From Rubrivivax sp. (GTDB taxonomy: Bacteria > Pseudomonadota > Gammaproteobacteria > Burkholderiales > Burkholderiaceae_C): DNA of 64,000 nt. This document shows positions 1 through 64,000 of this stretch, piece by piece (positions within the stretch are counted from its first letter, which is position 1; each line of letters begins with the position of its first letter). The stretch spans positions 124,001-188,000 of the forward strand of contig JAHBZS010000001.1 in NCBI GenBank assembly GCA_019635285.1. The letters run 5' to 3'. The notes beneath the pieces were generated by a model. It did not search any database, was not told the origin of the DNA, and saw only the letters and a list, made by a program, of their open reading frames with translations. The position numbers and the translations under genes were made by a program.

Positions 1-58
1 CCGAACACCAGGCCTCGGCATGGGCGCAGCACGTGGTGCTGCAAAAGGAGACCCGCAC

Positions 59-976
59 ATGAAGACTGCCTTCGACACCCCGCTGGCGCTGTGCGGCCCG
101 CTGCGCCAGCCGAAGCAGATGCTGGCCGAGCAGGCCTACGGCGGCCATACCTCGATCCACGACGACGCCATGGCCGAGAAGCTGGGCTTTCGTGCCGGGC
201 CGATCGAAGGGCCCACGCACTTCAGCCAGTTCGTGCCGCTGCTGGCGCAGGTGTGGGGCCGCGACTGGTTCGAGCGCGGCTGCCTGTCGGCGCACTACCA
301 GAACATGGTGGTCGAAGGCGAGTCGGTGCGTGCCTTCGTCGAGTTGCCCGCGCCCGGCGCGACACGTTGCCGTGCGTGGGCCGAGAAGGCCGACGGCACG
401 CCGGTGCTGGACGCCAGCGCCACGCTGGGGCCCGGCCCGACGCTGCTGGAGGAGCGACTGGCGCAGTTGCGCCCGCCGCAGCGTCTGCTGATCCTGGCCG
501 ACCTGCGGGTGGGCCAGCGCGGCCTGGCCGACGAGCGCGTGCGCATGCAGGCCGACCAGCACATGGGCGCGCTGTATCCGTTCTCGCTGCAGCAGAAGCT
601 GGCCAAGATCACCGAGCCCTCGCCCTGGTACGACGATGCGTCGGCCAGCCCCTGGGGCCGCCCGATCATCCCGCTGGAGATGGTCAGCGTGCTCGCCGAG
701 TACAGCAACGCGCAGGCGGGCTTCGCGGTCAAGGGCCCGGTGGTGGGGCTGTTCGCCGACCAGCAGATCCGCATGGTCGACGGGCCGCTGTTCGTCGGCG
801 AGGACTACCTGATCCGCCGCGAGATCGTGGCGCTGTCGGAAAGCAAGCGCACCGAGTCGTACTGGGTGCACACGCGCATCTTCGACGTCGCGGGCCGCGT
901 GCTCAAGGCCGAGGTGCTGCTGAACCACGCGACGCTGAAACATTCCTACGCCGGCTACGCGGCGCCGAAGGGCTGA
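59..976 (+). CDS. MaoC-like/hotdog-fold protein, probable acyl-CoA pathway enzyme
   Basis: Encodes 305 residues. The segment around residues 38-90 (GFRAGPIEGPTHFSQF, then a CLSAHYQNMVVEGESVRAFVE-like strand) has the look of a hotdog (MaoC-like) domain, and the second half (GPLFVGEDYLIRREIVALSESKRTESYWV) looks like a second hotdog half, so a double-hotdog hydratase/thioesterase-type protein is likely. The ATG at 59 is chosen over the in-frame ATG at 20 because AAAAGGAG (43-50) lies 8 nt upstream of it. It is followed convergently by the AI-2E gene, and nearby acyl-CoA dehydrogenases and SDRs suggest a beta-oxidation-like role. The substrate is unknown. The fold call is by sequence feel, not by a profile match. 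Confidence 0.6.
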   Translation: MKTAFDTPLALCGPLRQPKQMLAEQAYGGHTSIHDDAMAEKLGFRAGPIEGPTHFSQFVPLLAQVWGRDWFERGCLSAHYQNMVVEGESVRAFVELPAPGATRCRAWAEKADGTPVLDASATLGPGPTLLEERLAQLRPPQRLLILADLRVGQRGLADERVRMQADQHMGALYPFSLQQKLAKITEPSPWYDDASASPWGRPIIPLEMVSVLAEYSNAQAGFAVKGPVVGLFADQQIRMVDGPLFVGEDYLIRREIVALSESKRTESYWVHTRIFDVAGRVLKAEVLLNHATLKHSYAGYAAPKG

Positions 977-1081
977 GCGCCGGCCCGGGCGGCCACCGGA
1001 TCGTCGCCTCTGTCGCCGCGGTCGCTGCCGCGGCCAAAGAAGTAGGCCGCGACCAAGAGGCCGCGCATCGGGGTCCCCCCT

Positions 1082-2263
1082 TCACGCTCCCAGGAGTTCG
1101 CCGATCGGCTTCAGGCCGTCCACGTGGTCGCACACCACCTTGAAAGCCATCAGCAGCGGCGCGCCCAGCAGCAGGCCCCACAGCCCCCACAGCCAGCCGA
1201 AGGCCAGCACGCCGACGAAGATCAGCACCGGGTTCATGCACGCGGCGCGCCCGGTCAGCCAAGGCGTCAGCAGGTTGCCTTCGAGGGTGTTGATGAGCAG
1301 CGACGCGCCGCCGATGGCCAGCGCCATGCCGGGTGTGCCGAACTGCAGAAAGGCCACCAGCGACAGCGCACCCGCGGTGAAGAGGGCGCCGACGTAGGGC
1401 ACCAGGTTCAGCACCGCCGCGACCACGCCCCACACCGCCGCCCGCTCCAGGCCGAAGGCCAGCAGCGTGAGCCAGGTGGCGACGCCGACCAGCGCGCTGG
1501 TGCCGATCTGCACCAGCAGGTAGCGCCGGATCTGCGCGTCGATCTCGTCGAGCATCTGCACGGTGATGCGCTTGTGGCGCAGCCTGGGGCCGACGACCCT
1601 GACCAGCTTGCGCCGGAAGCCGTCGCCGGCCGTCACCAGGAAGAAGGTGATGAACAGCACCACCAGCATCTGGCCGAGGAAGCCGGCCAGCCCGAGCGTG
1701 CCGCTCCACAGGTAGTCGCGCACGTTGAAGCGCGGCGGTTCGACCTGCACGCGGGTCACGCCCTTGTCGGAGCGCGCAGGCGGCGTGGCGCTGACCGCCG
1801 CGGCCTGCTCGATCTTCTCCGCGGCGCGTTGCGCCTTGGCAATCGGGCTCTGCGCCTCGCTCGACGTGGAGCGCAATGCGCCGCGCAGCTTCTTGGCCGC
1901 CTCGGGCAGCGATTCGATCATCGCCGTGGCGTCGTCGGCCAGCGCATAGACCATCGATGCGGCGCCGCCGGTCAGCGCCAGCAGCACGGCGGCGGCCGCG
2001 ACGGCGCGTGGCACGCGCCAGCGCTCCATCCGGCCGACCACCGGCGACACCGCGTAGCTGCTCATCACCGCCAGCAGCACCGGCACCACCACCGCGCCGG
2101 CCCAGCGCAGCGTGTACAGGCAGGCAAGCACGGCGATCAGCGCCAGCGACACGCTGCGCAGGTCGATGCGCGAGGCCGTTGGTTCCGGTGCCGTCAGTTC
2201 CGCCGGCTGGGTTGCAGCGTCGGCGGCGGCATCCGTCGCGGCGATGGACAGTTGGGCTTGCAT
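1082..2263 (-). CDS. AI-2E family transporter (PF01594-type membrane protein)
   Basis: About 393 residues with the layout of the AI-2E/PerM family: two N-terminal membrane helices ([20 protein letters not shown], then [19 protein letters not shown]), a third helix, a long soluble loop, and a cluster of C-terminal helices carrying the family landmarks [16 protein letters not shown] and GLLLGAPLL. Family members are inner-membrane proteins proposed to export small molecules or ions; the substrate is not predictable here. The ATG at 2263 is preferred to an upstream GTG at 2293. It converges with the hotdog gene and diverges from the acyl-CoA dehydrogenase across about 190 bp. Confidence 0.85.
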
Positions 2264-2455
2264 GTCCCGAGCGAGTATCTGCAACGGCCGCACCGACGCG
2301 CAGCGGACGACACCGCCTGCCCCCGTAGGACCGGTCCTACGCGCGGCCAGCCGCCCTGCAGGCGTGTCCCCTCGATGACAGTCTGTCGCCTAGGAGCTTG
2401 CGCGCCTGGCGCGCGGCGTCCACGATGCGGCCTTCGACACACGCAAGGGAAGACC

Positions 2456-3661
2456 ATGGCATTCGATCCTTCTCCGAAGGTACAAGACCTGCAGAAGCGC
2501 CTGACGGCGTTCATGGACGAGTACATCTACCCGAACGAGAAGCGCCACTCCGACGAGGCCGAGGCGCTGGGGGCGTGGAAGGTCTATCCGGTGATCGAGG
2601 AGCTGAAGCCCAAGGCGCGCGCGGCCGGGCTGTGGAACCTGTTCCTGCCCGAGTCGAAGCACGGCGCCGGCCTGACGAACCTGGAGTACGCGCCGCTGTG
2701 CGAGATCATGGGCCGCAGCTTCCTGGCGCCCGAGGTCTTCAACTGCAGCGCGCCCGACACCGGCAACATGGAAGTGCTGGCGCGCTACGGCACGCCGGAG
2801 CACCAGGAGCGCTGGCTGAAGCCGCTGCTGGCCGGCGAGATCCGCTCCTGCTTCGCGATGACCGAGCCCAAGGTCGCGTCCAGCGACGCCACCAACATCG
2901 AAAGCTCGATCCGCCGCGACGGCGACGAGTACGTGATCAACGGCCACAAGTGGTACACGACCAACGCCACCGACCCGCGCTGCAAGATCGCCATCTTCAT
3001 GGGCAAGACCGACCCGGACAACCCCGACCGCCACAAGCAGCAGTCGATGATCCTGGTGCCGATGGACGCGCCCGGTGTCAAGGTGGTGCGGCCGCTGCCG
3101 GTGTTCGGCTTCTACGGGCTGCCCGACCGGGCGTCGGAAGTGCTGTTCGAGAACGTGCGCGTGCCGGCGTCGAACATGCTGCTCGGCGAAGGCCGCGGTT
3201 TCGAGATCGCGCAGGGCCGGCTGGGGCCGGGGCGCATCCACCACTGCATGCGCCAGATCGGCCTGGCCGAGCGGGCGCTGGAGCGCATGTGCCGGCGCGC
3301 GCGCGAGCGCGTCGCCTTCGGCAAGCGCGTGTCGGAGCAGGGCGTGACGCTGGAGCGCATCGCCGAAAGCCGCATCATGATCGAGCAGGCGCGCCTGCTC
3401 ACGCTGAATGCCGCGCACCGCATGGACACGGTGGGCAACAAGGTGGCCAAGACCGAGATCGCCATGATCAAGGTGGCGGTGCCGACGATGGCCGGCAAGG
3501 TCATCGACTGGGCCATCCAGGCGCACGGCGGCGGCGGCACCAGCAACGACTTCGGCCTGACGGTCGCCTACGCGATGTCGCGAGCGCTGCGCCTGGCCGA
3601 CGGGCCGGACGAGGTGCACCGCGAGCAGCTGGGCAAGAGGGAGCTGCGCAAGTACGCCTGA
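2456..3661 (+). CDS. acyl-CoA dehydrogenase family protein
   Basis: Encodes 401 residues of the flavin-dependent acyl-CoA dehydrogenase family (ACAD10/11-like branch): an N-terminal helical domain, the flavin/substrate strand [15 protein letters not shown], a central beta domain ([28 protein letters not shown]), and a C-terminal helical domain with [20 protein letters not shown] and [13 protein letters not shown]. It would oxidise an acyl-CoA to the enoyl-CoA with electrons passed to ETF. The ATG at 2456 follows AAGGGAAG; the reading frame stays open far upstream but only as antisense to the AI-2E gene. It resembles the second dehydrogenase at 4133, suggesting an old duplication. Confidence 0.9.
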
Positions 3662-3687
3662 GGGCGGCTGCAGCAGCGGCTGCGACG

Positions 3688-3930
3688 CTAGCGCCGCAGC
3701 TGCGCCATGGCGATCATGATGGCGTCGACCTTGTCGTGCAGCGCCGCCATCTGGTCGCCCAGCTCGTCGAGCTGCGACTGCACGTCGTCCGGCGTGGCGG
3801 CATCGGCCGTCGTGTGGTCGTCCGGCGGCGGCTGCAGGTCCAGGCGCAACTGGTGCAGTTCCCAGCCGATCCAGCCCAGCGCGCAGACGATGACGGCGCG
3901 CCAGAGCCATTCGGCGATCTGTCGTTTCAT
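3688..3930 (-). CDS. small membrane-anchored protein with coiled-coil tail
   Basis: An 80-residue protein not recognised by family. One N-terminal membrane helix (WRAVIVCALGWIGWELHQL) is followed by an acidic, polar tail ending in a predicted coiled coil (QSQLDELGDQMAALHDKVDAIMIAMAQL). The ATG at 3930 is chosen because AGAGGA sits just upstream; the frame is open further upstream without a comparable ribosome site. It lies between two acyl-CoA dehydrogenase genes on the opposite strand, converging on the first with 26 bp between stop codons. No function can be assigned. Confidence 0.6.
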   Translation of the reverse strand: MKRQIAEWLWRAVIVCALGWIGWELHQLRLDLQPPPDDHTTADAATPDDVQSQLDELGDQMAALHDKVDAIMIAMAQLRR

Positions 3931-4132
3931 AGGTCCTCTTCGGTTCGGTCGGCCCGTGGCCGTGGCGCCGATTGTGGCGGCTGGGCCAGCCAGTTGCCGC
4001 AAGACCGCCCGCCGCGGGCCCACTAGCCTTCGCAGGCCGCAGGCCTGGCCGGCGCGGCTGCCGACGGCCTGTCGCGAAAGCGATGTGCGGCGGGCGCCGC
4101 ATGTGCGATTCTCCGCCGAGGAGGCAAGTTAG

Positions 4133-5413
4133 ATGGACTTCGAACCCAGCCCGCGCAGCGCCGACCTGCGGCGGCGCATCGATCACTTCATGGCGCAGCA
4201 TGTGTTCCCCGTGGAGCACCTGTACCGCGAGCAGGCGCACGGCGGCGCGCCGGACGCGCGCTACCGCACGCCGCCGGTGTTGCAGGCGTTGAAGGCGCGC
4301 GCCAAGGCCGAAGGGCTGTGGAACCTGTTCCTGCCGGGCGACCACGGTGCGGGGCTCGGCAACCTGGAATACGCGCCGCTGGCCGAAAGCATGGGCCGTG
4401 TGCTGTGGGCCAGCGAGGTCTTCAACTGCTCGGCGCCGGATACCGGCAACATGGAGGTGCTGGCGCAGTACGGCACGCCCGAGCAGCAGCGGCAATGGCT
4501 GGAGCCGCTGCTGGACGGGCGCATCCGCTCGGCCTTCTCGATGACCGAGCCCGAGGTCGCGTCCAGCGACGCCACCAACATCCGCTGCGAGATCCGGCGC
4601 GACGGTGAGCACTACGTGATCAACGGCCGCAAGTGGTTCACCTCGGGCGCGCTGAACGAGGACTGCGAGATCCTCATCGTCATGGGCCTGACGGCGCCCG
4701 ACCATCCAGAAGTACACAAGCGCCAGTCGATGATCCTCGTGCCACGGCGCACGCCGGGCGTGCGCATCGTGCGCGACATGCATGTCTTCGGCTACGACGA
4801 CGCGCCGGTGGGCCACCCCGAGATCGTCTACGAGAACGTGCGCGTGCCGGCGGCCAACATGCTGCTGGGCGAAGGCCGCGGCTTCGAGATCGCACAGGGC
4901 CGCCTGGGGCCCGGGCGCATCCACCACTGCATGCGGCTGGTGGGCTGCGCGCAGCGCGCGCTGGAGCTGATGTGCCGCCGCGCCAAGCTGCGCCAGGCTT
5001 TCGGCCACCGCCTGGCCGAGCACGGCAGCGTGCGCGAGGACATCGCGCGCGCCTACTGCGACATCGAGCAGGCGCGGCTGCTGACGCTGCGCGCCGCCGA
5101 CAAGATGGACCGCGAGGGCAACAAGGCCGCGCGCGACCTGATCGCCGCGGCCAAGGTGGTGGTGCCGGCGATGGCCGCGCGCGTCATCGATGCGGCGATC
5201 CAGGTCTTCGGCGGCGCCGGCGTGTCGCAGGACACCTTCCTGGCCGAGGCCTACACCTACGCGCGCTTCATGCGCATGGGCGATGGGCCCGACCAGGTGC
5301 ACCTGGCGGCGCTGGGCAAGGCGCTGGTCAAGCGCCACGGCGCCGAGCCGTCGCCGCAGACCGCGCAGGCCGCGCCGCGCGCGCGCTCCGACGCGGCGCT
5401 GTTCCGCTGGTGA
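4133..5413 (+). CDS. acyl-CoA dehydrogenase family protein (paralogue)
   Basis: Encodes 426 residues and parallels the dehydrogenase at 2456 almost motif for motif: [55 protein letters not shown] and the C-terminal [34 protein letters not shown]. Its C-terminus is longer (an Ala/Arg-rich tail after residue 400). The start follows GAGGCAAGTTAG. The gene is the first of a run of three same-strand genes (then two SDRs, the second overlapping the first by 1 bp), so it probably works with them on an acyl-CoA or alcohol/ketone side chain. Substrate unknown. Confidence 0.9.
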
Positions 5414-5423
5414 GGGGCGCGCG

Positions 5424-6182
5424 ATGAACGACGCTTTCAGCCTGAAGGACCAGGTGGCGCTGGTCACCGGCTCGACCATGGGCATCGGCGAGGCCACGGC
5501 GCGCACTTTGGCGCAGGCCGGCGCGCACGTCATCGTCAGCAGCCGCAAGCAGCCCGACTGCGACCGGGTGGCCGCCGAGCTGCGCGCCGAGGGCCTGAGT
5601 GCCGAAGGCGTGGCCTGCCACATCGGCCGCATGGAGGACATCGCGGCGATGGCCGAGCACCTGCGCTCGCACCACGGCCGGCTGGACGCGCTGGTCAACA
5701 ACGCGGTGCTGAGCCCGCTGCGCAGCATTGCCGACACCGACGTCGGCCTGTTCACCAAGACGGTGGAGGTGGACCTGCGCGGCTATTGGTACCTGTCGGC
5801 CGAAGCCGCCAAGCTGATGGCCGGCCGCGGCGGCAGCATCGTCAACCTGGCCTCGGTGGCGGCGCTGCATCCGGACCAGGGGCTGGCGTTGTATTCGACC
5901 CTGAAGACCGCGCTGATCGGCATGAGCCGCAGCTTCGCGATGGAGTACGGCCCGCAGGGCGTGCGCGTGAACACGCTGCTGCCGGGGCTGATCAAGACCA
6001 AGCTGGCCGACAAGTACGACCCGGCGCAGCAGGCCAGGGTGATCGAGCGCACGCCGCTGCGCCGGCTGGGTACGCCTGAGGACATCGCCAACGCGGTGCG
6101 CTACCTGTGCTCGCCGGCGGCGGCCTTCGTCACCGGCGCCAGCCTCGTCGTCGACGGCGGCTTGAGCGTGGGGCTGTTCTGA
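5424..6182 (+). CDS. SDR family NAD(P)-dependent oxidoreductase
   Basis: A 252-residue classical short-chain dehydrogenase: cofactor motif TGSTMGIG near the N-terminus, NNAVLS in place of the usual NNAG, catalytic Ser in NLASVAAL, the Tyr-x3-Lys pair in YSTLK, and the C-terminal VTGASLVVDGGLSVG. Such enzymes interconvert alcohols and ketones, often 3-hydroxyacyl or ring-hydroxyl groups. It begins 10 bp after the acyl-CoA dehydrogenase and its stop overlaps the next start (TGATG), so it is translationally coupled to the second SDR. Confidence 0.9.
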   Translation: MNDAFSLKDQVALVTGSTMGIGEATARTLAQAGAHVIVSSRKQPDCDRVAAELRAEGLSAEGVACHIGRMEDIAAMAEHLRSHHGRLDALVNNAVLSPLRSIADTDVGLFTKTVEVDLRGYWYLSAEAAKLMAGRGGSIVNLASVAALHPDQGLALYSTLKTALIGMSRSFAMEYGPQGVRVNTLLPGLIKTKLADKYDPAQQARVIERTPLRRLGTPEDIANAVRYLCSPAAAFVTGASLVVDGGLSVGLF

Positions 6183-6973
6183 TGCGGGTCGCCGGCCGGG
6201 TGGTCGTGGTCACCGGCGGCGGCAGCGGCATCGGCGCCGCGCTGGTGCGGCGCTTTGCGGCGGAGGGCGCCGCGGCGGTGGTGGTGGCCGATCGCGACGC
6301 GCAGGCGGCGTCCAGCGTCGCCGCGGCTTGCGGCCCGGCCGGCCATGCGGCGACGCTGGACGTGCGCGACGGCGCCGCGACTGAGGCGCTGGTGGCGCAG
6401 GTCGAAGCGCAGCACGGGCCCATCGGCCTGTACTGCGCCAATGCCGGTCTGGGCGTGCCCGAGGGCGCGTACCCGGCCGACGATGTGTGGCAGCGCCAGT
6501 GGGAGGTGCACCTGATGGCGCACGTGCACGCCGCGCGTGCGCTGGTGCCGCGCATGACGGCGCGGCCGCAGGGCGGCTGGCTGCTGTTCACCGCCTCGGC
6601 GGCGGGCCTGCTGTCGCAGCCTGACGCGCCTTATGCCGTGACCAAGCATGCCGCGGTGGCGCATGCCGAATGGCTGGCCATCACCCACGGCGGCCAGGGC
6701 TTGGGCGTGTCCTGCCTGTGCCCGGGCGCGGTGGACACACCCATGCTGCGTGCCGAACCGGAGCCCCGCTTGCAGGCGATGCTGGCCGGGCAGCAGCCGA
6801 TGGGCGCCGACGCGGTGGCCGAGATCGTGGTGCGCGGTCTGCACGACGAGCGCTTCTTGATCCTGACTCATCCGCAGCTGAGTGAATGGGAGGCGCGCAA
6901 GGTCGCCGACCGCGAGCGCTGGATCCGCGGCATGCGCCGCGCCTGGGCGGGGCTGCAGGCATCTCCCTCCTAG
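6182..6973 (+). CDS. SDR family NAD(P)-dependent oxidoreductase
   Basis: A 263-residue short-chain dehydrogenase with TGGGSGIG at the N-terminal Rossmann turn, a CANAG motif, the catalytic Tyr-x3-Lys in YAVTK, and PGAVDTPM after it. The C-terminal region (LILTHPQLSEWEARKVADRERWIRGMRRAWAGL) is typical of the subgroup annotated as SDRs acting on larger hydroxy substrates. Its ATG overlaps the preceding stop by one base. It is the last gene of the block before the restriction-modification genes, where base use becomes visibly less GC-rich. Confidence 0.88.
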   Translation: MRVAGRVVVVTGGGSGIGAALVRRFAAEGAAAVVVADRDAQAASSVAAACGPAGHAATLDVRDGAATEALVAQVEAQHGPIGLYCANAGLGVPEGAYPADDVWQRQWEVHLMAHVHAARALVPRMTARPQGGWLLFTASAAGLLSQPDAPYAVTKHAAVAHAEWLAITHGGQGLGVSCLCPGAVDTPMLRAEPEPRLQAMLAGQQPMGADAVAEIVVRGLHDERFLILTHPQLSEWEARKVADRERWIRGMRRAWAGLQASPS

Positions 6974-7051
6974 AGTTAGAACGCCCGCACCATCGGTCCG
7001 TCGACCTTGAACGACGGCTACCGCTCATGGGGTCATACGGGTGGACAGTTT

Positions 7052-7065
7052 GACGTCCAGACGTC
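7052..7065. promoter_or_regulatory. double GACGTC palindrome upstream of the DNA methyltransferase
   Basis: Two copies of the six-base palindrome GACGTC are separated by CA, so the 14-bp block is both a direct and an inverted repeat. It sits 31 bp upstream of the chosen methyltransferase ATG, beside weak promoter-like hexamers (TTGACG at 7050, TATGAT at 7066, too closely spaced to be a normal pair). It could be a regulator site or the enzyme's own recognition sequence. No direct evidence decides. Confidence 0.3.
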
Positions 7066-7096
7066 TATGATGCTGTATTTTCATCCAGATATCGCC

Positions 7097-8239
7097 ATGA
7101 CACGCAGACGGCCAGGCCAAGTCCGCGACGCTATCGTTCAAGTTCTGGAGCGCAGCCAGCACGGAGCGTTGGTCGGTGAGGTGTGCGAGCAGGTCTCGCA
7201 GCTAATCGGTGAAGCCGTGCCGGCGTCCTCGGTGCGTTCGTACTTGCGTCTCAATACCCCGGAGCTCTTTGCTCGCACCGACCGAGGTCAATATGTCCTT
7301 GCGGGCTTCGACGACCGCGGGCCTGCCGCCAAATCGCAGGTGGCCACCGAGGCGGCGCAGTATCGTTTCGGCCGGGCGCGACTGGTGCAAGCGGACTGCA
7401 TCGAATGGCTCGCGCAGCAGCCGCGAAAGTCGATTCATGCCGTCGTCACCGACCCACCTTACGGCCTGGTTGAGTACACCGAGGCGGAGCAGAAGAAACT
7501 GCGAGCCGGCCGGGGAGGCGTGTGGCGCATTCCGCCCAGTTTCGATGGTGCGAAACGCTCTCCACTGCCGCGCTTCACTGTGCTGAAGGCCACCGATCTG
7601 GACGCGCTTGATCGCTTTTTTCACGACTGGGCGCGCGCGTTGCTCGAGGTACTGGTGCCGGGGGCAAATGTGGTGGTGGCCAGCAACCCCTTGCTGTCGC
7701 ATCGTGTATCGAACGCACTCGCGCGCGCCGGCCTGGAGCGACGCGGGGAACTGGTGCGTTTGGTGATGACCATGCGCGGTGGTGACCGACCCAAGCATGC
7801 CCATGTCGAGTTTGACGACGTCAGCGTGATGCCGCGATCGATGTGGGAGCCGTGGCTGCTGTTCCGGCGCCCGTTGGAGGGCCGAGTGCAAGACAATCTG
7901 CGCCGTTGGGGAACGGGCGGATTCAGGCGCATCAGCGCAGACAAGCCATTTGGCGACGTGATTGCATCAGCACCAACACGCACTTCTGAGCGCAAGCTCG
8001 CCGACCACCCGAGCCTGAAGCCGCAGGCCTTTCTTCGACAGCTGGTGCGCGGCGCGCTGCCGCTCGGACAGGGTGTGGTCCTAGACCCGTTCGCCGGCTC
8101 GGGATCGACTCTCGCGGCCGCCGAAGCAGTCGGCTACGAAAGCACTGGCGTCGAGCGCGATGCAGGCTACTTCGCTCTGGCGATGCAGGCCATTCCGCGC
8201 CTCGCGGAACTGCCTACGGCGATCAGTCAAGCTCGATAG
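7097..8239 (+). CDS. type II DNA methyltransferase (beta-class order) with N-terminal winged-helix-like domain
   Basis: About 380 residues. Residues 1-70 (RPGQVRDAIVQVLERSQHG...SVRSYLRLNTPELFARTDRGQYVL) look like a winged-helix/HARE-HTH-type DNA-binding domain. Motif IV is DPPYG at 119-123 and the SAM-binding motif I is DPFAGSGST at 330-338; IV before I is the beta-class order, giving N4-cytosine or N6-adenine methylation. An ATG at 7097 is preferred because the domain starts there; in-frame ATGs lie upstream. The gene converges on and overlaps the endonuclease by 13 bp, so the pair is a restriction-modification unit. Specificity cannot be read from the sequence. Confidence 0.85.
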   Translation: MTRRRPGQVRDAIVQVLERSQHGALVGEVCEQVSQLIGEAVPASSVRSYLRLNTPELFARTDRGQYVLAGFDDRGPAAKSQVATEAAQYRFGRARLVQADCIEWLAQQPRKSIHAVVTDPPYGLVEYTEAEQKKLRAGRGGVWRIPPSFDGAKRSPLPRFTVLKATDLDALDRFFHDWARALLEVLVPGANVVVASNPLLSHRVSNALARAGLERRGELVRLVMTMRGGDRPKHAHVEFDDVSVMPRSMWEPWLLFRRPLEGRVQDNLRRWGTGGFRRISADKPFGDVIASAPTRTSERKLADHPSLKPQAFLRQLVRGALPLGQGVVLDPFAGSGSTLAAAEAVGYESTGVERDAGYFALAMQAIPRLAELPTAISQAR

Positions 8240-8829
8240 ATCCATGATCTGCGCAGCTTGGCAATGCCTTCTGCATGCAGCGTCGCAGTTCGCGTGCCCA
8301 GGTCCCCGCGTTCATTGCGCCTGAAATCCGCCACGTCGACGTGGCCGAGATAGATCTCGTTGAAGCTCATCGGGCGCCGCTCGCGCGCCGGCTCGGTAAT
8401 GGTGTCTACGTTGTAGACGAAGACGCACATCCATTGTTCACGCGCGCCGTGCGTATCGACGGCACCTCCCGGCTTGCGTGTGGTCTTGATCTCAACGCCC
8501 TTGTCGCCGGCCTTTACTGCATTGCCGGCGTACTGGCCCTTGAGCACGAGATCGGGGTGGCCGTTGAAGTACTGGTTCACGACGAGCGCTCTGGAAGGCT
8601 TGGCGACGCTGGCGGTAAGCATGTCGGAGAGCACGCCCGACATGACCGCGGGGCGAAGCATGTCGTCGAGTCGGTCCAGGCCCTTGGCCATCAAACCGGC
8701 GTTGACGTCGTGGAAGAAGTCGTAGACGTCCTGCACCGCAGCGCGGATGTCGTCCATACGTAGTTCGAAGGGCAGTGCCGCATTCGCGTTGAATTTGGTG
8801 GGGTCTAGTGTGTTGCGCTGCACTGACAT
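8227..8829 (-). CDS. type II restriction endonuclease, PD-(D/E)xK fold (predicted)
   Basis: A 200-residue protein. The nuclease signature is visible as HPD (91-93), about 20 residues later GVEIKTT with E113-x-K115, followed by GGAVDTHGAREQWMCVFVY, a segment common in PD-(D/E)xK restriction enzymes. The ATG at 8829 is favoured over 8835 because GGAGG lies 9 nt from it but only 3 nt from the other. It converges with the methyltransferase, the usual partner context. Relation to ApaLI-like enzymes is possible but unproven; the cut site is unknown. Confidence 0.75.
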   Translation of the reverse strand: MSVQRNTLDPTKFNANAALPFELRMDDIRAAVQDVYDFFHDVNAGLMAKGLDRLDDMLRPAVMSGVLSDMLTASVAKPSRALVVNQYFNGHPDLVLKGQYAGNAVKAGDKGVEIKTTRKPGGAVDTHGAREQWMCVFVYNVDTITEPARERRPMSFNEIYLGHVDVADFRRNERGDLGTRTATLHAEGIAKLRRSWIYRA

Positions 8830-8879
8830 TCGCATGGGCCTCCGACTCAGGATGGTAGGGCATGGGGAGGAGGCGATCC

Positions 8880-10202
8880 TCATCTTGCCGTCGACAAAGG
8901 CGGCGCCAGCCCGACCAGCTCGAACAACCGCGGCTCGATCCGGGCACGCTCGGCGTCCTTCTTGTAGACGTAGGTGCGGCAGGGCATGCCGGGGCGCTGC
9001 TGCGCGGTGCCGTCGATGACGAAGAACAGCGGCACCGCGGGGTCCGCAGCACGCGACAGCTGGGTGCGGTTCGACGCCGCGCAGTGCGAACAGTACGACG
9101 GCGCGTCGCGGCGCATGAAGACGATGGGGTGCGGCCCCGGCACGGCGGGCGACAGCGGCTGGCCGTAGCGGTACAGGTCGCGCCACATCTGGCCGCGGAA
9201 CAAGCGCCCGCCGCTGCCGCAGGGGTCGAGCGTGAAGACGAAGCGGTCGTCCTCTTCGTGCACGCGGAAGTCGGCGCAGTGGTAGTTCCAGGTGCGCGCG
9301 ATCTCGCGCACCAGGCCGGCGTCGTCCAAGGCCGCATAGCGCGGGAAGCCGGCGACGAAGGCCGGCTCGTAGGTCTGCGCCAGCATTTCGTCCAGGTAGT
9401 CGGGCCCGCCCAGCTCCAGCGCCACCGCATAGAAGTGCGCGAGCCAGACCACGCCGAAGTCGTGCCACGGCTGCCAGTCCTTGCGCTGGCCCTCGAGCAG
9501 CGGCGTGATGGCGGTGTCGCCGGCCTCCAGCCGCTCGCGCGCCTGCTGCACGCGGGTGCGCGTCAGCGCCACCTTTTCGGTGTCGTCGAAGAGCGTCTGC
9601 CCACGCTGCGCGAGCTTGTCGAAGCGCAGGCGGCAGTGGCCGTCGGGTCCCTTCTGCGTGGTCCAGGCCGGGCCGCCCAGCGCGTCGTTCAGCGCTGCCT
9701 GGTTGGCCTTGCAGCCCTGGCAATAGCTGCTGACGCCGTCGCTCCAGCCACCGTAGGCCGCGGGGTGGCGTTCGGGCAGCTTCTGCCGTTCCAGCCGGCC
9801 GCCGCTGCCGCAGGGCGCCAGGTCCAGCACCACCGCGTCGTCGTCTTCCTGCAGCGGGCTGAGTGCCCCACCGGTCTGGTAGCGGAAGAGGGCCACCAGG
9901 TCGGCGATCGCCCCTTTGGCGTCGCCCGCCTGCCATTGCGCCACCCAGCTGCGCATCAGCTGGGCGCCGATGCGCTGCAGTTCGGTGCGCGTGCGTGCCT
10001 CGCCGAAGTCGGCGCGCAGCTTGCCGATCTTGCGCGCCAAGGTGTGGCCCGACAGCGCATCCAACCCGGCCGGGCCGGCCTCCATCTCGTCCAGGTGGCG
10101 GGCCAGCGCGCCCAGGTCGCCGCGTTGCAGCGCGGCGATGGCATCGTCTTCCGGCGGGCGCGCCAGTTGCTGCAGCGTGGTGTCGTCGAACAGGCGGCTC
10201 AT
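8880..10202 (-). CDS. uncharacterised protein with duplicated CGSGGR...SYCxxC module
   Basis: A 440-residue protein that I do not recognise. Two internal modules share the pattern acidic strand, (D/A)PCGSGGRL, a His-Pro segment, then SYCxxC: the first has C131, C161 and C164, the second C328, C371 and C374. Each could form a metal site. The rest is helical and rich in Trp and Asp, with no signal peptide or membrane helix seen. A good ribosome site (GGAGG, 7 nt) precedes the ATG. It diverges from the SDR at 10251 across 48 bp, suggesting shared control with catabolic genes. Function unknown. Confidence 0.8.
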   Translation of the reverse strand: MSRLFDDTTLQQLARPPEDDAIAALQRGDLGALARHLDEMEAGPAGLDALSGHTLARKIGKLRADFGEARTRTELQRIGAQLMRSWVAQWQAGDAKGAIADLVALFRYQTGGALSPLQEDDDAVVLDLAPCGSGGRLERQKLPERHPAAYGGWSDGVSSYCQGCKANQAALNDALGGPAWTTQKGPDGHCRLRFDKLAQRGQTLFDDTEKVALTRTRVQQARERLEAGDTAITPLLEGQRKDWQPWHDFGVVWLAHFYAVALELGGPDYLDEMLAQTYEPAFVAGFPRYAALDDAGLVREIARTWNYHCADFRVHEEDDRFVFTLDPCGSGGRLFRGQMWRDLYRYGQPLSPAVPGPHPIVFMRRDAPSYCSHCAASNRTQLSRAADPAVPLFFVIDGTAQQRPGMPCRTYVYKKDAERARIEPRLFELVGLAPPLSTAR

Positions 10203-10250
10203 CGCTATCCTCCGGGTCGGTTCCGCAGCTTAACAACGGGAGGCAGGCGC

Positions 10251-11063
10251 ATGAGGCTCGATGGCAAGGTGGTGCTGGTCACCGGAGCGGCCGGCGGCAT
10301 CGGCCGCGCGATCTGCCGGCGGCTGGCCGACGAAGGCGCGGCGCTGGCGCTGCTGGACGTGGGCGAAGCCGTCGACAGCCTGGCCGTCGAACTGGCCGGG
10401 CAGGGCACACGCGCGGCCGCGGCACGCGCCGACGTGGCCTCGTCGGCGCAGGTGCAGCAGGCGGTGGCCGCGCTGTCCGCGGCACTCGGGCCCATCGACG
10501 GGCTGGTCAACAACGCCGGGCTGACGAGCATCATCGCGCCGCTGCTGCGCATGGACGACGAGCAGTGGGCGCGCGATCTGGGCGTCAACCTGACCGGGCC
10601 GTTCAACACTATCCGCGCGGTGCTGCCGGGCATGGTGCAGCGCGGCTGGGGGCGCATCGTCAACATCTCGTCGATGGCCGCCCGTGCCGGGCTGTGGCGC
10701 CAGGCGGGTTATTCGGCGTCGAAGGCCGGGCTGCTGGGGCTGACGCGCAACGTCGCGCTGGAGCACGCCGCCGACGGCATCACCTGCAATGCCGTGCTGC
10801 CGGGCTTGATCGAGACGCCGGCCGTGGCCAAGCTGCCGCCGCCGGTGATGGATCATGCGATGAGCCTGACGCCGGCCCGCCGCACCGGCCGCACCGACGA
10901 GGTGGCGGCGCTGGTGGCCTTCTTGCTGTCGGACGAGGCCGGCTACCTGAACGGCGCCGAGATCGACATCGACGGCGGCTCGCACCTGTGCCCGGTGGTG
11001 CTGGGCAGCGTGCGCGAGGTGCAGGCGCGGCGCGACTACCGGCACGCGCCGCACGCCGGCTGA
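10251..11063 (+). CDS. SDR family NAD(P)-dependent oxidoreductase
   Basis: Encodes 270 residues: Rossmann motif TGAAGGIG, NNAG, catalytic Ser in NISSMAAR, Tyr-x3-Lys in YSASK, and the C-terminal YLNGAEIDIDGG typical of the FabG-like group. GGGAGG lies 7-8 nt upstream of the ATG. A short gap separates it from the ABC substrate-binding gene, so the two may be co-transcribed. The substrate is not evident; the context is catabolic, so a hydroxyacyl or ring alcohol is plausible. Confidence 0.9.
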   Translation: MRLDGKVVLVTGAAGGIGRAICRRLADEGAALALLDVGEAVDSLAVELAGQGTRAAAARADVASSAQVQQAVAALSAALGPIDGLVNNAGLTSIIAPLLRMDDEQWARDLGVNLTGPFNTIRAVLPGMVQRGWGRIVNISSMAARAGLWRQAGYSASKAGLLGLTRNVALEHAADGITCNAVLPGLIETPAVAKLPPPVMDHAMSLTPARRTGRTDEVAALVAFLLSDEAGYLNGAEIDIDGGSHLCPVVLGSVREVQARRDYRHAPHAG

Positions 11064-11166
11064 CACCATGCCGCGCAGCCAATCCACGCAAGACCAGGAT
11101 CCACCGACCCCCTAGGCTGCGCTGCCGCCGCGCGGCACGGCCACCCGTCCACACAGGAGATTCACC

Positions 11167-12388
11167 ATGTCTGCCACCGACCGTCGTTCCTTTCTTGGCG
11201 GCGCCGCCGCTGCGGCCGCGTCGATCGCCCTGCCCGGGCTGGCGCGCGCGCAGGCCAACCCCGGCGTCACCGCCACCGAGCTGAAGATCGGCACGACCAC
11301 GTCGCTCAGCGGGCCGGTGTCGGCGCTGGGCACGATCAACAAGTCGCAGGCGGCGTATTTCAAGATGCTCAACGAGCGCGGCGGCATCGCCGGGCGCAAG
11401 ATCGACTACATCATCCTGGACGACGGCTTCAACCCGGCGAAGACGCTGGAGCAGACGCGTCGCCTGATCGAGCAGGACGAGGTTGCGTTCCTGTTTTCGC
11501 AGCTCGGCACCGGGCCCAACTCGGCGATCGTCAAGTACGTCAACGACAAGGGCGTGCCGCACCTGTTCCTGTCGGTCAACGGCGACAAGTGGGGCGACTA
11601 CAAGACCTACCCGTGGACGCTGCCCTTCGCGCCCAGCGCGCGCACCGAGGCGCAGATCTTCGTCAAGTACGCGCTGCAGCAGAACCCGAAGGCCAAGATC
11701 GGCATCCTCTACCAGAACGACGACCTGGGCCGCGACTTCGTCGCCGGTGCCAAGGACGTGCTCGGCGCCCAATACGACGCGGTGGTCAAGGCCGTGTCCT
11801 TCGAGGTGACCGACGCCACCGTCGACTCGCAGCTGATCCAGCTGCAGTCCTGGGGGGGCGGACGTGCTGATCTCCGGCGTCACCGGCAAGTTCGGCGCGA
11901 TGTCGATCCGCAAGGTGTCCGAACTGGGCTGGAAGCCGATGCACTTCATCACCAGCGGCGTGTCGTCGGTGTCGTCGACTATCAAGCCGGCCGGCGAGGA
12001 CCGCTCGATGGGCGTGATCACCTCGGTGTACATGAAGGACGTGACCGACGCCGCGTGGGAGAACGATGCCGGCGTCAAGGCCTACAAGGCCTTCATGGCC
12101 AAGTACTTCGCCGACGGCAACCCCAGCGAGTTCTACAACGCCTATGGCTACCTGACGGCGATGGTCATGCAGCAGGTGCTGGAGCAGTGCAAGGGCGACT
12201 TCTCGCGCAAGAGCATCCTCGCCCAGGCCAACAACCTGAAGGACGTGGAGAACCCGCTGCTGCTGCCGGGCATCAAGGTCAACACCAGCCCCACCGACCA
12301 CCGCCCGCTGGAGCAGATGCAGCTGCAGCGCTGGGACGGCAAGCACTGGGAGCGCTTCGGCTCGGTGATCCAGGGCGCCGCGGTCTGA
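11167..12388 (+). pseudogene. branched-chain-type ABC transporter substrate-binding protein, interrupted by a single-base frameshift
   Basis: The N-terminal part has a twin-arginine-like signal (DRRSFLGG, then an Ala-rich stretch ending ARAQA), followed by the periplasmic type I fold start ELKIGTTTSLSGPVSALG. The frame breaks in a run of seven G at 11852-11858; removing one G restores QSWGADVLISGVTGKFGAMS and gives a continuous protein of about 406 residues ending at 12388. Downstream sequence (FYNAYGYLTAMVMQQVLEQ) is well preserved, so this is either a very recent mutation or a sequence error. AGGAG precedes the ATG. No permease genes adjoin it; it may serve another liv-type transporter in the window. 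Confidence 0.8.
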
Positions 12389-12407
12389 GCGGACGCAGCC
12401 GGGACGC

Positions 12408-13028
12408 TTAGCCGCGCTTCCTTGTCGGCGGCGCCTTTGGGGCGCTGCTTTCACTGACGGGTGCCGCCGGCAGCAGCCGCTGCGCCACCAGCTCGGCCAT
12501 GCGCGCGTCGCAGGCCACGCCGTGCACCAGGCGCACGTTCATCGCGAAGCCGTCGAAGGCCATCAGCAGCACGCTGGCGATGAGCGTGGCCTCGCGCTCG
12601 GCGACGCCCAGGCAGTCGCCGACCCAGGCGGCCACGCGTCCCTGGAAGAACTCGCGCAGCTGAGGGCTGTAGTCGCCGTCGGCGCTGCTGGTGGCGACGG
12701 CTTGCATCACGTTGTTGGCGAAGCCGTTGCTTTCGCGCGGCAGGTCGCGCCACAGCGCCAGCAGCAGGCGTTGCAACCGCGCCTGCGGGTCGCGGATGCG
12801 CGCCAGCGAACGCTCCAGCCGGTCCAGCCGCTCGGTCAGCCAGGGCGCGTAGAGCGTGTACAGCACGTCCAGCTTCGACGAGAAGTAGACGTACACGTTG
12901 GCGGTGGAGATCCCGGCCTCGCGCGCGATCTGCGGCAGCGAGGTTTCGCTGTAGCCCTGCGTGCTGAACAGGCGGAAGGCCGCCGCCAGGATCGCGTCGC
13001 GCACATCGGCCTTCTTGCGCTGAACCAT
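12408..13028 (-). CDS. TetR/AcrR family transcriptional regulator
   Basis: A 206-residue repressor-type protein. The N-terminal helix-turn-helix is clear (ILAAAFRLFSTQGYSETSLPQIAREAGISTANVYVYFSSKLDVLYTL), followed by an all-helical ligand and dimerisation domain and a basic Arg/Lys-rich tail. It is transcribed away from the NicX-like operon across a 133-bp gap containing a palindrome and a promoter-like sequence, which is the usual arrangement for a TetR protein controlling the neighbouring operon and itself. Its inducer is presumably a substrate or intermediate of that pathway. Confidence 0.9.
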   Translation of the reverse strand: MVQRKKADVRDAILAAAFRLFSTQGYSETSLPQIAREAGISTANVYVYFSSKLDVLYTLYAPWLTERLDRLERSLARIRDPQARLQRLLLALWRDLPRESNGFANNVMQAVATSSADGDYSPQLREFFQGRVAAWVGDCLGVAEREATLIASVLLMAFDGFAMNVRLVHGVACDARMAELVAQRLLPAAPVSESSAPKAPPTRKRG

Positions 13029-13060
13029 GGGGTTGATCCTAGGTCATCGAGCGATTCAAA

Positions 13061-13107
13061 AGAGAATGGTATTCGCTATTGACACCGGACAAGGCGGCTC
13101 CTACAGT
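13061..13107 (+). promoter_or_regulatory. candidate sigma-70 promoter with upstream palindromic operator
   Basis: TTGACA (13079-13084) is separated by exactly 17 bp from TACAGT (13102-13107), a good sigma-70 layout facing the dioxygenase gene. Just upstream, 13061-13077 is an imperfect 17-bp palindrome (AG-GAAT-ATTC-CT pattern) that abuts the -35 box. A TetR gene starts on the other side. A repressor bound at the palindrome would cover the promoter. Inferred from sequence only. Confidence 0.5.
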
Positions 13108-13161
13108 CGCTCGCCAATCGATGTTCTGTTGATCCAGCGCAAGGACGGAAGGCCAGCAACT

Positions 13162-14238
13162 ATGGAAGCCGCAATCCGCACCCAGGAGCTCAACCCGGGC
13201 AAGCTGCCGGCGCTGTTCCGCCGGCAATTCGAGCTGTGCAAGCTAGCCCGCGGCCAGACCGTGGCCATCGTCAGCGACCTGGGCACGCGCCGCGAGTACA
13301 TCCAGGCGGCGTTCGCCGCGGCCGAGGAGATGGGCGTCGACATCTACGAGATGTGCGTCAACACCATCCCCGGCTGGACCAAGGTCGGCGTGCCGACCAT
13401 CGGCCAGTGCAAGGGCACGCTGGAGGCGCTGTCGCTGGCCGACATGGTGCTGATCTTCCACGTGCCGCTGTTCAGCAAGTGGCTGCGCGAGGTGATGGGC
13501 AAGGGCGTGCGCGTGCAGATGATCATCGACGCGCCCGACGACCTGTACCACCTGCAGTCGCCGCCCGGGCTGAAGGAGGCGGTGCTGCACGCGCACCGCC
13601 TGTACGAGAAGACGCGCGAGGTGCGCGTCACCAGCCGCCACGGCACCGACCTGAGCTACCGCCGCGGCGAATACCCGGTGATGAGCCAGTACGGCATGGC
13701 CGACGAACCCGGCCGCTTCGACCACTGGGGCGTCGGCCTGCTGCACACCTTCCCGGACGAAGGCAGTGCCCACGGCACGGTGGTCATCGCCCCCGGCGAC
13801 ATCGTCATCCTGCCGTACTGCCGCTACGTGCAGGACCCGATCCGGCTGGAAGTCCGCGAAGGCCACGTCACCCAGATCGAAGGCGGCATGGACGCGATGC
13901 TGATGCGCGACTGGCTGGCCGAGGGCGTGACCGGGCCGGACGACCGCGACCCCTACGCGGTGTCGCACCTGGGCTGGGGGCTGAACCCGCAGTGCCGCTG
14001 GGATGCCTTGGCGCTGTACGGCGACGCCCCCGAACGCGCGCGCGCGGCGGCGCGCAGCTTCCCGGGCAACTTCCTGTTCTCCACCGGCCCCAACAGCCAG
14101 GGGGGCGGCAAGCGCACCACGCGCGGCCACTACGACGTGCCGATGCGGCATTGCACGATCGCGCTCGACGGCAAGGTGGTGGTCGATGAAGGCCGACTCG
14201 TCGATCCGGCGATGGTCGTGCCGCGCGTCGCCCGCTGA
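13162..14238 (+). CDS. 2,5-dihydroxypyridine 5,6-dioxygenase-like ring-cleavage enzyme (NicX family)
   Basis: A 358-residue protein that aligns from memory with NicX, the Fe(II) enzyme opening 2,5-dihydroxypyridine to N-formylmaleamate. Shared landmarks are ADEPGRFDHW, EGSAHGTVVIAPGDI, SHLGWGLNP, FPGNFLFSTGPN and GHYDVPMRHC. The NicX metal ligands (His, and a His-x-Asp pair) correspond here to H269 and H323-x-D325, all present. The ATG at 13162 is chosen as the first after the promoter with family-like N-terminal length. It heads the long catabolic operon. The exact substrate may be another dihydroxylated N-heterocycle. Confidence 0.8.
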   Translation: MEAAIRTQELNPGKLPALFRRQFELCKLARGQTVAIVSDLGTRREYIQAAFAAAEEMGVDIYEMCVNTIPGWTKVGVPTIGQCKGTLEALSLADMVLIFHVPLFSKWLREVMGKGVRVQMIIDAPDDLYHLQSPPGLKEAVLHAHRLYEKTREVRVTSRHGTDLSYRRGEYPVMSQYGMADEPGRFDHWGVGLLHTFPDEGSAHGTVVIAPGDIVILPYCRYVQDPIRLEVREGHVTQIEGGMDAMLMRDWLAEGVTGPDDRDPYAVSHLGWGLNPQCRWDALALYGDAPERARAAARSFPGNFLFSTGPNSQGGGKRTTRGHYDVPMRHCTIALDGKVVVDEGRLVDPAMVVPRVAR

Positions 14239-14256
14239 GTCGCACCGGACCGCACG

Positions 14257-14832
14257 ATGCTCATCGACGGCCAGTTCACCGTCGCCGCGCCGCCGCAGGC
14301 GCTGATGCGCCATCTGTTCGACGCGCGGCTGATGGCCGAGTGCCTGCCGGGCTGCGAGTCGCTGGAGGCGCTGGATGCCGACCGCTACCGCGCGGTGGTG
14401 GGCGTGGCGCTGGCCGGCGTCAAGGCGCGCTTCGACCTGAACGTCGAGGTGGTGCGGCGCGAGGCACTGGCGGTGTGGGCGACGACGCGCGGCGAGGAGG
14501 GCGGCAATGCCAGCCAGCTGCAGGCCGAGAATCGCATCACGCTGGAGCCGGTGGCGCAAGGCACGCTGCTGAAGTACGAGAGCGAGGTGTCGGTCACCGG
14601 CCGCCTGGGCCGCTTCGCGCTGGGCATGATGAAGAAGAAGGCGCAGGCGCTGGGCGACGAGTTCGCGCAGAACCTGCAGTCGCGCCTGGCCGCGCTGGAA
14701 GCCGTGCCGACCCCTGTGGCCGCGCCGCAAGCGCCGGCCTCGCCGGCCTCGCCAGCCCGGCTGCCGTGGTGGCGCGCGTTCTGGAACTGGCTCACCGGGC
14801 GACGTGCGCCGCCGTCCGGCGTCGGCGGCTGA
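14257..14832 (+). CDS. CoxG family SRPBCC protein (molybdenum hydroxylase accessory)
   Basis: A 191-residue protein with a CoxG/SRPBCC domain (residues 1-150: GQFTVAAPPQALMRHLFDARLMAECLPGCESLEAL, then strands ending in VTGRLGRFALGMMKKKAQ) and a Pro/Ala linker leading to a short amphipathic C-terminus (WWRAFWNWLTG) that could touch the membrane. CoxG in carboxydotrophs is reported to anchor CO dehydrogenase at the membrane, and homologues accompany many molybdenum hydroxylases. Here it directly precedes the three hydroxylase subunits, 2 bp before the FAD subunit, which supports the same role. Confidence 0.8.
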   Translation: MLIDGQFTVAAPPQALMRHLFDARLMAECLPGCESLEALDADRYRAVVGVALAGVKARFDLNVEVVRREALAVWATTRGEEGGNASQLQAENRITLEPVAQGTLLKYESEVSVTGRLGRFALGMMKKKAQALGDEFAQNLQSRLAALEAVPTPVAAPQAPASPASPARLPWWRAFWNWLTGRRAPPSGVGG

Positions 14833-14834
14833 GC

Positions 14835-15683
14835 ATGGGTGCGCCGGGATTTCACCGCCCGAAGACCGTCGACGAGGCGGTCGCGCTGCTGGCCGCGGAC
14901 GACGAGGCCAAGCCGATCGCCGGCGGCGCGACCTTGGTGGCGATGCTCAACGCGCGTGTCATCGAGCCGCCGTCGCTGGTCAGCCTGGCGGGCATCGCCG
15001 AACTGCAGGGCCTGTCGGCGGTGGACGGCGGCGTGCGCATCGGCGCCTTCACGCGCCACCGCGACACCGCCGCCAGCACGTTGCTGCAGGGCACGCTCGG
15101 CGCGGTGCGCGACGCGGCCTCGCAGATCGCCAACGCCACGGTGCGCAACATGGGCACCATCGGCGGTTCGATCTCCTTCGCCGACCCGGGGCTGGACTAC
15201 CCGCCCGCGCTGGTCGCGGCCGGCGCTGTGATCGAGATTGCCGGCCCGGCGGGCCGGCGGCGCGTGCCGGCGCGCGACTTCTTCGTCGACTGGTATGTGA
15301 CGGCGCTGGAGCCGGCCGAGATCGTCACCGCAGTCATCCTGCCGGCGGCCGACCCGCGCGGCGCCGGGCTGTACGTGAAGCATGCGCGGGTCGCGGGCGA
15401 CTACGCCACGGCCTCGGTGGCGATCTGCCTGAGCGCAGGCGGCGCGGCGTCCGTCGCGGTCGGCAGCTGCGGGCCGACGCCGATTGCCGACGCGGGGGCC
15501 AACGCCATGCTGTCCGCCGAGCGCAGCGATGCGGCCATCGCACGTGCCGGCTCCGCGCTGCAGGCGCTGGCCGACCCGCTGGACGACGTGCGCGGCAGCG
15601 CCGACTACCGGCGCACCTTGATCCCGCGGCTCTTGCTGCGTGCGGTGCGTGCGGCCGAGGCGGCCATTGGAGCGGTTGCATGA
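14835..15683 (+). CDS. molybdenum hydroxylase FAD-binding subunit (CoxM/XdhB family)
   Basis: A 282-residue medium subunit. The flavin-binding signature AGGATLVAMLNAR (near residues 35-47) and the second motif TIGGSISFADPGLDYPPAL match the CO dehydrogenase medium-subunit family; the C-terminal domain (YVKHARVAGDYATASVAICLS) is also typical. It passes electrons from the 2Fe-2S subunit to FAD and an acceptor. The start is at 14835 just after the CoxG stop, and the gene overlaps the 2Fe-2S subunit by 4 bp (ATGA). Order M-S-L is the standard cox arrangement. Confidence 0.9.
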   Translation: MGAPGFHRPKTVDEAVALLAADDEAKPIAGGATLVAMLNARVIEPPSLVSLAGIAELQGLSAVDGGVRIGAFTRHRDTAASTLLQGTLGAVRDAASQIANATVRNMGTIGGSISFADPGLDYPPALVAAGAVIEIAGPAGRRRVPARDFFVDWYVTALEPAEIVTAVILPAADPRGAGLYVKHARVAGDYATASVAICLSAGGAASVAVGSCGPTPIADAGANAMLSAERSDAAIARAGSALQALADPLDDVRGSADYRRTLIPRLLLRAVRAAEAAIGAVA

Positions 15684-16156
15684 GCGTCACCCTGCAGATC
15701 AACGGCGAGGCCGCCAGCGTCGACGCGGCGCTGCACGACACGCTGCTCAGCGTGCTGCGCGAGCAGTTGCAGCTGCACGCGGCCAAGCGCGGCTGCAACC
15801 AGGGCGTGTGCGGCGCCTGCACCGTCAACATCGACGGCTGGCCGGCGCGCGCCTGCCTGTCGCTGGCGCATGGCTGCGAGGGCGCGCAGGTGCGCACGCT
15901 CGAAGGCCTGAATCACACGCCGCGCGTGCGGGCGCTGCAGCGCGCCTTCACCGAAGCCGGCGCCTTCCAGTGCGGCTTCTGCACGCCGGGCATGCTGGTC
16001 GCGGCCGAGGCGTTGCTGAGCCGCGAGCCGGCGCCGGACGAGGCGGCCGTGCGCCGCGCGCTGTCCGGCAACCTGTGCCGCTGCACCGGCTATGTGACCA
16101 TCGTCCAGGCGGTGCGGGCCGCCGCTGCGGCGCTGCGCGCGGGGTCTGCGTCATGA
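15680..16156 (+). CDS. molybdenum hydroxylase 2Fe-2S subunit (CoxS family)
   Basis: A 158-residue small subunit with both clusters intact: the plant-ferredoxin-type ligands C39, C44, C47 and C59 (CNQGVCGACT...ARAC), and the helical-domain ligands C98, C101, C133 and C135 (CGFCTPGM...NLCRCTGY). It relays electrons from the molybdenum site to FAD. It overlaps its upstream and downstream partners by 4 bp each (ATGA), implying coupled translation and fixed stoichiometry. Confidence 0.95.
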   Translation: MSVTLQINGEAASVDAALHDTLLSVLREQLQLHAAKRGCNQGVCGACTVNIDGWPARACLSLAHGCEGAQVRTLEGLNHTPRVRALQRAFTEAGAFQCGFCTPGMLVAAEALLSREPAPDEAAVRRALSGNLCRCTGYVTIVQAVRAAAAALRAGSAS

Positions 16157-18486
16157 GCGCCACCGTGCACGCCGTCGGCGCGTCGATTCCGCAGCTGGAG
16201 AGCCACGAGAAGCTCGCCGGCAGCGCCCAGTTCATCGCCGACCTGTCGCGTCCCGGCATGCTGCATGCCGCCATCGTGCAGAGCCCGCATGCGCACGCGC
16301 GCATCCGCGGCTACGATCTGCAGGCCGCGCTGGCGCTGCCCGGCGTGCGCGCCATCGTCACCGGCGACGATCTGGGCGACGGCCACCGCATGGGCGCATT
16401 CATCAAGGACGAACCGGCCTTCGCCAAGGGCAAGGTGCGCTACGTCGGCGAGATCGTCGCTGCGGTCGCCGCGGACACCGAGGCCATCGCGCGCCAGGCG
16501 GCGCGGCTGCTGCGTGTCGACTACGAAGTGCTGCCGTCGGTGGTCGATCCGGAGCAGGCGCTGGCCCCCGGCGCGCCGTGGGTGCATGAGGATGCCGCGT
16601 CCTACGTCAAGGTGTTCGACGCCGGCACGCAGGGCAACCTGTGCTCGCGCACCAGCCTCAGCGAAGGCGATGCCGCTGCCGCGTGGGCGCAGTGCGACGT
16701 GATCGTCGAGCGCAGCTACCGCACGCCCGCGCAGGCCCATCTGTCGCTGGAGCCCTGCGGCGCGCTGGCCGAGGTGGATGCGCAGGGCCGCGTGACGCTG
16801 TGGTCGGCCAACCAGTCGGTGTTCCGCGTGCAGGCCAATGTCTGCGAATCGCTGGGCCTGCCGATGACGCGGCTGCGCTGCCAGACGCCGCGCGTCGGCG
16901 CCGGCTTCGGCAACAAGATGGAAGCGCACGTGCAGCCGGTGCTGGTGCTGCTGGCGCTGAAGGCGCGGCGCACGGTACGGCTGATCCTGTCGCGCGAGGA
17001 AGACTTCGAGACGGTGCGCGCGCGCCACCCCTTCGTGATCCGCATGAAGACCGGCGCCAGGCGCGACGGCCGCTTGCTGGCGCGCGAGGTCGAGCTGCTG
17101 CTCGACGGCGGCGCCTACGGCGACGACAGCCCCGGCGTGCTCGGCTATGCGCTGCTGATGAACTGCGGCCCCTACAACATCCCGCACGTGCATGCGCATG
17201 GCCGCGTCGCCTACACGCACAAGATGCGCTTCGGCGCCTTCCGCGGCTTCGGCGTGCCGCAGGTGACCTTTGCGTCCGAGCAGCAGATCGACGAGATCGC
17301 CACGCAGCTCGGCATGGACCCGCTGGCGCTGCGCCGCCTCAACGCCAAGCGCGGTGCCGACCCGTGGTTCTGCGGCCAGCAGGTGGCCAGCAACGGGCTG
17401 GCGCAGTGCCTGGACATCGTCGAGCGCGAGTCGCGCTGGGCCGAAGCGCGCGCGGCCGAACGCAAGGCCGGCGCGCTCGGCGAGAAGCGCATCGGCTATG
17501 GCATCGCCACCTCGGCGCACATCGGCGGGCTGCTCGCCTCCGGCGCCATCGTGCGCATGCTCGAGGACGGCAGCGTGCTGCTCAACACCGGCGCGGTGGA
17601 CATCGGCCAGGGCAGCAACACGGTGCTCACGCAGATCTGCGCCGAGGCGCTGCAGATCGCGCCTGAGCAGGTGGCCATCGCCAGCCCCGACACCGACGGC
17701 TCGCCCTACAACTGGGGCACCACGGCCAGCCGCGTCACCTACGTCGCCGGGCGCTCGGTTGTGCAGGCGGCGGCCGAGGTGGAAAAGAAGCTCAAGCAGC
17801 ATGCCAGCGAGATGCTGGAATGCGCGGTCGACGACCTGGAGCTGCGTGCCGGCGGGCGGGTGGGCCTGAAGGGCGTGCCCGGGCGCGAGCTGCCCTTCGC
17901 CGCGATCAGCGGCCGCGCGCACTGGGCGGCCGGCGGGCCGATCATCGGCAGCCACAGCTGGGTCTTCGACCAGAAGACCGTGGACCCGAAGCGCGCGGTG
18001 GCCACCGGGCTGCCGTTCCAGCAGATCGGCATCTTCAGCTTCACGGCGCTGGTGGTCGAGGTGGAGGTGGACACGCTGAGCGGCAAGCTGCGCGTGCCGC
18101 GCGCCTGGTCGGCGGTGGACGTGGGCCGCGCCATCAACCCGCAGCTGGTCAGCGGCCAGATCGAAGGCGCGTTCGTGCAGGGCCTGGGTTTTGCGCTGAC
18201 CGAGGAGATGGTCTGGGACGGCGCCAAGCTGGCTAACCCGACGTTGATGGACTACAAGATCCCGACCTTCGCCGAGCTGCCGGAGGAGCTGCGCGCCTAC
18301 ATCGTCGAGAGCCCCGAGCCCAGCGGGCCCTTCGGCGCCAAGAGCGTGGGCGAGATTGGCATGAACGCGGTGGCCGCGGCCATCGCCAACGGCGTGGCGC
18401 ATGCCGTGGGCGTGCGCCCGATGCGGTTGCCGATGACCGGCGAGCGCATCCTCGACGCGCTGCTCGCCGCGGAGGGCGGGGCATGA
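16153..18486 (+). CDS. molybdenum hydroxylase large, molybdopterin-binding subunit (CoxL/XdhA family)
   Basis: Encodes 777 residues: N-terminal aldehyde-oxidase-type domain (EKLAGSAQFIADLSRPGMLHA), then the molybdopterin domains with GAGFGNK, GAFRGFG (361-367), DIGQGSNTVLTQI and the C-terminal SVGEIGMNAVAAA whose E734 corresponds to the catalytic Glu of xanthine oxidase-type enzymes. It hydroxylates an aromatic N-heterocycle or aldehyde with water as oxygen donor. The active-site loop GAFRGFG lacks the CoxL-type cysteine (AYRCSFR), so CO oxidation is unlikely. The context of a NicX-like dioxygenase favours a pyridine-carboxylate substrate. Confidence 0.92.
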   Translation: MSATVHAVGASIPQLESHEKLAGSAQFIADLSRPGMLHAAIVQSPHAHARIRGYDLQAALALPGVRAIVTGDDLGDGHRMGAFIKDEPAFAKGKVRYVGEIVAAVAADTEAIARQAARLLRVDYEVLPSVVDPEQALAPGAPWVHEDAASYVKVFDAGTQGNLCSRTSLSEGDAAAAWAQCDVIVERSYRTPAQAHLSLEPCGALAEVDAQGRVTLWSANQSVFRVQANVCESLGLPMTRLRCQTPRVGAGFGNKMEAHVQPVLVLLALKARRTVRLILSREEDFETVRARHPFVIRMKTGARRDGRLLAREVELLLDGGAYGDDSPGVLGYALLMNCGPYNIPHVHAHGRVAYTHKMRFGAFRGFGVPQVTFASEQQIDEIATQLGMDPLALRRLNAKRGADPWFCGQQVASNGLAQCLDIVERESRWAEARAAERKAGALGEKRIGYGIATSAHIGGLLASGAIVRMLEDGSVLLNTGAVDIGQGSNTVLTQICAEALQIAPEQVAIASPDTDGSPYNWGTTASRVTYVAGRSVVQAAAEVEKKLKQHASEMLECAVDDLELRAGGRVGLKGVPGRELPFAAISGRAHWAAGGPIIGSHSWVFDQKTVDPKRAVATGLPFQQIGIFSFTALVVEVEVDTLSGKLRVPRAWSAVDVGRAINPQLVSGQIEGAFVQGLGFALTEEMVWDGAKLANPTLMDYKIPTFAELPEELRAYIVESPEPSGPFGAKSVGEIGMNAVAAAIANGVAHAVGVRPMRLPMTGERILDALLAAEGGA

Positions 18487-18544
18487 GCGCGCCGGGCCGC
18501 TTCCGCGCGCGGATGCCGGGGCGCGTCGGCGCGGAGCTTGCCCT

Positions 18545-19417
18545 GTGAACCTGCAGCGCTATGCGGCGCAGGAGCCGCTGTCGCCGCTGGGCGCGGCCTA
18601 TGCCGAACAGGTGCTGGCGCGCGGTGCCGGCGTGCGCGGCATCGAGGTCGATCTGGGCGGCGATGCCTACCGCACGCTCACCGTGTTCCCCGCGGCCCGG
18701 CCGACCGGCGACGTGCTGGTGTTCTTCCATGGCGGCGGCTGGACCAGCGGCTACAAGGAGTGGATGTTCTTCATGGCGCCGGCGCTGACGGCGCGCGGCG
18801 TCACCTTCGTCAGTGCCGGCTACCGGCTGGCACCGCAGCATGTGTTTCCCGTCGGTTTCGACGACGCGGCCGACGCGCTGGCCTGGGTGCTGCAGCACAT
18901 CGCCGCGCACGGCGGCGATGCGCGGCGCGTCTTCGTCGGCGGGCATTCCTCCGGCGCGCACTATGCGGCGCTGCTGGGCATGACCGGCGGCTGGCGCGCG
19001 CCGCGCGGCCTGGGTGCGCAGCCCCTGGCCGGCTGCCTGCCGGTCTCGGGCACCTACCGCTTCGGCGAAGGCAGCGGGCTGTCGGTGCGGCCGCGCTTCC
19101 TGGGGCCGGTGGCGGACGGCCGGGCCGAGATCGCCGCTGCGCCGCTGGCGCAGCTCGATGCGCAGGCCTGCCCGCCGTGCCTGCTCAGCTGGGGCAGCCG
19201 CGACTTCCCGCACCTGGCGCGGCAGTCCGAGCAGATGGCCGCGGCGCTGCAGGCGGCCCGCGTGGCGACGCGCAGCCTGGTGCTCGACGGATGCGACCAC
19301 TTCCAGGCGAGCCTCGCCTGCGGTGATGCGGACGGCCCGTGGGTCGGCCCGGCGGTGGCATGGATGCGGCAACAACAGGGCGCGGCGCGCCCATCACCAG
19401 AAGGAGAAGTGCAATGA
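18545..19417 (+). CDS. alpha/beta hydrolase, arylformamidase/esterase-like
   Basis: A 290-residue alpha/beta hydrolase with oxyanion motif HGGGW, nucleophile elbow GHSSGAH, a possible acid in GSRDFPH and catalytic His in GCDHFQA. The pattern resembles the kynurenine formamidase/carboxylesterase group rather than lipases. It starts with GTG preceded by GGAG, 58 bp after the hydroxylase large subunit, and overlaps the next gene by 4 bp. In a pathway producing N-formylmaleamate it is a candidate deformylase; an esterase role cannot be excluded. Confidence 0.82.
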   Translation: MNLQRYAAQEPLSPLGAAYAEQVLARGAGVRGIEVDLGGDAYRTLTVFPAARPTGDVLVFFHGGGWTSGYKEWMFFMAPALTARGVTFVSAGYRLAPQHVFPVGFDDAADALAWVLQHIAAHGGDARRVFVGGHSSGAHYAALLGMTGGWRAPRGLGAQPLAGCLPVSGTYRFGEGSGLSVRPRFLGPVADGRAEIAAAPLAQLDAQACPPCLLSWGSRDFPHLARQSEQMAAALQAARVATRSLVLDGCDHFQASLACGDADGPWVGPAVAWMRQQQGAARPSPEGEVQ

Positions 19418-20613
19418 AGCTCAAGGCAACGGGTCGGCGCGTCGTCATCGCGGGCATCGCCGCGGCATGGCTGGGGTTGGGCAGCGGCGCGTCGTTCGCG
19501 CAGGCGGACAAGCCGCTGCGCATCGGCTTCTCGATGGCACGCACCGGCATGCTGGCCAACGCCACGCCCTCGCAGATGAACACCTACGAACTGTGGCGCG
19601 AGCAGGTCAACGCACAGGGCGGCATGAACGTCGGCGGCACCAAGCGCAAGGTCGAGTTCGTGACCTACGACGACCAGAGCAAGCCCGAGCAGGCCGTGCG
19701 CATCTACGAGAAGCTGATCACCGACGACAAGGTGGACCTGCTGCTCGCGCCCTGGGGCACGCCTTTCCACATCGCCATTGCGCCGGTGCTGGAGAAATAC
19801 AAGTTCCCGGTGGTCGGCAACACCGCCGCATCGGTGGCGCTGCGCCAGGTGAAGCCGGGCTACATCTGGTTCACCACCTCGGCCATCCCCGACCGCATCG
19901 GCAGCGAGCTGACGGCGATGCTCAAGCAGCAGAACGTCAAGTCCGTGGCGGTGCTGTCGAACGTGCTGCCCTTCACCAAGGAGATCAAGAACTTCGTCGA
20001 GCCGGAGCTGAAGAAGGCCGGCATCGACATCAAGGTCTCCACCGAGTACCCGCCGGACATCAAGGACATGACCGCCGCGCTGACGCAGGTGAAGCAGGCC
20101 AACGTGGATGCGGTGCTGGCGCTGGCCTATCCGGGCGATTCGGTGCTGTATGCCAAGCAGGCCAAGGAACTGGGGTTGAACCAGCCCTTCCAGTTCATCG
20201 CCATCGGGCCCAGCGACGCCTTTTTCCCCAAGGCCGTGGGGGCGGCGTCGGCCGACGGCGTGGTGACCATCGCGCACTGGTCGCCGCGGCCTGAATGGAA
20301 GGGCTCGCAGGCCTTCTACGACAGCTACGTCAAGAAGTTCGGCGAAGACCCGGACTACCTGAACTCGGCGCTGGCCTGGATGTCGCTGGAGATCCTGGAG
20401 ACGGCGGTGGCCAAGAACGGCCTGGACAAGGAGAAGATCCGCGCCACCATCGCCAGCGACACCTTCGACACCATCAACGGCAAGGTCAAGTTCGAGGGCG
20501 TGCAGAACGTCATCACGCCCACTGCCTTCGTGCAGTACCAGAAGGGCAAGCTGCAGATCGTCTGGCCGGCGAGCATCGCCACGGGCAAGTTCGAGCCGAA
20601 GAAGGGCTGGTAG
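19414..20613 (+). CDS. branched-chain-type ABC transporter substrate-binding protein
   Basis: A 399-residue periplasmic protein: signal peptide to about residue 31 (cleavage near SFAQA), then the type I binding fold (LRIGFSMARTGMLANATPSQMNTYELW, VEFVTYDDQSKPEQAVRIYEKLI, LLLAPWGTPFHIAIAPVLEKYKFPVVGNTAAS). AAGGAGAA precedes the ATG, which overlaps the hydrolase stop. Followed at once by livH-, livM-, livG- and livF-like genes, it supplies the ligand specificity of that importer, probably an aromatic or heteroaromatic acid rather than leucine given the operon. Confidence 0.9.
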   Translation: MKLKATGRRVVIAGIAAAWLGLGSGASFAQADKPLRIGFSMARTGMLANATPSQMNTYELWREQVNAQGGMNVGGTKRKVEFVTYDDQSKPEQAVRIYEKLITDDKVDLLLAPWGTPFHIAIAPVLEKYKFPVVGNTAASVALRQVKPGYIWFTTSAIPDRIGSELTAMLKQQNVKSVAVLSNVLPFTKEIKNFVEPELKKAGIDIKVSTEYPPDIKDMTAALTQVKQANVDAVLALAYPGDSVLYAKQAKELGLNQPFQFIAIGPSDAFFPKAVGAASADGVVTIAHWSPRPEWKGSQAFYDSYVKKFGEDPDYLNSALAWMSLEILETAVAKNGLDKEKIRATIASDTFDTINGKVKFEGVQNVITPTAFVQYQKGKLQIVWPASIATGKFEPKKGW

Positions 20614-20631
20614 CTGCAGGCGGGTGAGCCG

Positions 20632-21531
20632 GTGATCGACACGCTGCTGTCGGGCCAGCTGCTGTTCTCGGCGCTGGTCACCGGCTCGCTCTATGCGCTG
20701 GTGGCCCTGGGCCTGAACCTGGTCTACGGCACGATGCGCATGCTCAATGTCGCCCACGGCGACCTGGTCATGCTGGGTGCCTATGGCGCGTACTGGGCGT
20801 TCACGCTGGCTGGCCTGTCGCCGCTGCTGGCCGCGCCGCTGGTCGCCGCGGCCGGCGCGGCCTTCGGGCTGGCGCTGTACCGCGGCCTGTTCCGCGGCCT
20901 GCTGGCCAAGGTCACGCCGGCCACCGCCGGCAAGCTGGAGGGCAACTCCCTGCTGCTGTTCTTCGGCCTGTCGATCCTGATGCAGAACATCGCGGCGCTG
21001 GCCTTCACGCCCAACAGCCGCGCCTATGCGGCGCTGGACCACGTCTACCGCGTCGGCGGCGTGTCGATGACGGCCAACCGCCTGGCCGTGCTGCTGGTGG
21101 CCGGTGGCGTCTGCGTGGCGGCGGCCGTGTTCCTGTCGCGGCATGTCGCCGGGCTGGCCATGCGCGCGGTCATCGAACGGCGCGAGGCCGCGGCGGTGGT
21201 CGGCGTGGACGTCGACCGCGTGCAGCGCCTGAGCTTCATGGTCGGCTTCGGCACCGCGGCGCTGGCCGGCGTGCTGATGTCGATACTGGAGCAGTTCTCG
21301 CCGTTCTCGGGCTTCCCGTTCACCATCGCCGGCTTCATCGTCATCATCCTCGGCGGCCTGGGCAACATCACGGGCGGCCTGCTGGCCGCGCTGCTGCTGG
21401 GCGTGATCGAGACCTACGGCGTGGCGCTGACCTCGGCCAACCTGCGCTCGGTGCTGCTGTACGGCAGCTTCGTCGTCGCGCTGCTGGTGTTTCCCAACGG
21501 GCTGCTGGCCCGGCGCCTGGTGGCCCGCTGA
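20632..21531 (+). CDS. branched-chain-type ABC transporter permease (LivH-like)
   Basis: A 299-residue inner-membrane permease with about eight hydrophobic helices. LivH landmarks are the N-terminal SLYALVALGLNLVYGTMRMLNVAHGDLVMLGAY and the C-terminal GFIVIILGGLGNITGGLLAALLLGVIE. The start is a GTG at 20632. It lies 18 bp after the binding-protein gene and 1 bp before livM, so it belongs to the same transcript and forms half of the translocation channel. Confidence 0.92.
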   Translation: MIDTLLSGQLLFSALVTGSLYALVALGLNLVYGTMRMLNVAHGDLVMLGAYGAYWAFTLAGLSPLLAAPLVAAAGAAFGLALYRGLFRGLLAKVTPATAGKLEGNSLLLFFGLSILMQNIAALAFTPNSRAYAALDHVYRVGGVSMTANRLAVLLVAGGVCVAAAVFLSRHVAGLAMRAVIERREAAAVVGVDVDRVQRLSFMVGFGTAALAGVLMSILEQFSPFSGFPFTIAGFIVIILGGLGNITGGLLAALLLGVIETYGVALTSANLRSVLLYGSFVVALLVFPNGLLARRLVAR

Positions 21532-21532
21532 C

Positions 21533-22435
21533 ATGTTTGCGGCCCTCGCGCTCGTCGGTGCGGCGCTGGTGGCGCTGCTGCCGTGGTTCGGCAACGAGTA
21601 TTTCGTCGGCGTCGGCCTGACCGTGCTGATGTGGCTGGCGCTGACGCCCAGCTGGTGCGTGCTGTCGCGCCTGACCGGCTATGTCTCGCTGGGCCACGTG
21701 GTGTTCTACGGCCTGGGCGCCTACCTGGTGGTCATCACCTGGCAGCAACTGCCGCTGTGGGCCGCCATCCCGCTGGCCGGCGTGCTGGCGGCGGGCTTCG
21801 CGGCACTGGTCGGCGGGCCGGCGCTGCGCGTGCGCGGGCCGTACTTCGTGATCCTGACCTTCGGCTTGGCCGAGCTGGTCAAGTTCAGCATCATGGCGGC
21901 CGAGTCGGCGATGGGCACGGCGGCGCGCATCCTGTTCGGCGCCCCCGACCTGCTGGCGGTGTACTGGATGATGGCCGCGCTGGCGCTGGCCGCGCTGCTG
22001 CTGCTGAGCTGGGTGTCGGGCAGCCGCTTCGGCCACGGCCTGCGCTCGCTGCGCGAAAACGAGGAGGCGGCCGAAACCCTGGGCGTGCCGGTGGCGCGCT
22101 ACAAGCTCATCGCCTTCGTGCTGTCGGCGGCGATCCCCGGCATGGTGGGTGCGGTGATGGCGCTGCGCTCCACCTACTTCGTCGTCGGCCAGGTCTTCGA
22201 CCCGATGGTCTCGGTCACGGTGATCGCCATGGCGCTGCTCGGCGGCGGCGACAACGCGCGCGGCCCGGTGCTGGGGGTGCTGTTCCTGGCGCTGCTGTCC
22301 GAACTGCTGTGGGCGCAGGCGCCGCTGCTGTACATGATCCTGCTGGGTGCGATCCTGGTGGTGTTCGTGCTGCTGGTGCCCGATGGGCTGTTCGGCCTGC
22401 TGCAGCGCTGGCGCGGCAAGGAGGCCGTGCGATGA
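21533..22435 (+). CDS. branched-chain-type ABC transporter permease (LivM-like)
   Basis: A 300-residue permease with the LivM pattern: LTGYVSLGHVVFYGLGAYLVV, GPYFVILTFGLAELVKF, the cytoplasmic EAA-like loop GLRSLRENEEAAETLGVPVARYKLIAFVLSAAIPGMVGAVMAL, and the final helices. It partners LivH in the membrane. The ATG is 1 bp after the livH stop. A 55-bp GC-rich spacer follows before livG. Confidence 0.92.
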   Translation: MFAALALVGAALVALLPWFGNEYFVGVGLTVLMWLALTPSWCVLSRLTGYVSLGHVVFYGLGAYLVVITWQQLPLWAAIPLAGVLAAGFAALVGGPALRVRGPYFVILTFGLAELVKFSIMAAESAMGTAARILFGAPDLLAVYWMMAALALAALLLLSWVSGSRFGHGLRSLRENEEAAETLGVPVARYKLIAFVLSAAIPGMVGAVMALRSTYFVVGQVFDPMVSVTVIAMALLGGGDNARGPVLGVLFLALLSELLWAQAPLLYMILLGAILVVFVLLVPDGLFGLLQRWRGKEAVR

Positions 22436-22490
22436 GCGCCCGGCGTCGTTCCGCGGCGCTCGCGGGGCGCGCCGGGCGGAGGGCCGCCCG

Positions 22491-23222
22491 GTGAGCGCAC
22501 TGTTGGAGGTCGAGTCCCTGAGCAAGAAGTTCGGCGGCCTGACCGCGCTGTCCGACCTGAGCTTCCAGGTGCCGGCCGGCGCCATCGTCGGCGTGATGGG
22601 TGCCAACGGCGCCGGCAAGACCACGCTCTTCAGCCTGATCGCCGGCAACACCCAGCCCAGCCACGGCGACATCCGCTTCGACGGGCGCTCGATCGTCGGC
22701 CTGAGCCCGGACCGCGTGTGCCGCCTGGGCGTGGCGCGCACCTTCCAGATCGTCAAGCCCTTTCCGGCGATGACGGTGCGCGAGAACCTGCGCACCGCGG
22801 CGATGTTCGGCCATGCCCAGCTGCACACCCGCGAGGCGGCCGATGCGGCCACGCAGTCGGTGCTGGAGGAGGTGGGCCTGGCGGCAGACGCCGAGCGCCC
22901 GGCATCGGCGCTGACGCTGTCGGGCCAGAAGCGGCTGGAGATCGCGCGTGCGGTGGCCACCGGCGGGCGGCTGGTGATGCTCGACGAGGTGATGGCCGGC
23001 CTCACCCCCACCGAAGTGGCGCAGATGCTGCAGACCGTGCGCCAGCTGCATGCGGGCCGCGGGCTGACGCTGCTGGTCATCGAGCACGTGATGCGGGCGC
23101 TGATGGAACTGTGCGAGCGCATCGTCGTGCTGCACCACGGCCAGCTGATCGCCGAAGGCACGCCCGAGCAGATCGGGCGCGATGCGCAGGTGCATGCGGT
23201 GTACTTCGGGGGCGTCGCTTGA
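22491..23222 (+). CDS. branched-chain-type ABC transporter ATP-binding protein (LivG-like)
   Basis: A 243-residue ATPase: Walker A GANGAGKTT, LivG-type PDRVCRLGVARTFQIVKPFPAMTVREN, signature LSGQKRLEIARAVA (first residue of the usual LSGG is conserved, then GQ), Walker B RLVMLDEVMAGL, and the switch His in VIEHVMRAL. The start is a GTG with GGAGGG upstream. LivG and LivF form the nucleotide-binding pair of the importer. Confidence 0.92.
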   Translation: MSALLEVESLSKKFGGLTALSDLSFQVPAGAIVGVMGANGAGKTTLFSLIAGNTQPSHGDIRFDGRSIVGLSPDRVCRLGVARTFQIVKPFPAMTVRENLRTAAMFGHAQLHTREAADAATQSVLEEVGLAADAERPASALTLSGQKRLEIARAVATGGRLVMLDEVMAGLTPTEVAQMLQTVRQLHAGRGLTLLVIEHVMRALMELCERIVVLHHGQLIAEGTPEQIGRDAQVHAVYFGGVA

Positions 23223-23233
23223 GCGCCGGCGCG

Positions 23234-23938
<705 letters not shown>

Positions 23939-23943
23939 CCCCC

Positions 23944-24777
23944 ATGCACACACCCTACCTGGTTCCCGGCACGCCGCGCCTGGCCTGCGACCTGGCCGGC
24001 CACGGCCCGTTGGCCCTGTTCATGCACGGCATCGGCGGCAATCGCACCAACTGGCGGGCCAACCTGCCGGCCTTCGCGCCGCACTTCGCCTGCGCAGCGT
24101 GGGACGCGCGCGGCTACGGCGCCAGCGACGACTACGACGGCGAGCTGGCCTTCGACGACTTCGTCGCCGACCTGCTGCGCGTGCTCGACCATTTCGGCGT
24201 CGCCCGCGCGCACCTGGTGGGCTTGTCGATGGGCGGGCGCATCGCCATGCGCTGCGCGCTGCTGCACCCCGAGCGCGTGGCCACGCTGACCCTGCTGGAC
24301 ACGCACGAAGGCTTCGAGGCCTTCACCCCGCAGCAGCGGCGCGACTTCGTCGACAGCCGTCGTGCCCCGCTGCTGGCCGGCAAGGAGCCGATCGATATCG
24401 CGGAACCGGTGGCGCGCTCGCTGGTCAGCCCCAACGCCAGACCCGAACACCTGCAGCAGCTGGTGGACAGCATCGCCGCGCTGCACAAGCTCAGCTACAT
24501 CAAGTCGCTGCAGGCCACGGTGGCGCAGGTCAGCCTGGGCGACATCCGTCAGATCCGCGCGCCGGCGCACTTCGTCGTCGGCGGCGAGGACCGGCTGACG
24601 CCGGTGGCGATGCACCGCGAGATGGCCGCCAAGCTGGGCGGCGCGCCGCTGACCGTGCTGCCGGGCGCCGGCCACCTGAGCAACATCGAGGATGCCGCCG
24701 GCTTCAATGCCGCCGCGTTGGCGTGGCTGCAGCCGCGCGCCGCGCTGGCCGATGCGCCGCAGCGCTGGCCGCTCTGA
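23944..24777 (+). CDS. alpha/beta hydrolase (3-oxoadipate enol-lactonase/deformylase-like)
   Basis: A 277-residue hydrolase of the classical MhpC/PcaD group: HGIGGNRTNW oxyanion region, WDARGYGASDDYDG, nucleophile elbow GLSMGGR, acid in GGEDRLTP, and catalytic His in GAGHLSNIED. It resembles enol-lactone hydrolases and N-formylmaleamate deformylases (NicD/PicE are of this fold). As last gene of the NicX-like operon it is the best deformylase candidate, alongside the hydrolase at 18545. The product of that step would be maleamate plus formate. Confidence 0.85.
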   Translation: MHTPYLVPGTPRLACDLAGHGPLALFMHGIGGNRTNWRANLPAFAPHFACAAWDARGYGASDDYDGELAFDDFVADLLRVLDHFGVARAHLVGLSMGGRIAMRCALLHPERVATLTLLDTHEGFEAFTPQQRRDFVDSRRAPLLAGKEPIDIAEPVARSLVSPNARPEHLQQLVDSIAALHKLSYIKSLQATVAQVSLGDIRQIRAPAHFVVGGEDRLTPVAMHREMAAKLGGAPLTVLPGAGHLSNIEDAAGFNAAALAWLQPRAALADAPQRWPL

Positions 24778-24791
24778 GGGAGCGGCCGGGC

Positions 24792-25073
24792 CTACGCCGC
24801 GCCGCGCGGCCCGAAGCGTGCCAGGCTGCGCTGGCGGGCGCGTTCGGCCTCCGCCTCGCGCGTGCGCGGCGGCGCGTGGGTGACCAGCGAGGCGATCAGC
24901 GTGCGCGCGGACGCAGCCACCTCTTCGACGGCGCGGTCGAAGGCCTCGCGGTTGGCTTGCGACGGCACGTTGAAGCCGCTCAGCTTGCGCACGAACTGCA
25001 GTGACGCGTCACGGATCTCCAGCTCGGTGGCAGGCGGTTCGAAGTTGAACAGGGTGCGGATGTTGCGGCACAT
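24792..25073 (-). CDS. DUF2277 family protein
   Basis: A 93-residue protein with the strongly conserved DUF2277 N-terminus MCRNIRTLFNFEPPATELEI and FVRKLSGFNVPSQANREAFDRAVEEVA. The C-terminus is basic (EAEAERARQRSLARFG). The frame is open further upstream but the family start and a GGAG element point to the ATG at 25073. It converges with the catabolic operon. The family is widespread and uncharacterised; small size and conserved Cys2 are its only obvious features. Confidence 0.85.
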   Translation of the reverse strand: MCRNIRTLFNFEPPATELEIRDASLQFVRKLSGFNVPSQANREAFDRAVEEVAASARTLIASLVTHAPPRTREAEAERARQRSLARFGPRGAA

Positions 25074-25290
25074 CGGGAGGCTCCGGCGCGAGGGGCAGGG
25101 TGTGGCGGCATTGTCCGCCCCGCTGGGGCCGGGCGCGGCGGCGCGCCCCTGCAGCAAGAAGGCGCAAGTCCGGCAGCCACTCGATCCGCCAGATCTACGG
25201 CATGAGCCGAAGGACATGTTCGCCGGCTCGCGCCGGCTGGCGATTTACGGTTCGGCGCTGCTTGGCGCCTGAGGGCCGGGCGGTGACGGC

Positions 25291-25873
25291 ATGGCGAGCG
25301 CGATGTCACCGCCGCTGGTGCGATCGTTCATCGTGCTGGGGCCGCGCCGGCCTGACGCCGGTCAGCAGCGCGCTGGTGCGTGCGCTGCGCGCACTGGGCG
25401 TGCGCGCGGTGGGCATGAAGCCGGTGGCACGCGGCCGCATCGGCGCGGGGGGCACCTGGCTCAGCGAGGAACTGCGGCAGCTGGCTTCGGCCAGCGCCTT
25501 CGGCCTGCCGTTGCGCGCGCTCTGCGGCGCACTGCGCACGCAGGACTCGGACGCACCGCCCGACCTGCACACGGTGGTCGACACCTTCCGTGCGCTGGCC
25601 ACCTGGGCGGACGCGGTGGGGGTGGACGGCGCCGATGGCGCGAACTTCGACGGCCTGGCACTGGCACGGGCACTGCAGCTGCCCTTCGTCGACGTGGCCG
25701 GCGAGGGCGACGACGGCGTCAACGCCAGAACGCTGGTCCGCGGCGGTCTGGAATGCGCGGGCTGGCTCGGCGAGCGGCACGCCGCGATGCCGGGCGAGTG
25801 GCTGGGCCGCGATGCCGCGCATGGGTCGCTGCACGGGCAGCGCATGCCCAAGGCGCTGGCCCTGCGTGCCTGA
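25291..25873 (+). pseudogene. decayed dethiobiotin synthetase (bioD)-like gene
   Basis: Two frames together read like BioD: SFIVLG in one frame, then after a one-base shift near 25340-25355 LTPVSSALVRALRALGVRAVGMKPVARG, equivalent to the post-P-loop helix and KPV motif. Later VDGADGANFDGLALARALQLPFVDVAG matches the BioD VEGAGG...A..LGLPVVLV region, and NARTLVRGGLECAGWL matches its NH-AL..AI...GL..AGWV region. The P-loop itself (GTDTGVGKT) is gone, so ATP binding is lost. It lies next to an IS256 element. A real biotin-synthesis gene is not expected here. Identification is by eye and moderate. Confidence 0.45.
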
Positions 25874-25894
25874 GCCCCCCACGGCGCGGCCAGG

Positions 25895-27248
25895 TTGTGT
25901 CTGTCAAGTTGTGCAAATAGGCGATCACGGCGTTGAGGCTGGGCTGATCAGGCGGCGATCTTCATGGCGGCCTTCTTGTGCTCCTTGAGCAGCTCCATGT
26001 TGATGTAGCGGTTGTCTTCCAGCCAGGCCTCGTGCGTCTCGGCGCATAGCGCGCGGATCAGGCGCAGGCATGAGGCTGGGTTGGGGAAGATGCGCACCAC
26101 GCGCGTTCTGCGCTTGATCTCCTCGTTCAGCCGCTCGAGCATGTTGGTGCTCTTCAAGTGCTTGTGGTGCTGGCGCGGCAGCATGTAGAAGGTCAGCGTC
26201 TCGCCGATGGCGTCTTCGGCCCAGTCGGTCAGCTTGGCATAGCGGGTCTGCCAGCGCTTGAGCCAGGCCGCCAGGTCGGCCTGCGCTTCCTTCAGGTTGC
26301 GCCGGTCGTAGATCCAGCGCAGCTCCTGCAGACAGTCGTCGTCGGCCTTGCGCGGCAGGTGGTCCAGCGCGTTGCGCAGGAAGTGCACGTAGCAGCGCTG
26401 CCAGGCCGCCTGGGTCAGCAGCTCCGAGACGGCCTTCTTCAGTCCTTCGTGGTCGTCGCTGACGACGAACTCCACGCCGGTGAGGCCACGCACCTTCAGC
26501 CGCGTGAGGAAGTCCTTCCAACTGCCGGCGCTCTCCCGGTGGGCCAGTTCCACGGCGAGGACCTGGCGCCGGCCCTCCCAGTTGATGCCGATGGCGATCA
26601 AGACGGCTTGGCTGCGGATCACGCCATCGATGCGCACCTTCTCGTAGCGCGCATCCAGGATCAGGTACGGGTAGGCCTCTTCCAGTGGCCGGTGGGCGAA
26701 CCGAGCCAGCGCGCCGTCCAGCCCCTTGTTGATCTGGCTGATCGTGCTGGCAGAGAAGGCGTGGCCGCACAGTTCCTCGGTCACGGCCTTGACCTTCCTC
26801 GTGGACACGCCCTGCACATACATCTCGGCCAGTGCCGAGACCAGCGCCTTCTCCGAGCGCTGGTAGCGTTCGAACAGCTCTGTGGAGAAGCGTCCGTCGC
26901 GGTCGCGCGGCACGCGCAGCTCCAGCTTGCCGATACGGGTGACGAGGCTGCGGCTGTAGTAGCCGGCACGGTAGCCCGAGCGATCCGCGGTGCGCTCGCC
27001 AGGCGCCGCGCCGATGACCTCGGTCATCTCGGCTTCCAGCACCTCCTGCAGCGACTCCTTGAGCAGCCGCTTGAACAACTCCCCTTGCTGGCCCAGCAGG
27101 GCTTCAATGGCAACGACGGAGGATTTACTCTTGGCAGTGGCGGTCATGGCGGTACGCCCCTCGCAGGGCAGGTTGGTCTAGGCAATCAACCTCTTGCCAT
27201 GACCGCCACCCGCTTGCAAGCGGTTCTGCACATAACTCTGGACACTAC
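25895..27248 (-). mobile_element. IS256-family insertion sequence
   Basis: About 1.35 kb containing one complete IS256-type transposase. The ends carry imperfect inverted repeats: left TGTGTCTGTCAAGTTGTGC (from about 25896) and, on the opposite strand, right TAGTGTCCAGAGTTATGTGC (ending about 27247), both of the GTGTC...TGTGC style of this family. No convincing target duplication is seen. The right end abuts the truncated structured-RNA copy at 27249, and the left flank is the decayed bioD-like gene, suggesting deletion after insertion. Confidence 0.85.
25948..27147 (-). CDS. IS256 family transposase
   Basis: A full-length 399-residue transposase: N-terminal DNA-binding region (GAAPGERTADRSGYRAGYYSR), then the DDE catalytic core with Asp in YLILDARYEKVR, Asp in VEFVVSDDHEGLKKA, the C/H region WQRCYVHFLRN, and Glu in NMLERLNEEIKRRTRVVRIFPN. 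No stop or frameshift is present, so the element is potentially active. It is the only gene of the insertion sequence. Confidence 0.95.
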   Translation of the reverse strand: MTATAKSKSSVVAIEALLGQQGELFKRLLKESLQEVLEAEMTEVIGAAPGERTADRSGYRAGYYSRSLVTRIGKLELRVPRDRDGRFSTELFERYQRSEKALVSALAEMYVQGVSTRKVKAVTEELCGHAFSASTISQINKGLDGALARFAHRPLEEAYPYLILDARYEKVRIDGVIRSQAVLIAIGINWEGRRQVLAVELAHRESAGSWKDFLTRLKVRGLTGVEFVVSDDHEGLKKAVSELLTQAAWQRCYVHFLRNALDHLPRKADDDCLQELRWIYDRRNLKEAQADLAAWLKRWQTRYAKLTDWAEDAIGETLTFYMLPRQHHKHLKSTNMLERLNEEIKRRTRVVRIFPNPASCLRLIRALCAETHEAWLEDNRYINMELLKEHKKAAMKIAA

Positions 27249-27336
27249 CGTCGCGGCCTGCCCGGGCCCGGCTTTGCCGCACCTGCGCTGTGCACGCCCA
27301 ACGGTCCTCGGAATTCTGCTTTGCGCCGGGAGCAGG
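27249..27336 (+). ncRNA. truncated third copy of the structured RNA (3' part only)
   Basis: Positions 27249-27283 are identical to 36545-36579, the 3' strand of the long closing stem of the complete copy at 36.3-36.6 kb. The following 50 bases keep the spaced similarity GCAC-CC-A-CGGT and the conserved tail GCGCCGG-AGCA (27323 onward). The 5' partner strand and core are missing, cut at the right end of the IS256 element. It can no longer fold as the intact copies do. Confidence 0.6.
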
Positions 27337-27372
27337 CGCCCATTGCGCCGCAAACGCGACCTCGCAGGAGCC

Positions 27373-28161
27373 TCAGCCTGCCGCGTCGACCACCTGCGCT
27401 GCCAGGCACAGGTCTTCCCAGGCGCGCGACTTGTCGGGCAGGTTGCGCAGCAGGTAGGCGGGGTGGTAGGTCACCACCAGCGGCACGCCCTGGTAACGGT
27501 GCACACGGCCGCGCAGCTTGCCGACGGGCTCGCTGCTGCGCAGCAGCGCCTGCACCGCGAAGCGGCCCATCGCCAGGATCAGGCGCGGCCGGATCAACTC
27601 GATCTGCCGCATCAGGAAGGGCTCGCAGCTGGCCAACTCCTGCGGCTCGGGGTTGCGGTTGCGTGGCGGCCGGCACTTCAGCGTGTTGGCGATGTACACC
27701 TGCCGCTCGGGGGGCGCCTCTTGGCGCGTCAGGCCCAGTGCGCGCAGCATGTTGTCCAGCAGGTGCCCGGCGGGGCCGACGAAGGGCTCGCCCTTCAGGT
27801 CCTCCTGCTCGCCGGGTGCCTCGCCGACGATCATCCAGTGCGCCTGCAGGTTGCCGACGCCGAACACGGTCTGCCGCCGGCTCTGGCACAACCCGCAGGC
27901 GGTGCAGGCGCGCACCGACTCTTGCAGCTCCGGCCAGCCCATCGCCGCGACGGCCGCGCCTCGTGCGTCGGTCGCTTGCGCGACAACCGCGGGCGGTGCT
28001 GACGTGGCTGCAACGGTCGGTGCAGCTACAGGCCCAGGGGGCAGCGCCGCCTTCGGCTCGGGCGCCGGCGCGGGCGCCTGCCCGGCCCCGGCCGCCGCCG
28101 GGCCCCACAGCCGCAGGCCCATTTCCTGCAGCATCAGCCGCTGGCGTTCGGTCCAGGCCAT
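27373..28161 (-). CDS. uracil-DNA glycosylase, family 4 (Fe-S type)
   Basis: Encodes 262 residues: a Pro/Ala-rich N-terminal extension of about 70 residues, then the family 4 UDG core with CTACGLCQSR, the active-site motif GEAPGEQEDLKGEPFVGPAG, NTLKCRPPRNRNPEPQELASC (iron-sulfur cysteines) and the C-terminal TYHPAYLLRN. It removes uracil from DNA. Its ATG directly follows the rimI stop, placing it third in a tsaB-rimI-udg operon, an arrangement I recall from other betaproteobacteria. Confidence 0.92.
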   Translation of the reverse strand: MAWTERQRLMLQEMGLRLWGPAAAGAGQAPAPAPEPKAALPPGPVAAPTVAATSAPPAVVAQATDARGAAVAAMGWPELQESVRACTACGLCQSRRQTVFGVGNLQAHWMIVGEAPGEQEDLKGEPFVGPAGHLLDNMLRALGLTRQEAPPERQVYIANTLKCRPPRNRNPEPQELASCEPFLMRQIELIRPRLILAMGRFAVQALLRSSEPVGKLRGRVHRYQGVPLVVTYHPAYLLRNLPDKSRAWEDLCLAAQVVDAAG

Positions 28162-28638
28162 TCAGCGATCCTCGAGCGACAGGCTCATGACGATGGCGTC
28201 TTCGCGCTGCCCCTTGCCGGCCGGGTAGTAGCCGCGCCGGCGCCCGACGTCGGCGAAGCCGCCGGCCGCATAGACCTGCAGCGCGCGCGCATTGCTGGCG
28301 CGCACCTCGAGCCACAGCTTGGGTAGCCGCTGCTCGCGGCAGCGCTGCTGCAGCGCCTGCAGCAGCGTGCGCGAATGGCCGCGCCGCTGGTGCAGCGGCG
28401 CCACCGTCAGGTTCAGCAGGTGCATCTCGTCGACGCCGGCCATCGCCACGTAGTAGCCGAGCAGCCCGTCACGTTCGTGCGACAAGGTCTCGGCCAGATA
28501 ACCGGCGGCCAGCGAATCGACGAAGTTGCCGCGTGTCCACGGGAAGCTGTAGGCCGCCCGCTCGATACGCAGCACCTGGTCGAGGTCGCCGTACTGCATG
28601 GCAGTCAGGCGCGGCAACGGCTCGGGCAACGCGCTCAC
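28162..28638 (-). CDS. rimI: ribosomal protein S18-alanine N-acetyltransferase
   Basis: A 158-residue GNAT acetyltransferase: MQYGDLDQVLRIERAAYSFPWTRGNF is the RimI start region, with acetyl-CoA loop APLHQRRGHSRTLLQAL and the C-terminal LEVRASNARALQVYAAGGFADVGRRRGYYP. It acetylates the N-terminal Ala of S18. A GTG start at 28638 overlaps the tsaB stop by 4 bp (GTGA). The tsaB-rimI linkage is common because both derive from the same conserved operon. Confidence 0.93.
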   Translation of the reverse strand: MSALPEPLPRLTAMQYGDLDQVLRIERAAYSFPWTRGNFVDSLAAGYLAETLSHERDGLLGYYVAMAGVDEMHLLNLTVAPLHQRRGHSRTLLQALQQRCREQRLPKLWLEVRASNARALQVYAAGGFADVGRRRGYYPAGKGQREDAIVMSLSLEDR

Positions 28639-29339
28639 TGCGCGCTCCTGAGTGCCTCGCGCTCGGCGGTGGTCAGCGCCACCTTGTCGCGCAGGTACAG
28701 CGGCAGCGCCTCGGCCGCGTCGACGCCGCCCTCGTCGCGCCAGGCCTGCTGCGCCAGCCGCATCAGCGCCACGGCGCGGTCGGCCTCGGCGTCGTCGAGG
28801 CGGCGCGCGGCACCGGTCTGCAGCCGGTCGCCGAAGGCCTGCAGGGCCGACCCGACGACACATTGCGGCGGCGACGCATCCCAGGCCTGGTGCAGGCCGT
28901 CCAGCGTGTACAGCGCCGGCGCGCGCAGCGGCTGCCAGCGCGTGCCGGTCCAGCGGTAGCGGCCGGCGTAGACCTCGCCCATGCGTGCGTCCAAGGCCAC
29001 GTCGACCTCCGTCTCGGCCGGTCCGCGGGCGCCTTCGGCGACGATCAGCAGGCTGTCCAGCGGCCGCACCGGCAGCGCCGCGCCGAAGGCCAGGCCCTGC
29101 GCCACCGCGCAGGCCGTGCGCAGGCCGGTGAAGGCGCCGGGCCCGGCGCCGAAGGCGATGGCCTGCAGCTGGGCCAGCTCGATGCCGGCTTCCTGCAGCA
29201 GGCCGCGGATGCGCGGCAGCAGGTTCGCCGATGCCGACGCGCCGCCCTCGCCGTTCCAGGTGACCCGCCGCTGCGGCGTCTGCACGGCCACCGCCAGGGC
29301 TTCGGTCGAGGTGTCGAAGGCCAGCAGACAGCCGTTCAT
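28635..29339 (-). CDS. tsaB: tRNA t6A37 threonylcarbamoyltransferase subunit TsaB
   Basis: A 234-residue ASKHA-fold protein with LLAFDTSTEALAVAV at the N-terminus, LLPRIRGLLQEAGIELAQLQAIAFGAGPGAFTGLRTACAVAQGLAF, and a C-terminal segment typical of TsaB (YeaZ). It is the scaffold partner of TsaD in t6A synthesis; the Sua5-type enzyme making the threonylcarbamoyl donor is encoded at 32199-33185. First gene of the minus-strand operon; dacB starts divergently 59 bp away. Confidence 0.93.
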   Translation of the reverse strand: MNGCLLAFDTSTEALAVAVQTPQRRVTWNGEGGASASANLLPRIRGLLQEAGIELAQLQAIAFGAGPGAFTGLRTACAVAQGLAFGAALPVRPLDSLLIVAEGARGPAETEVDVALDARMGEVYAGRYRWTGTRWQPLRAPALYTLDGLHQAWDASPPQCVVGSALQAFGDRLQTGAARRLDDAEADRAVALMRLAQQAWRDEGGVDAAEALPLYLRDKVALTTAEREALRSAQ

Positions 29340-29398
29340 GCGTCCGCCGCGCGCGTCGAGATCATGCCCGGCAGTGTAGCCGTGCGATCATCGGCGGC

Positions 29399-30838
29399 AT
29401 GAGGCAGAGGGCAGCTCGGTGGCAGGCCTGGCGGTGCTGTCACGGCGCCGCCGTGCTGCTGTGGCTGGCGCTGGCTGCGCCCGCCTGGGCGCTGCCGCCC
29501 GAGGTGGAATCCGCCCTGCAGCGCGCGCGCGTGCCGCCCGATGCCCTGTCGGTGCTGCTGCAGGAAGCCGGCAGCGGCCGCACGGTGCTGACGCACCAGG
29601 CGCAGACGCCGGTCAACCCGGCTTCGCTGGCCAAGCTGCTGACCACCCTGGCGGCGCTGGACCAGCTGGGCCCGGCCTGGAGCTGGACCACACCGGTCTG
29701 GCTGCTGGGGCCCGTCAACGACGGCGTGCTCGACGGCTCGCTGGTCATCAAGGGCAGCGGCGACCCGAAGCTGGTGATCGAGCGCGTATGGCTGCTGCTG
29801 CGCCAGGTGCAGCAACGCGGCGTGCGCGAGATCCGCGGCGACATCGTGCTCGACCGCAGCGCCTTCGCGCCCAACCAGGGCGACCCCGCCAGCTTCGACG
29901 GCGACACGACACGCCCCTACAACGTGCAGCCGGACGCGCTGCTGCTGAACTTCAAGTCGGTGACCTACACCTTCGTGCCCGACGCGGCGCGCGGCGTGGC
30001 CCAGGTGCTGGTCGACGTGCCGCTGGCCGGCACGCGCGTGGAGCGCACGGTGCGCCTGTCGGCCGGCCCCTGCGACGACTGGCGCAGCGCCCTCAAGGCG
30101 GATTTCTCCGACGCCCTGCGCGTGCGCTTTGCCGGCAGCTACCCGGCGGCCTGCGGCGAGCTTAGCTGGCCGGTGGCCGATGCCGACCCGGCCACCTACA
30201 ACGCCCGCCTGGTCGAGGCGCTGTGGCACGACATGGGCGGCAAGCTGACCGGCCGCGTCATCGACGGCTTCGCCCCGTTGGGCATCAAGCCCAGTTTCGA
30301 ACTCAAGTCGCCGGCGCTGGCCGAAGTGGTGCGCGACATCAACAAGTTCAGCAACAACGTCATGGCGCAGCAGCTGTTCCTGACGCTGGCGCTGCAGCGC
30401 CAGCCGGCGCAGCCGGCCACCGCCGATGCCGCACGCGCCGTGCTGCGCGACTGGCTGGTGGCGCGCACCGGCGAGCTGCCGCCGGGCACGCAGCTGGACA
30501 ACGGCTCGGGCCTGTCGCGCGAGACGCGGCTCAGCGCCGCGCTGCTGGGCCGGCTGCTGCAGCAGGCCTGGAGCGGGCCGGCGATGCCGGAGCTGATGGC
30601 GTCGCTGCCGGTCAACGGACTGGACGGCACCTTGCGGCGCTCGCGCGCCACGGCCGGCCGCGCGCACCTGAAGACCGGCTCGCTGCGCGACGTGGCCGGC
30701 GTGGCCGGCTACGTGCTGTCGGACAGCGGCCGCCGCTACGTGCTGGTGGCCATCATCAACCACCCGCAGGCCAATGCCGCACGGCCTGCGCTGGACGCGC
30801 TGGTGCAATGGAGCCTGCGCGACGCCCCTTCGCGCTGA
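29399..30838 (+). CDS. dacB: D-alanyl-D-alanine carboxypeptidase/endopeptidase (PBP4, S13 family)
   Basis: A 479-residue periplasmic penicillin-binding protein. A signal peptide ends near AAPAWALP; the catalytic SxxK is SLAK in NPASLAKLLTTLAALD, the SxN motif is SNN in INKFSNNVMAQQ, and the KTG motif is in RAHLKTGSLRDVAG. The large insertion domain between SxxK and SxN is present, as expected for PBP4. It trims or cleaves peptidoglycan cross-links. It starts 59 bp from tsaB in the opposite direction and is followed closely by a SemiSWEET gene. Confidence 0.93.
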   Translation: MRQRAARWQAWRCCHGAAVLLWLALAAPAWALPPEVESALQRARVPPDALSVLLQEAGSGRTVLTHQAQTPVNPASLAKLLTTLAALDQLGPAWSWTTPVWLLGPVNDGVLDGSLVIKGSGDPKLVIERVWLLLRQVQQRGVREIRGDIVLDRSAFAPNQGDPASFDGDTTRPYNVQPDALLLNFKSVTYTFVPDAARGVAQVLVDVPLAGTRVERTVRLSAGPCDDWRSALKADFSDALRVRFAGSYPAACGELSWPVADADPATYNARLVEALWHDMGGKLTGRVIDGFAPLGIKPSFELKSPALAEVVRDINKFSNNVMAQQLFLTLALQRQPAQPATADAARAVLRDWLVARTGELPPGTQLDNGSGLSRETRLSAALLGRLLQQAWSGPAMPELMASLPVNGLDGTLRRSRATAGRAHLKTGSLRDVAGVAGYVLSDSGRRYVLVAIINHPQANAARPALDALVQWSLRDAPSR

Positions 30839-30846
30839 CCGCCGCC

Positions 30847-31143
30847 ATGGACCTTCCGTCGATCCCCAGTGCCTGGCTCGGCTACCTGGCCGCCGCGCTG
30901 ACCACCCTGTCCTTCGTGCCGCAGGCGCTGCTGACCTTGCACACGCGCGACGTGCATGGCATCTCGGCCGGCATGTACAGCCTGTTCACGCTGGGCGTGG
31001 CGCTGTGGCTGGCCTACGGCTGGCGCCTGGGCGACTGGCCGATCATCGTCGCCAACGCGGTGACGCTGGTGCTGGCGGCCACGATCCTGCTGACCAAGCT
31101 GGTCATCGAGTGGCGCACGCGCGCGTCCAGGCGGGGGCGCTGA
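30847..31143 (+). CDS. SemiSWEET family sugar transporter
   Basis: A 98-residue protein with three membrane helices and the SemiSWEET hallmark FVPQALLTLHTRDVHGISAGMYSLFTLGVALWLAYG: the PQ-loop Pro-Gln in helix 1 and the conserved Asn in helix 3 (IIVANAVTLVLAATILLTKL). These half-SWEET proteins dimerise to move sugars. The ATG is 8 bp after dacB, so co-transcription is likely though functionally unrelated. Confidence 0.9.
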   Translation: MDLPSIPSAWLGYLAAALTTLSFVPQALLTLHTRDVHGISAGMYSLFTLGVALWLAYGWRLGDWPIIVANAVTLVLAATILLTKLVIEWRTRASRRGR

Positions 31144-31156
31144 CGCGCGCCGCCGG

Positions 31157-32158
31157 TCAGCCGCAGCCGAAGGGGTTGTCCTTGGCCCGGGAGCGTGCGA
31201 AGTTGCCCAGGTTCAGGTGCGCGCGCCAGCCCATCCACTTGTCGCTGGCCCACAGCCAGGTGCTGGCGTTGCCGTTGGTCACCAACGTGTTCGTGGTGCA
31301 GGCCGTGGTGCCCCAGGTGGCCGGCAGGCAGGCCGCGTCGCCGGTGTTGTTCAGGCCGTAGGTGCTCGGGTTGTTGACGCCGGCCTGCAGCAGCGCGTCC
31401 AGTTCGACCAGGCCCCAGCGGGAACCGTCGTTGGGAATGTTCACGCGCAGCGCGGTATTGAAGTTCTCGCTGAAATCGTGCAGCGCGTTGCGCACGTCGG
31501 CGTTCGGGAAGGCGATGGCCATCTGTGCCGCGTAGGGCGTGAGGTTCATCAGCGGCGCGGTCGAGACGATGAAGTTCGGCCCGTTGTTGTCGGTCAGCGC
31601 AGCGATCAGCTGGCCGAGCCGCGCGCCGCGCGCCGTCAGCTCGTTCAAGACGGCCGTCTTGTTGGCCGAGGTCGGGTTGGGCAGGTAGACGTTCTCGAAC
31701 AGGTCGATGACATCGTTGGCGCCGATCAGCACCGACATCAGGTCGTGGCAGCCGAAGCTGCCGTGCACGGCACGCGCCGCGGCCACCTGCGCCTCGAAGT
31801 CGGCCGCCTTGGCGCCGGGGTTGGCATAGATGAACGCCGACACCGGCCGCGCGTTCGGATTGCATTCGGCGAACACGAAGCTGAAGGCACTGGCCAGGAC
31901 CTGCGTCCACAGCCGCGAGGGCTGGTTGGAGCCATCGGCCAGGCAGTTGATGTTGCCGTCGCTGTTCAGCGCGTTCACCGTGTATTTGGTGCCCGCCGGC
32001 GTCATGTAGCTCAGCTCGTCGCCGAACACCATGTAGCGACTGGGCTCGAAAGGCGTCACCTGCTCGGTCCCGCCGCCACAGGCGGCCAGCAGCAGCACGC
32101 CCAAGGCCGCGGCCAGCCCTTGCAGGGCGCGTTGCGCCCGCTTGCCCATCGCCTTCAT
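31157..32158 (-). CDS. SGNH/GDSL-hydrolase-like lipoprotein with GDEL in place of GDSL
   Basis: A 333-residue predicted lipoprotein: lipobox LLLAAC followed by GGG. The SGNH-like blocks are visible as VFGDELSYMT (block I), LIGANDVIDLF (block III), and a C-terminal DKWMGWRAHLNLG region (block V-like). The usual nucleophile Ser of GDSL is replaced by Glu, so esterase activity is doubtful. The start at 32158 has TGGAG 6 nt upstream. It sits alone between SemiSWEET and sua5. Role unknown, probably at the outer membrane or periplasm. Confidence 0.75.
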   Translation of the reverse strand: MKAMGKRAQRALQGLAAALGVLLLAACGGGTEQVTPFEPSRYMVFGDELSYMTPAGTKYTVNALNSDGNINCLADGSNQPSRLWTQVLASAFSFVFAECNPNARPVSAFIYANPGAKAADFEAQVAAARAVHGSFGCHDLMSVLIGANDVIDLFENVYLPNPTSANKTAVLNELTARGARLGQLIAALTDNNGPNFIVSTAPLMNLTPYAAQMAIAFPNADVRNALHDFSENFNTALRVNIPNDGSRWGLVELDALLQAGVNNPSTYGLNNTGDAACLPATWGTTACTTNTLVTNGNASTWLWASDKWMGWRAHLNLGNFARSRAKDNPFGCG

Positions 32159-32198
32159 CGTCACTCCAGAAACTTGCATGGATTGGGGGTGGCCGGGT

Positions 32199-33185
32199 TC
32201 AGTCGGCCGCGGCGCGCGTCAGCCGGTCGTTGACGCCTTCCCAGTCGGCGCTGGCCGGCGGCTGCTCGACCCAGATGAGCCGCGCGCCGTGCGCATCGAA
32301 GTCGCGCAGCACCGCGAACAGTTCGTGCGCGGCTGCCGCCGGCTGTTCCGGCATGCGCCGGTAGTCGACGCCGCGCCCGGGCCGCAGCGCGGTACGCGAA
32401 TATACCGCCAGCTTCAGGCTGCCCGCCTGCGGCCCCAGCACCTCCAGCGCATCGCGCAGTTGCTGGGCGTTCATCAGGCGCAGCTTGGCCTCGGGCGCGT
32501 AGTGCGAGCGCAGGTCGCCGCTGGCGCGCGGCGACTGCGCATCGCGCTCGCGCAGCGGCGCGCCCAGCGCGGCCTCGATGCGGTCCCGCGACAGCAGGCC
32601 CGGGCGCAGCAGCGCCGGCTCGGCGCCGCTGCAGTCGACGATGGTCGACTCGATGCCGCCCGGGCATTCGCCGCCGTCCAGCACCTTCAGCGCCGGCCCG
32701 AATTCCTGCACCACATGCGCCGCGCGGGTGGCGCTGATGCGGCCGAAGCGGTTGGCGCTGGGCGCGGCGATGCCGGGCACGCCCAGTTGCAGCGCCTCGC
32801 GCAGCAGCGCCTGGGCCAGCGGGTGCGCCGGCACGCGCAGCCCGAGGCTGTCCTGGCCGCCGGCCGCGGCCCGCGCCCAGCGCGGCTCGCGCTTGACGAT
32901 CAAGGTCAGCGGCCCCGGCCAGAAGGCCTGGGCCAGCGCCTGCGCCGCCGGTGGCCAAGGCGCCGCAAAGTGCCTGGCCTGTTCGGTATCGGCCACGTGC
33001 ACGATCAGCGGATGCGCGGCCGGCCGGCCCTTGGCGGCATAGATGCGCTGCACGGCCGCATCGTCGTCGGCGCGCGCACCGAGGCCATACACGGTCTCGG
33101 TCGGGAAGGCCAGCAATTCGCCCGCGGCCACGGCGGCCGCCGCGGTGCGCAGCGTGTCCGGGTCGTCGGCAGCGAGCAGCGGCAT
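32199..33185 (-). CDS. L-threonylcarbamoyladenylate synthase (Sua5 type)
   Basis: A 328-residue Sua5-type enzyme: the YrdC/TsaC domain covers about residues 10-200 (GELLAFPTETVYGLGARADDDAAVQRIYAAKGRPAAHPLIVHV, then SLGLRVPAHPLAQALL and PSANRFGRIS), followed by the extra Sua5 C-terminal domain starting near SHYAPEAKLRL. It makes threonylcarbamoyl-AMP for tRNA t6A. It lies 7 bp after purK in the same minus-strand run, so it is likely read from the pur promoter. Start at 33185 follows family length. Confidence 0.93.
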   Translation of the reverse strand: MPLLAADDPDTLRTAAAAVAAGELLAFPTETVYGLGARADDDAAVQRIYAAKGRPAAHPLIVHVADTEQARHFAAPWPPAAQALAQAFWPGPLTLIVKREPRWARAAAGGQDSLGLRVPAHPLAQALLREALQLGVPGIAAPSANRFGRISATRAAHVVQEFGPALKVLDGGECPGGIESTIVDCSGAEPALLRPGLLSRDRIEAALGAPLRERDAQSPRASGDLRSHYAPEAKLRLMNAQQLRDALEVLGPQAGSLKLAVYSRTALRPGRGVDYRRMPEQPAAAAHELFAVLRDFDAHGARLIWVEQPPASADWEGVNDRLTRAAAD

Positions 33186-33192
33186 GGCGGTC

Positions 33193-34388
33193 TCAGAACG
33201 CCGGCTGCCCCAGCCGCGAGGCGGCCTGCAGCGCCGTGTCACGCGCGGTGGCCGCGTCGGCCGCGGTCACGGTGAGGTGCCCCATCTTGCGGCCGCGGCG
33301 CGCCTCGGCCTTGCCGTACAGATGCAGGTGCACGCCCGGCAGCGACAGCACGCGGTCCCAGGCCGGCGTGGCCGCGGCCGCGCCGGCGCCGGCGAACCAC
33401 AGGTCGCCCAGCAGGTTGAGCATCACCGCGGCCGAATGCTGGCGCGGCGGTGGCAGCGGCAGCCCGGCCATGCAGCGCGCCTGCAGCTCGAACTGCGACA
33501 CATCGCAGGCGTCGATGCTGTAGTGGCCCGAGTTGTGCGGCCGCGGCGCCATCTCGTTGGCCACCAGCGAGCCGTCGCGGGAGCCGTCATCGACCACGAA
33601 GAACTCGACGCACAGCACGCCCACGTAGTCCATGGCCGCGGCAATGCGTGCCGCGCCGTCCAGCGCCTGCGCGGCCTGGGCCGGCGTGATGTCTGGCGCC
33701 GGCACCTGGGTCACCGCCAGGATGCCGTCGCGATGCAGGTTCTGCTGCACCGGCAGCGACACCCATTGGCCGTCGGCCGCGCGCGCGACGATGGCGCTGA
33801 GCTCATGGCGCAGCGGCAGGCGCTTTTCAAGCACGCAAGGCACGCGCTGCAGCGACTGCCAGGCGGCGGCGAGGTCGGCCGGCGCGGCCACGCCGACCTG
33901 CCCCTTGCCGTCGTAGCCGAGCTGCGCGGACTTGAGGATGCCGGGGAACAGCGCCGCGTCGACGCCCGCCACGTCGGCCTCGCGGGCGATGGCCGCATGC
34001 GGCGCGCAGGGCACGCCGCAGGCCAGGAACTGCGCCTTCTCCGCCAGGCGCTGCTGGCAGATGGCCACCGCCTCGGCGCGCGGCGCCACCGGCCGTCGCG
34101 TCGCCAGCCAGGCCAGCGCGGGTGCGGGCACGTTCTCGAACTCGGTGCTCACCGCCACGCACTGCTGCGCCATCTGCGCCAGGCCGGCGGGGTCGTCGTA
34201 GGCGCTGCGCACGTGCAGGTGCGACACCAGGCCGGCCGGGCTGCCGGGGTCGGGGTCGAGCACGGCCGTGCGGTAACCCAGGGCCTGCGCCGCATGCACG
34301 AACATGCGCGCCAGCTGGCCGCCGCCCATCACGCCGAGCATCGCCGGCGCGCCATCGGGCCCGGCGGCGCCGGGCAGGCAGGGCTGCA

Positions 34389-34389
<1 letters not shown>
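33193..34389 (-). CDS. purK: 5-(carboxyamino)imidazole ribonucleotide synthase
   Basis: A 398-residue ATP-grasp enzyme: LGVMGGGQLARMFVHAAQALGYRTAVLDPD at the N-terminus, STEFENVPAPAL, ILKSAQLGYDGKGQ (ATP loop), GVLCVEFFVVDDG, and NEMAPRPHNSGHYSIDACDVSQFE (metal/ATP ligands). It carboxylates AIR to N5-CAIR in purine synthesis. Start overlaps the purE stop by one base (TGATG), so the two are translationally coupled. Confidence 0.95.
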
Positions 34390-34886
<497 letters not shown>

Positions 34887-34969
34887 CGGCGGCTCCGCGG
34901 TGTCGGGGAAGCGGCGATTGTAGGAGCCCGGGGACCCTTCGCTATGATCGACTCAACCAAGGGGCCGCC
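34887..34969. promoter_or_regulatory. divergent promoter region purE / PLD gene
   Basis: An 83-bp gap between divergent genes. On the plus strand TATGAT (34943-34948) is a good -10 for the PLD gene, with a weak TTGTAG 19 bp upstream. On the minus strand TACAAT (reverse of 34917-34922) is a good -10 for purE, about 30 bp from its start. Neither has a strong -35. No purine-repressor-like palindrome was noticed. Confidence 0.35.
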
Positions 34970-35977
34970 ATGCCATCCCGCCTCCTCGTCTTCCCCGACG
35001 ACACTGCCCGGTCCCTGATCGATGCGCTGAATGGCGCGCAGCAGTCGGTCAACATCCGCATGTTCCTGTTCACCGACCCGGACATGCTGGCGGCCGTGCA
35101 GGCGGCGCGCCGGCGCGGCGTCCAGGTGCGCGTGATGCTCAACCCGCGGCGCCGCGACGGCAGCAGCGACAACGAAGACACGCGCCAGGCTCTGCTGGAC
35201 GCCGGCGTGGAGGTGCGCGACAGCAGCCCGGCCTTCGCGGTGACGCACCAGAAGTCGATGACCATCGACGGCAAGATCGGCTTCGTCGAGTCGCTGAACT
35301 GGGAGACGCGCGACCTGACCGAAACGCGCGACTATGCGGTGGTCGTCGACGACCCGCTGGAGGTGTCGGAGATGCAGCGCTGCTTCGACGCGGACTGGAC
35401 GCACACGCCATTCACGCCGCACCCGAAGTCACGCCTGATCTGGTGCCCGAACAACGGCCGCGCGCGCATCGCCGCCTTCATCGACGCCGCACGCAGCACG
35501 CTGTGGCTGCAGAACGAGCGCTACCAGGACACGGTGATCATCGAGCGGCTGGTGCGCGCGCTGGCGCGCGGCGTCAAGGTCCACATCATGGCGCGGCCGC
35601 CGCACAACCTGAAGAAGGACAAGCTGATCGAAGGGGTCGGCGGCCTGCGCATCATGCGCGACGTGGGTGCCAAGGTGCACCGGTTGAAGCACCTGAAGCT
35701 GCACGGCAAGATGCTGCTGGCCGACGAGACGCGCGCGATCATCGGCTCGATCAACCTGGCGCCGGGCAGCTTCGACGAGCGGCGCGAGCTGGCCATCGAG
35801 ACCGAGGCGCCGGAGGTCATCGACCGGCTCAGGGAAGTGACGCGCCGCGACTGGCAGAGCTCCGAGATGCTCGACCTGAGCGACGACGGCGTGCTGGCCG
35901 ACCTGAGCAAACACCACCATGGCCACGCCGGCGCCAAGCAGCTCGCACTGAAGGCCGGCGGCGCGAAGAAGAAGTAG
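34970..35977 (+). CDS. phospholipase D-like (HKD) family protein
   Basis: A 335-residue protein with two HKD half-sites: HQKSMTIDGKIGFVESLNWE in the N-half and LHGKMLLADETRAIIGSINLAPGSFDERREL in the C-half (the second has Asp-Glu after the spacer instead of Asp-Gly). It lacks a signal peptide or membrane anchor, unlike cardiolipin synthases, and has a His/Lys-rich C-terminus (KHHHGHAGAKQ, KKK). Probably a cytosolic phosphodiesterase or phosphatidyltransferase-like enzyme; substrate unknown. It diverges from purE. Confidence 0.85.
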   Translation: MPSRLLVFPDDTARSLIDALNGAQQSVNIRMFLFTDPDMLAAVQAARRRGVQVRVMLNPRRRDGSSDNEDTRQALLDAGVEVRDSSPAFAVTHQKSMTIDGKIGFVESLNWETRDLTETRDYAVVVDDPLEVSEMQRCFDADWTHTPFTPHPKSRLIWCPNNGRARIAAFIDAARSTLWLQNERYQDTVIIERLVRALARGVKVHIMARPPHNLKKDKLIEGVGGLRIMRDVGAKVHRLKHLKLHGKMLLADETRAIIGSINLAPGSFDERRELAIETEAPEVIDRLREVTRRDWQSSEMLDLSDDGVLADLSKHHHGHAGAKQLALKAGGAKKK

Positions 35978-36001
35978 CGGCGCGTCAGCTCGGGATCGAT
36001 A

Positions 36002-36292
36002 TCTGCTTCCGGCGCGTAGCGGTCGGCGGCAACAGCCACCCCTGCGAGAGTTCAGCGCATCGCGCCAGGCGACACCTGCCACGGGCTCATGCTGCGGCGG
36101 TCGGCCCTTCGGACCGACTGCACTGTGGTGCTCGCCCCGGGGTCGCGCCGATAACTCACTTCGCGCCTTGGCAGGCGCTACGTTCAAACAGTATCGGCGA
36201 GTCAGATCACGAAGCGCGCTGCGCGCGCCGACCCCGGGTCTGCGCTCCTCGTCGCCGCAGAAATCGCCCCTGCCAGGTGCCGCCTGACGCGA
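36002..36292 (-). ncRNA. structured RNA, copy A (predicted)
   Basis: Read on the minus strand, this region repeats the layout of copy B at 36339 with different stem sequences. Long closing stem: 36267-36292 with 36060-36086 (few mismatches). Inner stem: 36229-36238 with 36136-36145, a perfect 10 bp. Hairpin GCGCCT/AGGCGC at 36163-36178. Hairpin GTCGG/CCGAC at 36100-36118. Shared unpaired sequences include the 12-mer ACTGTTTGAACG (36181-36192), AGTGAGTT, GCGAGCACC and the 3' tail GCGCCGG-AGCA (near 36003-36015). Loops are conserved and stems differ but remain paired, so selection on RNA structure is likely. No reading frame explains it. Confidence 0.7.
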
Positions 36293-36338
36293 GATCGTGG
36301 TCTCGGTGGCGTTCGCTACGAACCCCACGAGCGCTGCC

Positions 36339-36627
36339 GCAAAGCCGGGCCCGGGCAGGACGCGATGCGCCTCTGAGGCGCCGAGGAGCGCAGCGCCCAT
36401 GGCCAGCGCGCGCAGCGCGCCACAACCTCTGACTTCGTCGCGACTGTTTGAACGGAGCGGACATAGTCCGCGCAGTGAGTTGGCGACGAGGCCATGGGCG
36501 CGAGCACCGCAGGGTAGTCGGCGCAGCCGACCGCCTCAGCGAAGCGTCGCGGCCTGCCCGGGCCCGGCTTTGCCGCACCCAAACGTCGCACACCAAGCGG
36601 TGTTTGGATGTCGGCTATGCGCCGGCA
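36339..36627 (+). ncRNA. structured RNA, copy B (predicted)
   Basis: A 21-bp perfect inverted repeat closes the element (36339-36359 with 36553-36573), continued inward by CGCGA/TCGCG (36361-36365 with 36547-36551). Inside are a perfect 12-bp stem (36393-36404 with 36490-36501), a hairpin GCGGAC/GTCCGC (36457-36471), and a hairpin GTCGGC/GCCGAC (36517-36531). ACTGTTTGAACG is at 36443-36454. A 3' hairpin CCAAAC/GTTTGG and the tail GCGCCGGCAGCAA follow. Copy A matches in loops with compensatory stem changes. It may belong to a known Burkholderiales repeat RNA family (for example the Betaproteobacteria toxic small RNA); that is unverified. Confidence 0.7.
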
Positions 36628-36640
36628 GCAACCGCCGCCG

Positions 36641-37540
36641 TCAGTAGCCGCGCACGCGGTCGACCAGGTTGTGCGGCACCTCGCCGCGCTGCAGGCAGCG
36701 CCAGCCTTGCACAAACTGCTCGGCGATGGTCTGGGGCGACGACTGCGCCGCGATGTGCGGCGTGATGGTGATGCCCGGCACGTCCCACAGCGGGTCGTCG
36801 GCCGGCAGCGGCTCGCGCGACTGCACGTCCAGCGCCGCGCCCGCCAGTTGGCCGGTGCGCACGGCGGCGATCAGGTCGGGCTCGACGACGTGCGCGCCGC
36901 GCGCGATGTTGATCAGATAGCTGCCGCGCGGCATCGATGCAAACGCGCGCGCATCCAGCAGGCCTTCGGTCTGCGGCGTCAACGGCAAGGCGCACACGAT
37001 GATGTCGCTGCCGCCCAGCACCGCCTGCAGCGACTGCCCGGAATGCCGGCTGTAGCCGGTGACCTGGAAGCCCACCGCCTGCAGCATGCGCGCCACGGCG
37101 CTGCCCATCGTGCCCATGCCGAGCACGCCGACGCGGCTGCGCAAGGCGCCGATGGGCTGCCGCACCCATTGCCGCGTGTGCTGCTGCGCTTCGTAGGCGG
37201 CCAGCCCGCGCGCATGGCGCAAGGCCATCAGCACCACGAGCTGCGCAATGCCGTCGGCCTGCTCCACGTCGACGATGCGCGAGACCTGCACCCGCGGCAA
37301 CAGCTCCGGCACCAGCAGCTTCTCGACACCGGCGCCCACCGAACAGACCCAGCGCAGGCGCGGCAACCGCGCGGCCACGCCGGCCGGGAAGCGCCAGCCC
37401 AGCACCGCCTCCACGTCGCCCAGCGCCGCATCGGCCAGCCCCGGCTGGTATTCGAGCAACGGCAGCTGCGGATCGATGGCGTGCACGGCATCGACAAACA
37501 CCTGGGCCGGCAGCGGATGGGTCAGCAACAAGGTCTTCAT
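36641..37540 (-). CDS. 2-hydroxyacid dehydrogenase, glyoxylate/hydroxypyruvate reductase A-like
   Basis: A 299-residue NAD(P)-dependent D-2-hydroxyacid dehydrogenase of the GhrA group: VCSVGAGVEKLL, VGVLGMGTMGSAVARMLQAVGFQVTGYSR (Rossmann GxGxxG), LPLTPQTEGLLDA, NIARGAHVVEPDLIAAV (catalytic Arg), and ITITPHIAAQSSPQT (catalytic His). It probably reduces glyoxylate or hydroxypyruvate. It overlaps the upstream epimerase gene by 4 bp (ATGA). Its stop codon lies close to the 3' end of RNA copy B, which converges on it. Confidence 0.9.
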   Translation of the reverse strand: MKTLLLTHPLPAQVFVDAVHAIDPQLPLLEYQPGLADAALGDVEAVLGWRFPAGVAARLPRLRWVCSVGAGVEKLLVPELLPRVQVSRIVDVEQADGIAQLVVLMALRHARGLAAYEAQQHTRQWVRQPIGALRSRVGVLGMGTMGSAVARMLQAVGFQVTGYSRHSGQSLQAVLGGSDIIVCALPLTPQTEGLLDARAFASMPRGSYLINIARGAHVVEPDLIAAVRTGQLAGAALDVQSREPLPADDPLWDVPGITITPHIAAQSSPQTIAEQFVQGWRCLQRGEVPHNLVDRVRGY

Positions 37541-38433
37541 GCGATCAGGCCTTCGGCCACGGTGGGATAGCGCAGGCGCAATTTCAGTTCGGTCTTGAGC
37601 CGGCGATTGTCCAGGCGGCGCGATTCGCTCATGAAGCTCAGCTGCAGCGGCGACAGCCGCGTCGCCGCGTCGGCACGGCCGATGCGCGGCGGGCGCGGCA
37701 GGCCGCACAGGTCGGCCGCCAGGTCGAAATAGTCGCCCATGCGCAGTTCGCTGTCGTCGCAGACGTGCAGCGCGCGCTGCGGCCGCGCGCGGTGCAGCGC
37801 GGCCACGCAGGCGCGCGCCAGGTCGTCGGCGTGGATGTGGTTGGTGTACACGTCGTCCTCGGCGGCCAGCACCGGCGTGCCGCGCTGCAGCCGCTCGCGC
37901 GGGTGGCCGCCTGCGCGGTCGGACGCGTAGATGCCCGGGATGCGCAGCAGCGACACCGTGGCGCCGGTACGCCGCCCGTAGTGGCGCAGCCGGGCCTCGG
38001 CGTCGGCGCGGCGCCAGGCGCGCGCGGTGCCGGGCCGCAGGGCGCGGGTCTCGTCGAAGCGCGCGCCGCCGCAGTCGCCATACACGCCGCTGGTGCTGGC
38101 ATAGACGATGCGCCGCACGCGGCCGACACGCGCCAGCGCCGCCAGCAGGTGCCGGGTGCGCGTGTCATGCTCGCCGTCGCCGGGCGGCGGCGCCAGGTGC
38201 AGCACGGCGTCGGCCAGGCCGGCCAGCCGGCCCAACGTCGCCGGCTGGTCCAGGTCGCCGCACAGCGGCACCGCGCCCGCGTCGCGCAGCGCCGCGCGCC
38301 GGGCGGGGGACGAGGTCAGCGCCAGCACGCGGTAGCGGCCGCGCAATAGCCGCAACACGCGCAGGCCGACATCGCCGCAGCCGACGATCAGCAGCACGGG
38401 CCGGCGCGAGCGGCGGTTGGGTGGCAACGACAT
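37537..38433 (-). CDS. NAD-dependent epimerase/dehydratase-like protein (extended SDR, YeeZ-like)
   Basis: A 298-residue atypical extended SDR: LLIVGCGDVGLRVLRLL (GxGxxG variant), ALTSSPARRAALRDAGAVPLCGDLDQPATL, YASTSGVYGD with the usual Ser/Tyr region, and NHIHADDLARACVAAL. This pattern is that of the YeeZ-like NAD(P)-binding proteins often found beside GhrA-type reductases in betaproteobacteria. The start at 38433 is chosen as the family N-terminus (the frame extends upstream only as antisense). Substrate unknown. Confidence 0.85.
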   Translation of the reverse strand: MSLPPNRRSRRPVLLIVGCGDVGLRVLRLLRGRYRVLALTSSPARRAALRDAGAVPLCGDLDQPATLGRLAGLADAVLHLAPPPGDGEHDTRTRHLLAALARVGRVRRIVYASTSGVYGDCGGARFDETRALRPGTARAWRRADAEARLRHYGRRTGATVSLLRIPGIYASDRAGGHPRERLQRGTPVLAAEDDVYTNHIHADDLARACVAALHRARPQRALHVCDDSELRMGDYFDLAADLCGLPRPPRIGRADAATRLSPLQLSFMSESRRLDNRRLKTELKLRLRYPTVAEGLIA

Positions 38434-38491
38434 GGGGACAAGGCCCTTGCGGGACAATCGGCGCGCAGTGTAAGAGCGCGCCCCACCGTCC

Positions 38492-39532
38492 ATGAGCTTC
38501 ACGATCCATCTGCAGCCCGCGAACCGCAGCTTCGAGGTGCAGCGCGACGAGCCGATCCTGTCGGCGGCCATCCGCCAAGGCATCGGCCTGCCCTACGGCT
38601 GCCGCGACGGCGCCTGCGGCTCGTGCAAGAGCCGGCTGCTGTCGGGCCGGGTGATCCATGGCGCGCACCAGCTGCGCGCGCTGTCGGTGGCCGAGGAGGA
38701 CGCCGGCTGGATCCTGCCCTGCTGCGCGGCAGCGCAGACCGACTGCGTGATCGAAGCGCGCAGCGTGCCCGGTGCCGGCGAGTTCCCGGTGCTGAAGATG
38801 CCGGCGCGCGTGCTCAGCCTGCAGCGTGCCGCGCCCGACGTGATGATCGTCAAGCTGCAATTGCCGGCCAACCAGAACCTGCAGTACCGCGCCGGGCAGT
38901 TCATCGAGATCATCCTGCGCGACGGCGCGCGCCGCAGCTATTCGATGGCCAACGCCGCCCACCAGCTGGGTACCCCGCCGGCCCTGGAACTGCACCTGCG
39001 TCACCTGCCCGGCGGCCGCTTCACCGACCATGTGTTCGGCGCCATGAAGGACAAGGAGATCCTGCGCATCGAAGGCCCGTTCGGCAGCTTCTTCCTGCGC
39101 GAGGACTCGCCCAAGCCCATCGTGCTGCTGGCCGCGGGCACCGGCCTGGCGCCGATCAAGGCGCTGATCGAGCACATGCGGCTGAAGGCCGTCGACCGCC
39201 CGACCTGGCTGTACTGGGGCGGGCGCCGGCCGCAGGATCTGTATCTGAACGCCTGGTGCGAAGAAACCGCCGCGCAGATGCCGCAACTGCGCTACGTGCC
39301 CGTGGTCAGCGACGCGCAGCCGGGCGACGCGTGGGCGGGCCGCACGGGCCTCGTGCATGCCGCCGTGATGCAGGACCTGCCCGACCTGTCCGGCCATCAG
39401 GTCTATGCCTGCGGCGCGCCAGTGATGGTCGAGTCCGCGCAGCGCGACTTCGTGCAGCGCTGCGGCCTGCCCGACGACGAGTTCTACGCCGACGCATTTA
39501 CCACCGAAGCCGACAAGCACCCGACCGTGTAG
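38492..39532 (+). CDS. ferredoxin-NAD(P)H flavin reductase (CDP-6-deoxy-delta-3,4-glucoseen reductase-like)
   Basis: A 346-residue electron-transfer enzyme: N-terminal 2Fe-2S ferredoxin domain (YGCRDGACGSCKSRLLSG, then ILPCCA), a central FAD domain (YRAGQFIEIILRDGARRSYSMANA), and a C-terminal NAD(P) domain (IVLLAAGTGLAPIKALIEHM, YACGAPVMVESAQRDF). This is the AscD/MmoC-like layout. Without sugar-nucleotide genes nearby the CDP-sugar name should be read as a family name; it probably supplies electrons to an unknown oxygenase. Diverges from the epimerase gene. Confidence 0.88.
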   Translation: MSFTIHLQPANRSFEVQRDEPILSAAIRQGIGLPYGCRDGACGSCKSRLLSGRVIHGAHQLRALSVAEEDAGWILPCCAAAQTDCVIEARSVPGAGEFPVLKMPARVLSLQRAAPDVMIVKLQLPANQNLQYRAGQFIEIILRDGARRSYSMANAAHQLGTPPALELHLRHLPGGRFTDHVFGAMKDKEILRIEGPFGSFFLREDSPKPIVLLAAGTGLAPIKALIEHMRLKAVDRPTWLYWGGRRPQDLYLNAWCEETAAQMPQLRYVPVVSDAQPGDAWAGRTGLVHAAVMQDLPDLSGHQVYACGAPVMVESAQRDFVQRCGLPDDEFYADAFTTEADKHPTV

Positions 39533-39604
39533 CGGCCGGATGCTCGCCATGCGGGCGCCGCTCGCGCCTGCGTGGCAAGCCAGAACCCACCCCAGCACAA
39601 CCCC

Positions 39605-40585
39605 ATGAAACTCCATCGCCGACAAGTCCTCACCCTCGCCGCCATGGCGCTGCCGCTGCACGGGCAGGCCCAGTCCAAGCCGATCCGCCTGATCGTGCCC
39701 TACCCGCCCGGCGGGCCGCTGGACATCGTCGCGCGCGCGCTGGCCGACAAGGTCAAGGACAGCCTGGGCACGGTGGTGGTGGAAAACCGCCCCGGCGCCG
39801 GCGGCAACCTGGGCATGGACCTGGTCGCCAAGTCCGCGCCGGACGGGCTGACCCTCGGCATGGGGGCGGTCGCCACGCATGCCATCAACCCGTGGCTGTA
39901 CGCAAAGATCCCCTACGACCCGATCCGCGACTTCACGCCGATCACGCTGGTCGCGCAGGTGCCGAACGTGCTGGTGATGAACGTGGACACCGCCAAGAAA
40001 CTGGGCATCCACAGCGTGGCCGACCTGGTGGCCTATGCGAAGAAGAACCCCGGCACGCTGAACTACGGCTCCGGCGGGAACGGCAGCGCCGGGCACCTCG
40101 CCGGCGAGATGTTCAAGGCGCAGGCCGGCGTGTACATGGTGCACATCCCCTACGCCGGCGGCTCGCCGGCGCAGCTGGCGCTGCTGTCGGGCCAGGTGGA
40201 CCTGAACTTCGACAACCTGGCCGCCGCGTCGGCCAACATCAAGAGCGGCAAGCTGACGGCGGTGGCGATGACCACCGCCAAGCGCGCCAGCGCCATGCCG
40301 GAGGTGCCGACCATCGCCGAGAGCGGCGCCAAGCTGGGCCTGGCCGCCTTCGACATCAACACCTGGTTCGGCCTGTTCGGCCCGGCGGGGCTGCCCGCGG
40401 CGACGACGCAGCGGCTGAACAAGGCCTTCACCGAGGCGCTGGCATCGCCGGAGATCAAGGCGCGCCTGGCCACCTTGCTGGCCGAGCCGGCGCCGATGAC
40501 GCCGGAGCAGTTCGGCGCCTTCATCAAGGCCGAGCTGGCCAAGTACGAGCAGGTGGTGAAGCAGTCCGGGGCGAAAGCCGACTAA
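39605..40585 (+). CDS. Bug family periplasmic substrate-binding protein (tripartite tricarboxylate type)
   Basis: A 326-residue periplasmic protein: short signal (MKLHRRQVLTLAAMALPLHGQAQ), then the Bug start KPIRLIVPYPPGGPLDIVARALADKV, VENRPGAGGNLGMDLVAKSAPDGLTL, NYGSGGNGSAGHLAGEMF and VHIPYAGGSPAQLALLSGQVDL. These proteins bind small carboxylates and are greatly expanded in Burkholderiales, usually without adjacent permeases, as here. The ATG at 39605 gives the signal peptide. Ligand unknown. Confidence 0.92.
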   Translation: MKLHRRQVLTLAAMALPLHGQAQSKPIRLIVPYPPGGPLDIVARALADKVKDSLGTVVVENRPGAGGNLGMDLVAKSAPDGLTLGMGAVATHAINPWLYAKIPYDPIRDFTPITLVAQVPNVLVMNVDTAKKLGIHSVADLVAYAKKNPGTLNYGSGGNGSAGHLAGEMFKAQAGVYMVHIPYAGGSPAQLALLSGQVDLNFDNLAAASANIKSGKLTAVAMTTAKRASAMPEVPTIAESGAKLGLAAFDINTWFGLFGPAGLPAATTQRLNKAFTEALASPEIKARLATLLAEPAPMTPEQFGAFIKAELAKYEQVVKQSGAKAD

Positions 40586-40624
40586 AGCCGACCCGCCACG
40601 CGCCGCGTCGGGGGTTGAATTCGC

Positions 40625-41566
40625 TCAGCCTGGCGCGGGGCGGCGCCCGACGTCGGGGCCTTCCCAGTACGGGGGATCCGAGAACGCCTGCGCCAGCAAG
40701 TCGAGGAAGCTGCGCACCTTGGTGGTCAGGAAGCGGGTGGGCGAATAGATGGCGTACAGCGAGCTGTTGATCGTCGGCCGGTACGCGGTGAGCACCGGGA
40801 CCAGCCTGCCCGACTGCAGGTACTCGCCGATCAGGTAGGTCGGCAACATGGCGATGCCGCGACCCGCGAGCACGTGGTCCGCAATGACTTGACTGCTGTT
40901 CACCCGGAACTGAGAACGCACCGGCGTGCTGTATTCGTGGCCGTCCTTGGTGAAGGTCCAGCGATTATTCTTGATGAGACTGGCGTAATAGTGGCACTCG
41001 TGCGCCGCCAAATCCTCAGGCGTATGAGGTATCCCTGATTTCTGAATATACTCGGGGCTTGCACAGATGATCCAGTTGATGGCGGCCAGCCGCTTGGCGA
41101 CAACGCCGTCGTCGAGGTGATTGGTGATGCGCACGGCCACGTCGTAATCACCGCCCGAGATGTTCTCGAGCTCATCCGAGACGGTCAATCGAACCTGTAC
41201 CTTGGGGTAGCGCTCCGAAAAGTCGGATATCAGCGCGCCCAGATGCTTGACGCTGAACAGCCGCGGCGCGGTGACGCGCAGCGTGCCGCGCGGCTCGGCA
41301 TGCAGGTCGTTGATCTCCTCCAGCGACTCTTCGGCCAGCGCCAGCAGGGCACTGCTGCGCTGAAAGAAGGTCTCGCCGATCTCGGTCAGCGACACGTGAC
41401 GCGTCGTGCGCACGAACAGCTGCATGCCCACCTTGCGTTCCAGCTGCGCGATCTGCCGGCTGACCGTGGCCGTGGACAAACCCAGCTCGTCGGCGGCGGC
41501 GGTGAAGCTGCGCAAGCGCGCCACCCTGGCGAAGACCGCAATCGTGCGCAGGTGGTCCACTTCCAC
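40625..41566 (-). CDS. LysR family transcriptional regulator
   Basis: A 313-residue LysR protein: winged-helix start DHLRTIAVFARVARLRSFTAAADELGLSTATVSRQIAQLERKVGMQLFVRTTRHVSLTEIGETF, then a periplasmic-binding-like effector domain (RGTLRVTAPRLFSVKHLGALI, FRVNSSQVIADHVLAGRGIAMLP). A GTG at 41566 is the likely start (another in-frame GTG is 2 codons on). The middle of the gene is less GC-rich than its neighbours. It diverges from the PLP-lyase operon, which it probably regulates. Confidence 0.92.
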   Translation of the reverse strand: MEVDHLRTIAVFARVARLRSFTAAADELGLSTATVSRQIAQLERKVGMQLFVRTTRHVSLTEIGETFFQRSSALLALAEESLEEINDLHAEPRGTLRVTAPRLFSVKHLGALISDFSERYPKVQVRLTVSDELENISGGDYDVAVRITNHLDDGVVAKRLAAINWIICASPEYIQKSGIPHTPEDLAAHECHYYASLIKNNRWTFTKDGHEYSTPVRSQFRVNSSQVIADHVLAGRGIAMLPTYLIGEYLQSGRLVPVLTAYRPTINSSLYAIYSPTRFLTTKVRSFLDLLAQAFSDPPYWEGPDVGRRPAPG

Positions 41567-41737
41567 GGCCGCATTATTGCATGACTGAAATAATGTTTTC
41601 TTGTTTTTTCGTTGCGCAACGATTTTGAATCTCTAAAATTGATATCTGAAGTTTACTGGACACGCACCTGAGTCGAGTATCTCCGGCGAGTATATATATT
41701 CGCAGCGACGAGAGTATATGTGGCGCGTGACGACGAA
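41567..41737. promoter_or_regulatory. AT-rich LysR / lyase intergenic region with inverted repeats
   Basis: This 171-bp gap is strikingly AT-rich against the surroundings. It contains ATTATT-N10-AATAAT (41573-41594), which also fits the LysR T-N11-A rule, and the perfect 12-bp palindrome CGTTGCGCAACG (41610-41621). Further right are a TATATATAT stretch (around 41690) and three GAGTAT motifs. It most likely holds the divergent promoters and LysR sites. The lyase may start at GTG 41720 or ATG 41738. Confidence 0.5.
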
Positions 41738-42925
41738 ATGACAGATCACTCCTCACATACTGGTGCTCAAGCGCAGACCCTGGTCACCCATGTCGGCCGG
41801 GATGCCAAACTCTCCCAGGGTTTGGTAAGTATCCCGCCCTATCGCGGTTCGACGGTGCTGTTCGACACCGTGGAGCAGATGAAGGGCGCCAGCGGGCACC
41901 GCGCCTACGGCCGCTGGGGCACGCCGACCAACCGCGCGCTGGAACGGGCGCTGGCCGAGCTCGAAGGCGGCGCCAATGCCATGCTGACGCCCTCAGGCCT
42001 GTCGGCGATCACCATCGCATTGCTGGCCAGCGTGAAGCCGGGTGACCACATCCTGGTCAGCGACAGCGTGTACCCGCCGACCCGCACCTTCTGCGACACC
42101 GTGCTCAAGCAGATGGGCGTCGCGACCACGTACTACGACCCGCTGGTCGGCGCAGGCATCAAGGACCTGCTGCAGCCGAACACGTCGGTCGTCTATACCG
42201 AATCCCCCGGCTCCGGCACCTTCGAGGTGCAGGACATTCCGGCGATCTGCGCCGCGGCCCACGCCGCCGGTGCCCGTTTCCTGATGGACAACACCTGGGG
42301 CACGGCACTGTGCTTCAACGCGCTGCGCCATGGCGTGGACCTGTCGATCCATTCGCTGACCAAGTACGTGGTCGGGCATTCCGATGCGCTGCTCGGCGCC
42401 ATCGTCGTGCGCGACCGCGAGGTGTACCGGCAGGTGCGCGGTTTCCACGGCGCGATGGGGATCACCGTGGGTCCGGACGACGCCTTCCTGGGCCTGCGCG
42501 GCCTGCGCACCCTGGCCGTGCGCCTGCGGCAACACCAGGAGAACGCCCTGGCCGTGGCGCAATGGCTGCGCGAGCAGCCGCTGGTGCGCGAGGTGCTCTA
42601 CCCGGCGCTGCCCGGCGCCCCTGGACACGAGCTGTGGAAACGCGATTTCGAAGGCGCGAGCGGCCTGTTCGGCGTCATCCTGAAGGACGCGAGCGATGGC
42701 GCCGTGGCCGCCATGCTGGACGGCATGCGCTGGTTCGGCATGGGCTTCAGCTGGGGCGGATTCGAGAGCCTGGTCATCCCCGTCAAGCCGGGTGGGTACC
42801 GCATGTCTTCGCCGCTGCGCCATGGCGAAGCCTGCCTGCGCATCCATGTCGGTCTGGAACATCCGCAGGACTTGATCGCCGACCTGCGCGATGGCCTGCA
42901 GCGCCTGCAGGCGTACCGCGACTGA
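41738..42925 (+). CDS. PLP-dependent cystathionine beta-lyase-like enzyme (Cys/Met metabolism family)
   Basis: About 395 residues of the Cys/Met PLP family: TLVTHVGRDAKLSQGLVSIPPYRGSTVLF, YGRWGTPTNRALERALAELEGG (phosphate/substrate Tyr region), LVSDSVYPPTRTFCD, ESPGSGTFEVQDIPAIC, FLMDNTWGT (ring Asp), and the PLP Lys K209 in SIHSLTKYVVGHSD. SWGGFESLVIP is typical of MetC-like beta-lyases. It cleaves C-S bonds of cystathionine or a related S-alkyl cysteine. Start is ambiguous between ATG 41738 and GTG 41720. It heads the LysR-linked amino acid import operon. Confidence 0.9.
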   Translation: MTDHSSHTGAQAQTLVTHVGRDAKLSQGLVSIPPYRGSTVLFDTVEQMKGASGHRAYGRWGTPTNRALERALAELEGGANAMLTPSGLSAITIALLASVKPGDHILVSDSVYPPTRTFCDTVLKQMGVATTYYDPLVGAGIKDLLQPNTSVVYTESPGSGTFEVQDIPAICAAAHAAGARFLMDNTWGTALCFNALRHGVDLSIHSLTKYVVGHSDALLGAIVVRDREVYRQVRGFHGAMGITVGPDDAFLGLRGLRTLAVRLRQHQENALAVAQWLREQPLVREVLYPALPGAPGHELWKRDFEGASGLFGVILKDASDGAVAAMLDGMRWFGMGFSWGGFESLVIPVKPGGYRMSSPLRHGEACLRIHVGLEHPQDLIADLRDGLQRLQAYRD

Positions 42926-42994
42926 GCCGCGCCCCCGCAGCGGGGCAACGCCCGGTCTGATTGGCGTTCTTCTTCAAGCAACAAGTGAGACAAC

Positions 42995-43813
42995 ATGAGA
43001 CTGAACCTGAGTCTGCTTGCGCCCGTCGGCGCATTGATCGCGCTCAGCGCGCCCGCCCATGCCGACCAGCTGGACACCGTCAAGGCTGCGGGGGTGCTGA
43101 AGTGCGGCGTCGGCGCGCAATACAAGCCCTTCTCCTTCGTTGAGGATCCCAAGTCGCGCAAGTTCGTCGGCTACGACGTGGACATCTGCGATGCCGTGGC
43201 GGCCAAGATCGGGGTCAAGCCGGAGCTCGTGTTCATCACCGGCGCCACGCGCATCCCCGATCTGCAGTCGGGGCGCACCGACATCGCGCTGGCCAACCTG
43301 ACCCACACGCCCGACCGCGCCAAGCTGGTCGACTTCAGCAACAACTACTTCGCCACCGACGTGAAGGTCATGGTGCCGGCGTCCTCGCCCATCAAGAACT
43401 TCGCCGACCTGAGCGGCAAGCGCATGGCCGGCATCAGCGGTTCCAACCACGAGGTGAAGGTGCCCAAGGTCATCAAGGACGTGGACCTGAAGGTCTTTCC
43501 GTCACCCGCCAACGCCTTCCTGGCGCTGGAGCAGCGCAAGGTCGAGTCGATGGTCGGTGATGAGACCTCGCTGATCGGCGTGATCGGGGCGAATCGCGAC
43601 AAGTGGCGCATCCTGGACCAGTCGGTGGACGTCCAGCAGATCGGCATCGGTGTGCGCCAGGGCGAACCGCGCATGCTCGCGGTCGTCAACGACACGCTCA
43701 CCGACCTGGAGAAATCCGGCAAGGCCGCGCAGATCTTCGACCAGTGGTTCGGCAAGGATTCCGAACTGAAGATGAAGCGCAGCTTCACCTTCGCGCCCTA
43801 CAAGCAGCCTTGA
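42995..43813 (+). CDS. polar amino acid ABC transporter substrate-binding protein
   Basis: A 272-residue type II binding protein: signal peptide to about residue 23 (ALSAPAHA), then LDTVKAAGVLKCGVGAQYKPFSFVEDPKSRKFVGYDVDICDAVAAKIG, the family ligand loop TGATRIPDLQSGRTDIALANLTHTPDRA, and DFSNNYFATDVKVMV. A conserved Arg and Asp for alpha-amino acid binding are in these loops. It is followed by two permeases and an ATPase. The adjoining C-S lyase suggests a sulfur-containing amino acid ligand (inference). Confidence 0.92.
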   Translation: MRLNLSLLAPVGALIALSAPAHADQLDTVKAAGVLKCGVGAQYKPFSFVEDPKSRKFVGYDVDICDAVAAKIGVKPELVFITGATRIPDLQSGRTDIALANLTHTPDRAKLVDFSNNYFATDVKVMVPASSPIKNFADLSGKRMAGISGSNHEVKVPKVIKDVDLKVFPSPANAFLALEQRKVESMVGDETSLIGVIGANRDKWRILDQSVDVQQIGIGVRQGEPRMLAVVNDTLTDLEKSGKAAQIFDQWFGKDSELKMKRSFTFAPYKQP

Positions 43814-43839
43814 CGCGGCGCTGAAGCGAGGGGGCACCC

Positions 43840-44538
43840 GTGAACGCCATGGCATCCATCGACTGGGGCGTCATGTTCCGGCCCGAGTACCGGGACATGC
43901 TGCTCAAGGGCATCAAGACCACGCTGGGGCTGACGTCGGGAGCCATCGCCGGCGGCCTGCTGCTGGGCATGCTGGTGGCCTTCGCCCGGCTGGCGCCGGC
44001 GCGCTGGATCCGCGTGCCGGCCACGGTCTACGTCGAAGTGGTGCGCACCATACCGCTGCTGGTGCACGTGCTGTTCTGGTACTTCGCGGTGCCGGAGATG
44101 CTGCCCGAAGAATGGCGGCGCGCGCTCTACAAGGTCGACGTGGGCTTCTACACCTCGATGGTGGCGCTGATCATCTATGGGTCGGCCTTCATCTCCGAGG
44201 ACATCCGCAGCGGCATCCGGGGCATCTCGCACGGGCAGACCGAAGCCGCCCATTCGCTGGGTTTCGGCTTCTTCGACACCTTCCGCCTCGTCATCCTGCC
44301 GCAGGCCTTGCGGGCCACCGTCCCGCCGCTGCTTGGCCAGGCCATGGCGATCACCAAGAACACCACCGTGGCGCTGATGGTCGGCGTCGGTGAACTGGCC
44401 TTCGTGACGCGGGCGGTCAACGATGCCTCGTTCCTGAGCGTGGGCGTCTATGCCTTCACCACGGTGTTCTTCCTGCTGATCGCCGTCGTGCTGACCGCGC
44501 TGGGTCAGTGGTATCAGCGCCGGTATCCCGCGAGGTAA
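43840..44538 (+). CDS. amino acid ABC transporter permease (GltJ/HisQ type)
   Basis: A 232-residue permease with about five helices: [109 protein letters not shown] (EAA loop), and a C-terminal helix. The GTG at 43840 has GAGGGGG upstream; an in-frame ATG lies 9 bp later. Forms the channel with the next permease. Confidence 0.92.
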
Positions 44539-44544
44539 CAAGCG

Positions 44545-45267
44545 ATGTGGGACATCCTGTCGACCTACTGGCTGCAACTGCTCATCGGCTACTACCCCGA
44601 TGGTCCGCTGGGTGGCCTGGCGATGACGCTGATCCTGGCCCTGGCCGGCCTGGCCTTGGCGATGCCGGCCGGTCTGCTGGTGTGCCTCGGGCTCATCAGC
44701 CACTGGAGCCCGCTGAGGCGCCTGGTGGAACTCTTCGTCTTCTACATGCGCAGCGTGCCGCTGATCGTGCACCTGCTGTGGATCTACTTCCTGCTGCCCA
44801 AGCTGATCGTGGGCGCCCCGTTGTGGCTGGTGGTGCTCACGGTGATCACGATGTTCAATGGCGCCTACCTGTCGCAGACCATCCGCGCCGGCATCGAGGC
44901 TCTGCCCAAGGGGCAGTACGAGGCAGCGCGGTCGCTCGGGCTGTCGCACGGACGGGCGATGCGCCATGTGATCCTGCCGCAGGCGCTGCGCAACATGCTG
45001 CCCAGCATCGTCAGCCAGTTCGTGCTGCTGATCAAGGAGACGGCCCTGGGCTCGGTCATCGGCCTGCACGAGCTGACGATGGAGTTCATGGGCCTGAACG
45101 ACACCCTGGGCAACAAGGCCATCGAGATCTTCTCGCTGCTGGGCCTCGCCTACTTTGCCCTGTGCTATCCGCTGACGGTGCTGGGGCGCTACGTGGAGCG
45201 TCGTTTTGCCGGCCCGTCCTCCAGTTCTTCCGCGTCCGGCGACCCGGTCCCCGCGGCCCAGGCCTGA
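44545..45267 (+). CDS. amino acid ABC transporter permease (GltK/HisM type)
   Basis: A 240-residue permease: [56 protein letters not shown], and the EAA loop [59 protein letters not shown]. It starts 6 bp after its partner and precedes the ATPase gene by 17 bp. Complete and unremarkable. Confidence 0.92.
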
Positions 45268-45284
45268 CCCAAGTGAGCGTGCAA

Positions 45285-46031
45285 ATGTCAGAACCCCCCC
45301 AAGTCCATCGAATTCCAGGGCGTCAGCAAGCGCTTCGGCGACAACCCGGTGCTGAAGAACATCTCCATCGACTTCCGCCAAGGCGAAGTGGTGGTGATCT
45401 GCGGCCCCTCCGGTTCGGGCAAGTCGACGCTGCTACGCACCATCACGCGGCTGGAAACCATCGACAGCGGCCGCATCCTCTTCGACGGCCAGGAGCCGGG
45501 ACATTCGGCCAAGGACGTGAACGCGCTGCGCCAGCGCGTGGGCTTCGTGTTCCAGAGCTTCAACCTGTTTCCGCACCTGTCGGTGATGGACAACATCTGC
45601 CTGGCGCCGCGCCACCTGCTCAAGCTGTCGGAGCCGGAAGCGAAAGCGCGCGCCATGGCCTTGCTCAAGCGCGTGGGTCTGGAATCGAAGGCCGACGCCT
45701 CGCCCAGCCAGCTGTCGGGCGGGCAGCAGCAGCGCGTGGCCATCGCGCGCACGCTGGCCATGCAGCCCCCCATCATCCTGTTCGACGAGCCACCAGCGCG
45801 CTGGACCCGGAGATGGTCGGCGAGGTGCTGGCCGTCATCCGCGAGTTGGCCGGCGAAGGCATGACCCTGCTGTGCGTGACGCACGAAATGGGCTTTGCCC
45901 GCGAGGTGGCCGACCGCGTGGTCTTCATGGCCGACGGCGAAATCATCGAAGACGGCACCCCACAACAGTTCTTCACCGCGACGCGCACCTCGCGCGCCAA
46001 GGCCTTTCTTTCCGAGGTTCGCCATGCCTGA
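45285..46031 (+). pseudogene. amino acid ABC transporter ATP-binding protein (GlnQ-like), two apparent frameshifts
   Basis: From ATG 45285 the expected start [20 protein letters not shown] is reached only if one C is removed from the run of seven at 45294-45300. The middle is then normal: Walker [53 protein letters not shown] second break at 45791/45792 lacks one base; restoring it gives [17 protein letters not shown] and then [20 protein letters not shown] to the stop. The two shifts cancel, leaving about 248 residues. Either a sequence error pair or a dead gene; preservation elsewhere favours error. Confidence 0.8.
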
Positions 46032-46810
46032 CACCCCTACCCCATCGCCCACGATCGACGGCGCGACGCTGGTCGACCAGTTGTTCCGCCTGCTGCGCCT
46101 GAAGACCACGCCCGTGGGCATCCAGATGTTCGAGCGCGTCGAAGACATGGAAGCGGTCAGCAAGATCCGCCGACCCGGCGGCGCCATCTTCACCACCGAC
46201 CAGATCATCGGGCAGGCGGCCCGCCTGGGCTTCACCGTGGGCATCACGGCCGCCGACCTGGTGGGACCGCAGTGCGCCGCCGTGATCGGCCTGGCGCCGC
46301 AGAACGAGGAGTGGCAAGCCGGCAAGCCTTTCGCGGGCGTGTGGTTCGCCACCGAGGCCGATGCCGCGGCCCACCAGCGCGCCATGCACTGCGTGCCCTA
46401 CGGCCGCTACCAGGCCATGGCGGTCTCGCCGTTGGCCAGCGGACGCCTGAACCCCGACATCTGCCTGGTCTACGCCAACCCGGCGCAGATGATCCTGCTG
46501 ATCAACGGCCTGCAATGGTCGGGCTACCGCAAGCTGCAGGGGCGCCGTGGGCGAATCGGCCTGCGCCGACTCGTGGGGCCGCGCGCTGGCCACCGGCGAG
46601 CCCAGCCTGTCGCTGCCGTGTTTCCCCGAGCGGCGCTACGGCGGCGTGCCCGACGACGAACTGCTGATGGCGCTGAAGCCCCAGGACCTGGCCAAGGCGC
46701 TGCAAGGGCTGGCCGCGCTGGCGCGCAACGGCCTGCGCTATCCCATCCCCCCCTACGAAGTGCAGTCCGACGTGCGTGCCGGCATGTCGGCCAGCTACGG
46801 CAAGAAGTGA
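46024..46810 (+). pseudogene. DUF169 family protein, one apparent frameshift
   Basis: A DUF169-type protein of about 261 residues once one base is removed. The first frame gives DGATLVDQLFRLLRLKTTPVGIQMFE, GFTVGITAADLVGPQCAAVIGL and QMILLINGLQWSGYRKLQG; after the GGGG at 46539-46542 (one G too many) the second frame continues AVGESACADSWGRALATGEPSLSLPCFPERRYGG and ends SDVRAGMSASYGKK. DUF169 proteins are uncharacterised, rich in conserved Cys and Gly. The ATG overlaps the ATPase stop region by 8 bp. Confidence 0.8.
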
Positions 46811-46814
46811 TGCC

Positions 46815-48959
46815 ATGACGACGACGACCACCCACGCCTCGACAACCCACGAGGGCATCCGCGCCATCCTGAATCCGCGTTCCATCGCCTTCATCGGCGC
46901 GTCGGACGATGTGGCCAAGTGGGGTGGCGTGCTGCTGCACGTGCTGCGCAAGTTCAACTACCCCGGCGCGGTCTATCCCGTCAACCCGAAGGCCGAGAGC
47001 ATCCAGGGCCTGCGCGCCTATGCGCGCGTGGGCGACATCGGGCAGCCCATCGACCTGGCGGTGATCTCCATCGGTGTCGATGGCGTCGAGCAGGCGATGC
47101 GCGAATGCGCGGCCGCCGGCGTGCGCGCCGCGATGGTGGTGACCTCGCAGTTCGCGGAGTCGGGCCCGGAAGGCGCGCAGAAGCAGGAGCGCGTGCTGGC
47201 GACGGCGCGCCAGGCCGGCATCGCCATGATCGGCCCCAACTGCATGGGCGTGCTCAACGCCAACGAAAGCATGGTGCTGCTCAACTCCACCGCGCTGGTG
47301 GAGTTCTTCGACGACATTCCGCGCGGCCGCATCGGCCTGGTGAGCCAGAGCGGTGCCGTGGTGGGCGCGATGATCGCGCGCGCCGGCTTCGTCGGCGCGG
47401 GCTTCAGCAGCTGCGTCTCGCTCGGCAACCAGGCGGATCTGGAAATCTGCGACTTCTTCGACTACCTGGTGGACGACCCGAACACCGGGGTCATCTGCTT
47501 GTACATGGAAAGCGCCAGTTCGGTCGAACGCCTGTTCGCGATCGCGCGGCGCGCGCGCCGCGCGGGCAAGCCGGTGCTGATCACCAAGGCGGGCCGCACC
47601 CCGCAAGGCGCCAAGGCCGTGGCCTCGCACACCGCCAGCATGGCCGGGGCCTACGAGACCTTCGTGGCGCGTTGCCAGCACGAAGGCATCCTGGTGCAGA
47701 CCGATGCCCTGCAGATGCTGCTGACGGCGCAGGCGCTGCAGTCCTTTGGGCTGCCGACCGCGCGCGGCATCGCGCTGTTCAGCGGTTCGGGCGGCCAGGG
47801 GGCGCTGGGCAGCGACGCACTCAACGACTATGGCCTGGTGCCCGCCGAGCTGGGCGCGGCCACGCGCAGCGCACTCGCCCCCTTCTTCACCGAAAGCAAC
47901 CAGCAGCTGCCCTACGACATGGGCGCCGCGGCCTCCGGGCCGGGCAAGGGGCGAGCCGACCTGTTCCAGGCCTCGATGGAACCCATCTTCGCCGACCCGG
48001 CCGTGGGCGCCTGCGCCTACCTGATGACGCCGCAGGGGCACATGGACGACATCGCGGCGCTGTTCACCGCGTTGGGCCGCAAGTACGGCAAGCCCGCGCT
48101 GGTGGTGAATTGCGCCAGCGGTATCACCGAACACATGCGCCAGGCCCTGCTGGGCCTGGATGCGCCCTTCTGCCCCAGCCAGCACGAGGCCTTTCTGACG
48201 CTGCGCGACCTGCAATGGCTGCGCGGGTACGTACCAACGGACGAAAGCGAGGCCCTTCCTGCCTTGCCCGCGGCCCTGCTGGAGTTCACACAGACGCTGC
48301 AGGACGGCATGCAGGACGAAGACACCAGCAAGCGCCTGCTGCAGCTGGCCGGCATCGACGTGGCCGCCGGCGAGCTGGCAGCCGATGCCGATGCCGCGGT
48401 CCGCCTGGCCAAGGAGCTGGGCTATCCGGTCGTCCTGAAGATCGTGGCCGAGGGCGTGACGCACAAGAGCGACATGGGCGGTGTGCAGCTCGACCTGCGC
48501 AATGCCACGGCGGTGCGCGCTGCCTTCGCGCGCATCCGGCGCGCGGCCGAGGGGGTGCCCGGCGCCGTGTTCCAGGGTTGCCTGGTGCAGCCGATGATCA
48601 AGGCCGAATCCGAGCTGATGCTGGGCACGCTGCATGACCCGCAGTTCGGCCCCTTCCTGCTGGTCGGGGCGGGGGGCACGCTGGTCGAGCTGATGAAGGA
48701 AACGAAGCTGCTGCCCGCGCCGGCCAGCCCGCAGGCGATCGAACGCGCGCTGCGCGGTCTGCGGTGCTTCCCGTTGCTCGACGGCTATCGCGGGCGCGAG
48801 CCGGCAGACCTGGACCAGCTCGTGACGATCGCCCACCGTGTGTCGGTGCTGGCAGCCACCTTGGGCCCGCGCATGCCGGAACTGGACATCAATCCGCTGG
48901 CGGTGCGCGGCGCCCGCGCGGTGGCGCTCGACGCGCGCATGCGCTGGGCGCGCGCCTGA
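46815..48959 (+). CDS. acetate--CoA ligase family protein (ADP/NDP-forming acyl-CoA synthetase)
   Basis: A 714-residue fused alpha-beta ACD protein: CoA-binding domain (LNPRSIAFIGASDDVAKWGGVLLHVL, YPVNPKAESIQGL), succinyl-CoA-ligase-like domains with IGPNCMGVLN, VSQSGAVVGAMI and the phospho-His loop AVASHTASMAGAY, then an ATP-grasp domain (GYPVVLKIVAEGVTHKSDMGGVQL, LVGAGGTLVELMKETKLLPAP). It interconverts acyl-CoA plus ADP and phosphate with acid, CoA and ATP. The start is 4 bp after DUF169. It presumably handles the carbon skeleton released by the operon's lyase. Confidence 0.9.
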   Translation: MTTTTTHASTTHEGIRAILNPRSIAFIGASDDVAKWGGVLLHVLRKFNYPGAVYPVNPKAESIQGLRAYARVGDIGQPIDLAVISIGVDGVEQAMRECAAAGVRAAMVVTSQFAESGPEGAQKQERVLATARQAGIAMIGPNCMGVLNANESMVLLNSTALVEFFDDIPRGRIGLVSQSGAVVGAMIARAGFVGAGFSSCVSLGNQADLEICDFFDYLVDDPNTGVICLYMESASSVERLFAIARRARRAGKPVLITKAGRTPQGAKAVASHTASMAGAYETFVARCQHEGILVQTDALQMLLTAQALQSFGLPTARGIALFSGSGGQGALGSDALNDYGLVPAELGAATRSALAPFFTESNQQLPYDMGAAASGPGKGRADLFQASMEPIFADPAVGACAYLMTPQGHMDDIAALFTALGRKYGKPALVVNCASGITEHMRQALLGLDAPFCPSQHEAFLTLRDLQWLRGYVPTDESEALPALPAALLEFTQTLQDGMQDEDTSKRLLQLAGIDVAAGELAADADAAVRLAKELGYPVVLKIVAEGVTHKSDMGGVQLDLRNATAVRAAFARIRRAAEGVPGAVFQGCLVQPMIKAESELMLGTLHDPQFGPFLLVGAGGTLVELMKETKLLPAPASPQAIERALRGLRCFPLLDGYRGREPADLDQLVTIAHRVSVLAATLGPRMPELDINPLAVRGARAVALDARMRWARA

Positions 48960-49005
48960 GGCGTGGCGGGCGCGCGGCCGCCCTTCGCCGCGCGGCGCAA
49001 GGCGG

Positions 49006-49722
49006 CTATTCGCCCAGGTAGGCGGCGCGCACCTTGGGGTCGTCGAGCAGCTTCTTGGCGTCGCCGTGCATGGTGATCTCGCCGGACTCCATCACGTAGC
49101 CGCGGTTGGCCAGCTGCAGCGCGCGGCTGGCGTTCTGCTCCACCAGCAGCACCGTCGTGCCGCGCTGGTGGATGTCGGCCACCACCTCGAAGATCTTGTC
49201 GACCATGATCGGCGACAGGCCCATCGACGGCTCGTCCAGCAGCAGCACCTTCGGCCGCGCCATCAGCGCGCGGCCCATCGCCAGCATCTGCTGCTCGCCG
49301 CCGCTCATCGTGCCCGACAGCTGCGCGCGCCGCTCCTTCAGCCGCGGGAAGATGCTGAACACCTGCTCGATGTCGGCCTCGACCTCCTTGTCGTCGCGCA
49401 CGAAGGCGCCCATCATCAGGTTCTCGGTGATGGTCATGCGCGTGAAGCAGCCGCGCCCCTCGGGCACCATCACCAGGCCCTGCTTGACCAGGTCCCAGGG
49501 GCCCTGGCCCTTGATGCTGCGGCCCATGAACTCGATGCCGCCCGCGGCCACCGGCTGCAGCCCGGTGACGGCCTTCAGCGTCGTGGTCTTGCCGGCGCCG
49601 TTGGCGCCGATCAGGCTGACGAGCTCGCCTTGCCGCACCTCGAAGGCCACGCCCTTGACCGCCTGAATCCCGCCGTAGGCCACCTTCAGCCCCTGGACCT
49701 TCAGCATCACCTGCTCTGCCAT
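49006..49722 (-). CDS. livF: branched-chain amino acid ABC transporter ATP-binding protein LivF
   Basis: A 238-residue ATPase: Walker A GANGAGKTT, GLVMVPEGRGCFTRMTITENLMMGAF, signature MSGGEQQMLAMGRALM, Walker B VLLLDEPSMGLSP, and LVEQNASRALQ at the switch. The ATG at 49722 has GGAG about 8 nt upstream; an in-frame ATG at 49737 would overlap the livG stop. Last gene of the livHMGF operon. Confidence 0.93.
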   Translation of the reverse strand: MAEQVMLKVQGLKVAYGGIQAVKGVAFEVRQGELVSLIGANGAGKTTTLKAVTGLQPVAAGGIEFMGRSIKGQGPWDLVKQGLVMVPEGRGCFTRMTITENLMMGAFVRDDKEVEADIEQVFSIFPRLKERRAQLSGTMSGGEQQMLAMGRALMARPKVLLLDEPSMGLSPIMVDKIFEVVADIHQRGTTVLLVEQNASRALQLANRGYVMESGEITMHGDAKKLLDDPKVRAAYLGE

Positions 49723-49736
49723 TGCCGCGCTCCGCA

Positions 49737-50513
49737 TCAGTGGGGCTTGTGGCCCGTGCCGAGATAGGCCTCGATGACCTTCTCGTTGCGCTGCACGTCG
49801 GCCGGGGTGCCTTCGGCGATCTGCTTGCCGTAGTCCAGCACCGTCACGCGGTCGCACAGCCCCATCACCAGCTTCACGTCGTGCTCGATCAGCAAGATGG
49901 TGCGGCCGTCGCCGCGGATGCGGTCGATCAGTTCGCGCAGCACCACCTTCTCGGTGGCGTTCATGCCGGCCGCCGGCTCGTCCAGCGCGATCAGCGTCGG
50001 GTCGGTGGCCAGCGCGCGGGCGATCTCCAGCCGCCGCTGGTCGCCATAGCTCAGCGTGCGCGCGCGGAAGTCGGTGTAGCGGCCGATGCCGACGTAGTCC
50101 AGCAGCTGCTGCGCACGCTCGCGGATCGCCGCCTCCTCGGCCTTGAAGCCCGCCGTGCGGAACACCGCCCCGACCAGCCCCGAGCGGGTGCGCACGTGGC
50201 GGCCGACCATCACGTTCTCCAGCGCCGTCATCTCGGGAAACAGGCGGATGTTCTGGAAGGTGCGCGCGATGCCGGCCTTGGCCACCTCGTGCACCGCGCT
50301 CGGTTTGTAGGGCTTGCCGCCCAGCTCGAAGCTGCCCGAGTCGGGGATGTACAGCCCGGTGATGACGTTGAAGAAGGTCGTCTTGCCGGCGCCGTTCGGC
50401 CCGATCAGGCCATACACCTGCCCGCGCTGGATGGCGATGCCGACGTCGGACAGCGCCTGCAGCCCGCCGAAGCGTTTGCTCACGCCCTTGACCTGGAGCA
50501 CCCATTCGCTCAT
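49737..50513 (-). CDS. livG: branched-chain amino acid ABC transporter ATP-binding protein LivG
   Basis: A 258-residue ATPase: Walker A GPNGAGKTT, GIARTFQNIRLFPEMTALENVMVGRH, signature LSYGDQRRLEIARALA, Walker B LIALDEPAAGMN, and LLIEHDVKLVMGLCDRV, all classic LivG. The ATG at 50513 follows GAGGAG; the frame extends upstream without a better start. Partner of LivF. Confidence 0.95.
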   Translation of the reverse strand: MSEWVLQVKGVSKRFGGLQALSDVGIAIQRGQVYGLIGPNGAGKTTFFNVITGLYIPDSGSFELGGKPYKPSAVHEVAKAGIARTFQNIRLFPEMTALENVMVGRHVRTRSGLVGAVFRTAGFKAEEAAIRERAQQLLDYVGIGRYTDFRARTLSYGDQRRLEIARALATDPTLIALDEPAAGMNATEKVVLRELIDRIRGDGRTILLIEHDVKLVMGLCDRVTVLDYGKQIAEGTPADVQRNEKVIEAYLGTGHKPH

Positions 50514-50526
50514 CGAACTGCTCCTC

Positions 50527-51621
50527 TCACGGCGTGTTGACCGTTTCCGGCGCGGCCTTGCCGTGTTCCCGCGGCGGCCACAGGCCACGCGGACGCAACA
50601 GCATGATGACGATCATCGCCAGCGCGATCAGCAACTGGCGCAGGATCGACGAATCGAGCCGGCCGTCGGTCATCTGCTGCAGCGGCCCGGCGACGTAGCG
50701 CAGCACCTCGGGCAGCGCCGCCAGCAGCAGCGCGCCCAGGATCACGCCCGGCAGGTGGCCCATGCCGCCGAGCACGACCATGGCCACGATCATCACGCTT
50801 TCCATCAGGCTGAAGGACTCGGGCGAGACGAAGCCCTGGAACGCGGCGAACATCGAGCCGGCCACGCCGCCGAAGGTCGCGCCCATGCCGAAGGCCAGCA
50901 GCTTCATATTGCGCGTGTTGATGCCCATCGCCTTGGCGGCGACCTCGTCCTCGCGGATCGCCATCCAGGCGCGGCCGATGCGGCTGACCTCGAGGCGGTG
51001 GCAGATGACCACGCTGAACACCACCAGCGCCAGGAACAGCCAGTAATACAGCGTTACCGACGGCACCTGGAAGCTGCCGATGTTCAGCGGCTTGCCGAAG
51101 TTCAGGCCGAAGATGTGCATCGGGTCGATGCGGTCCAGGCCGCGCGGCCCGTTGGTGATGTTCACCGGGTGCTCGAGGTTGTTCATGAACACGCGGATGA
51201 TCTCGCCGAAGCCCAGCGTGACGATTGCCAGGTAGTCGCCGCGCAGCTTCAGCACCGGCGTGCCGAGCAGGATGCCGGCCATCGCCGCCAGCCCCGCGGC
51301 CAGCGGCACCACCACCCAGATGGGCGTGTGCAGCCCGTTGGGGAACATCGCCTTGATCGCCGGGAAGGTCTCGAACAGGTGCGGGCTGGCGAGCAGCGCA
51401 TACATGTAGGCACCGACCGCATAGAAGGCGACGTAGCCCAGGTCCAGCAGGCCGGCATAGCCGACGATCAGGTTCAGGCCCAGCGCCAGCATCACGTACA
51501 GCAAGGCCAGCGCCATGATGCGCACCCAGGCATGGCCGAACTGCTGCACGAACAGCGGCAGCGCGATCAGCGCGACCGCGCAGACCAGGAAGACGATGAT
51601 CTTGGTGGAGGTCTTCTGCAT
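50527..51621 (-). CDS. livM: branched-chain amino acid ABC transporter permease LivM
   Basis: A 364-residue permease with an N-terminal extension relative to short LivM proteins: LVCAVALIALPLFVQQFG, LNLIVGYAGLLDLGYVAFYAVGAYMYALL, GDYLAIVTLGFGEIIRVFMNNL, and GRAWMAIREDEVAAKAMGINTRNMKLLAFGMGATFGGVAGSMFA. The C-terminus is polar (PPREHGKAAPETVNTP). It is 13 bp after livH. Confidence 0.94.
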   Translation of the reverse strand: MQKTSTKIIVFLVCAVALIALPLFVQQFGHAWVRIMALALLYVMLALGLNLIVGYAGLLDLGYVAFYAVGAYMYALLASPHLFETFPAIKAMFPNGLHTPIWVVVPLAAGLAAMAGILLGTPVLKLRGDYLAIVTLGFGEIIRVFMNNLEHPVNITNGPRGLDRIDPMHIFGLNFGKPLNIGSFQVPSVTLYYWLFLALVVFSVVICHRLEVSRIGRAWMAIREDEVAAKAMGINTRNMKLLAFGMGATFGGVAGSMFAAFQGFVSPESFSLMESVMIVAMVVLGGMGHLPGVILGALLLAALPEVLRYVAGPLQQMTDGRLDSSILRQLLIALAMIVIMLLRPRGLWPPREHGKAAPETVNTP

Positions 51622-51634
51622 GGTGGCCTCCCGC

Positions 51635-52558
51635 TCAGGCCCGGTCGGCCACGCGTTCGCCCAGCAGGCCCTGCGGCCGCAGCGTCAGCACCAGGATCAG
51701 CGTGACGAAGGCGAAGATGTCGGCATAGTTGCTGCCCAGCACGCCGCCAGTGAGCTCGCCCAGGTAGCCAGCGCCCAGCGCCTCGACCAGCCCGAGCAGC
51801 AGCGCGCCGACCACCGCGCCGGCCAGGTTGCCGATGCCGCCCAGCACCGCGGCGGTGAAGGCCTTCAGCCCGGGGATGAAGCCCATCGCATGCTGCACGG
51901 TGCCGTAGTTGGCCGCCCACATGATGCCGGCCACCGCCGCCAGCGCCGCGCCGATGACGAAGGTGGCGGAGATGACGAAGTCGGGCTTCACGCCCATCAA
52001 CGACGCCACCCGCGGGTTCTCGGCCGTGGCGCGCATCGCGCGGCCGAGCTTGGTGCGGTTGACCAGCCAGGTCAGCGCCGCCAGGATCATCGCCGTCAGG
52101 CCCAGGATGAGGATCTGCGTGACGGTGATCACCGGGCCGCCCAGGTCGATGGGCTCCACCGGCAGCAATGGCGGAAACGGCTTGGGGTTGGGCTTCCAGA
52201 TGATCATCGCCACGGTCTGCAGCAGCAGGCTCATGCCGATGGCGGTGATCAGCGGCGCCAGGCGCGGCGCATTGCGCAGCGGCCGGTAGGCGACCTTCTC
52301 GATGGCGTAGTTCAGCACGCAGCACACGACGATGGCCACCGGCACCGACAGCAGCAGGATCAGCCAGCCCGGCAAGCCGGAACCGGCCAGCGCGGTGACC
52401 ACCGTCCAGCTGACCAGCGCGCCGACCATCAGCACGTCGCCGTGCGCGAAGTTGATCAGGTTGATGATGCCGTAGACCATCGTGTAGCCCAGCGCCACCA
52501 GCGCGTACATGCTGCCCAGCACCAGCCCGTTGATGATCTGCTGGATGAAGATGTCCAT
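51635..52558 (-). CDS. livH: branched-chain amino acid ABC transporter permease LivH
   Basis: A 307-residue permease: FIQQIINGLVLGSMYALVALGYTMVYGIINLINFAHGDVLMVGALVSW at the N-terminus, RPLRNAPRLAPLITAIGMSLLLQ, and PGLKAFTAAVLGGIGNLAGAVVGALLLGLVE. First gene of the operon. No substrate-binding gene adjoins the operon on either side, so it relies on a receptor encoded elsewhere. About 160 bp of upstream sequence separates it from rarA. Confidence 0.94.
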   Translation of the reverse strand: MDIFIQQIINGLVLGSMYALVALGYTMVYGIINLINFAHGDVLMVGALVSWTVVTALAGSGLPGWLILLLSVPVAIVVCCVLNYAIEKVAYRPLRNAPRLAPLITAIGMSLLLQTVAMIIWKPNPKPFPPLLPVEPIDLGGPVITVTQILILGLTAMILAALTWLVNRTKLGRAMRATAENPRVASLMGVKPDFVISATFVIGAALAAVAGIMWAANYGTVQHAMGFIPGLKAFTAAVLGGIGNLAGAVVGALLLGLVEALGAGYLGELTGGVLGSNYADIFAFVTLILVLTLRPQGLLGERVADRA

Positions 52559-52722
52559 GGGCGGGGGGCTCCTCGGCGGATCGTTCTCTCGTGTGGCTTG
52601 GCACCGACCGATGCACGCCGCGTGCCAAGTCTGCGGCAGCGCGGGCGCATTCTAGGCGCGTGGCCCGGCGCAGCCAGCACGGGCTTTCCCCGTGGGCAGC
52701 GCGCGAATTCGAGGGCGCAGAC

Positions 52723-54060
52723 CTAGGGTTTGCGCGCGCGCTCGTTGGCTGCGCGCAGTTCGGCCAGGCGCTCGCCGATGCGCAGTTCCAGGCCGCGCGG
52801 CACCGGCTCGTAGAAGCGCGTGCGCGACAGCCCCTCGGGCAGGTAGCGCTCGCCGGCGGCAAAGCCGTCGGGCTCGTCGTGCGCATAGCGGTAGCCCTGG
52901 CCATGGCCCAGCTGCTTCATCAGCCGTGTCGGTGCATTGCGCAGATGCTCGGGCACCGGCCGGGTGCCGTCGGTGCGCACCAGTTCGCGCACCGCGTTCC
53001 AGGCGCTGTACACGGCGTTGGACTTCGGCGCCATCGCCAGGTACACCGTGGCCTGCGCCAGCGCCAGCTCGCCTTCGGGCGTGCCCAGGCGCTCGTAGAC
53101 CTCGGCGGCGCTCACCGCCAGCTGCAGCGCGCGCGGGTCGGCCAGGCCGATGTCCTCGCTGGCCATGCGCAGCAGCCGGCGCGACACGTAGCGCGGGTCG
53201 ACGCCGCCGTCGAGCATGCGCACCAGCCAGTACAGCGCCGCGTCGGGGTCGGAGCCGCGCACCGACTTGTGCAGCGCCGAGATGGCGTCGTAGAACTGGT
53301 CGCCACCCTTGTCGTAGCGGCGCAGCTGCTCGCCCAGCGCCTGCTCGAGCAGTGCCTCGTCGATGAGCGCCGCGCCCTTGTCCAGGGCCAGCCGCGCGAC
53401 GTTTTCATAGGCATTCATCAGGCGGCGCGCGTCGCCGTCGGCATGCGCGATGAGGCGGTCGCGCGCCGCATCGGCCAGTGCCGGTGCCTGCAGCAAGGCC
53501 TGGGCGCGCTGCAGCAGCGCGCCCAGGTCCTCGGGCTGCAGCGGCTTCAGCACGTGCACGGTGGCGCGCGACAGCAGCGCGGAGTTGACCTCGAAGGACG
53601 GGTTCTCGGTGGTCGCGCCGATGAAGGTGAACAGCCCCGACTCCACATGCGGCAGGAAGGCATCCTGCTGCGCCTTGTTGAAGCGGTGCACCTCGTCGAC
53701 GAAGACGATGGTCGCGCGCCCGGCCCGCCGCGTGGCCTTGGCGCGCTCGACCGCATCTCGGATGTCCTTGACGCCGGCCAGCACCGCCGACAGCACGATG
53801 AAGTCGGCGTCCACCGCGCCGGCCATCAGGCGCGCCAGCGTGGTCTTGCCCACGCCCGGCGGGCCCCAGAGGATCATCGAATGCAGGTGCGACGACTCGA
53901 AGGCCACGCGCAGCGGCTTGCCCGGGCCCAGCAGGTGGGCCTGCCCGGCCACCTCGGCCAGCGTACGCGGCCGCAGCCGCTCGGCCAGCGGCGCATCCAC
54001 GGGGGTCGCGGCGGGCACCGGCGCCGGGTCCGCGCCGAACAGCGAATCCTGCGCGTCCAT
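52723..54060 (-). CDS. rarA: replication-associated recombination protein A (MgsA/RarA AAA+ ATPase)
   Basis: A 445-residue AAA+ protein: PLAERLRPRTLAEVAGQAHLLGPGKPLR, Walker A GPPGVGKTTLARLMAG, Walker B TIVFVDEVHRFNKAQQDAFLPHVE, sensor GATTENPSFEVNSALLSR, and the C-terminal tetramerisation region (SDPDAALYWLVRMLDGGVDPRYVSRRLLRMASEDIGLADPRAL). It acts at stalled replication forks. It follows lolA by 8 bp on the same strand, the usual ftsK-lolA-rarA order. Confidence 0.95.
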   Translation of the reverse strand: MDAQDSLFGADPAPVPAATPVDAPLAERLRPRTLAEVAGQAHLLGPGKPLRVAFESSHLHSMILWGPPGVGKTTLARLMAGAVDADFIVLSAVLAGVKDIRDAVERAKATRRAGRATIVFVDEVHRFNKAQQDAFLPHVESGLFTFIGATTENPSFEVNSALLSRATVHVLKPLQPEDLGALLQRAQALLQAPALADAARDRLIAHADGDARRLMNAYENVARLALDKGAALIDEALLEQALGEQLRRYDKGGDQFYDAISALHKSVRGSDPDAALYWLVRMLDGGVDPRYVSRRLLRMASEDIGLADPRALQLAVSAAEVYERLGTPEGELALAQATVYLAMAPKSNAVYSAWNAVRELVRTDGTRPVPEHLRNAPTRLMKQLGHGQGYRYAHDEPDGFAAGERYLPEGLSRTRFYEPVPRGLELRIGERLAELRAANERARKP

Positions 54061-54068
54061 GCCGGCGC

Positions 54069-54752
54069 CTACTGCTCGATGACGTCGGCGCCCTTCAGCG
54101 GCACGAAGCGGAAGCGGCCGTCGGGCACGGCCACGTTGGCCGCGTAGTCGCTGAAGTCCAGCCGCGAGCGCTGGCCGAAACCGTCGAGGATCTCGACGGC
54201 CGCCAGCTCCTTGCCGCGAAAGCCGATGCGCATCGACTGGAAGGCACTGTCCTTCTGCTTGGGCGTGGCCTGCACCCAGTCGAGGCCGCCTTGCGAGGGC
54301 TGCGCGGCCAGCTCGAACTCCTTGTCCAGCGTGGCGCCGGCCAGCAGCGCCGCCGGTGTCGCGCCCAGCGCTTGGCCCAGCCGGCGCGCGCTGACCTGGT
54401 TGAGGTCGACGTCGTGGATCCAGACCTTCTGGCCGTCGGAGACGATCAGCTGCTCAAAGGGCTTGGTGTATTCGAAGCGGAAGCGGTTGGGGCGTTCAAA
54501 CTCGAAGCTGCCGCTGGACGTGCGCTTCTTCTGGCCATCGGCCGAGCTGACGACCTGCGTGAACGCCGCGCGGCCGGACTTCACGTCGCGCACGAACTCG
54601 CGCAAGGTGTCCACCGCGTCGGCGCGCGCCGCGGCGCCGGCCAGCAGCAGCGCGCCCGTCAGGCACACGCCGCGCCAGCGGCTTCGCCAGGCGGCAGGCA
54701 CGGCGCTCCGAGGAAGACGCGGCGTTGCCGCTGGAAGCAGGGCCCTATTCAT
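54069..54752 (-). CDS. lolA: outer membrane lipoprotein carrier protein LolA
   Basis: A 227-residue periplasmic chaperone: a long basic N-terminus leads to a signal core [18 protein letters not shown], then [73 protein letters not shown], the LolA fold. It carries lipoproteins to LolB. The gene overlaps ftsK by 8 bp. The ATG at 54752 gives an unusually long n-region; a later start within the signal is possible. Confidence 0.94.
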
Positions 54753-57117
54753 CCCGCTTGGGCACGATCAGCTCGCGGTTGCCGTTGGTGGCCATCGCCG
54801 ACACCAGGCCGGACTTTTCCATCTGCTCCAGCAGCCGCGCGGCGCGGTTGTAGCCGATGCGCAGGTGGCGCTGCACCAGCGAGATCGATGCGCGCCGGTG
54901 CTGCAGCACGATGGCCACCGCCTGGTCGTACATCGGGTCGGCCTCGCCGTTGCCGCCCCCCGCATCGCCGAGCGCCGCGGGGTCGGCGTCGCCTTCCAGC
55001 ACACCGCCTTCGAGCAGGCCCTCGATGTAGTTGGGCTCGCCCTGGCTGCGCAGGTAGTCGACGACGCGGTGCACCTCGTCGTCGCTGACGAAGGCGCCGT
55101 GCACGCGCGTCGGCAGGCCGGTGCCGGCGGCCAGGTAGAGCATGTCGCCCTGCCCCAGCAGCGCCTCGGCGCCCATCTGGTCGAGGATGGTGCGGCTGTC
55201 GATCTTGCTGGCCACCTGGAAGCTCAGGCGCGTGGGGATGTTGGCCTTGATCAGGCCGGTGATCACGTCCACGCTGGGGCGCTGCGTGGCCAGCACCAAG
55301 TGGATGCCGCAGGCGCGCGCCTTCTGCGCCAGCCGTGCGATCAGCTCCTCGATCTTCTTGCCGACGACCATCATCAGGTCGGCCAGCTCGTCGATGACCA
55401 CGACGATGTTCGGCAGGCGCTCCAGCGGCTCGGGCGCCTCGGGCGTCAGGCTGAAGGGGTTGGGCAGGCTTTCGCCACGCTCGGTGGCTTCGGCCACCTT
55501 CTTGTTGTAGCCGGCCAGGTTGCGCACGCCCAGCTTGCTCATCAGCTTGTAGCGCCGCTCCATCTCGCCGACGCACCAGTTCAGCGCGTTGCCGGCCTGC
55601 TTCATGTCGGTGACCACCGGGCACAGCAGGTGCGGGATGCCTTCGTAGACGCTCATCTCGAGCATCTTCGGGTCGATCAGGATCAGGCGCACGTCGCGCG
55701 CCTCGGCCTTGTACAGCAGGCTCAGGATCATCGCGTTGATGCCCACCGACTTGCCCGCGCCGGTGGTGCCGGCCACCAGGCAGTGCGGCATCTTCGCCAG
55801 GTCGGCGACCACCGGCGCGCCGACGATGTCCTTGCCCAGCGCGATGGTCAGCTGCGAGGCCGCGTCGTTGTAGACCTGCGAGCCCAGGATCTCGGCCAGG
55901 CGGATGGTCTGGCGCCGCGCGTTCGGCAGCTCCAGCGCCATGAAGTTCTTGCCGGGGATGGTCTCGACCACGCGGATGCTGACCAGCGACAGCGAGCGCG
56001 CCAGGTCCTTGGCCAGGTTGACCACCTGCGCGCCCTTGACGCCCGTGGCCGGCTCGATCTCGTAGCGCGTGATCACCGGGCCCGGGCTGGCGGCGACCAC
56101 GCGCACCTCGACGCCGAAGTCCTTGAGCTTCTTCTCGATCAACCGGCTGGTCATTTCCAGCGACTCGGGCGTCACGGCTTCGACGCGCGACGGCGGCGCA
56201 TCCAGCAGGTCCACCTGCGGCAGCTTGGTGTCGGCCAGCTCCTTGAACAGCGGCTGCTGGCGCTCCTTGGCCACGCGCTCGGACTTGGGCACTTCCAGCA
56301 GCGTGGGCTCGATGACCAGCGGCAGGTGCTCCACCTCCTGGCGCTCGACCTCGACCACCTGCTCGCGCTCGACCAGTGCCGCCTCGCCGATGCGGCGGTC
56401 CTCGGCCTGCTCCTTGCGCTGCTGGCGCTGCTCGCGCAAGGCGTCGAAGGCGGAGCCGATGCGCTCGGCCAGCGCCAGCCACGAAAAGCCCAGGCTCAGC
56501 GACATGCCGGCCACCAGCGCGGCGATCCACAGCACGCCTGAGCCGGCGAAGCCCAGCCAGTGCGTGGACAGCGGCCCGAGCGTATAGCCCAACACGCCAC
56601 CCGCAGAGCCCGGCAACCTGGGCTCCAGCTGGTACAGGCGCGTCCATTCCAGCGCGCAGCTGGCGCACATCAGCAGGGCCAGCCCTACCCAGAAGGCGAT
56701 GCGCGGCAGCGCGGCGGGCGCGGCCTGCGTGGCCTCATCGTCATGGCGCATACCGCGCGCCAGGCTGGACAACCACGCACGCAGCCCCACCGGCACCAGC
56801 CACCATACCGAGTAGCCGAACAGGAACAGGCCCAGGTCGGACAGCCACGCGCCGATCATGCCGGCCTTGTTGCGCAAGGGCTCGCCGTCGCCGGTGGTGG
56901 AAAAGCCGGGGTCGCGCAGGTCATGGGTCGCCAAGGCCAGCAACAGCAGCAGCCAGGCCACCGCGGTGACGACCAGCCAGGCCTGATGGCGCAGCCGCGC
57001 CATGGGACCGGGGTCGGCCGGCGGCGCCATCAGGGCGGCCTTGGCCGATGACTTGCGTGTGTAGGTGCTACCCGCTGCGGCGCCTTCGGCGCGCAGGGAA
57101 CCGAGCGGAAAGGTCAT
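54745..57117 (-). CDS. ftsK: DNA translocase FtsK
   Basis: A 790-residue FtsK: N-terminal membrane domain with about four helices ([77 protein letters not shown]), a short linker, then the motor with [12 protein letters not shown], Walker [17 protein letters not shown], Walker [14 protein letters not shown], and the C-terminal gamma winged helix ([35 protein letters not shown]). It pumps DNA during division. ATG 57117 is preferred to GTG 57123. The tandem repeat array lies upstream. Confidence 0.95.
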
Positions 57118-57189
57118 GGGCACGATTGTGGCCGATCAGGCGTAAAGACCCCGTGGCGGCCCAGCCAGTTCACCCGGGGGCGGCGAGGC

Positions 57190-57525
57190 GGGCTTCGGCA
57201 CCTGCGGTGTTCCTACAGCCCGTCCGCACGTGCGGCCTGGCCGACTTCGGCACCTTCAGCGTCCTTCAGGCCAGTCCGCAAGCATGCGGCCTGGCCGACT
57301 TCGGCACCTTCGGCGTCCTTCAGGCCAGCCCGCAAGCATGCGGCCTGGCTGACTTCGGCACCTTCAGCGTCCTTCAGGCCAGTCCGCAAGCATGCGGCCT
57401 GGCCGACTTCGGCACCTTCGGCGTCCTTCAGGCCAGCCCGCAAGCATGCGGCCTGGCCGACTTCGGCACCCTCGGTGTCCTTCAGGCCAGTCCGCAAGCA
57501 TGCGGCCTGGCCGACTTCGGCACAA
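57190..57525. repeat. 54-bp tandem repeat array, five full units plus partials
   Basis: Units begin at 57232, 57286, 57340, 57394 and 57448, exactly 54 bp apart, with a partial sixth at 57502 and a degenerate partial before 57232. Units 2 and 4 are identical, and units 1, 3 and 5 share other variants (AGTCC versus AGCCC), so a 108-bp pair was duplicated. Each unit contains an 11-bp hairpin, GGCCAG-T-CCGCA, loop AGCA, TGCGG-C-CTGGCC. Because 54 is a multiple of 3 frames stay open in several phases, but no start with a ribosome site is present. The rest of 57118-57554 holds nothing else recognised apart from the crp terminator. Confidence 0.9.
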
Positions 57526-57550
57526 AACAGCACGCAGGTGCTGTTTTGTG
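57521..57550 (-). terminator. hairpin terminator after crp
   Basis: A perfect 12-bp inverted repeat CACAAAACAGCA / TGCTGTTTTGTG with a 6-nt loop, 4 bp beyond the crp stop on the minus strand. The T-rich part lies within the 3' arm rather than after it, so it may be a weak or stabilising stem. It directly adjoins the tandem repeat array. Confidence 0.6.
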
Positions 57551-57554
57551 TCCT

Positions 57555-58223
57555 TCAGTCGTTCTGCAGGCGTTCTTTGATGATCACCGAGCCGTTTTCC
57601 TGCGTCTCGATGACGCCGCGCTCTTCCAGGTCCTTCATGACCCGGCTGACCATCTCGCGCGACGCGCCCACCACCTTGGCCATGTCCTGCCGCGACACCT
57701 TGTGGCGGATGATCTTCACGCCCTTGTCGTCCTCGGCCATGTCGAGCAGCGTGCGCGCCACGCGGCCGTACACGTCCAGCAGCGCCAGCGACTCGATCTG
57801 GCGGTCGGCGTTGCGCAGGCGCCGCACCAGGCCGCGCATCACGCCATAGGACAGCGTGGAGTTCTCCGGCAGGCAGCGCGCGAAGTCCGCGCGGGCCAGC
57901 ACCAGCATGTCGGTCTGCACCTCGGCGCGCACCGTGGCCGAATGCGGTTCGTTGTCGATGAGGCTCATCTCGCCGACGTAGTCGCCCGCTTCCAGCACGG
58001 CCAGGATGACCTCGCGGCCGCGCGAGTCGGAGGTCAGCACCCGGGCCCGACCGTTGAGCAGGATGAACAGCGCGTTGCTCTTGCGCCCCTGCTCCACCAC
58101 CAGCTCGCCGCGGCGCAGGCGGCGCTTGACGACGGCATCGGCGATGGACTGGGCCTGCTCGTTGGTCAACATCGAAAACAACGGCACCCTGCGGATCAGG
58201 TCCAGGTTGGACATCAACGACAT
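57555..58223 (-). CDS. Crp/Fnr family transcriptional regulator
   Basis: A 222-residue protein: cyclic nucleotide-binding beta-barrel ([52 protein letters not shown]) and C-terminal helix-turn-helix [31 protein letters not shown], which keeps the SRE-x2-SR recognition helix of CRP. In the phosphate-binding cassette the CRP Arg-Ser pair is His94-Ser95, so cAMP binding may be weak or absent. No Fnr cysteines are present. It diverges from trxB across 183 bp, which would contain both promoters. Confidence 0.9.
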
Positions 58224-58349
58224 CGACGATCCCCTCGCTCTTGGTTATTGCCCCGCAGCGCCGGTGCTCTGCGGCATCGGTCACTACAATTACATCTATT
58301 GTGCCTATAGGTGGGCTGGATTCCATTCAGGAGCCCCCCCAGCTTGTAG

Positions 58350-59371
<1,022 letters not shown>

Positions 59372-59422
59372 TGCGGGCTTTGCCGCTTTCACGGCAGACC
59401 CCAACACCTCTGGAGAGCGTCC

Positions 59423-59656
59423 ATGGCACGCGTCTGTCAAGTCACGGGCAAGGGCCCGATGGTGGGAAACAACGTTTCCCACGCCAACAACAAGACCAAG
59501 CGCCGCTGGCTGCCGAACCTGCAGTACCGCCGCTTCTGGGTCGAGAGCGAGAACCGCTGGGTGCGCCTGCGCGTCAGCAACTCGGGCCTGCGCCTGATCG
59601 ACAAGGTCGGCATCGACCAGGTCGTGACCGACCTGCGCGCCCGCGGCGAACTCTGA
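59423..59656 (+). CDS. rpmB: 50S ribosomal protein L28
   Basis: A 77-residue basic protein: [51 protein letters not shown] and the C-terminal [23 protein letters not shown], the proteobacterial L28 sequence. TGGAGAG lies before the ATG. The gene pairs with rpmG, 20 bp downstream, as in most bacteria of this group. Confidence 0.97.
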
Positions 59657-59676
59657 ACTGAATCGGGAGCGACACC

Positions 59677-59847
59677 ATGGCCACCAAAGGCGGACGCGAA
59701 AAGATCAAGCTGGAATCCTCGGCGGGTACCGGGCATTTCTACACCACCAGCAAGAACAAGAAGACCACGCCGGGCAAGCTGGAATTCAACAAGTTCGATC
59801 CGGTCGCGCGCAAGCACGTGATCTACAAGGAAACGAAGCTGAAGTAG
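59677..59847 (+). CDS. rpmG: 50S ribosomal protein L33
   Basis: A 56-residue protein beginning [20 protein letters not shown] and continuing [36 protein letters not shown]. It is the cysteine-free form of L33, without the zinc-binding CxxC pairs. GGGAG precedes the ATG by 7 nt. An intrinsic terminator follows 20 bp after the stop, ending the rpmB-rpmG transcript. Confidence 0.97.
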
Positions 59848-59867
59848 CGCTGCGCTGGATGAAAAGC

Positions 59868-59895
59868 GGGGTCGCGTGGCGACCCCTTTTCTTTT
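59868..59895 (+). terminator. intrinsic terminator after rpmG
   Basis: Stem GGGGTCGC (59868-59875), loop GTG, stem GCGACCCC (59879-59886), then TTTTCTTTT. AAAAG just before the stem allows pairing with the T run, so it could also work in reverse. Confidence 0.9.
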
Positions 59896-59913
59896 GTCCA
59901 ACAAGTTCTTTGC

Positions 59914-59944
59914 CCAAAACAGACGGCGCCCCGCGGGGCGCCGT
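59914..59944 (-). terminator. intrinsic terminator after the desaturase gene
   Basis: A perfect 10-bp stem ACGGCGCCCC (59923-59932) / GGGGCGCCGT (59935-59944) with a 2-nt loop; on the minus strand it is followed by CTGTTTTGG. It lies 35 bp beyond the desaturase stop (59979). Confidence 0.8.
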
Positions 59945-59978
59945 TGTTCTTCGAGGTGAAGGACCTCGCCGTTATGCG

Positions 59979-61202
59979 TCAGGCGTGCGCCGCGCGCAGC
60001 TTCACCGAGAACTCCTGCAGCGCAGCGATGCCGCTGTCCTCGGCCTTCTTGCACCAGGCCTGCAGGTCGGCCACCAGCTGGTCGGCGGAGACGTTGGTGC
60101 GCGTCCACAGCGCGCGCAGTTCCTCGCGCATGGCCACCAGCTTGCCCAGCACCGGGCTGTCGCCCACGGCCTTGGCCAGCAGCGGCTTCTGGCCCTGCGG
60201 GATCTTGTCGTCGTCGCGGTGCAGCCAGCGGCGCGCCGCGTTCATGCTCTTCCAGCTGGCCGCGTTGTGCGCACCCTGCGCCTTCATGCGCGCCAGTTCG
60301 CTGGCACAGGCACGCTTCAGCTCGGCGGCGTAGTGCGCCATCACCTCGTAGCGGTTGGCGATGATCGCCTCCAGCGTCTTGTCGTCGGCCACCGGGCGCA
60401 CCGCCCCCAGCTTCAGCTGCGGCGGGGTCTTGCGCACCTTGGCCAAGCCCAGCAGCTCCAGGCCGCGGATGTAGGTCCAGCCGATGTCGAACTCGTGGGG
60501 CTTGACCGACAGCTTGGCCGAGGTCGGGTAGGTGTGGTGGTTGTTGTGCAGCTCTTCGCCGCCGATGATGATGCCCCAGGGCGAGATGTTGGTCGACGCG
60601 TCGGCGGCTTCGAAGTTGCGATAGCCCCACCAGTGGCCCAGGCCGTTGATGATGCCCGCGGCGGTGACCGGGATCCAGGCCATCTGCACGGCCCACACGG
60701 TGGCACCGAGGGCGCCGAACAGCATCAGGTCGATGATCAGCATCACGCCCACGCCCTGCCAGCTGTAGCGGCTGTAGACGTTGCGCTCCAGCCAGTCGTC
60801 CGGCGTGTTGTGGCCGTACTTGTCCAGCGTGTCCTGCACCTTGGCTTCGGCCCGGTAGAGCTCGCTGCCGGTGAGCAGCACGGTCTTGATGCCGCGCGTG
60901 ACCGGGCTGTGCGGGTCGTCGACGGTCTCGCACTTGGCGTGGTGCTTGCGGTGGATGGCGACCCATTCTTTGGTCACCATGCCGGTGGTCAGCCACAGCC
61001 AGAAGCGGAAGAAGTGCGACGGAATGGCGTGCAGTTCCAGCGCCCGGTGGGCCTGCGCGCGGTGCAGGAAGATGGTGACGCTGGCGATGGTGATGTGGGT
61101 CAGCACCAGCGTGATCAGCACCACCTGCCACAGCGATGCCCCCAGCAGGCCGTTGGCCAACAGGTCAACCACCGCGTCGTGCACCGTCATGAGTACGTTC
61201 AT
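59979..61202 (-). CDS. acyl-CoA/fatty acid desaturase (membrane di-iron, DesA-like)
   Basis: A 407-residue integral membrane desaturase with the three His boxes: HRAQAHRALELH (HxxxxH type), HRKHHAKCE (HxxHH), and HNNHHTYPTSAK (HxxHH). Hydrophobic segments flank the first box and the VGVMLIIDLMLFGALGATVWAVQMAW region. A long soluble C-terminus of about 150 residues (KLGAVRPVADDKTLEAIIANR to the end) is helical and common in the betaproteobacterial form. It inserts a cis double bond (delta-9 likely) in acyl chains. ATG 61202 is chosen; TACAAT at 61251-61256 (minus strand) may be its -10. Confidence 0.92.
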   Translation of the reverse strand: MNVLMTVHDAVVDLLANGLLGASLWQVVLITLVLTHITIASVTIFLHRAQAHRALELHAIPSHFFRFWLWLTTGMVTKEWVAIHRKHHAKCETVDDPHSPVTRGIKTVLLTGSELYRAEAKVQDTLDKYGHNTPDDWLERNVYSRYSWQGVGVMLIIDLMLFGALGATVWAVQMAWIPVTAAGIINGLGHWWGYRNFEAADASTNISPWGIIIGGEELHNNHHTYPTSAKLSVKPHEFDIGWTYIRGLELLGLAKVRKTPPQLKLGAVRPVADDKTLEAIIANRYEVMAHYAAELKRACASELARMKAQGAHNAASWKSMNAARRWLHRDDDKIPQGQKPLLAKAVGDSPVLGKLVAMREELRALWTRTNVSADQLVADLQAWCKKAEDSGIAALQEFSVKLRAAHA

Positions 61203-61348
61203 TGAGAGCTTTCGTTGTCGTGGGCCCCGCAACAGGCAGGCCCCTGACGAATTGTAGTCGGCAGGCAGGTTTGCAAGTCCTGACAATTACTTAGTGTGGG
61301 TAGTCCAATCGCGGTTCCGCGCCCGGACTTGAGCCAGATCAGGCTGCG

Positions 61349-62611
61349 CTAACGCCGTCGCCACACCGCGGCAAAGAAGCCGTCGGTACCGTGGCGCTGG
61401 GGCCACAGTCGCAGGCGGCCCTGCGCATCCAGGTCGGCGGCCTGGGCCACATGCGCCTGGGCCAGCAGCTCGCCGGCGGCCAGGGGTTCGAAGGCCGCGG
61501 CCTGCGCCGCCTGGAAGGCGTCGGCCACGTCCTCGTTCTCGGCGCGCAGCGGGCTGCAGGTGGCGTAGACCAGCCGCCCGCCGGGCTTCAGCAGCCGCGC
61601 GGCGCTGTCCAGGATGGCCGCCTGCTTGGCCTGCAGCTCCTGGATGGCCTGCGGCGACTGGCGCCACTTCAGGTCGGGGTTGCGGCGCAGCGTGCCCAGC
61701 CCCGAGCAAGGTGCATCGACCAGCACGCGGTCGATCTTGCCGGCGAGGCGCTTGACGCGCTCGTCGCGCTCGTGCGCCAGCTGCGCCGGATGCACGTTGC
61801 TCAGGCCACTGCGCGCCAGCCGCGGCTTCATGGCGTCCAGCCGGTGGCCCGAAGTGTCCCAGGCATACAGCCGCCCGGTATTGCGCATCGCCGCGCCCAG
61901 CGCCAGCGTCTTGCCGCCGGCGCCGGCGCAGAAGTCCACCACCATCTCGCCGCGCTTGGGGTCGGTGAGCAGCGCCAGCAGCTGGCTGCCCTCGTCCTGC
62001 ACCTCGACCTCGCCGCGCGTGAACACACCCAGCTTCTGCAGCGCCGGTTTGCCCTGCACGCGCAGGCCCCAGGGCGAATACGGCGTCGGCTGCGCGTCGA
62101 TGCCGGCCTCGGCCAGCTCGCGCTGCACCGCCTCGCGCTTCGTCTTCAGCACGTTGACGCGCAGGTCCAGCGGCGCCGGCTGCAGCAGGGCCTGGCACAG
62201 CGCCGCGAAGGCCTCGGCATCCATTTCCGCGCGCAGCGCGCCGGCCAGCCAGTCGGGCAGGTTGTGGCGCAGCTTGTCGGGCAAGGTGGCGGGATCGATC
62301 GCGCGGCAGCGCGCCAGCCAGGCCGCTTCGTCGGCATCGAGCGTGCCCTGCAGGAAGCTGTCTTCGCCCTGCCAGCCCAGCAGCACCAGCCGGCGCTCCA
62401 GCGGGCCGCGGCCCGACTGCGCCAGATGCTGGTACAGCAGCCGCCGGCGCAACACCGCATAGGCGGTCTCGGCCAGCGCATGGCGCTCGCGCGGCCCCAG
62501 GCCGCGCTGCGTGCGGAAGAAAGCGGACACCACGCCGTCGGCAGGCGCGTCGAAACGCAGCAGCCGGCGCAACAGCTCGACCGCGAGCTCGAGGACGGCC
62601 TGCGCACGCAT
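61349..62611 (-). CDS. 16S rRNA (cytosine-C5)-methyltransferase RsmB/RsmF-type
   Basis: A 420-residue RNA m5C methyltransferase. The N-terminal half is a helical RNA-binding-like domain; then comes the NOL1/NOP2/Sun core: VQDEGSQLLALLTDPKRGEMVVDFCAGAGGKTLALGAAM (SAM motif), VDAPCSGLGTLRRNPDLKWR (PC motif), and the nucleophile Cys in YATCSPLRAENED. RsmB (C967) is the most likely assignment, but no NusB-like N-terminus is evident and rsmF-type cannot be excluded. Upstream it diverges from the DUF1345 gene; purN lies just beyond that. Confidence 0.85.
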   Translation of the reverse strand: MRAQAVLELAVELLRRLLRFDAPADGVVSAFFRTQRGLGPRERHALAETAYAVLRRRLLYQHLAQSGRGPLERRLVLLGWQGEDSFLQGTLDADEAAWLARCRAIDPATLPDKLRHNLPDWLAGALRAEMDAEAFAALCQALLQPAPLDLRVNVLKTKREAVQRELAEAGIDAQPTPYSPWGLRVQGKPALQKLGVFTRGEVEVQDEGSQLLALLTDPKRGEMVVDFCAGAGGKTLALGAAMRNTGRLYAWDTSGHRLDAMKPRLARSGLSNVHPAQLAHERDERVKRLAGKIDRVLVDAPCSGLGTLRRNPDLKWRQSPQAIQELQAKQAAILDSAARLLKPGGRLVYATCSPLRAENEDVADAFQAAQAAAFEPLAAGELLAQAHVAQAADLDAQGRLRLWPQRHGTDGFFAAVWRRR

Positions 62612-62653
62612 CGCCGCATTATCCTCGCCACCCCTCGACTGCCTTCTCCCCCC

Positions 62654-63307
62654 ATGACCTGGCTGAAACAGTTGCGTACCCGCCCGCGGCTGATTGCCGC
62701 GGTGACCGCCGGCGTGGCGGCGGCCACGCTGCTGCCGGCCAGCCTGCCGGCGCCGGAGCGCGCGGTGATCGCCTGGAATGCGGCGATCTGGCTGTACCTG
62801 AGCCTGGTGTGGATCGACATGACCCGCCTGGACCAGGGGCGCCTGCGCCAGCGCGCGGTGGACCATGCAGACGGCGCGCGCATCGTGCTGGCGCTGGCCA
62901 TCGTGACCTCGGTCGCCTGCCTGGTGGCCGTCGTCACCGAACTGGCCGCGGCGCGCGCGGCGCACGACGTCTACAACCTGCGGCACGTGGGCCTGGCGCT
63001 GGTCACGCTGGTCGGCTCGTGGCTGCTGCTGCCCACCGAATTCGCGCTGGCCTACGCCAGCCGCTACTACGCGGCCCATGGCTGCGGCCTCGCGTTCCCG
63101 GGTGCCAGCGCCGCCAAGCCGCAGGAGCCCAACTACCTCGACTTCATGTACTTCGCGGTCACCATCGCCGCCGCGTCGCAGACCAGCGACGTGACCGTGA
63201 CCACCCGCGACATGCGCACGCTGGTGCTGGTGCACGCGGCGCTGTCCTTTGCCTTCAACGCGCTGGTGCTGGCGCTGGCGATCAACCTCGCCGCCGGCTT
63301 GTTCTAG
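62654..63307 (+). CDS. DUF1345 family membrane protein
   Basis: A 217-residue membrane protein with about five helices (LIAAVTAGVAAATLLPASL, VIAWNAAIWLYLSLVWI, IVLALAIVTSVACLVAVVTELAA, VGLALVTLVGSWLLLPTEFALAY, and a C-terminal LVLVHAALSFAFNALVLALAINLAAGLF). The segment NYLDFMYFAVTIAAASQTSDVTVTTRDMR is the DUF1345 signature. Function unknown. ATG 62654 diverges from the methyltransferase by 42 bp. Confidence 0.9.
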   Translation: MTWLKQLRTRPRLIAAVTAGVAAATLLPASLPAPERAVIAWNAAIWLYLSLVWIDMTRLDQGRLRQRAVDHADGARIVLALAIVTSVACLVAVVTELAAARAAHDVYNLRHVGLALVTLVGSWLLLPTEFALAYASRYYAAHGCGLAFPGASAAKPQEPNYLDFMYFAVTIAAASQTSDVTVTTRDMRTLVLVHAALSFAFNALVLALAINLAAGLF

Positions 63308-63329
63308 GGCCTCCGCCCATAGGCCGCAC

Positions 63330-63959
63330 TCAGGGCAGCAGCAGCTGCGACGCACCGTCGCGCTGCCGCACCACGCCCCGCTCGATGCGCAGCTTGTCCT
63401 CGACGAACCAGCGCACCGCGCGCGGGTAGATCTGGTGCTCGGTGGCCAGCACGCGCGCGGCCAGCGCATCGGCGTCGTCGCCGTCGCGCACCGGCACCAC
63501 CGACTGCATGACGATCGGCCCGTGGTCCAGCTGCGGCGTGACGAAGTGCACCGTCGCGCCCACCAGCTTGCAGCCGGCGTCCAGCGCGCGCTGGTGCGTG
63601 TGCAGCCCCGGAAAGGCCGGCAGCAGCGACGGATGGATGTTGAGCATGCGGCCTTCGTAGCGGCGCACGAAGCGCTCGCCCAGGATGCGCATGAAGCCGG
63701 CCAGCACCAGCAGGTCCGGCGCAAAGCGGTCGATGGCCGCGGCCAGCGCGTCGTCGAAGGCCTCGCGCGTGCCGAAGGCCTGGTGGTCGACCACCGCGGT
63801 GGCGATGCCGTGGGCCGCGGCGAACTGCAGGCCGCCGGCGTTGGCGCGGTTGCTGATCACCGCCGCCACGCGCGCCGGCCATCCTTCGGCGGCGCAGCGC
63901 TGCTGGATGGCTTCCATGTTGGAGCCGCGGCCGGAGATCAGGATGACGATCGACTTCAT
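63330..63959 (-). CDS. purN: phosphoribosylglycinamide formyltransferase
   Basis: A 209-residue GAR transformylase: IVILISGRGSNMEAIQ at the N-terminus, VISNRANAGGLQFAAAHGIATAVVDH, LAGFMRILGERFVRRYEGRMLNIHPSLLPAFPGLHTHQRALDAGCKLVGATVHFV (catalytic Asn-His and HPSLLPxFxG), and LDHGPIVMQSVVPV with the catalytic Asp. It formylates GAR in purine synthesis using formyl-THF. ATG 63959 is the family start. The remaining 41 bases to the window end hold nothing recognised. Confidence 0.95.
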   Translation of the reverse strand: MKSIVILISGRGSNMEAIQQRCAAEGWPARVAAVISNRANAGGLQFAAAHGIATAVVDHQAFGTREAFDDALAAAIDRFAPDLLVLAGFMRILGERFVRRYEGRMLNIHPSLLPAFPGLHTHQRALDAGCKLVGATVHFVTPQLDHGPIVMQSVVPVRDGDDADALAARVLATEHQIYPRAVRWFVEDKLRIERGVVRQRDGASQLLLP

Positions 63960-64000
63960 CGCGCGGCAGTGTAGCGACGCCCGGCTCATAGAATCGCCAC

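Follow-up and report, generated by a model that had tools for sequence, protein, structure and literature searches.

The intergenic region between a PLD-domain gene (PLDc_2, 34970-35977) and a 2-hydroxyacid dehydrogenase gene (minus strand, about 36641-37570) raises the question of what its two structured, oppositely oriented copies are: a pair of RNAs, as a preliminary description proposed, or a piece of DNA that moves. That description placed the copies at 36002-36627 of the window, i.e., the whole 64,000-nucleotide stretch analysed here. Their presence was confirmed. Seven copies from the same genome were aligned, of which one is truncated where its contig stops and another carries a deletion within arm A; the similarity among them breaks off at about 36010 and 36624, which refines the ends. 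The flanks of these seven copies are unrelated, and the shared unit is a single element of about 615 bp composed of divergent structured monomers, A on the minus and B on the plus strand, with short inverted ends (Table 1). The outer ends of the element are the 3' tails of the two monomers, and in the window copy left and right end are complementary at 10 of 11 bases. The inner stems and the long closing stems are complementary as had been claimed, and the small hairpins GCGGAC/GTCCGC (B) and GCGCCT/AGGCGC (A) are indeed present in the sequence. A protein-coding element was rejected, given that long ORFs are found on either strand here just as in the rest of the GC-rich window and that none of the five ORFs crossing the element had a Pfam match; the conserved protein frame named in the preliminary description as an argument against structured RNA was not seen.

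Table 1. Features of the twin-hairpin element in the window, with one example of the core-less twin-hairpin family
Feature	Position	Strand	Basis
Whole twin-hairpin element	36010-36624	no strand	7-copy own-genome alignment
Left end CGGCGCGTAGC, 3' end of monomer A	36010-36020	+	sequence and 7-copy alignment
Monomer A closing stem P1, 3' side	36060-36099	-	inverted repeat, 40 nt, 80% complementary
Monomer A conserved core	36097-36255	-	covariance model R1, 164 bits; copy itself in the model's alignment
Monomer A inner stem P3, 3' side	36136-36145	-	10/10 complementary
Monomer A inner stem P3, 5' side	36229-36238	-	pairs with 36136-36145
Monomer A closing stem P1, 5' side	36253-36292	-	pairs with 36060-36099
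Centre between the monomers' 5' ends, with near-palindrome GTGGCGTTCGCTACGAACCCCAC	36293-36334	no strand	sequence and 7-copy alignment
Monomer B closing stem P1, 5' side	36335-36380	+	inverted repeat, 46 nt, 87% complementary
Monomer B conserved core	36378-36534	+	covariance model R1, 141 bits; copy itself in the model's alignment
Monomer B inner stem P3, 5' side	36393-36404	+	12/12 complementary
Monomer B hairpin P4, GCGCGC(GCA)GCGCGC	36406-36420	+	sequence and fold
Monomer B domain P5 (TCGTCGC/GCGACGA)	36435-36489	+	sequence, fold, covariation
Monomer B P5 conserved internal loop ACTGTTTGAACG / AGTGAGTT	within 36435-36489	+	sequence, fold, covariation
Monomer B hairpin P6	36457-36471 (inside P5 domain)	+	sequence, fold, covariation
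Monomer B inner stem P3, 3' side	36490-36501	+	pairs with 36393-36404
Monomer B hairpin P7, GTCGGC(GCA)GCCGAC	36517-36531	+	sequence, fold, covariation
Monomer B closing stem P1, 3' side	36532-36577	+	pairs with 36335-36380
Right end GCTATGCGCCG, 3' end of monomer B	36614-36624	+	sequence and 7-copy alignment
Core-less twin long hairpins, example	G016:C269:1440-1830 (L065, L337)		

Both monomers fold into very stable structures, with energies of -194.4 kcal/mol for B (z -7.4) and -175.3 kcal/mol for A (z -5.6) that none of 100 shuffles equalled in either case; under DNA folding, B reaches z -8.4. Each monomer consists of a long closing stem (P1) of nearly free sequence and a branched core of about 160 nt. 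P1 has a median of 33 Watson-Crick pairs, and in 141 of 149 dereplicated copies it beats the best shuffled control. The core begins with an internal-loop stem (CGAG-N-A-N-CGCAG on both strands), followed by the variable stem P3, the hairpin P4, a single strand ending in ACTGACTCG and the stem P5 with the loop CTGTTTGAGCG / AGCGAGTT, after which the hairpins P6 and P7 complete it. The conserved internal loops are CGAGNANCGCAG (both strands), ACTGACTCG and CTGTTTGAGCG / AGCGAGTT. In 107 distinct copies, 97.0% of 4902 pair cells form pairs (25-45% in slid structures), two-sided change affects 39 of 46 pairs (shuffle mean 26, with 0 of 500 shuffles reaching 39), and the covariation score is 0.524 versus 0.140 for shuffled and at most 0.059 for slid controls. 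The alignment behind these values was fitted to the covariance model, hence leaning to its structure, and copies from the same genome are related; selection on structure stands despite this, because of the slid and shuffled controls and because the stems are visible in the raw sequences. One pair distinguishes copies with TGAACG...AGTGAG from those with TGAGCG...AGCGAG, being G-C in 74, A-T in 33 and broken in 0 cells, and its neighbours can be read as tandem sheared G-A pairs. Selection for structure in the monomers is thus strongly supported. Its claim of selection for RNA structure holds in the part that concerns structure; the part that concerns RNA is weakened by the failure to find a sigma-70-like promoter or a terminator, by the GNA triloops and the mobile-DNA behaviour described below.

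A unique structured RNA pair was rejected, since the own-genome and genus searches revealed a multi-copy family instead. The element, whole or partial, was found at about ten places in its own genome, which has 15 matches to a covariance model of the ~160-nt core (R1, built from 35 cores). At the genus level, with strict filters that lost some weak matches, R1 matched 52 of 71 genomes (1 to 27 matches per positive genome), so that species of one genus vary from 0 to 27; two of the 19 genomes below threshold (G053 and G068) have a DNA match. In the family, 126 of 299 genomes and 65 of 141 sampled genera were positive, and since at most nine candidates were scored per genome, family copy numbers are lower bounds. 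Only 2 of 369 genomes of the class had a match, namely the own genome and one from another family, whose match is weak (70.9 bits) and again has a divergent partner (40 bits). Carriers among the matches listed are Rubrivivax, Piscinibacter, Variovorax, Pseudacidovorax, Hydrogenophaga, Ideonella, Xenophilus, Quisquiliibacterium, Rhodoferax and Rhizobacter, R1 having been run on 80 of 118 pattern-matching stretches; one stretch of Planotetraspora fits the pattern, but R1 did not confirm it. The plasmid and phage collections gave no match to the window copy at the sensitivities used, the plasmid collection none to two relatives, and IMG/VR none to one exact pattern, and a plasmid or phage origin was therefore rejected. 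One matching record among the genome contigs, Variovorax WS11 (1.3 Mb), is labelled as a plasmid.

The head-to-head arrangement, which had been considered unusual in itself, turned out to be the usual layout of close core pairs in the family, although not an obligatory one. The 80 named loci contain 117 R1 matches (8 of 125, cut by locus ends, were dropped), which form 44 head-to-head pairs with gaps of 109-431 bp and leave 29 unpaired, several of them close to a contig end. One of the unpaired matches (L203) lies in tandem next to a pair, as the third core of that locus, and the other 28 are alone in their locus; a further, weak tandem core occurs in L131. The 122 matches of seven fully listed genomes, counted by reading the table, comprise 39 head-to-head pairs and 44 unpaired cores, and all 27 matches of genome G018 are unpaired. 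A long inverted repeat takes the partner's place at 12 of 19 unpaired cores in a first set (one genome contributes 4 of the 12 and a second one 2, and at L203 the repeat is the tandem copy's own neighbour) and at only 2 of 17 testable cores in a second. With unpaired cores this common, and the repeat so rare in the second set, the twin form is not strictly needed.

Where pairs exist, they can be copied as a unit. Seventeen copies from Rubrivivax PRO12 can be aligned along the entire unit, each showing the two arm types in one and the same order, and for 37 of 37 arms the nearest neighbour is the same arm type in another copy. For labels (genome or genus) with at least two loci, 72 of 88 cores are nearest to another locus of their own label, 14 to another label and 2 to their own mate. 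Pairs with a wide centre (L044, L105, L123, L162 and L199) were read for an autonomous copy, with domain searches at L044 and L123. In L044, whose monomers lie 829 bp apart (one of them weak, 68 bits), a PIN-domain ORF and a MazE-type antitoxin ORF form a toxin-antitoxin-like cargo (718-1385), while L123 has a small ORF without Pfam match, read as lipoprotein-like (803-1168), between monomers 805 bp apart.

The locus itself differs among genomes. In G022, only 25 bp separate the PLD gene from a convergent class-II fructose-bisphosphate aldolase gene (fba), and this gap contains no element; in G016 it holds a twin-hairpin element that has no core. In the own genome, the PLD gene adjoins the window element and fba adjoins another copy on contig C40, each on its 3' side, and C40 ends inside that copy. 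A rearrangement between copies would explain this synteny break (window 35978-36640 versus C40:37641-38975), and so would an assembly join. The core-less twin-hairpin family was found in 5 of 71 genus genomes (G016, G022, G046, G063 and G064), mostly in several copies each, and G046 has no R1 match. The end motif GGCCATGCGCCG, present in 3 of 4 aligned core-less copies of G022, resembles the GGCTATGCGCCG of the window copy, a sequence similarity that suggests a common chassis for the large-core and core-less families.

Regarding known RNAs, Rfam 15 gave no match at the gathering score in the window or in 16 related loci. The only match up to E 5 in the region was the radC RNA (RF01754; 20.8 bits, E 0.099), which falls short of the gathering score of that family (40) and does not lie on the same strand as monomer B; other rows were weak and at chance level, and a known Rfam RNA was rejected. 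The Betaproteobacteria toxic small RNA RF02278 was rejected as well, since it exceeds its cut-off only elsewhere in the own genome (C23:123132-123195, 56.7 bits), at a site unrelated to the twin-hairpin element. The preliminary description had left the choice between a known repeat RNA and a new one. The Rfam searches revealed no known family, but the Burkholderiales-1 motif, a structured-RNA candidate of Burkholderiales that appears as a table row with no Rfam accession in Weinberg et al. 2010 (PMC2864571), could be part of the twin-hairpin family.

The base pairs themselves carry information on the folding molecule. Core helices contain 90 G-T versus 8 A-C cells (leaving out the half-unpaired outermost pair), which indicates that one defined strand per monomer folds; in P1 the G-T excess is only 159 versus 91. 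G-T amounts to 1.9% of the standard pairs in core helices (90 of 4697), a low value for RNA, and C(GNA)G triloops are unusually stable in DNA; a tRNA control for the G-T frequency comprised only six ARAGORN structures, mostly doubtful, and was not usable. Such triloops cap P4 in at least 97 of 146 copies (two GTGA tetraloops were listed) and are contained in P7 in 83 of 129, the remainder of P7 being GNRA (1), UNCG (2) or other loops (43). A similar loop-based argument, with UUCG loops, has been made for the STAXI motif (PMC2864571). A search of the element for sigma-70-like promoters and for terminators found none. We lean towards single-stranded DNA rather than RNA as the folding strand.

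The strongest rival is nevertheless a functional non-coding RNA family, in which the monomers would be transcribed, fold and act (for instance, by binding a protein) while mobile elements spread the copies. The elaborate internal loops with their strong covariation, the strand-specific G-T excess and the abundance of single cores would all fit, and transcription by read-through is likely, since 16 of 23 classed pairs lie between tandem genes (heuristic ORFs; 5 lie between convergent and 2 between divergent genes, and 4 more were unclassed). The absence of the promoter and terminator signals searched for, the scarcity of G-T wobbles, the use of GNA triloops instead of GNRA or UNCG and the variation from 0 to 27 matches between congeneric species all speak against this explanation, and we regard it as rather unlikely.

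The ends of the element bear on a second rival. Own-genome copies end near CGGCGCATAGC / GCTATGCGCCG (3 of 7 copies have the exact left end, and among the 6 long enough to include the right end, 2 have it exactly), PRO12 copies have the terminal inverted repeat GGCGCATTGCGG, those of G329 have CACTGCGTGG with extra tail hairpins, and some G210 copies have GAAGTTCG-like ends. The ends thus vary by lineage, and no motif common to the whole family stood out among the k-mers of 216 tails. Inspection by eye showed no target duplication at the aligned copies, including those of PRO12, so the exact ends are uncertain. Nor did any recurrent cluster resembling a transposase catch the eye next to the copies (heuristic ORF clusters, 182 loci); the largest flanking cluster, the only one checked with Pfam, is an ABC-transporter. 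An IS110-type transposase ORF (DEDD_Tnp_IS110) was found inside a degraded element of the own genome (L005 692-1354; contig C78, around 61506-61653), where the centre and one half of monomer A would otherwise be. As it replaces part of the element, it looks like a later insertion, and IS110-type elements may target such hairpins.

MITEs are small, gene-less, repeated elements with short terminal inverted repeats, and the element resembles them in all of these respects. If it were an ordinary MITE, i.e., a non-autonomous derivative of a known IS whose full copy escaped sampling, with the fold simply carried along, the inverted repeats, the copying as a unit and perhaps the IS110-type ORF would be accounted for. 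However, it conserves its internal fold from lineage to lineage but not its ends, inspection by eye revealed no target duplication, and no parent IS was noticed beside the copies. The close pairs of the seven fully listed genomes have no room for a transposase between the arms, the IS110-type ORF appears to be a latecomer, and the selection on the fold exceeds what we would expect of an ordinary MITE. This origin seems distinctly unlikely to us.

A slightly poorer candidate is a REP-like structure that serves the host, as DNA or RNA, in bidirectional termination, mRNA protection or protein binding, similarly to BIMEs, its spread being incidental. The intergenic location, with few sites between divergent genes (2 of 23, heuristic ORFs), and the very stable hairpins on both strands fit such a role. 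On the other hand, a simple role leaves the conserved ~160-nt branched core unexplained, no terminator-like site was found, and R1 detected nothing above its threshold in 19 of the 71 genus genomes, although two of them, G053 and G068, do give a DNA match. We consider a host-serving role improbable.

The closest known layout is that of REPINs, described by Bertels and Rainey 2011 (PMC3116915) as a replicative unit of two inverted hairpins that is intergenic, spreads within genomes and has no gene; their hairpins are predicted in single-stranded DNA or mRNA. The inverted doublet is also the usual copied unit here, although unpaired cores exist. The element is much larger, about 615 bp, whereas the spacings between REPs in that study are most often 71 and 110 bp, and its monomers of about 300 nt, with a median of 33 closing pairs, compare with REP hairpins of 20-40 bp (PMC3733652). 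Unlike REPINs, it has a branched covarying core and is not associated with RAYTs. Y1_Tnp (PF01797) was present in 23 of 52 genomes with the element and in 6 of 19 without it; at E 1e-4, none was found in the own genome (15 R1 matches, 94.5% complete) or in G018 (27 matches), and none of 30 Y1 loci, about 1.5 kb on each side, contained the element. A REPIN moved by a RAYT (Y1, IS200/IS605-like) transposase, which would match the layout and the lack of a visible target duplication, is disfavoured by these counts and highly improbable. BREs, another repeat of Betaproteobacteria, are also mostly intergenic and mobile-like, but their description as tandem arrays of about 90 bp sets them apart (Hot et al. 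2011, PMC3110155). No published description of the element was recognised among CC-licensed PMC papers.

What we have, then, is a repeated element, spread over the family, with a usual head-to-head layout and a strand-specific fold kept by compensatory change, whose two arm types are copied jointly in one well-sampled genome (PRO12). The best explanation, which we consider somewhat probable, is that of a small piece of mobile DNA in which no gene is recognised, made of two inverted ~300-nt hairpin monomers and recognised in trans through their strand-specific fold. One strand would become exposed as single-stranded DNA, be it during lagging-strand synthesis or following excision; exposure as a transcript is less likely. 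Each monomer so exposed would fold into a long hairpin topped by the branched domain. A recombinase or transposase encoded elsewhere in the genome could then recognise this fold and copy or move the unit into intergenic DNA without target duplication, by analogy with what has been proposed for REPINs. Mobile DNA is favoured by the 15 own-genome matches, the unrelated flanks, the presence in 65 of 141 genera, the copying as a unit and the presence or absence seen against G022, and also by the fold data, the GNA triloops, the low G-T content and the core-less family with similar ends. We count against it that no transposition was observed, that neither an enzyme nor a transposase cluster was noticed and Y1 is not associated, that unpaired and tandem cores occur (L203, L131), and that the window copy sits at a break that may be an assembly join. 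The absence of a target duplication by eye, the small G-T excess in P1 and the reliance of the DNA argument on general norms for G-T content and triloops weigh in the same direction, and a transposase end should not require so elaborate a core.

A bolder version of the mobile element, which we put forward only tentatively, is a new class with a twin-hairpin chassis and an exchangeable apical domain, in which the ~160-nt folded strand (single-stranded DNA or RNA) would be the substrate of a trans-acting Burkholderiaceae machine. If so, that machine would serve both the large-core and the core-less family, whose end motifs are similar.

At a practical level, contigs end inside copies of the element, C40 of the own genome being one example, and whether DNA or RNA, it can mislead RNA-discovery screens. 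Most likely we are dealing with mobile twin-hairpin DNA that carries no gene and is laid out like a REPIN, though on a far larger scale, and there is a fair chance that its machinery is new. In any case, a strongly covarying structured element with no Rfam match is present in 65 of the 141 sampled genera of this family. If it is RNA, it would represent a large new RNA class; if it is single-stranded DNA, selection at the DNA level would have produced covariation on a large scale, which is rare, and a transposition machine not yet described would be implied.
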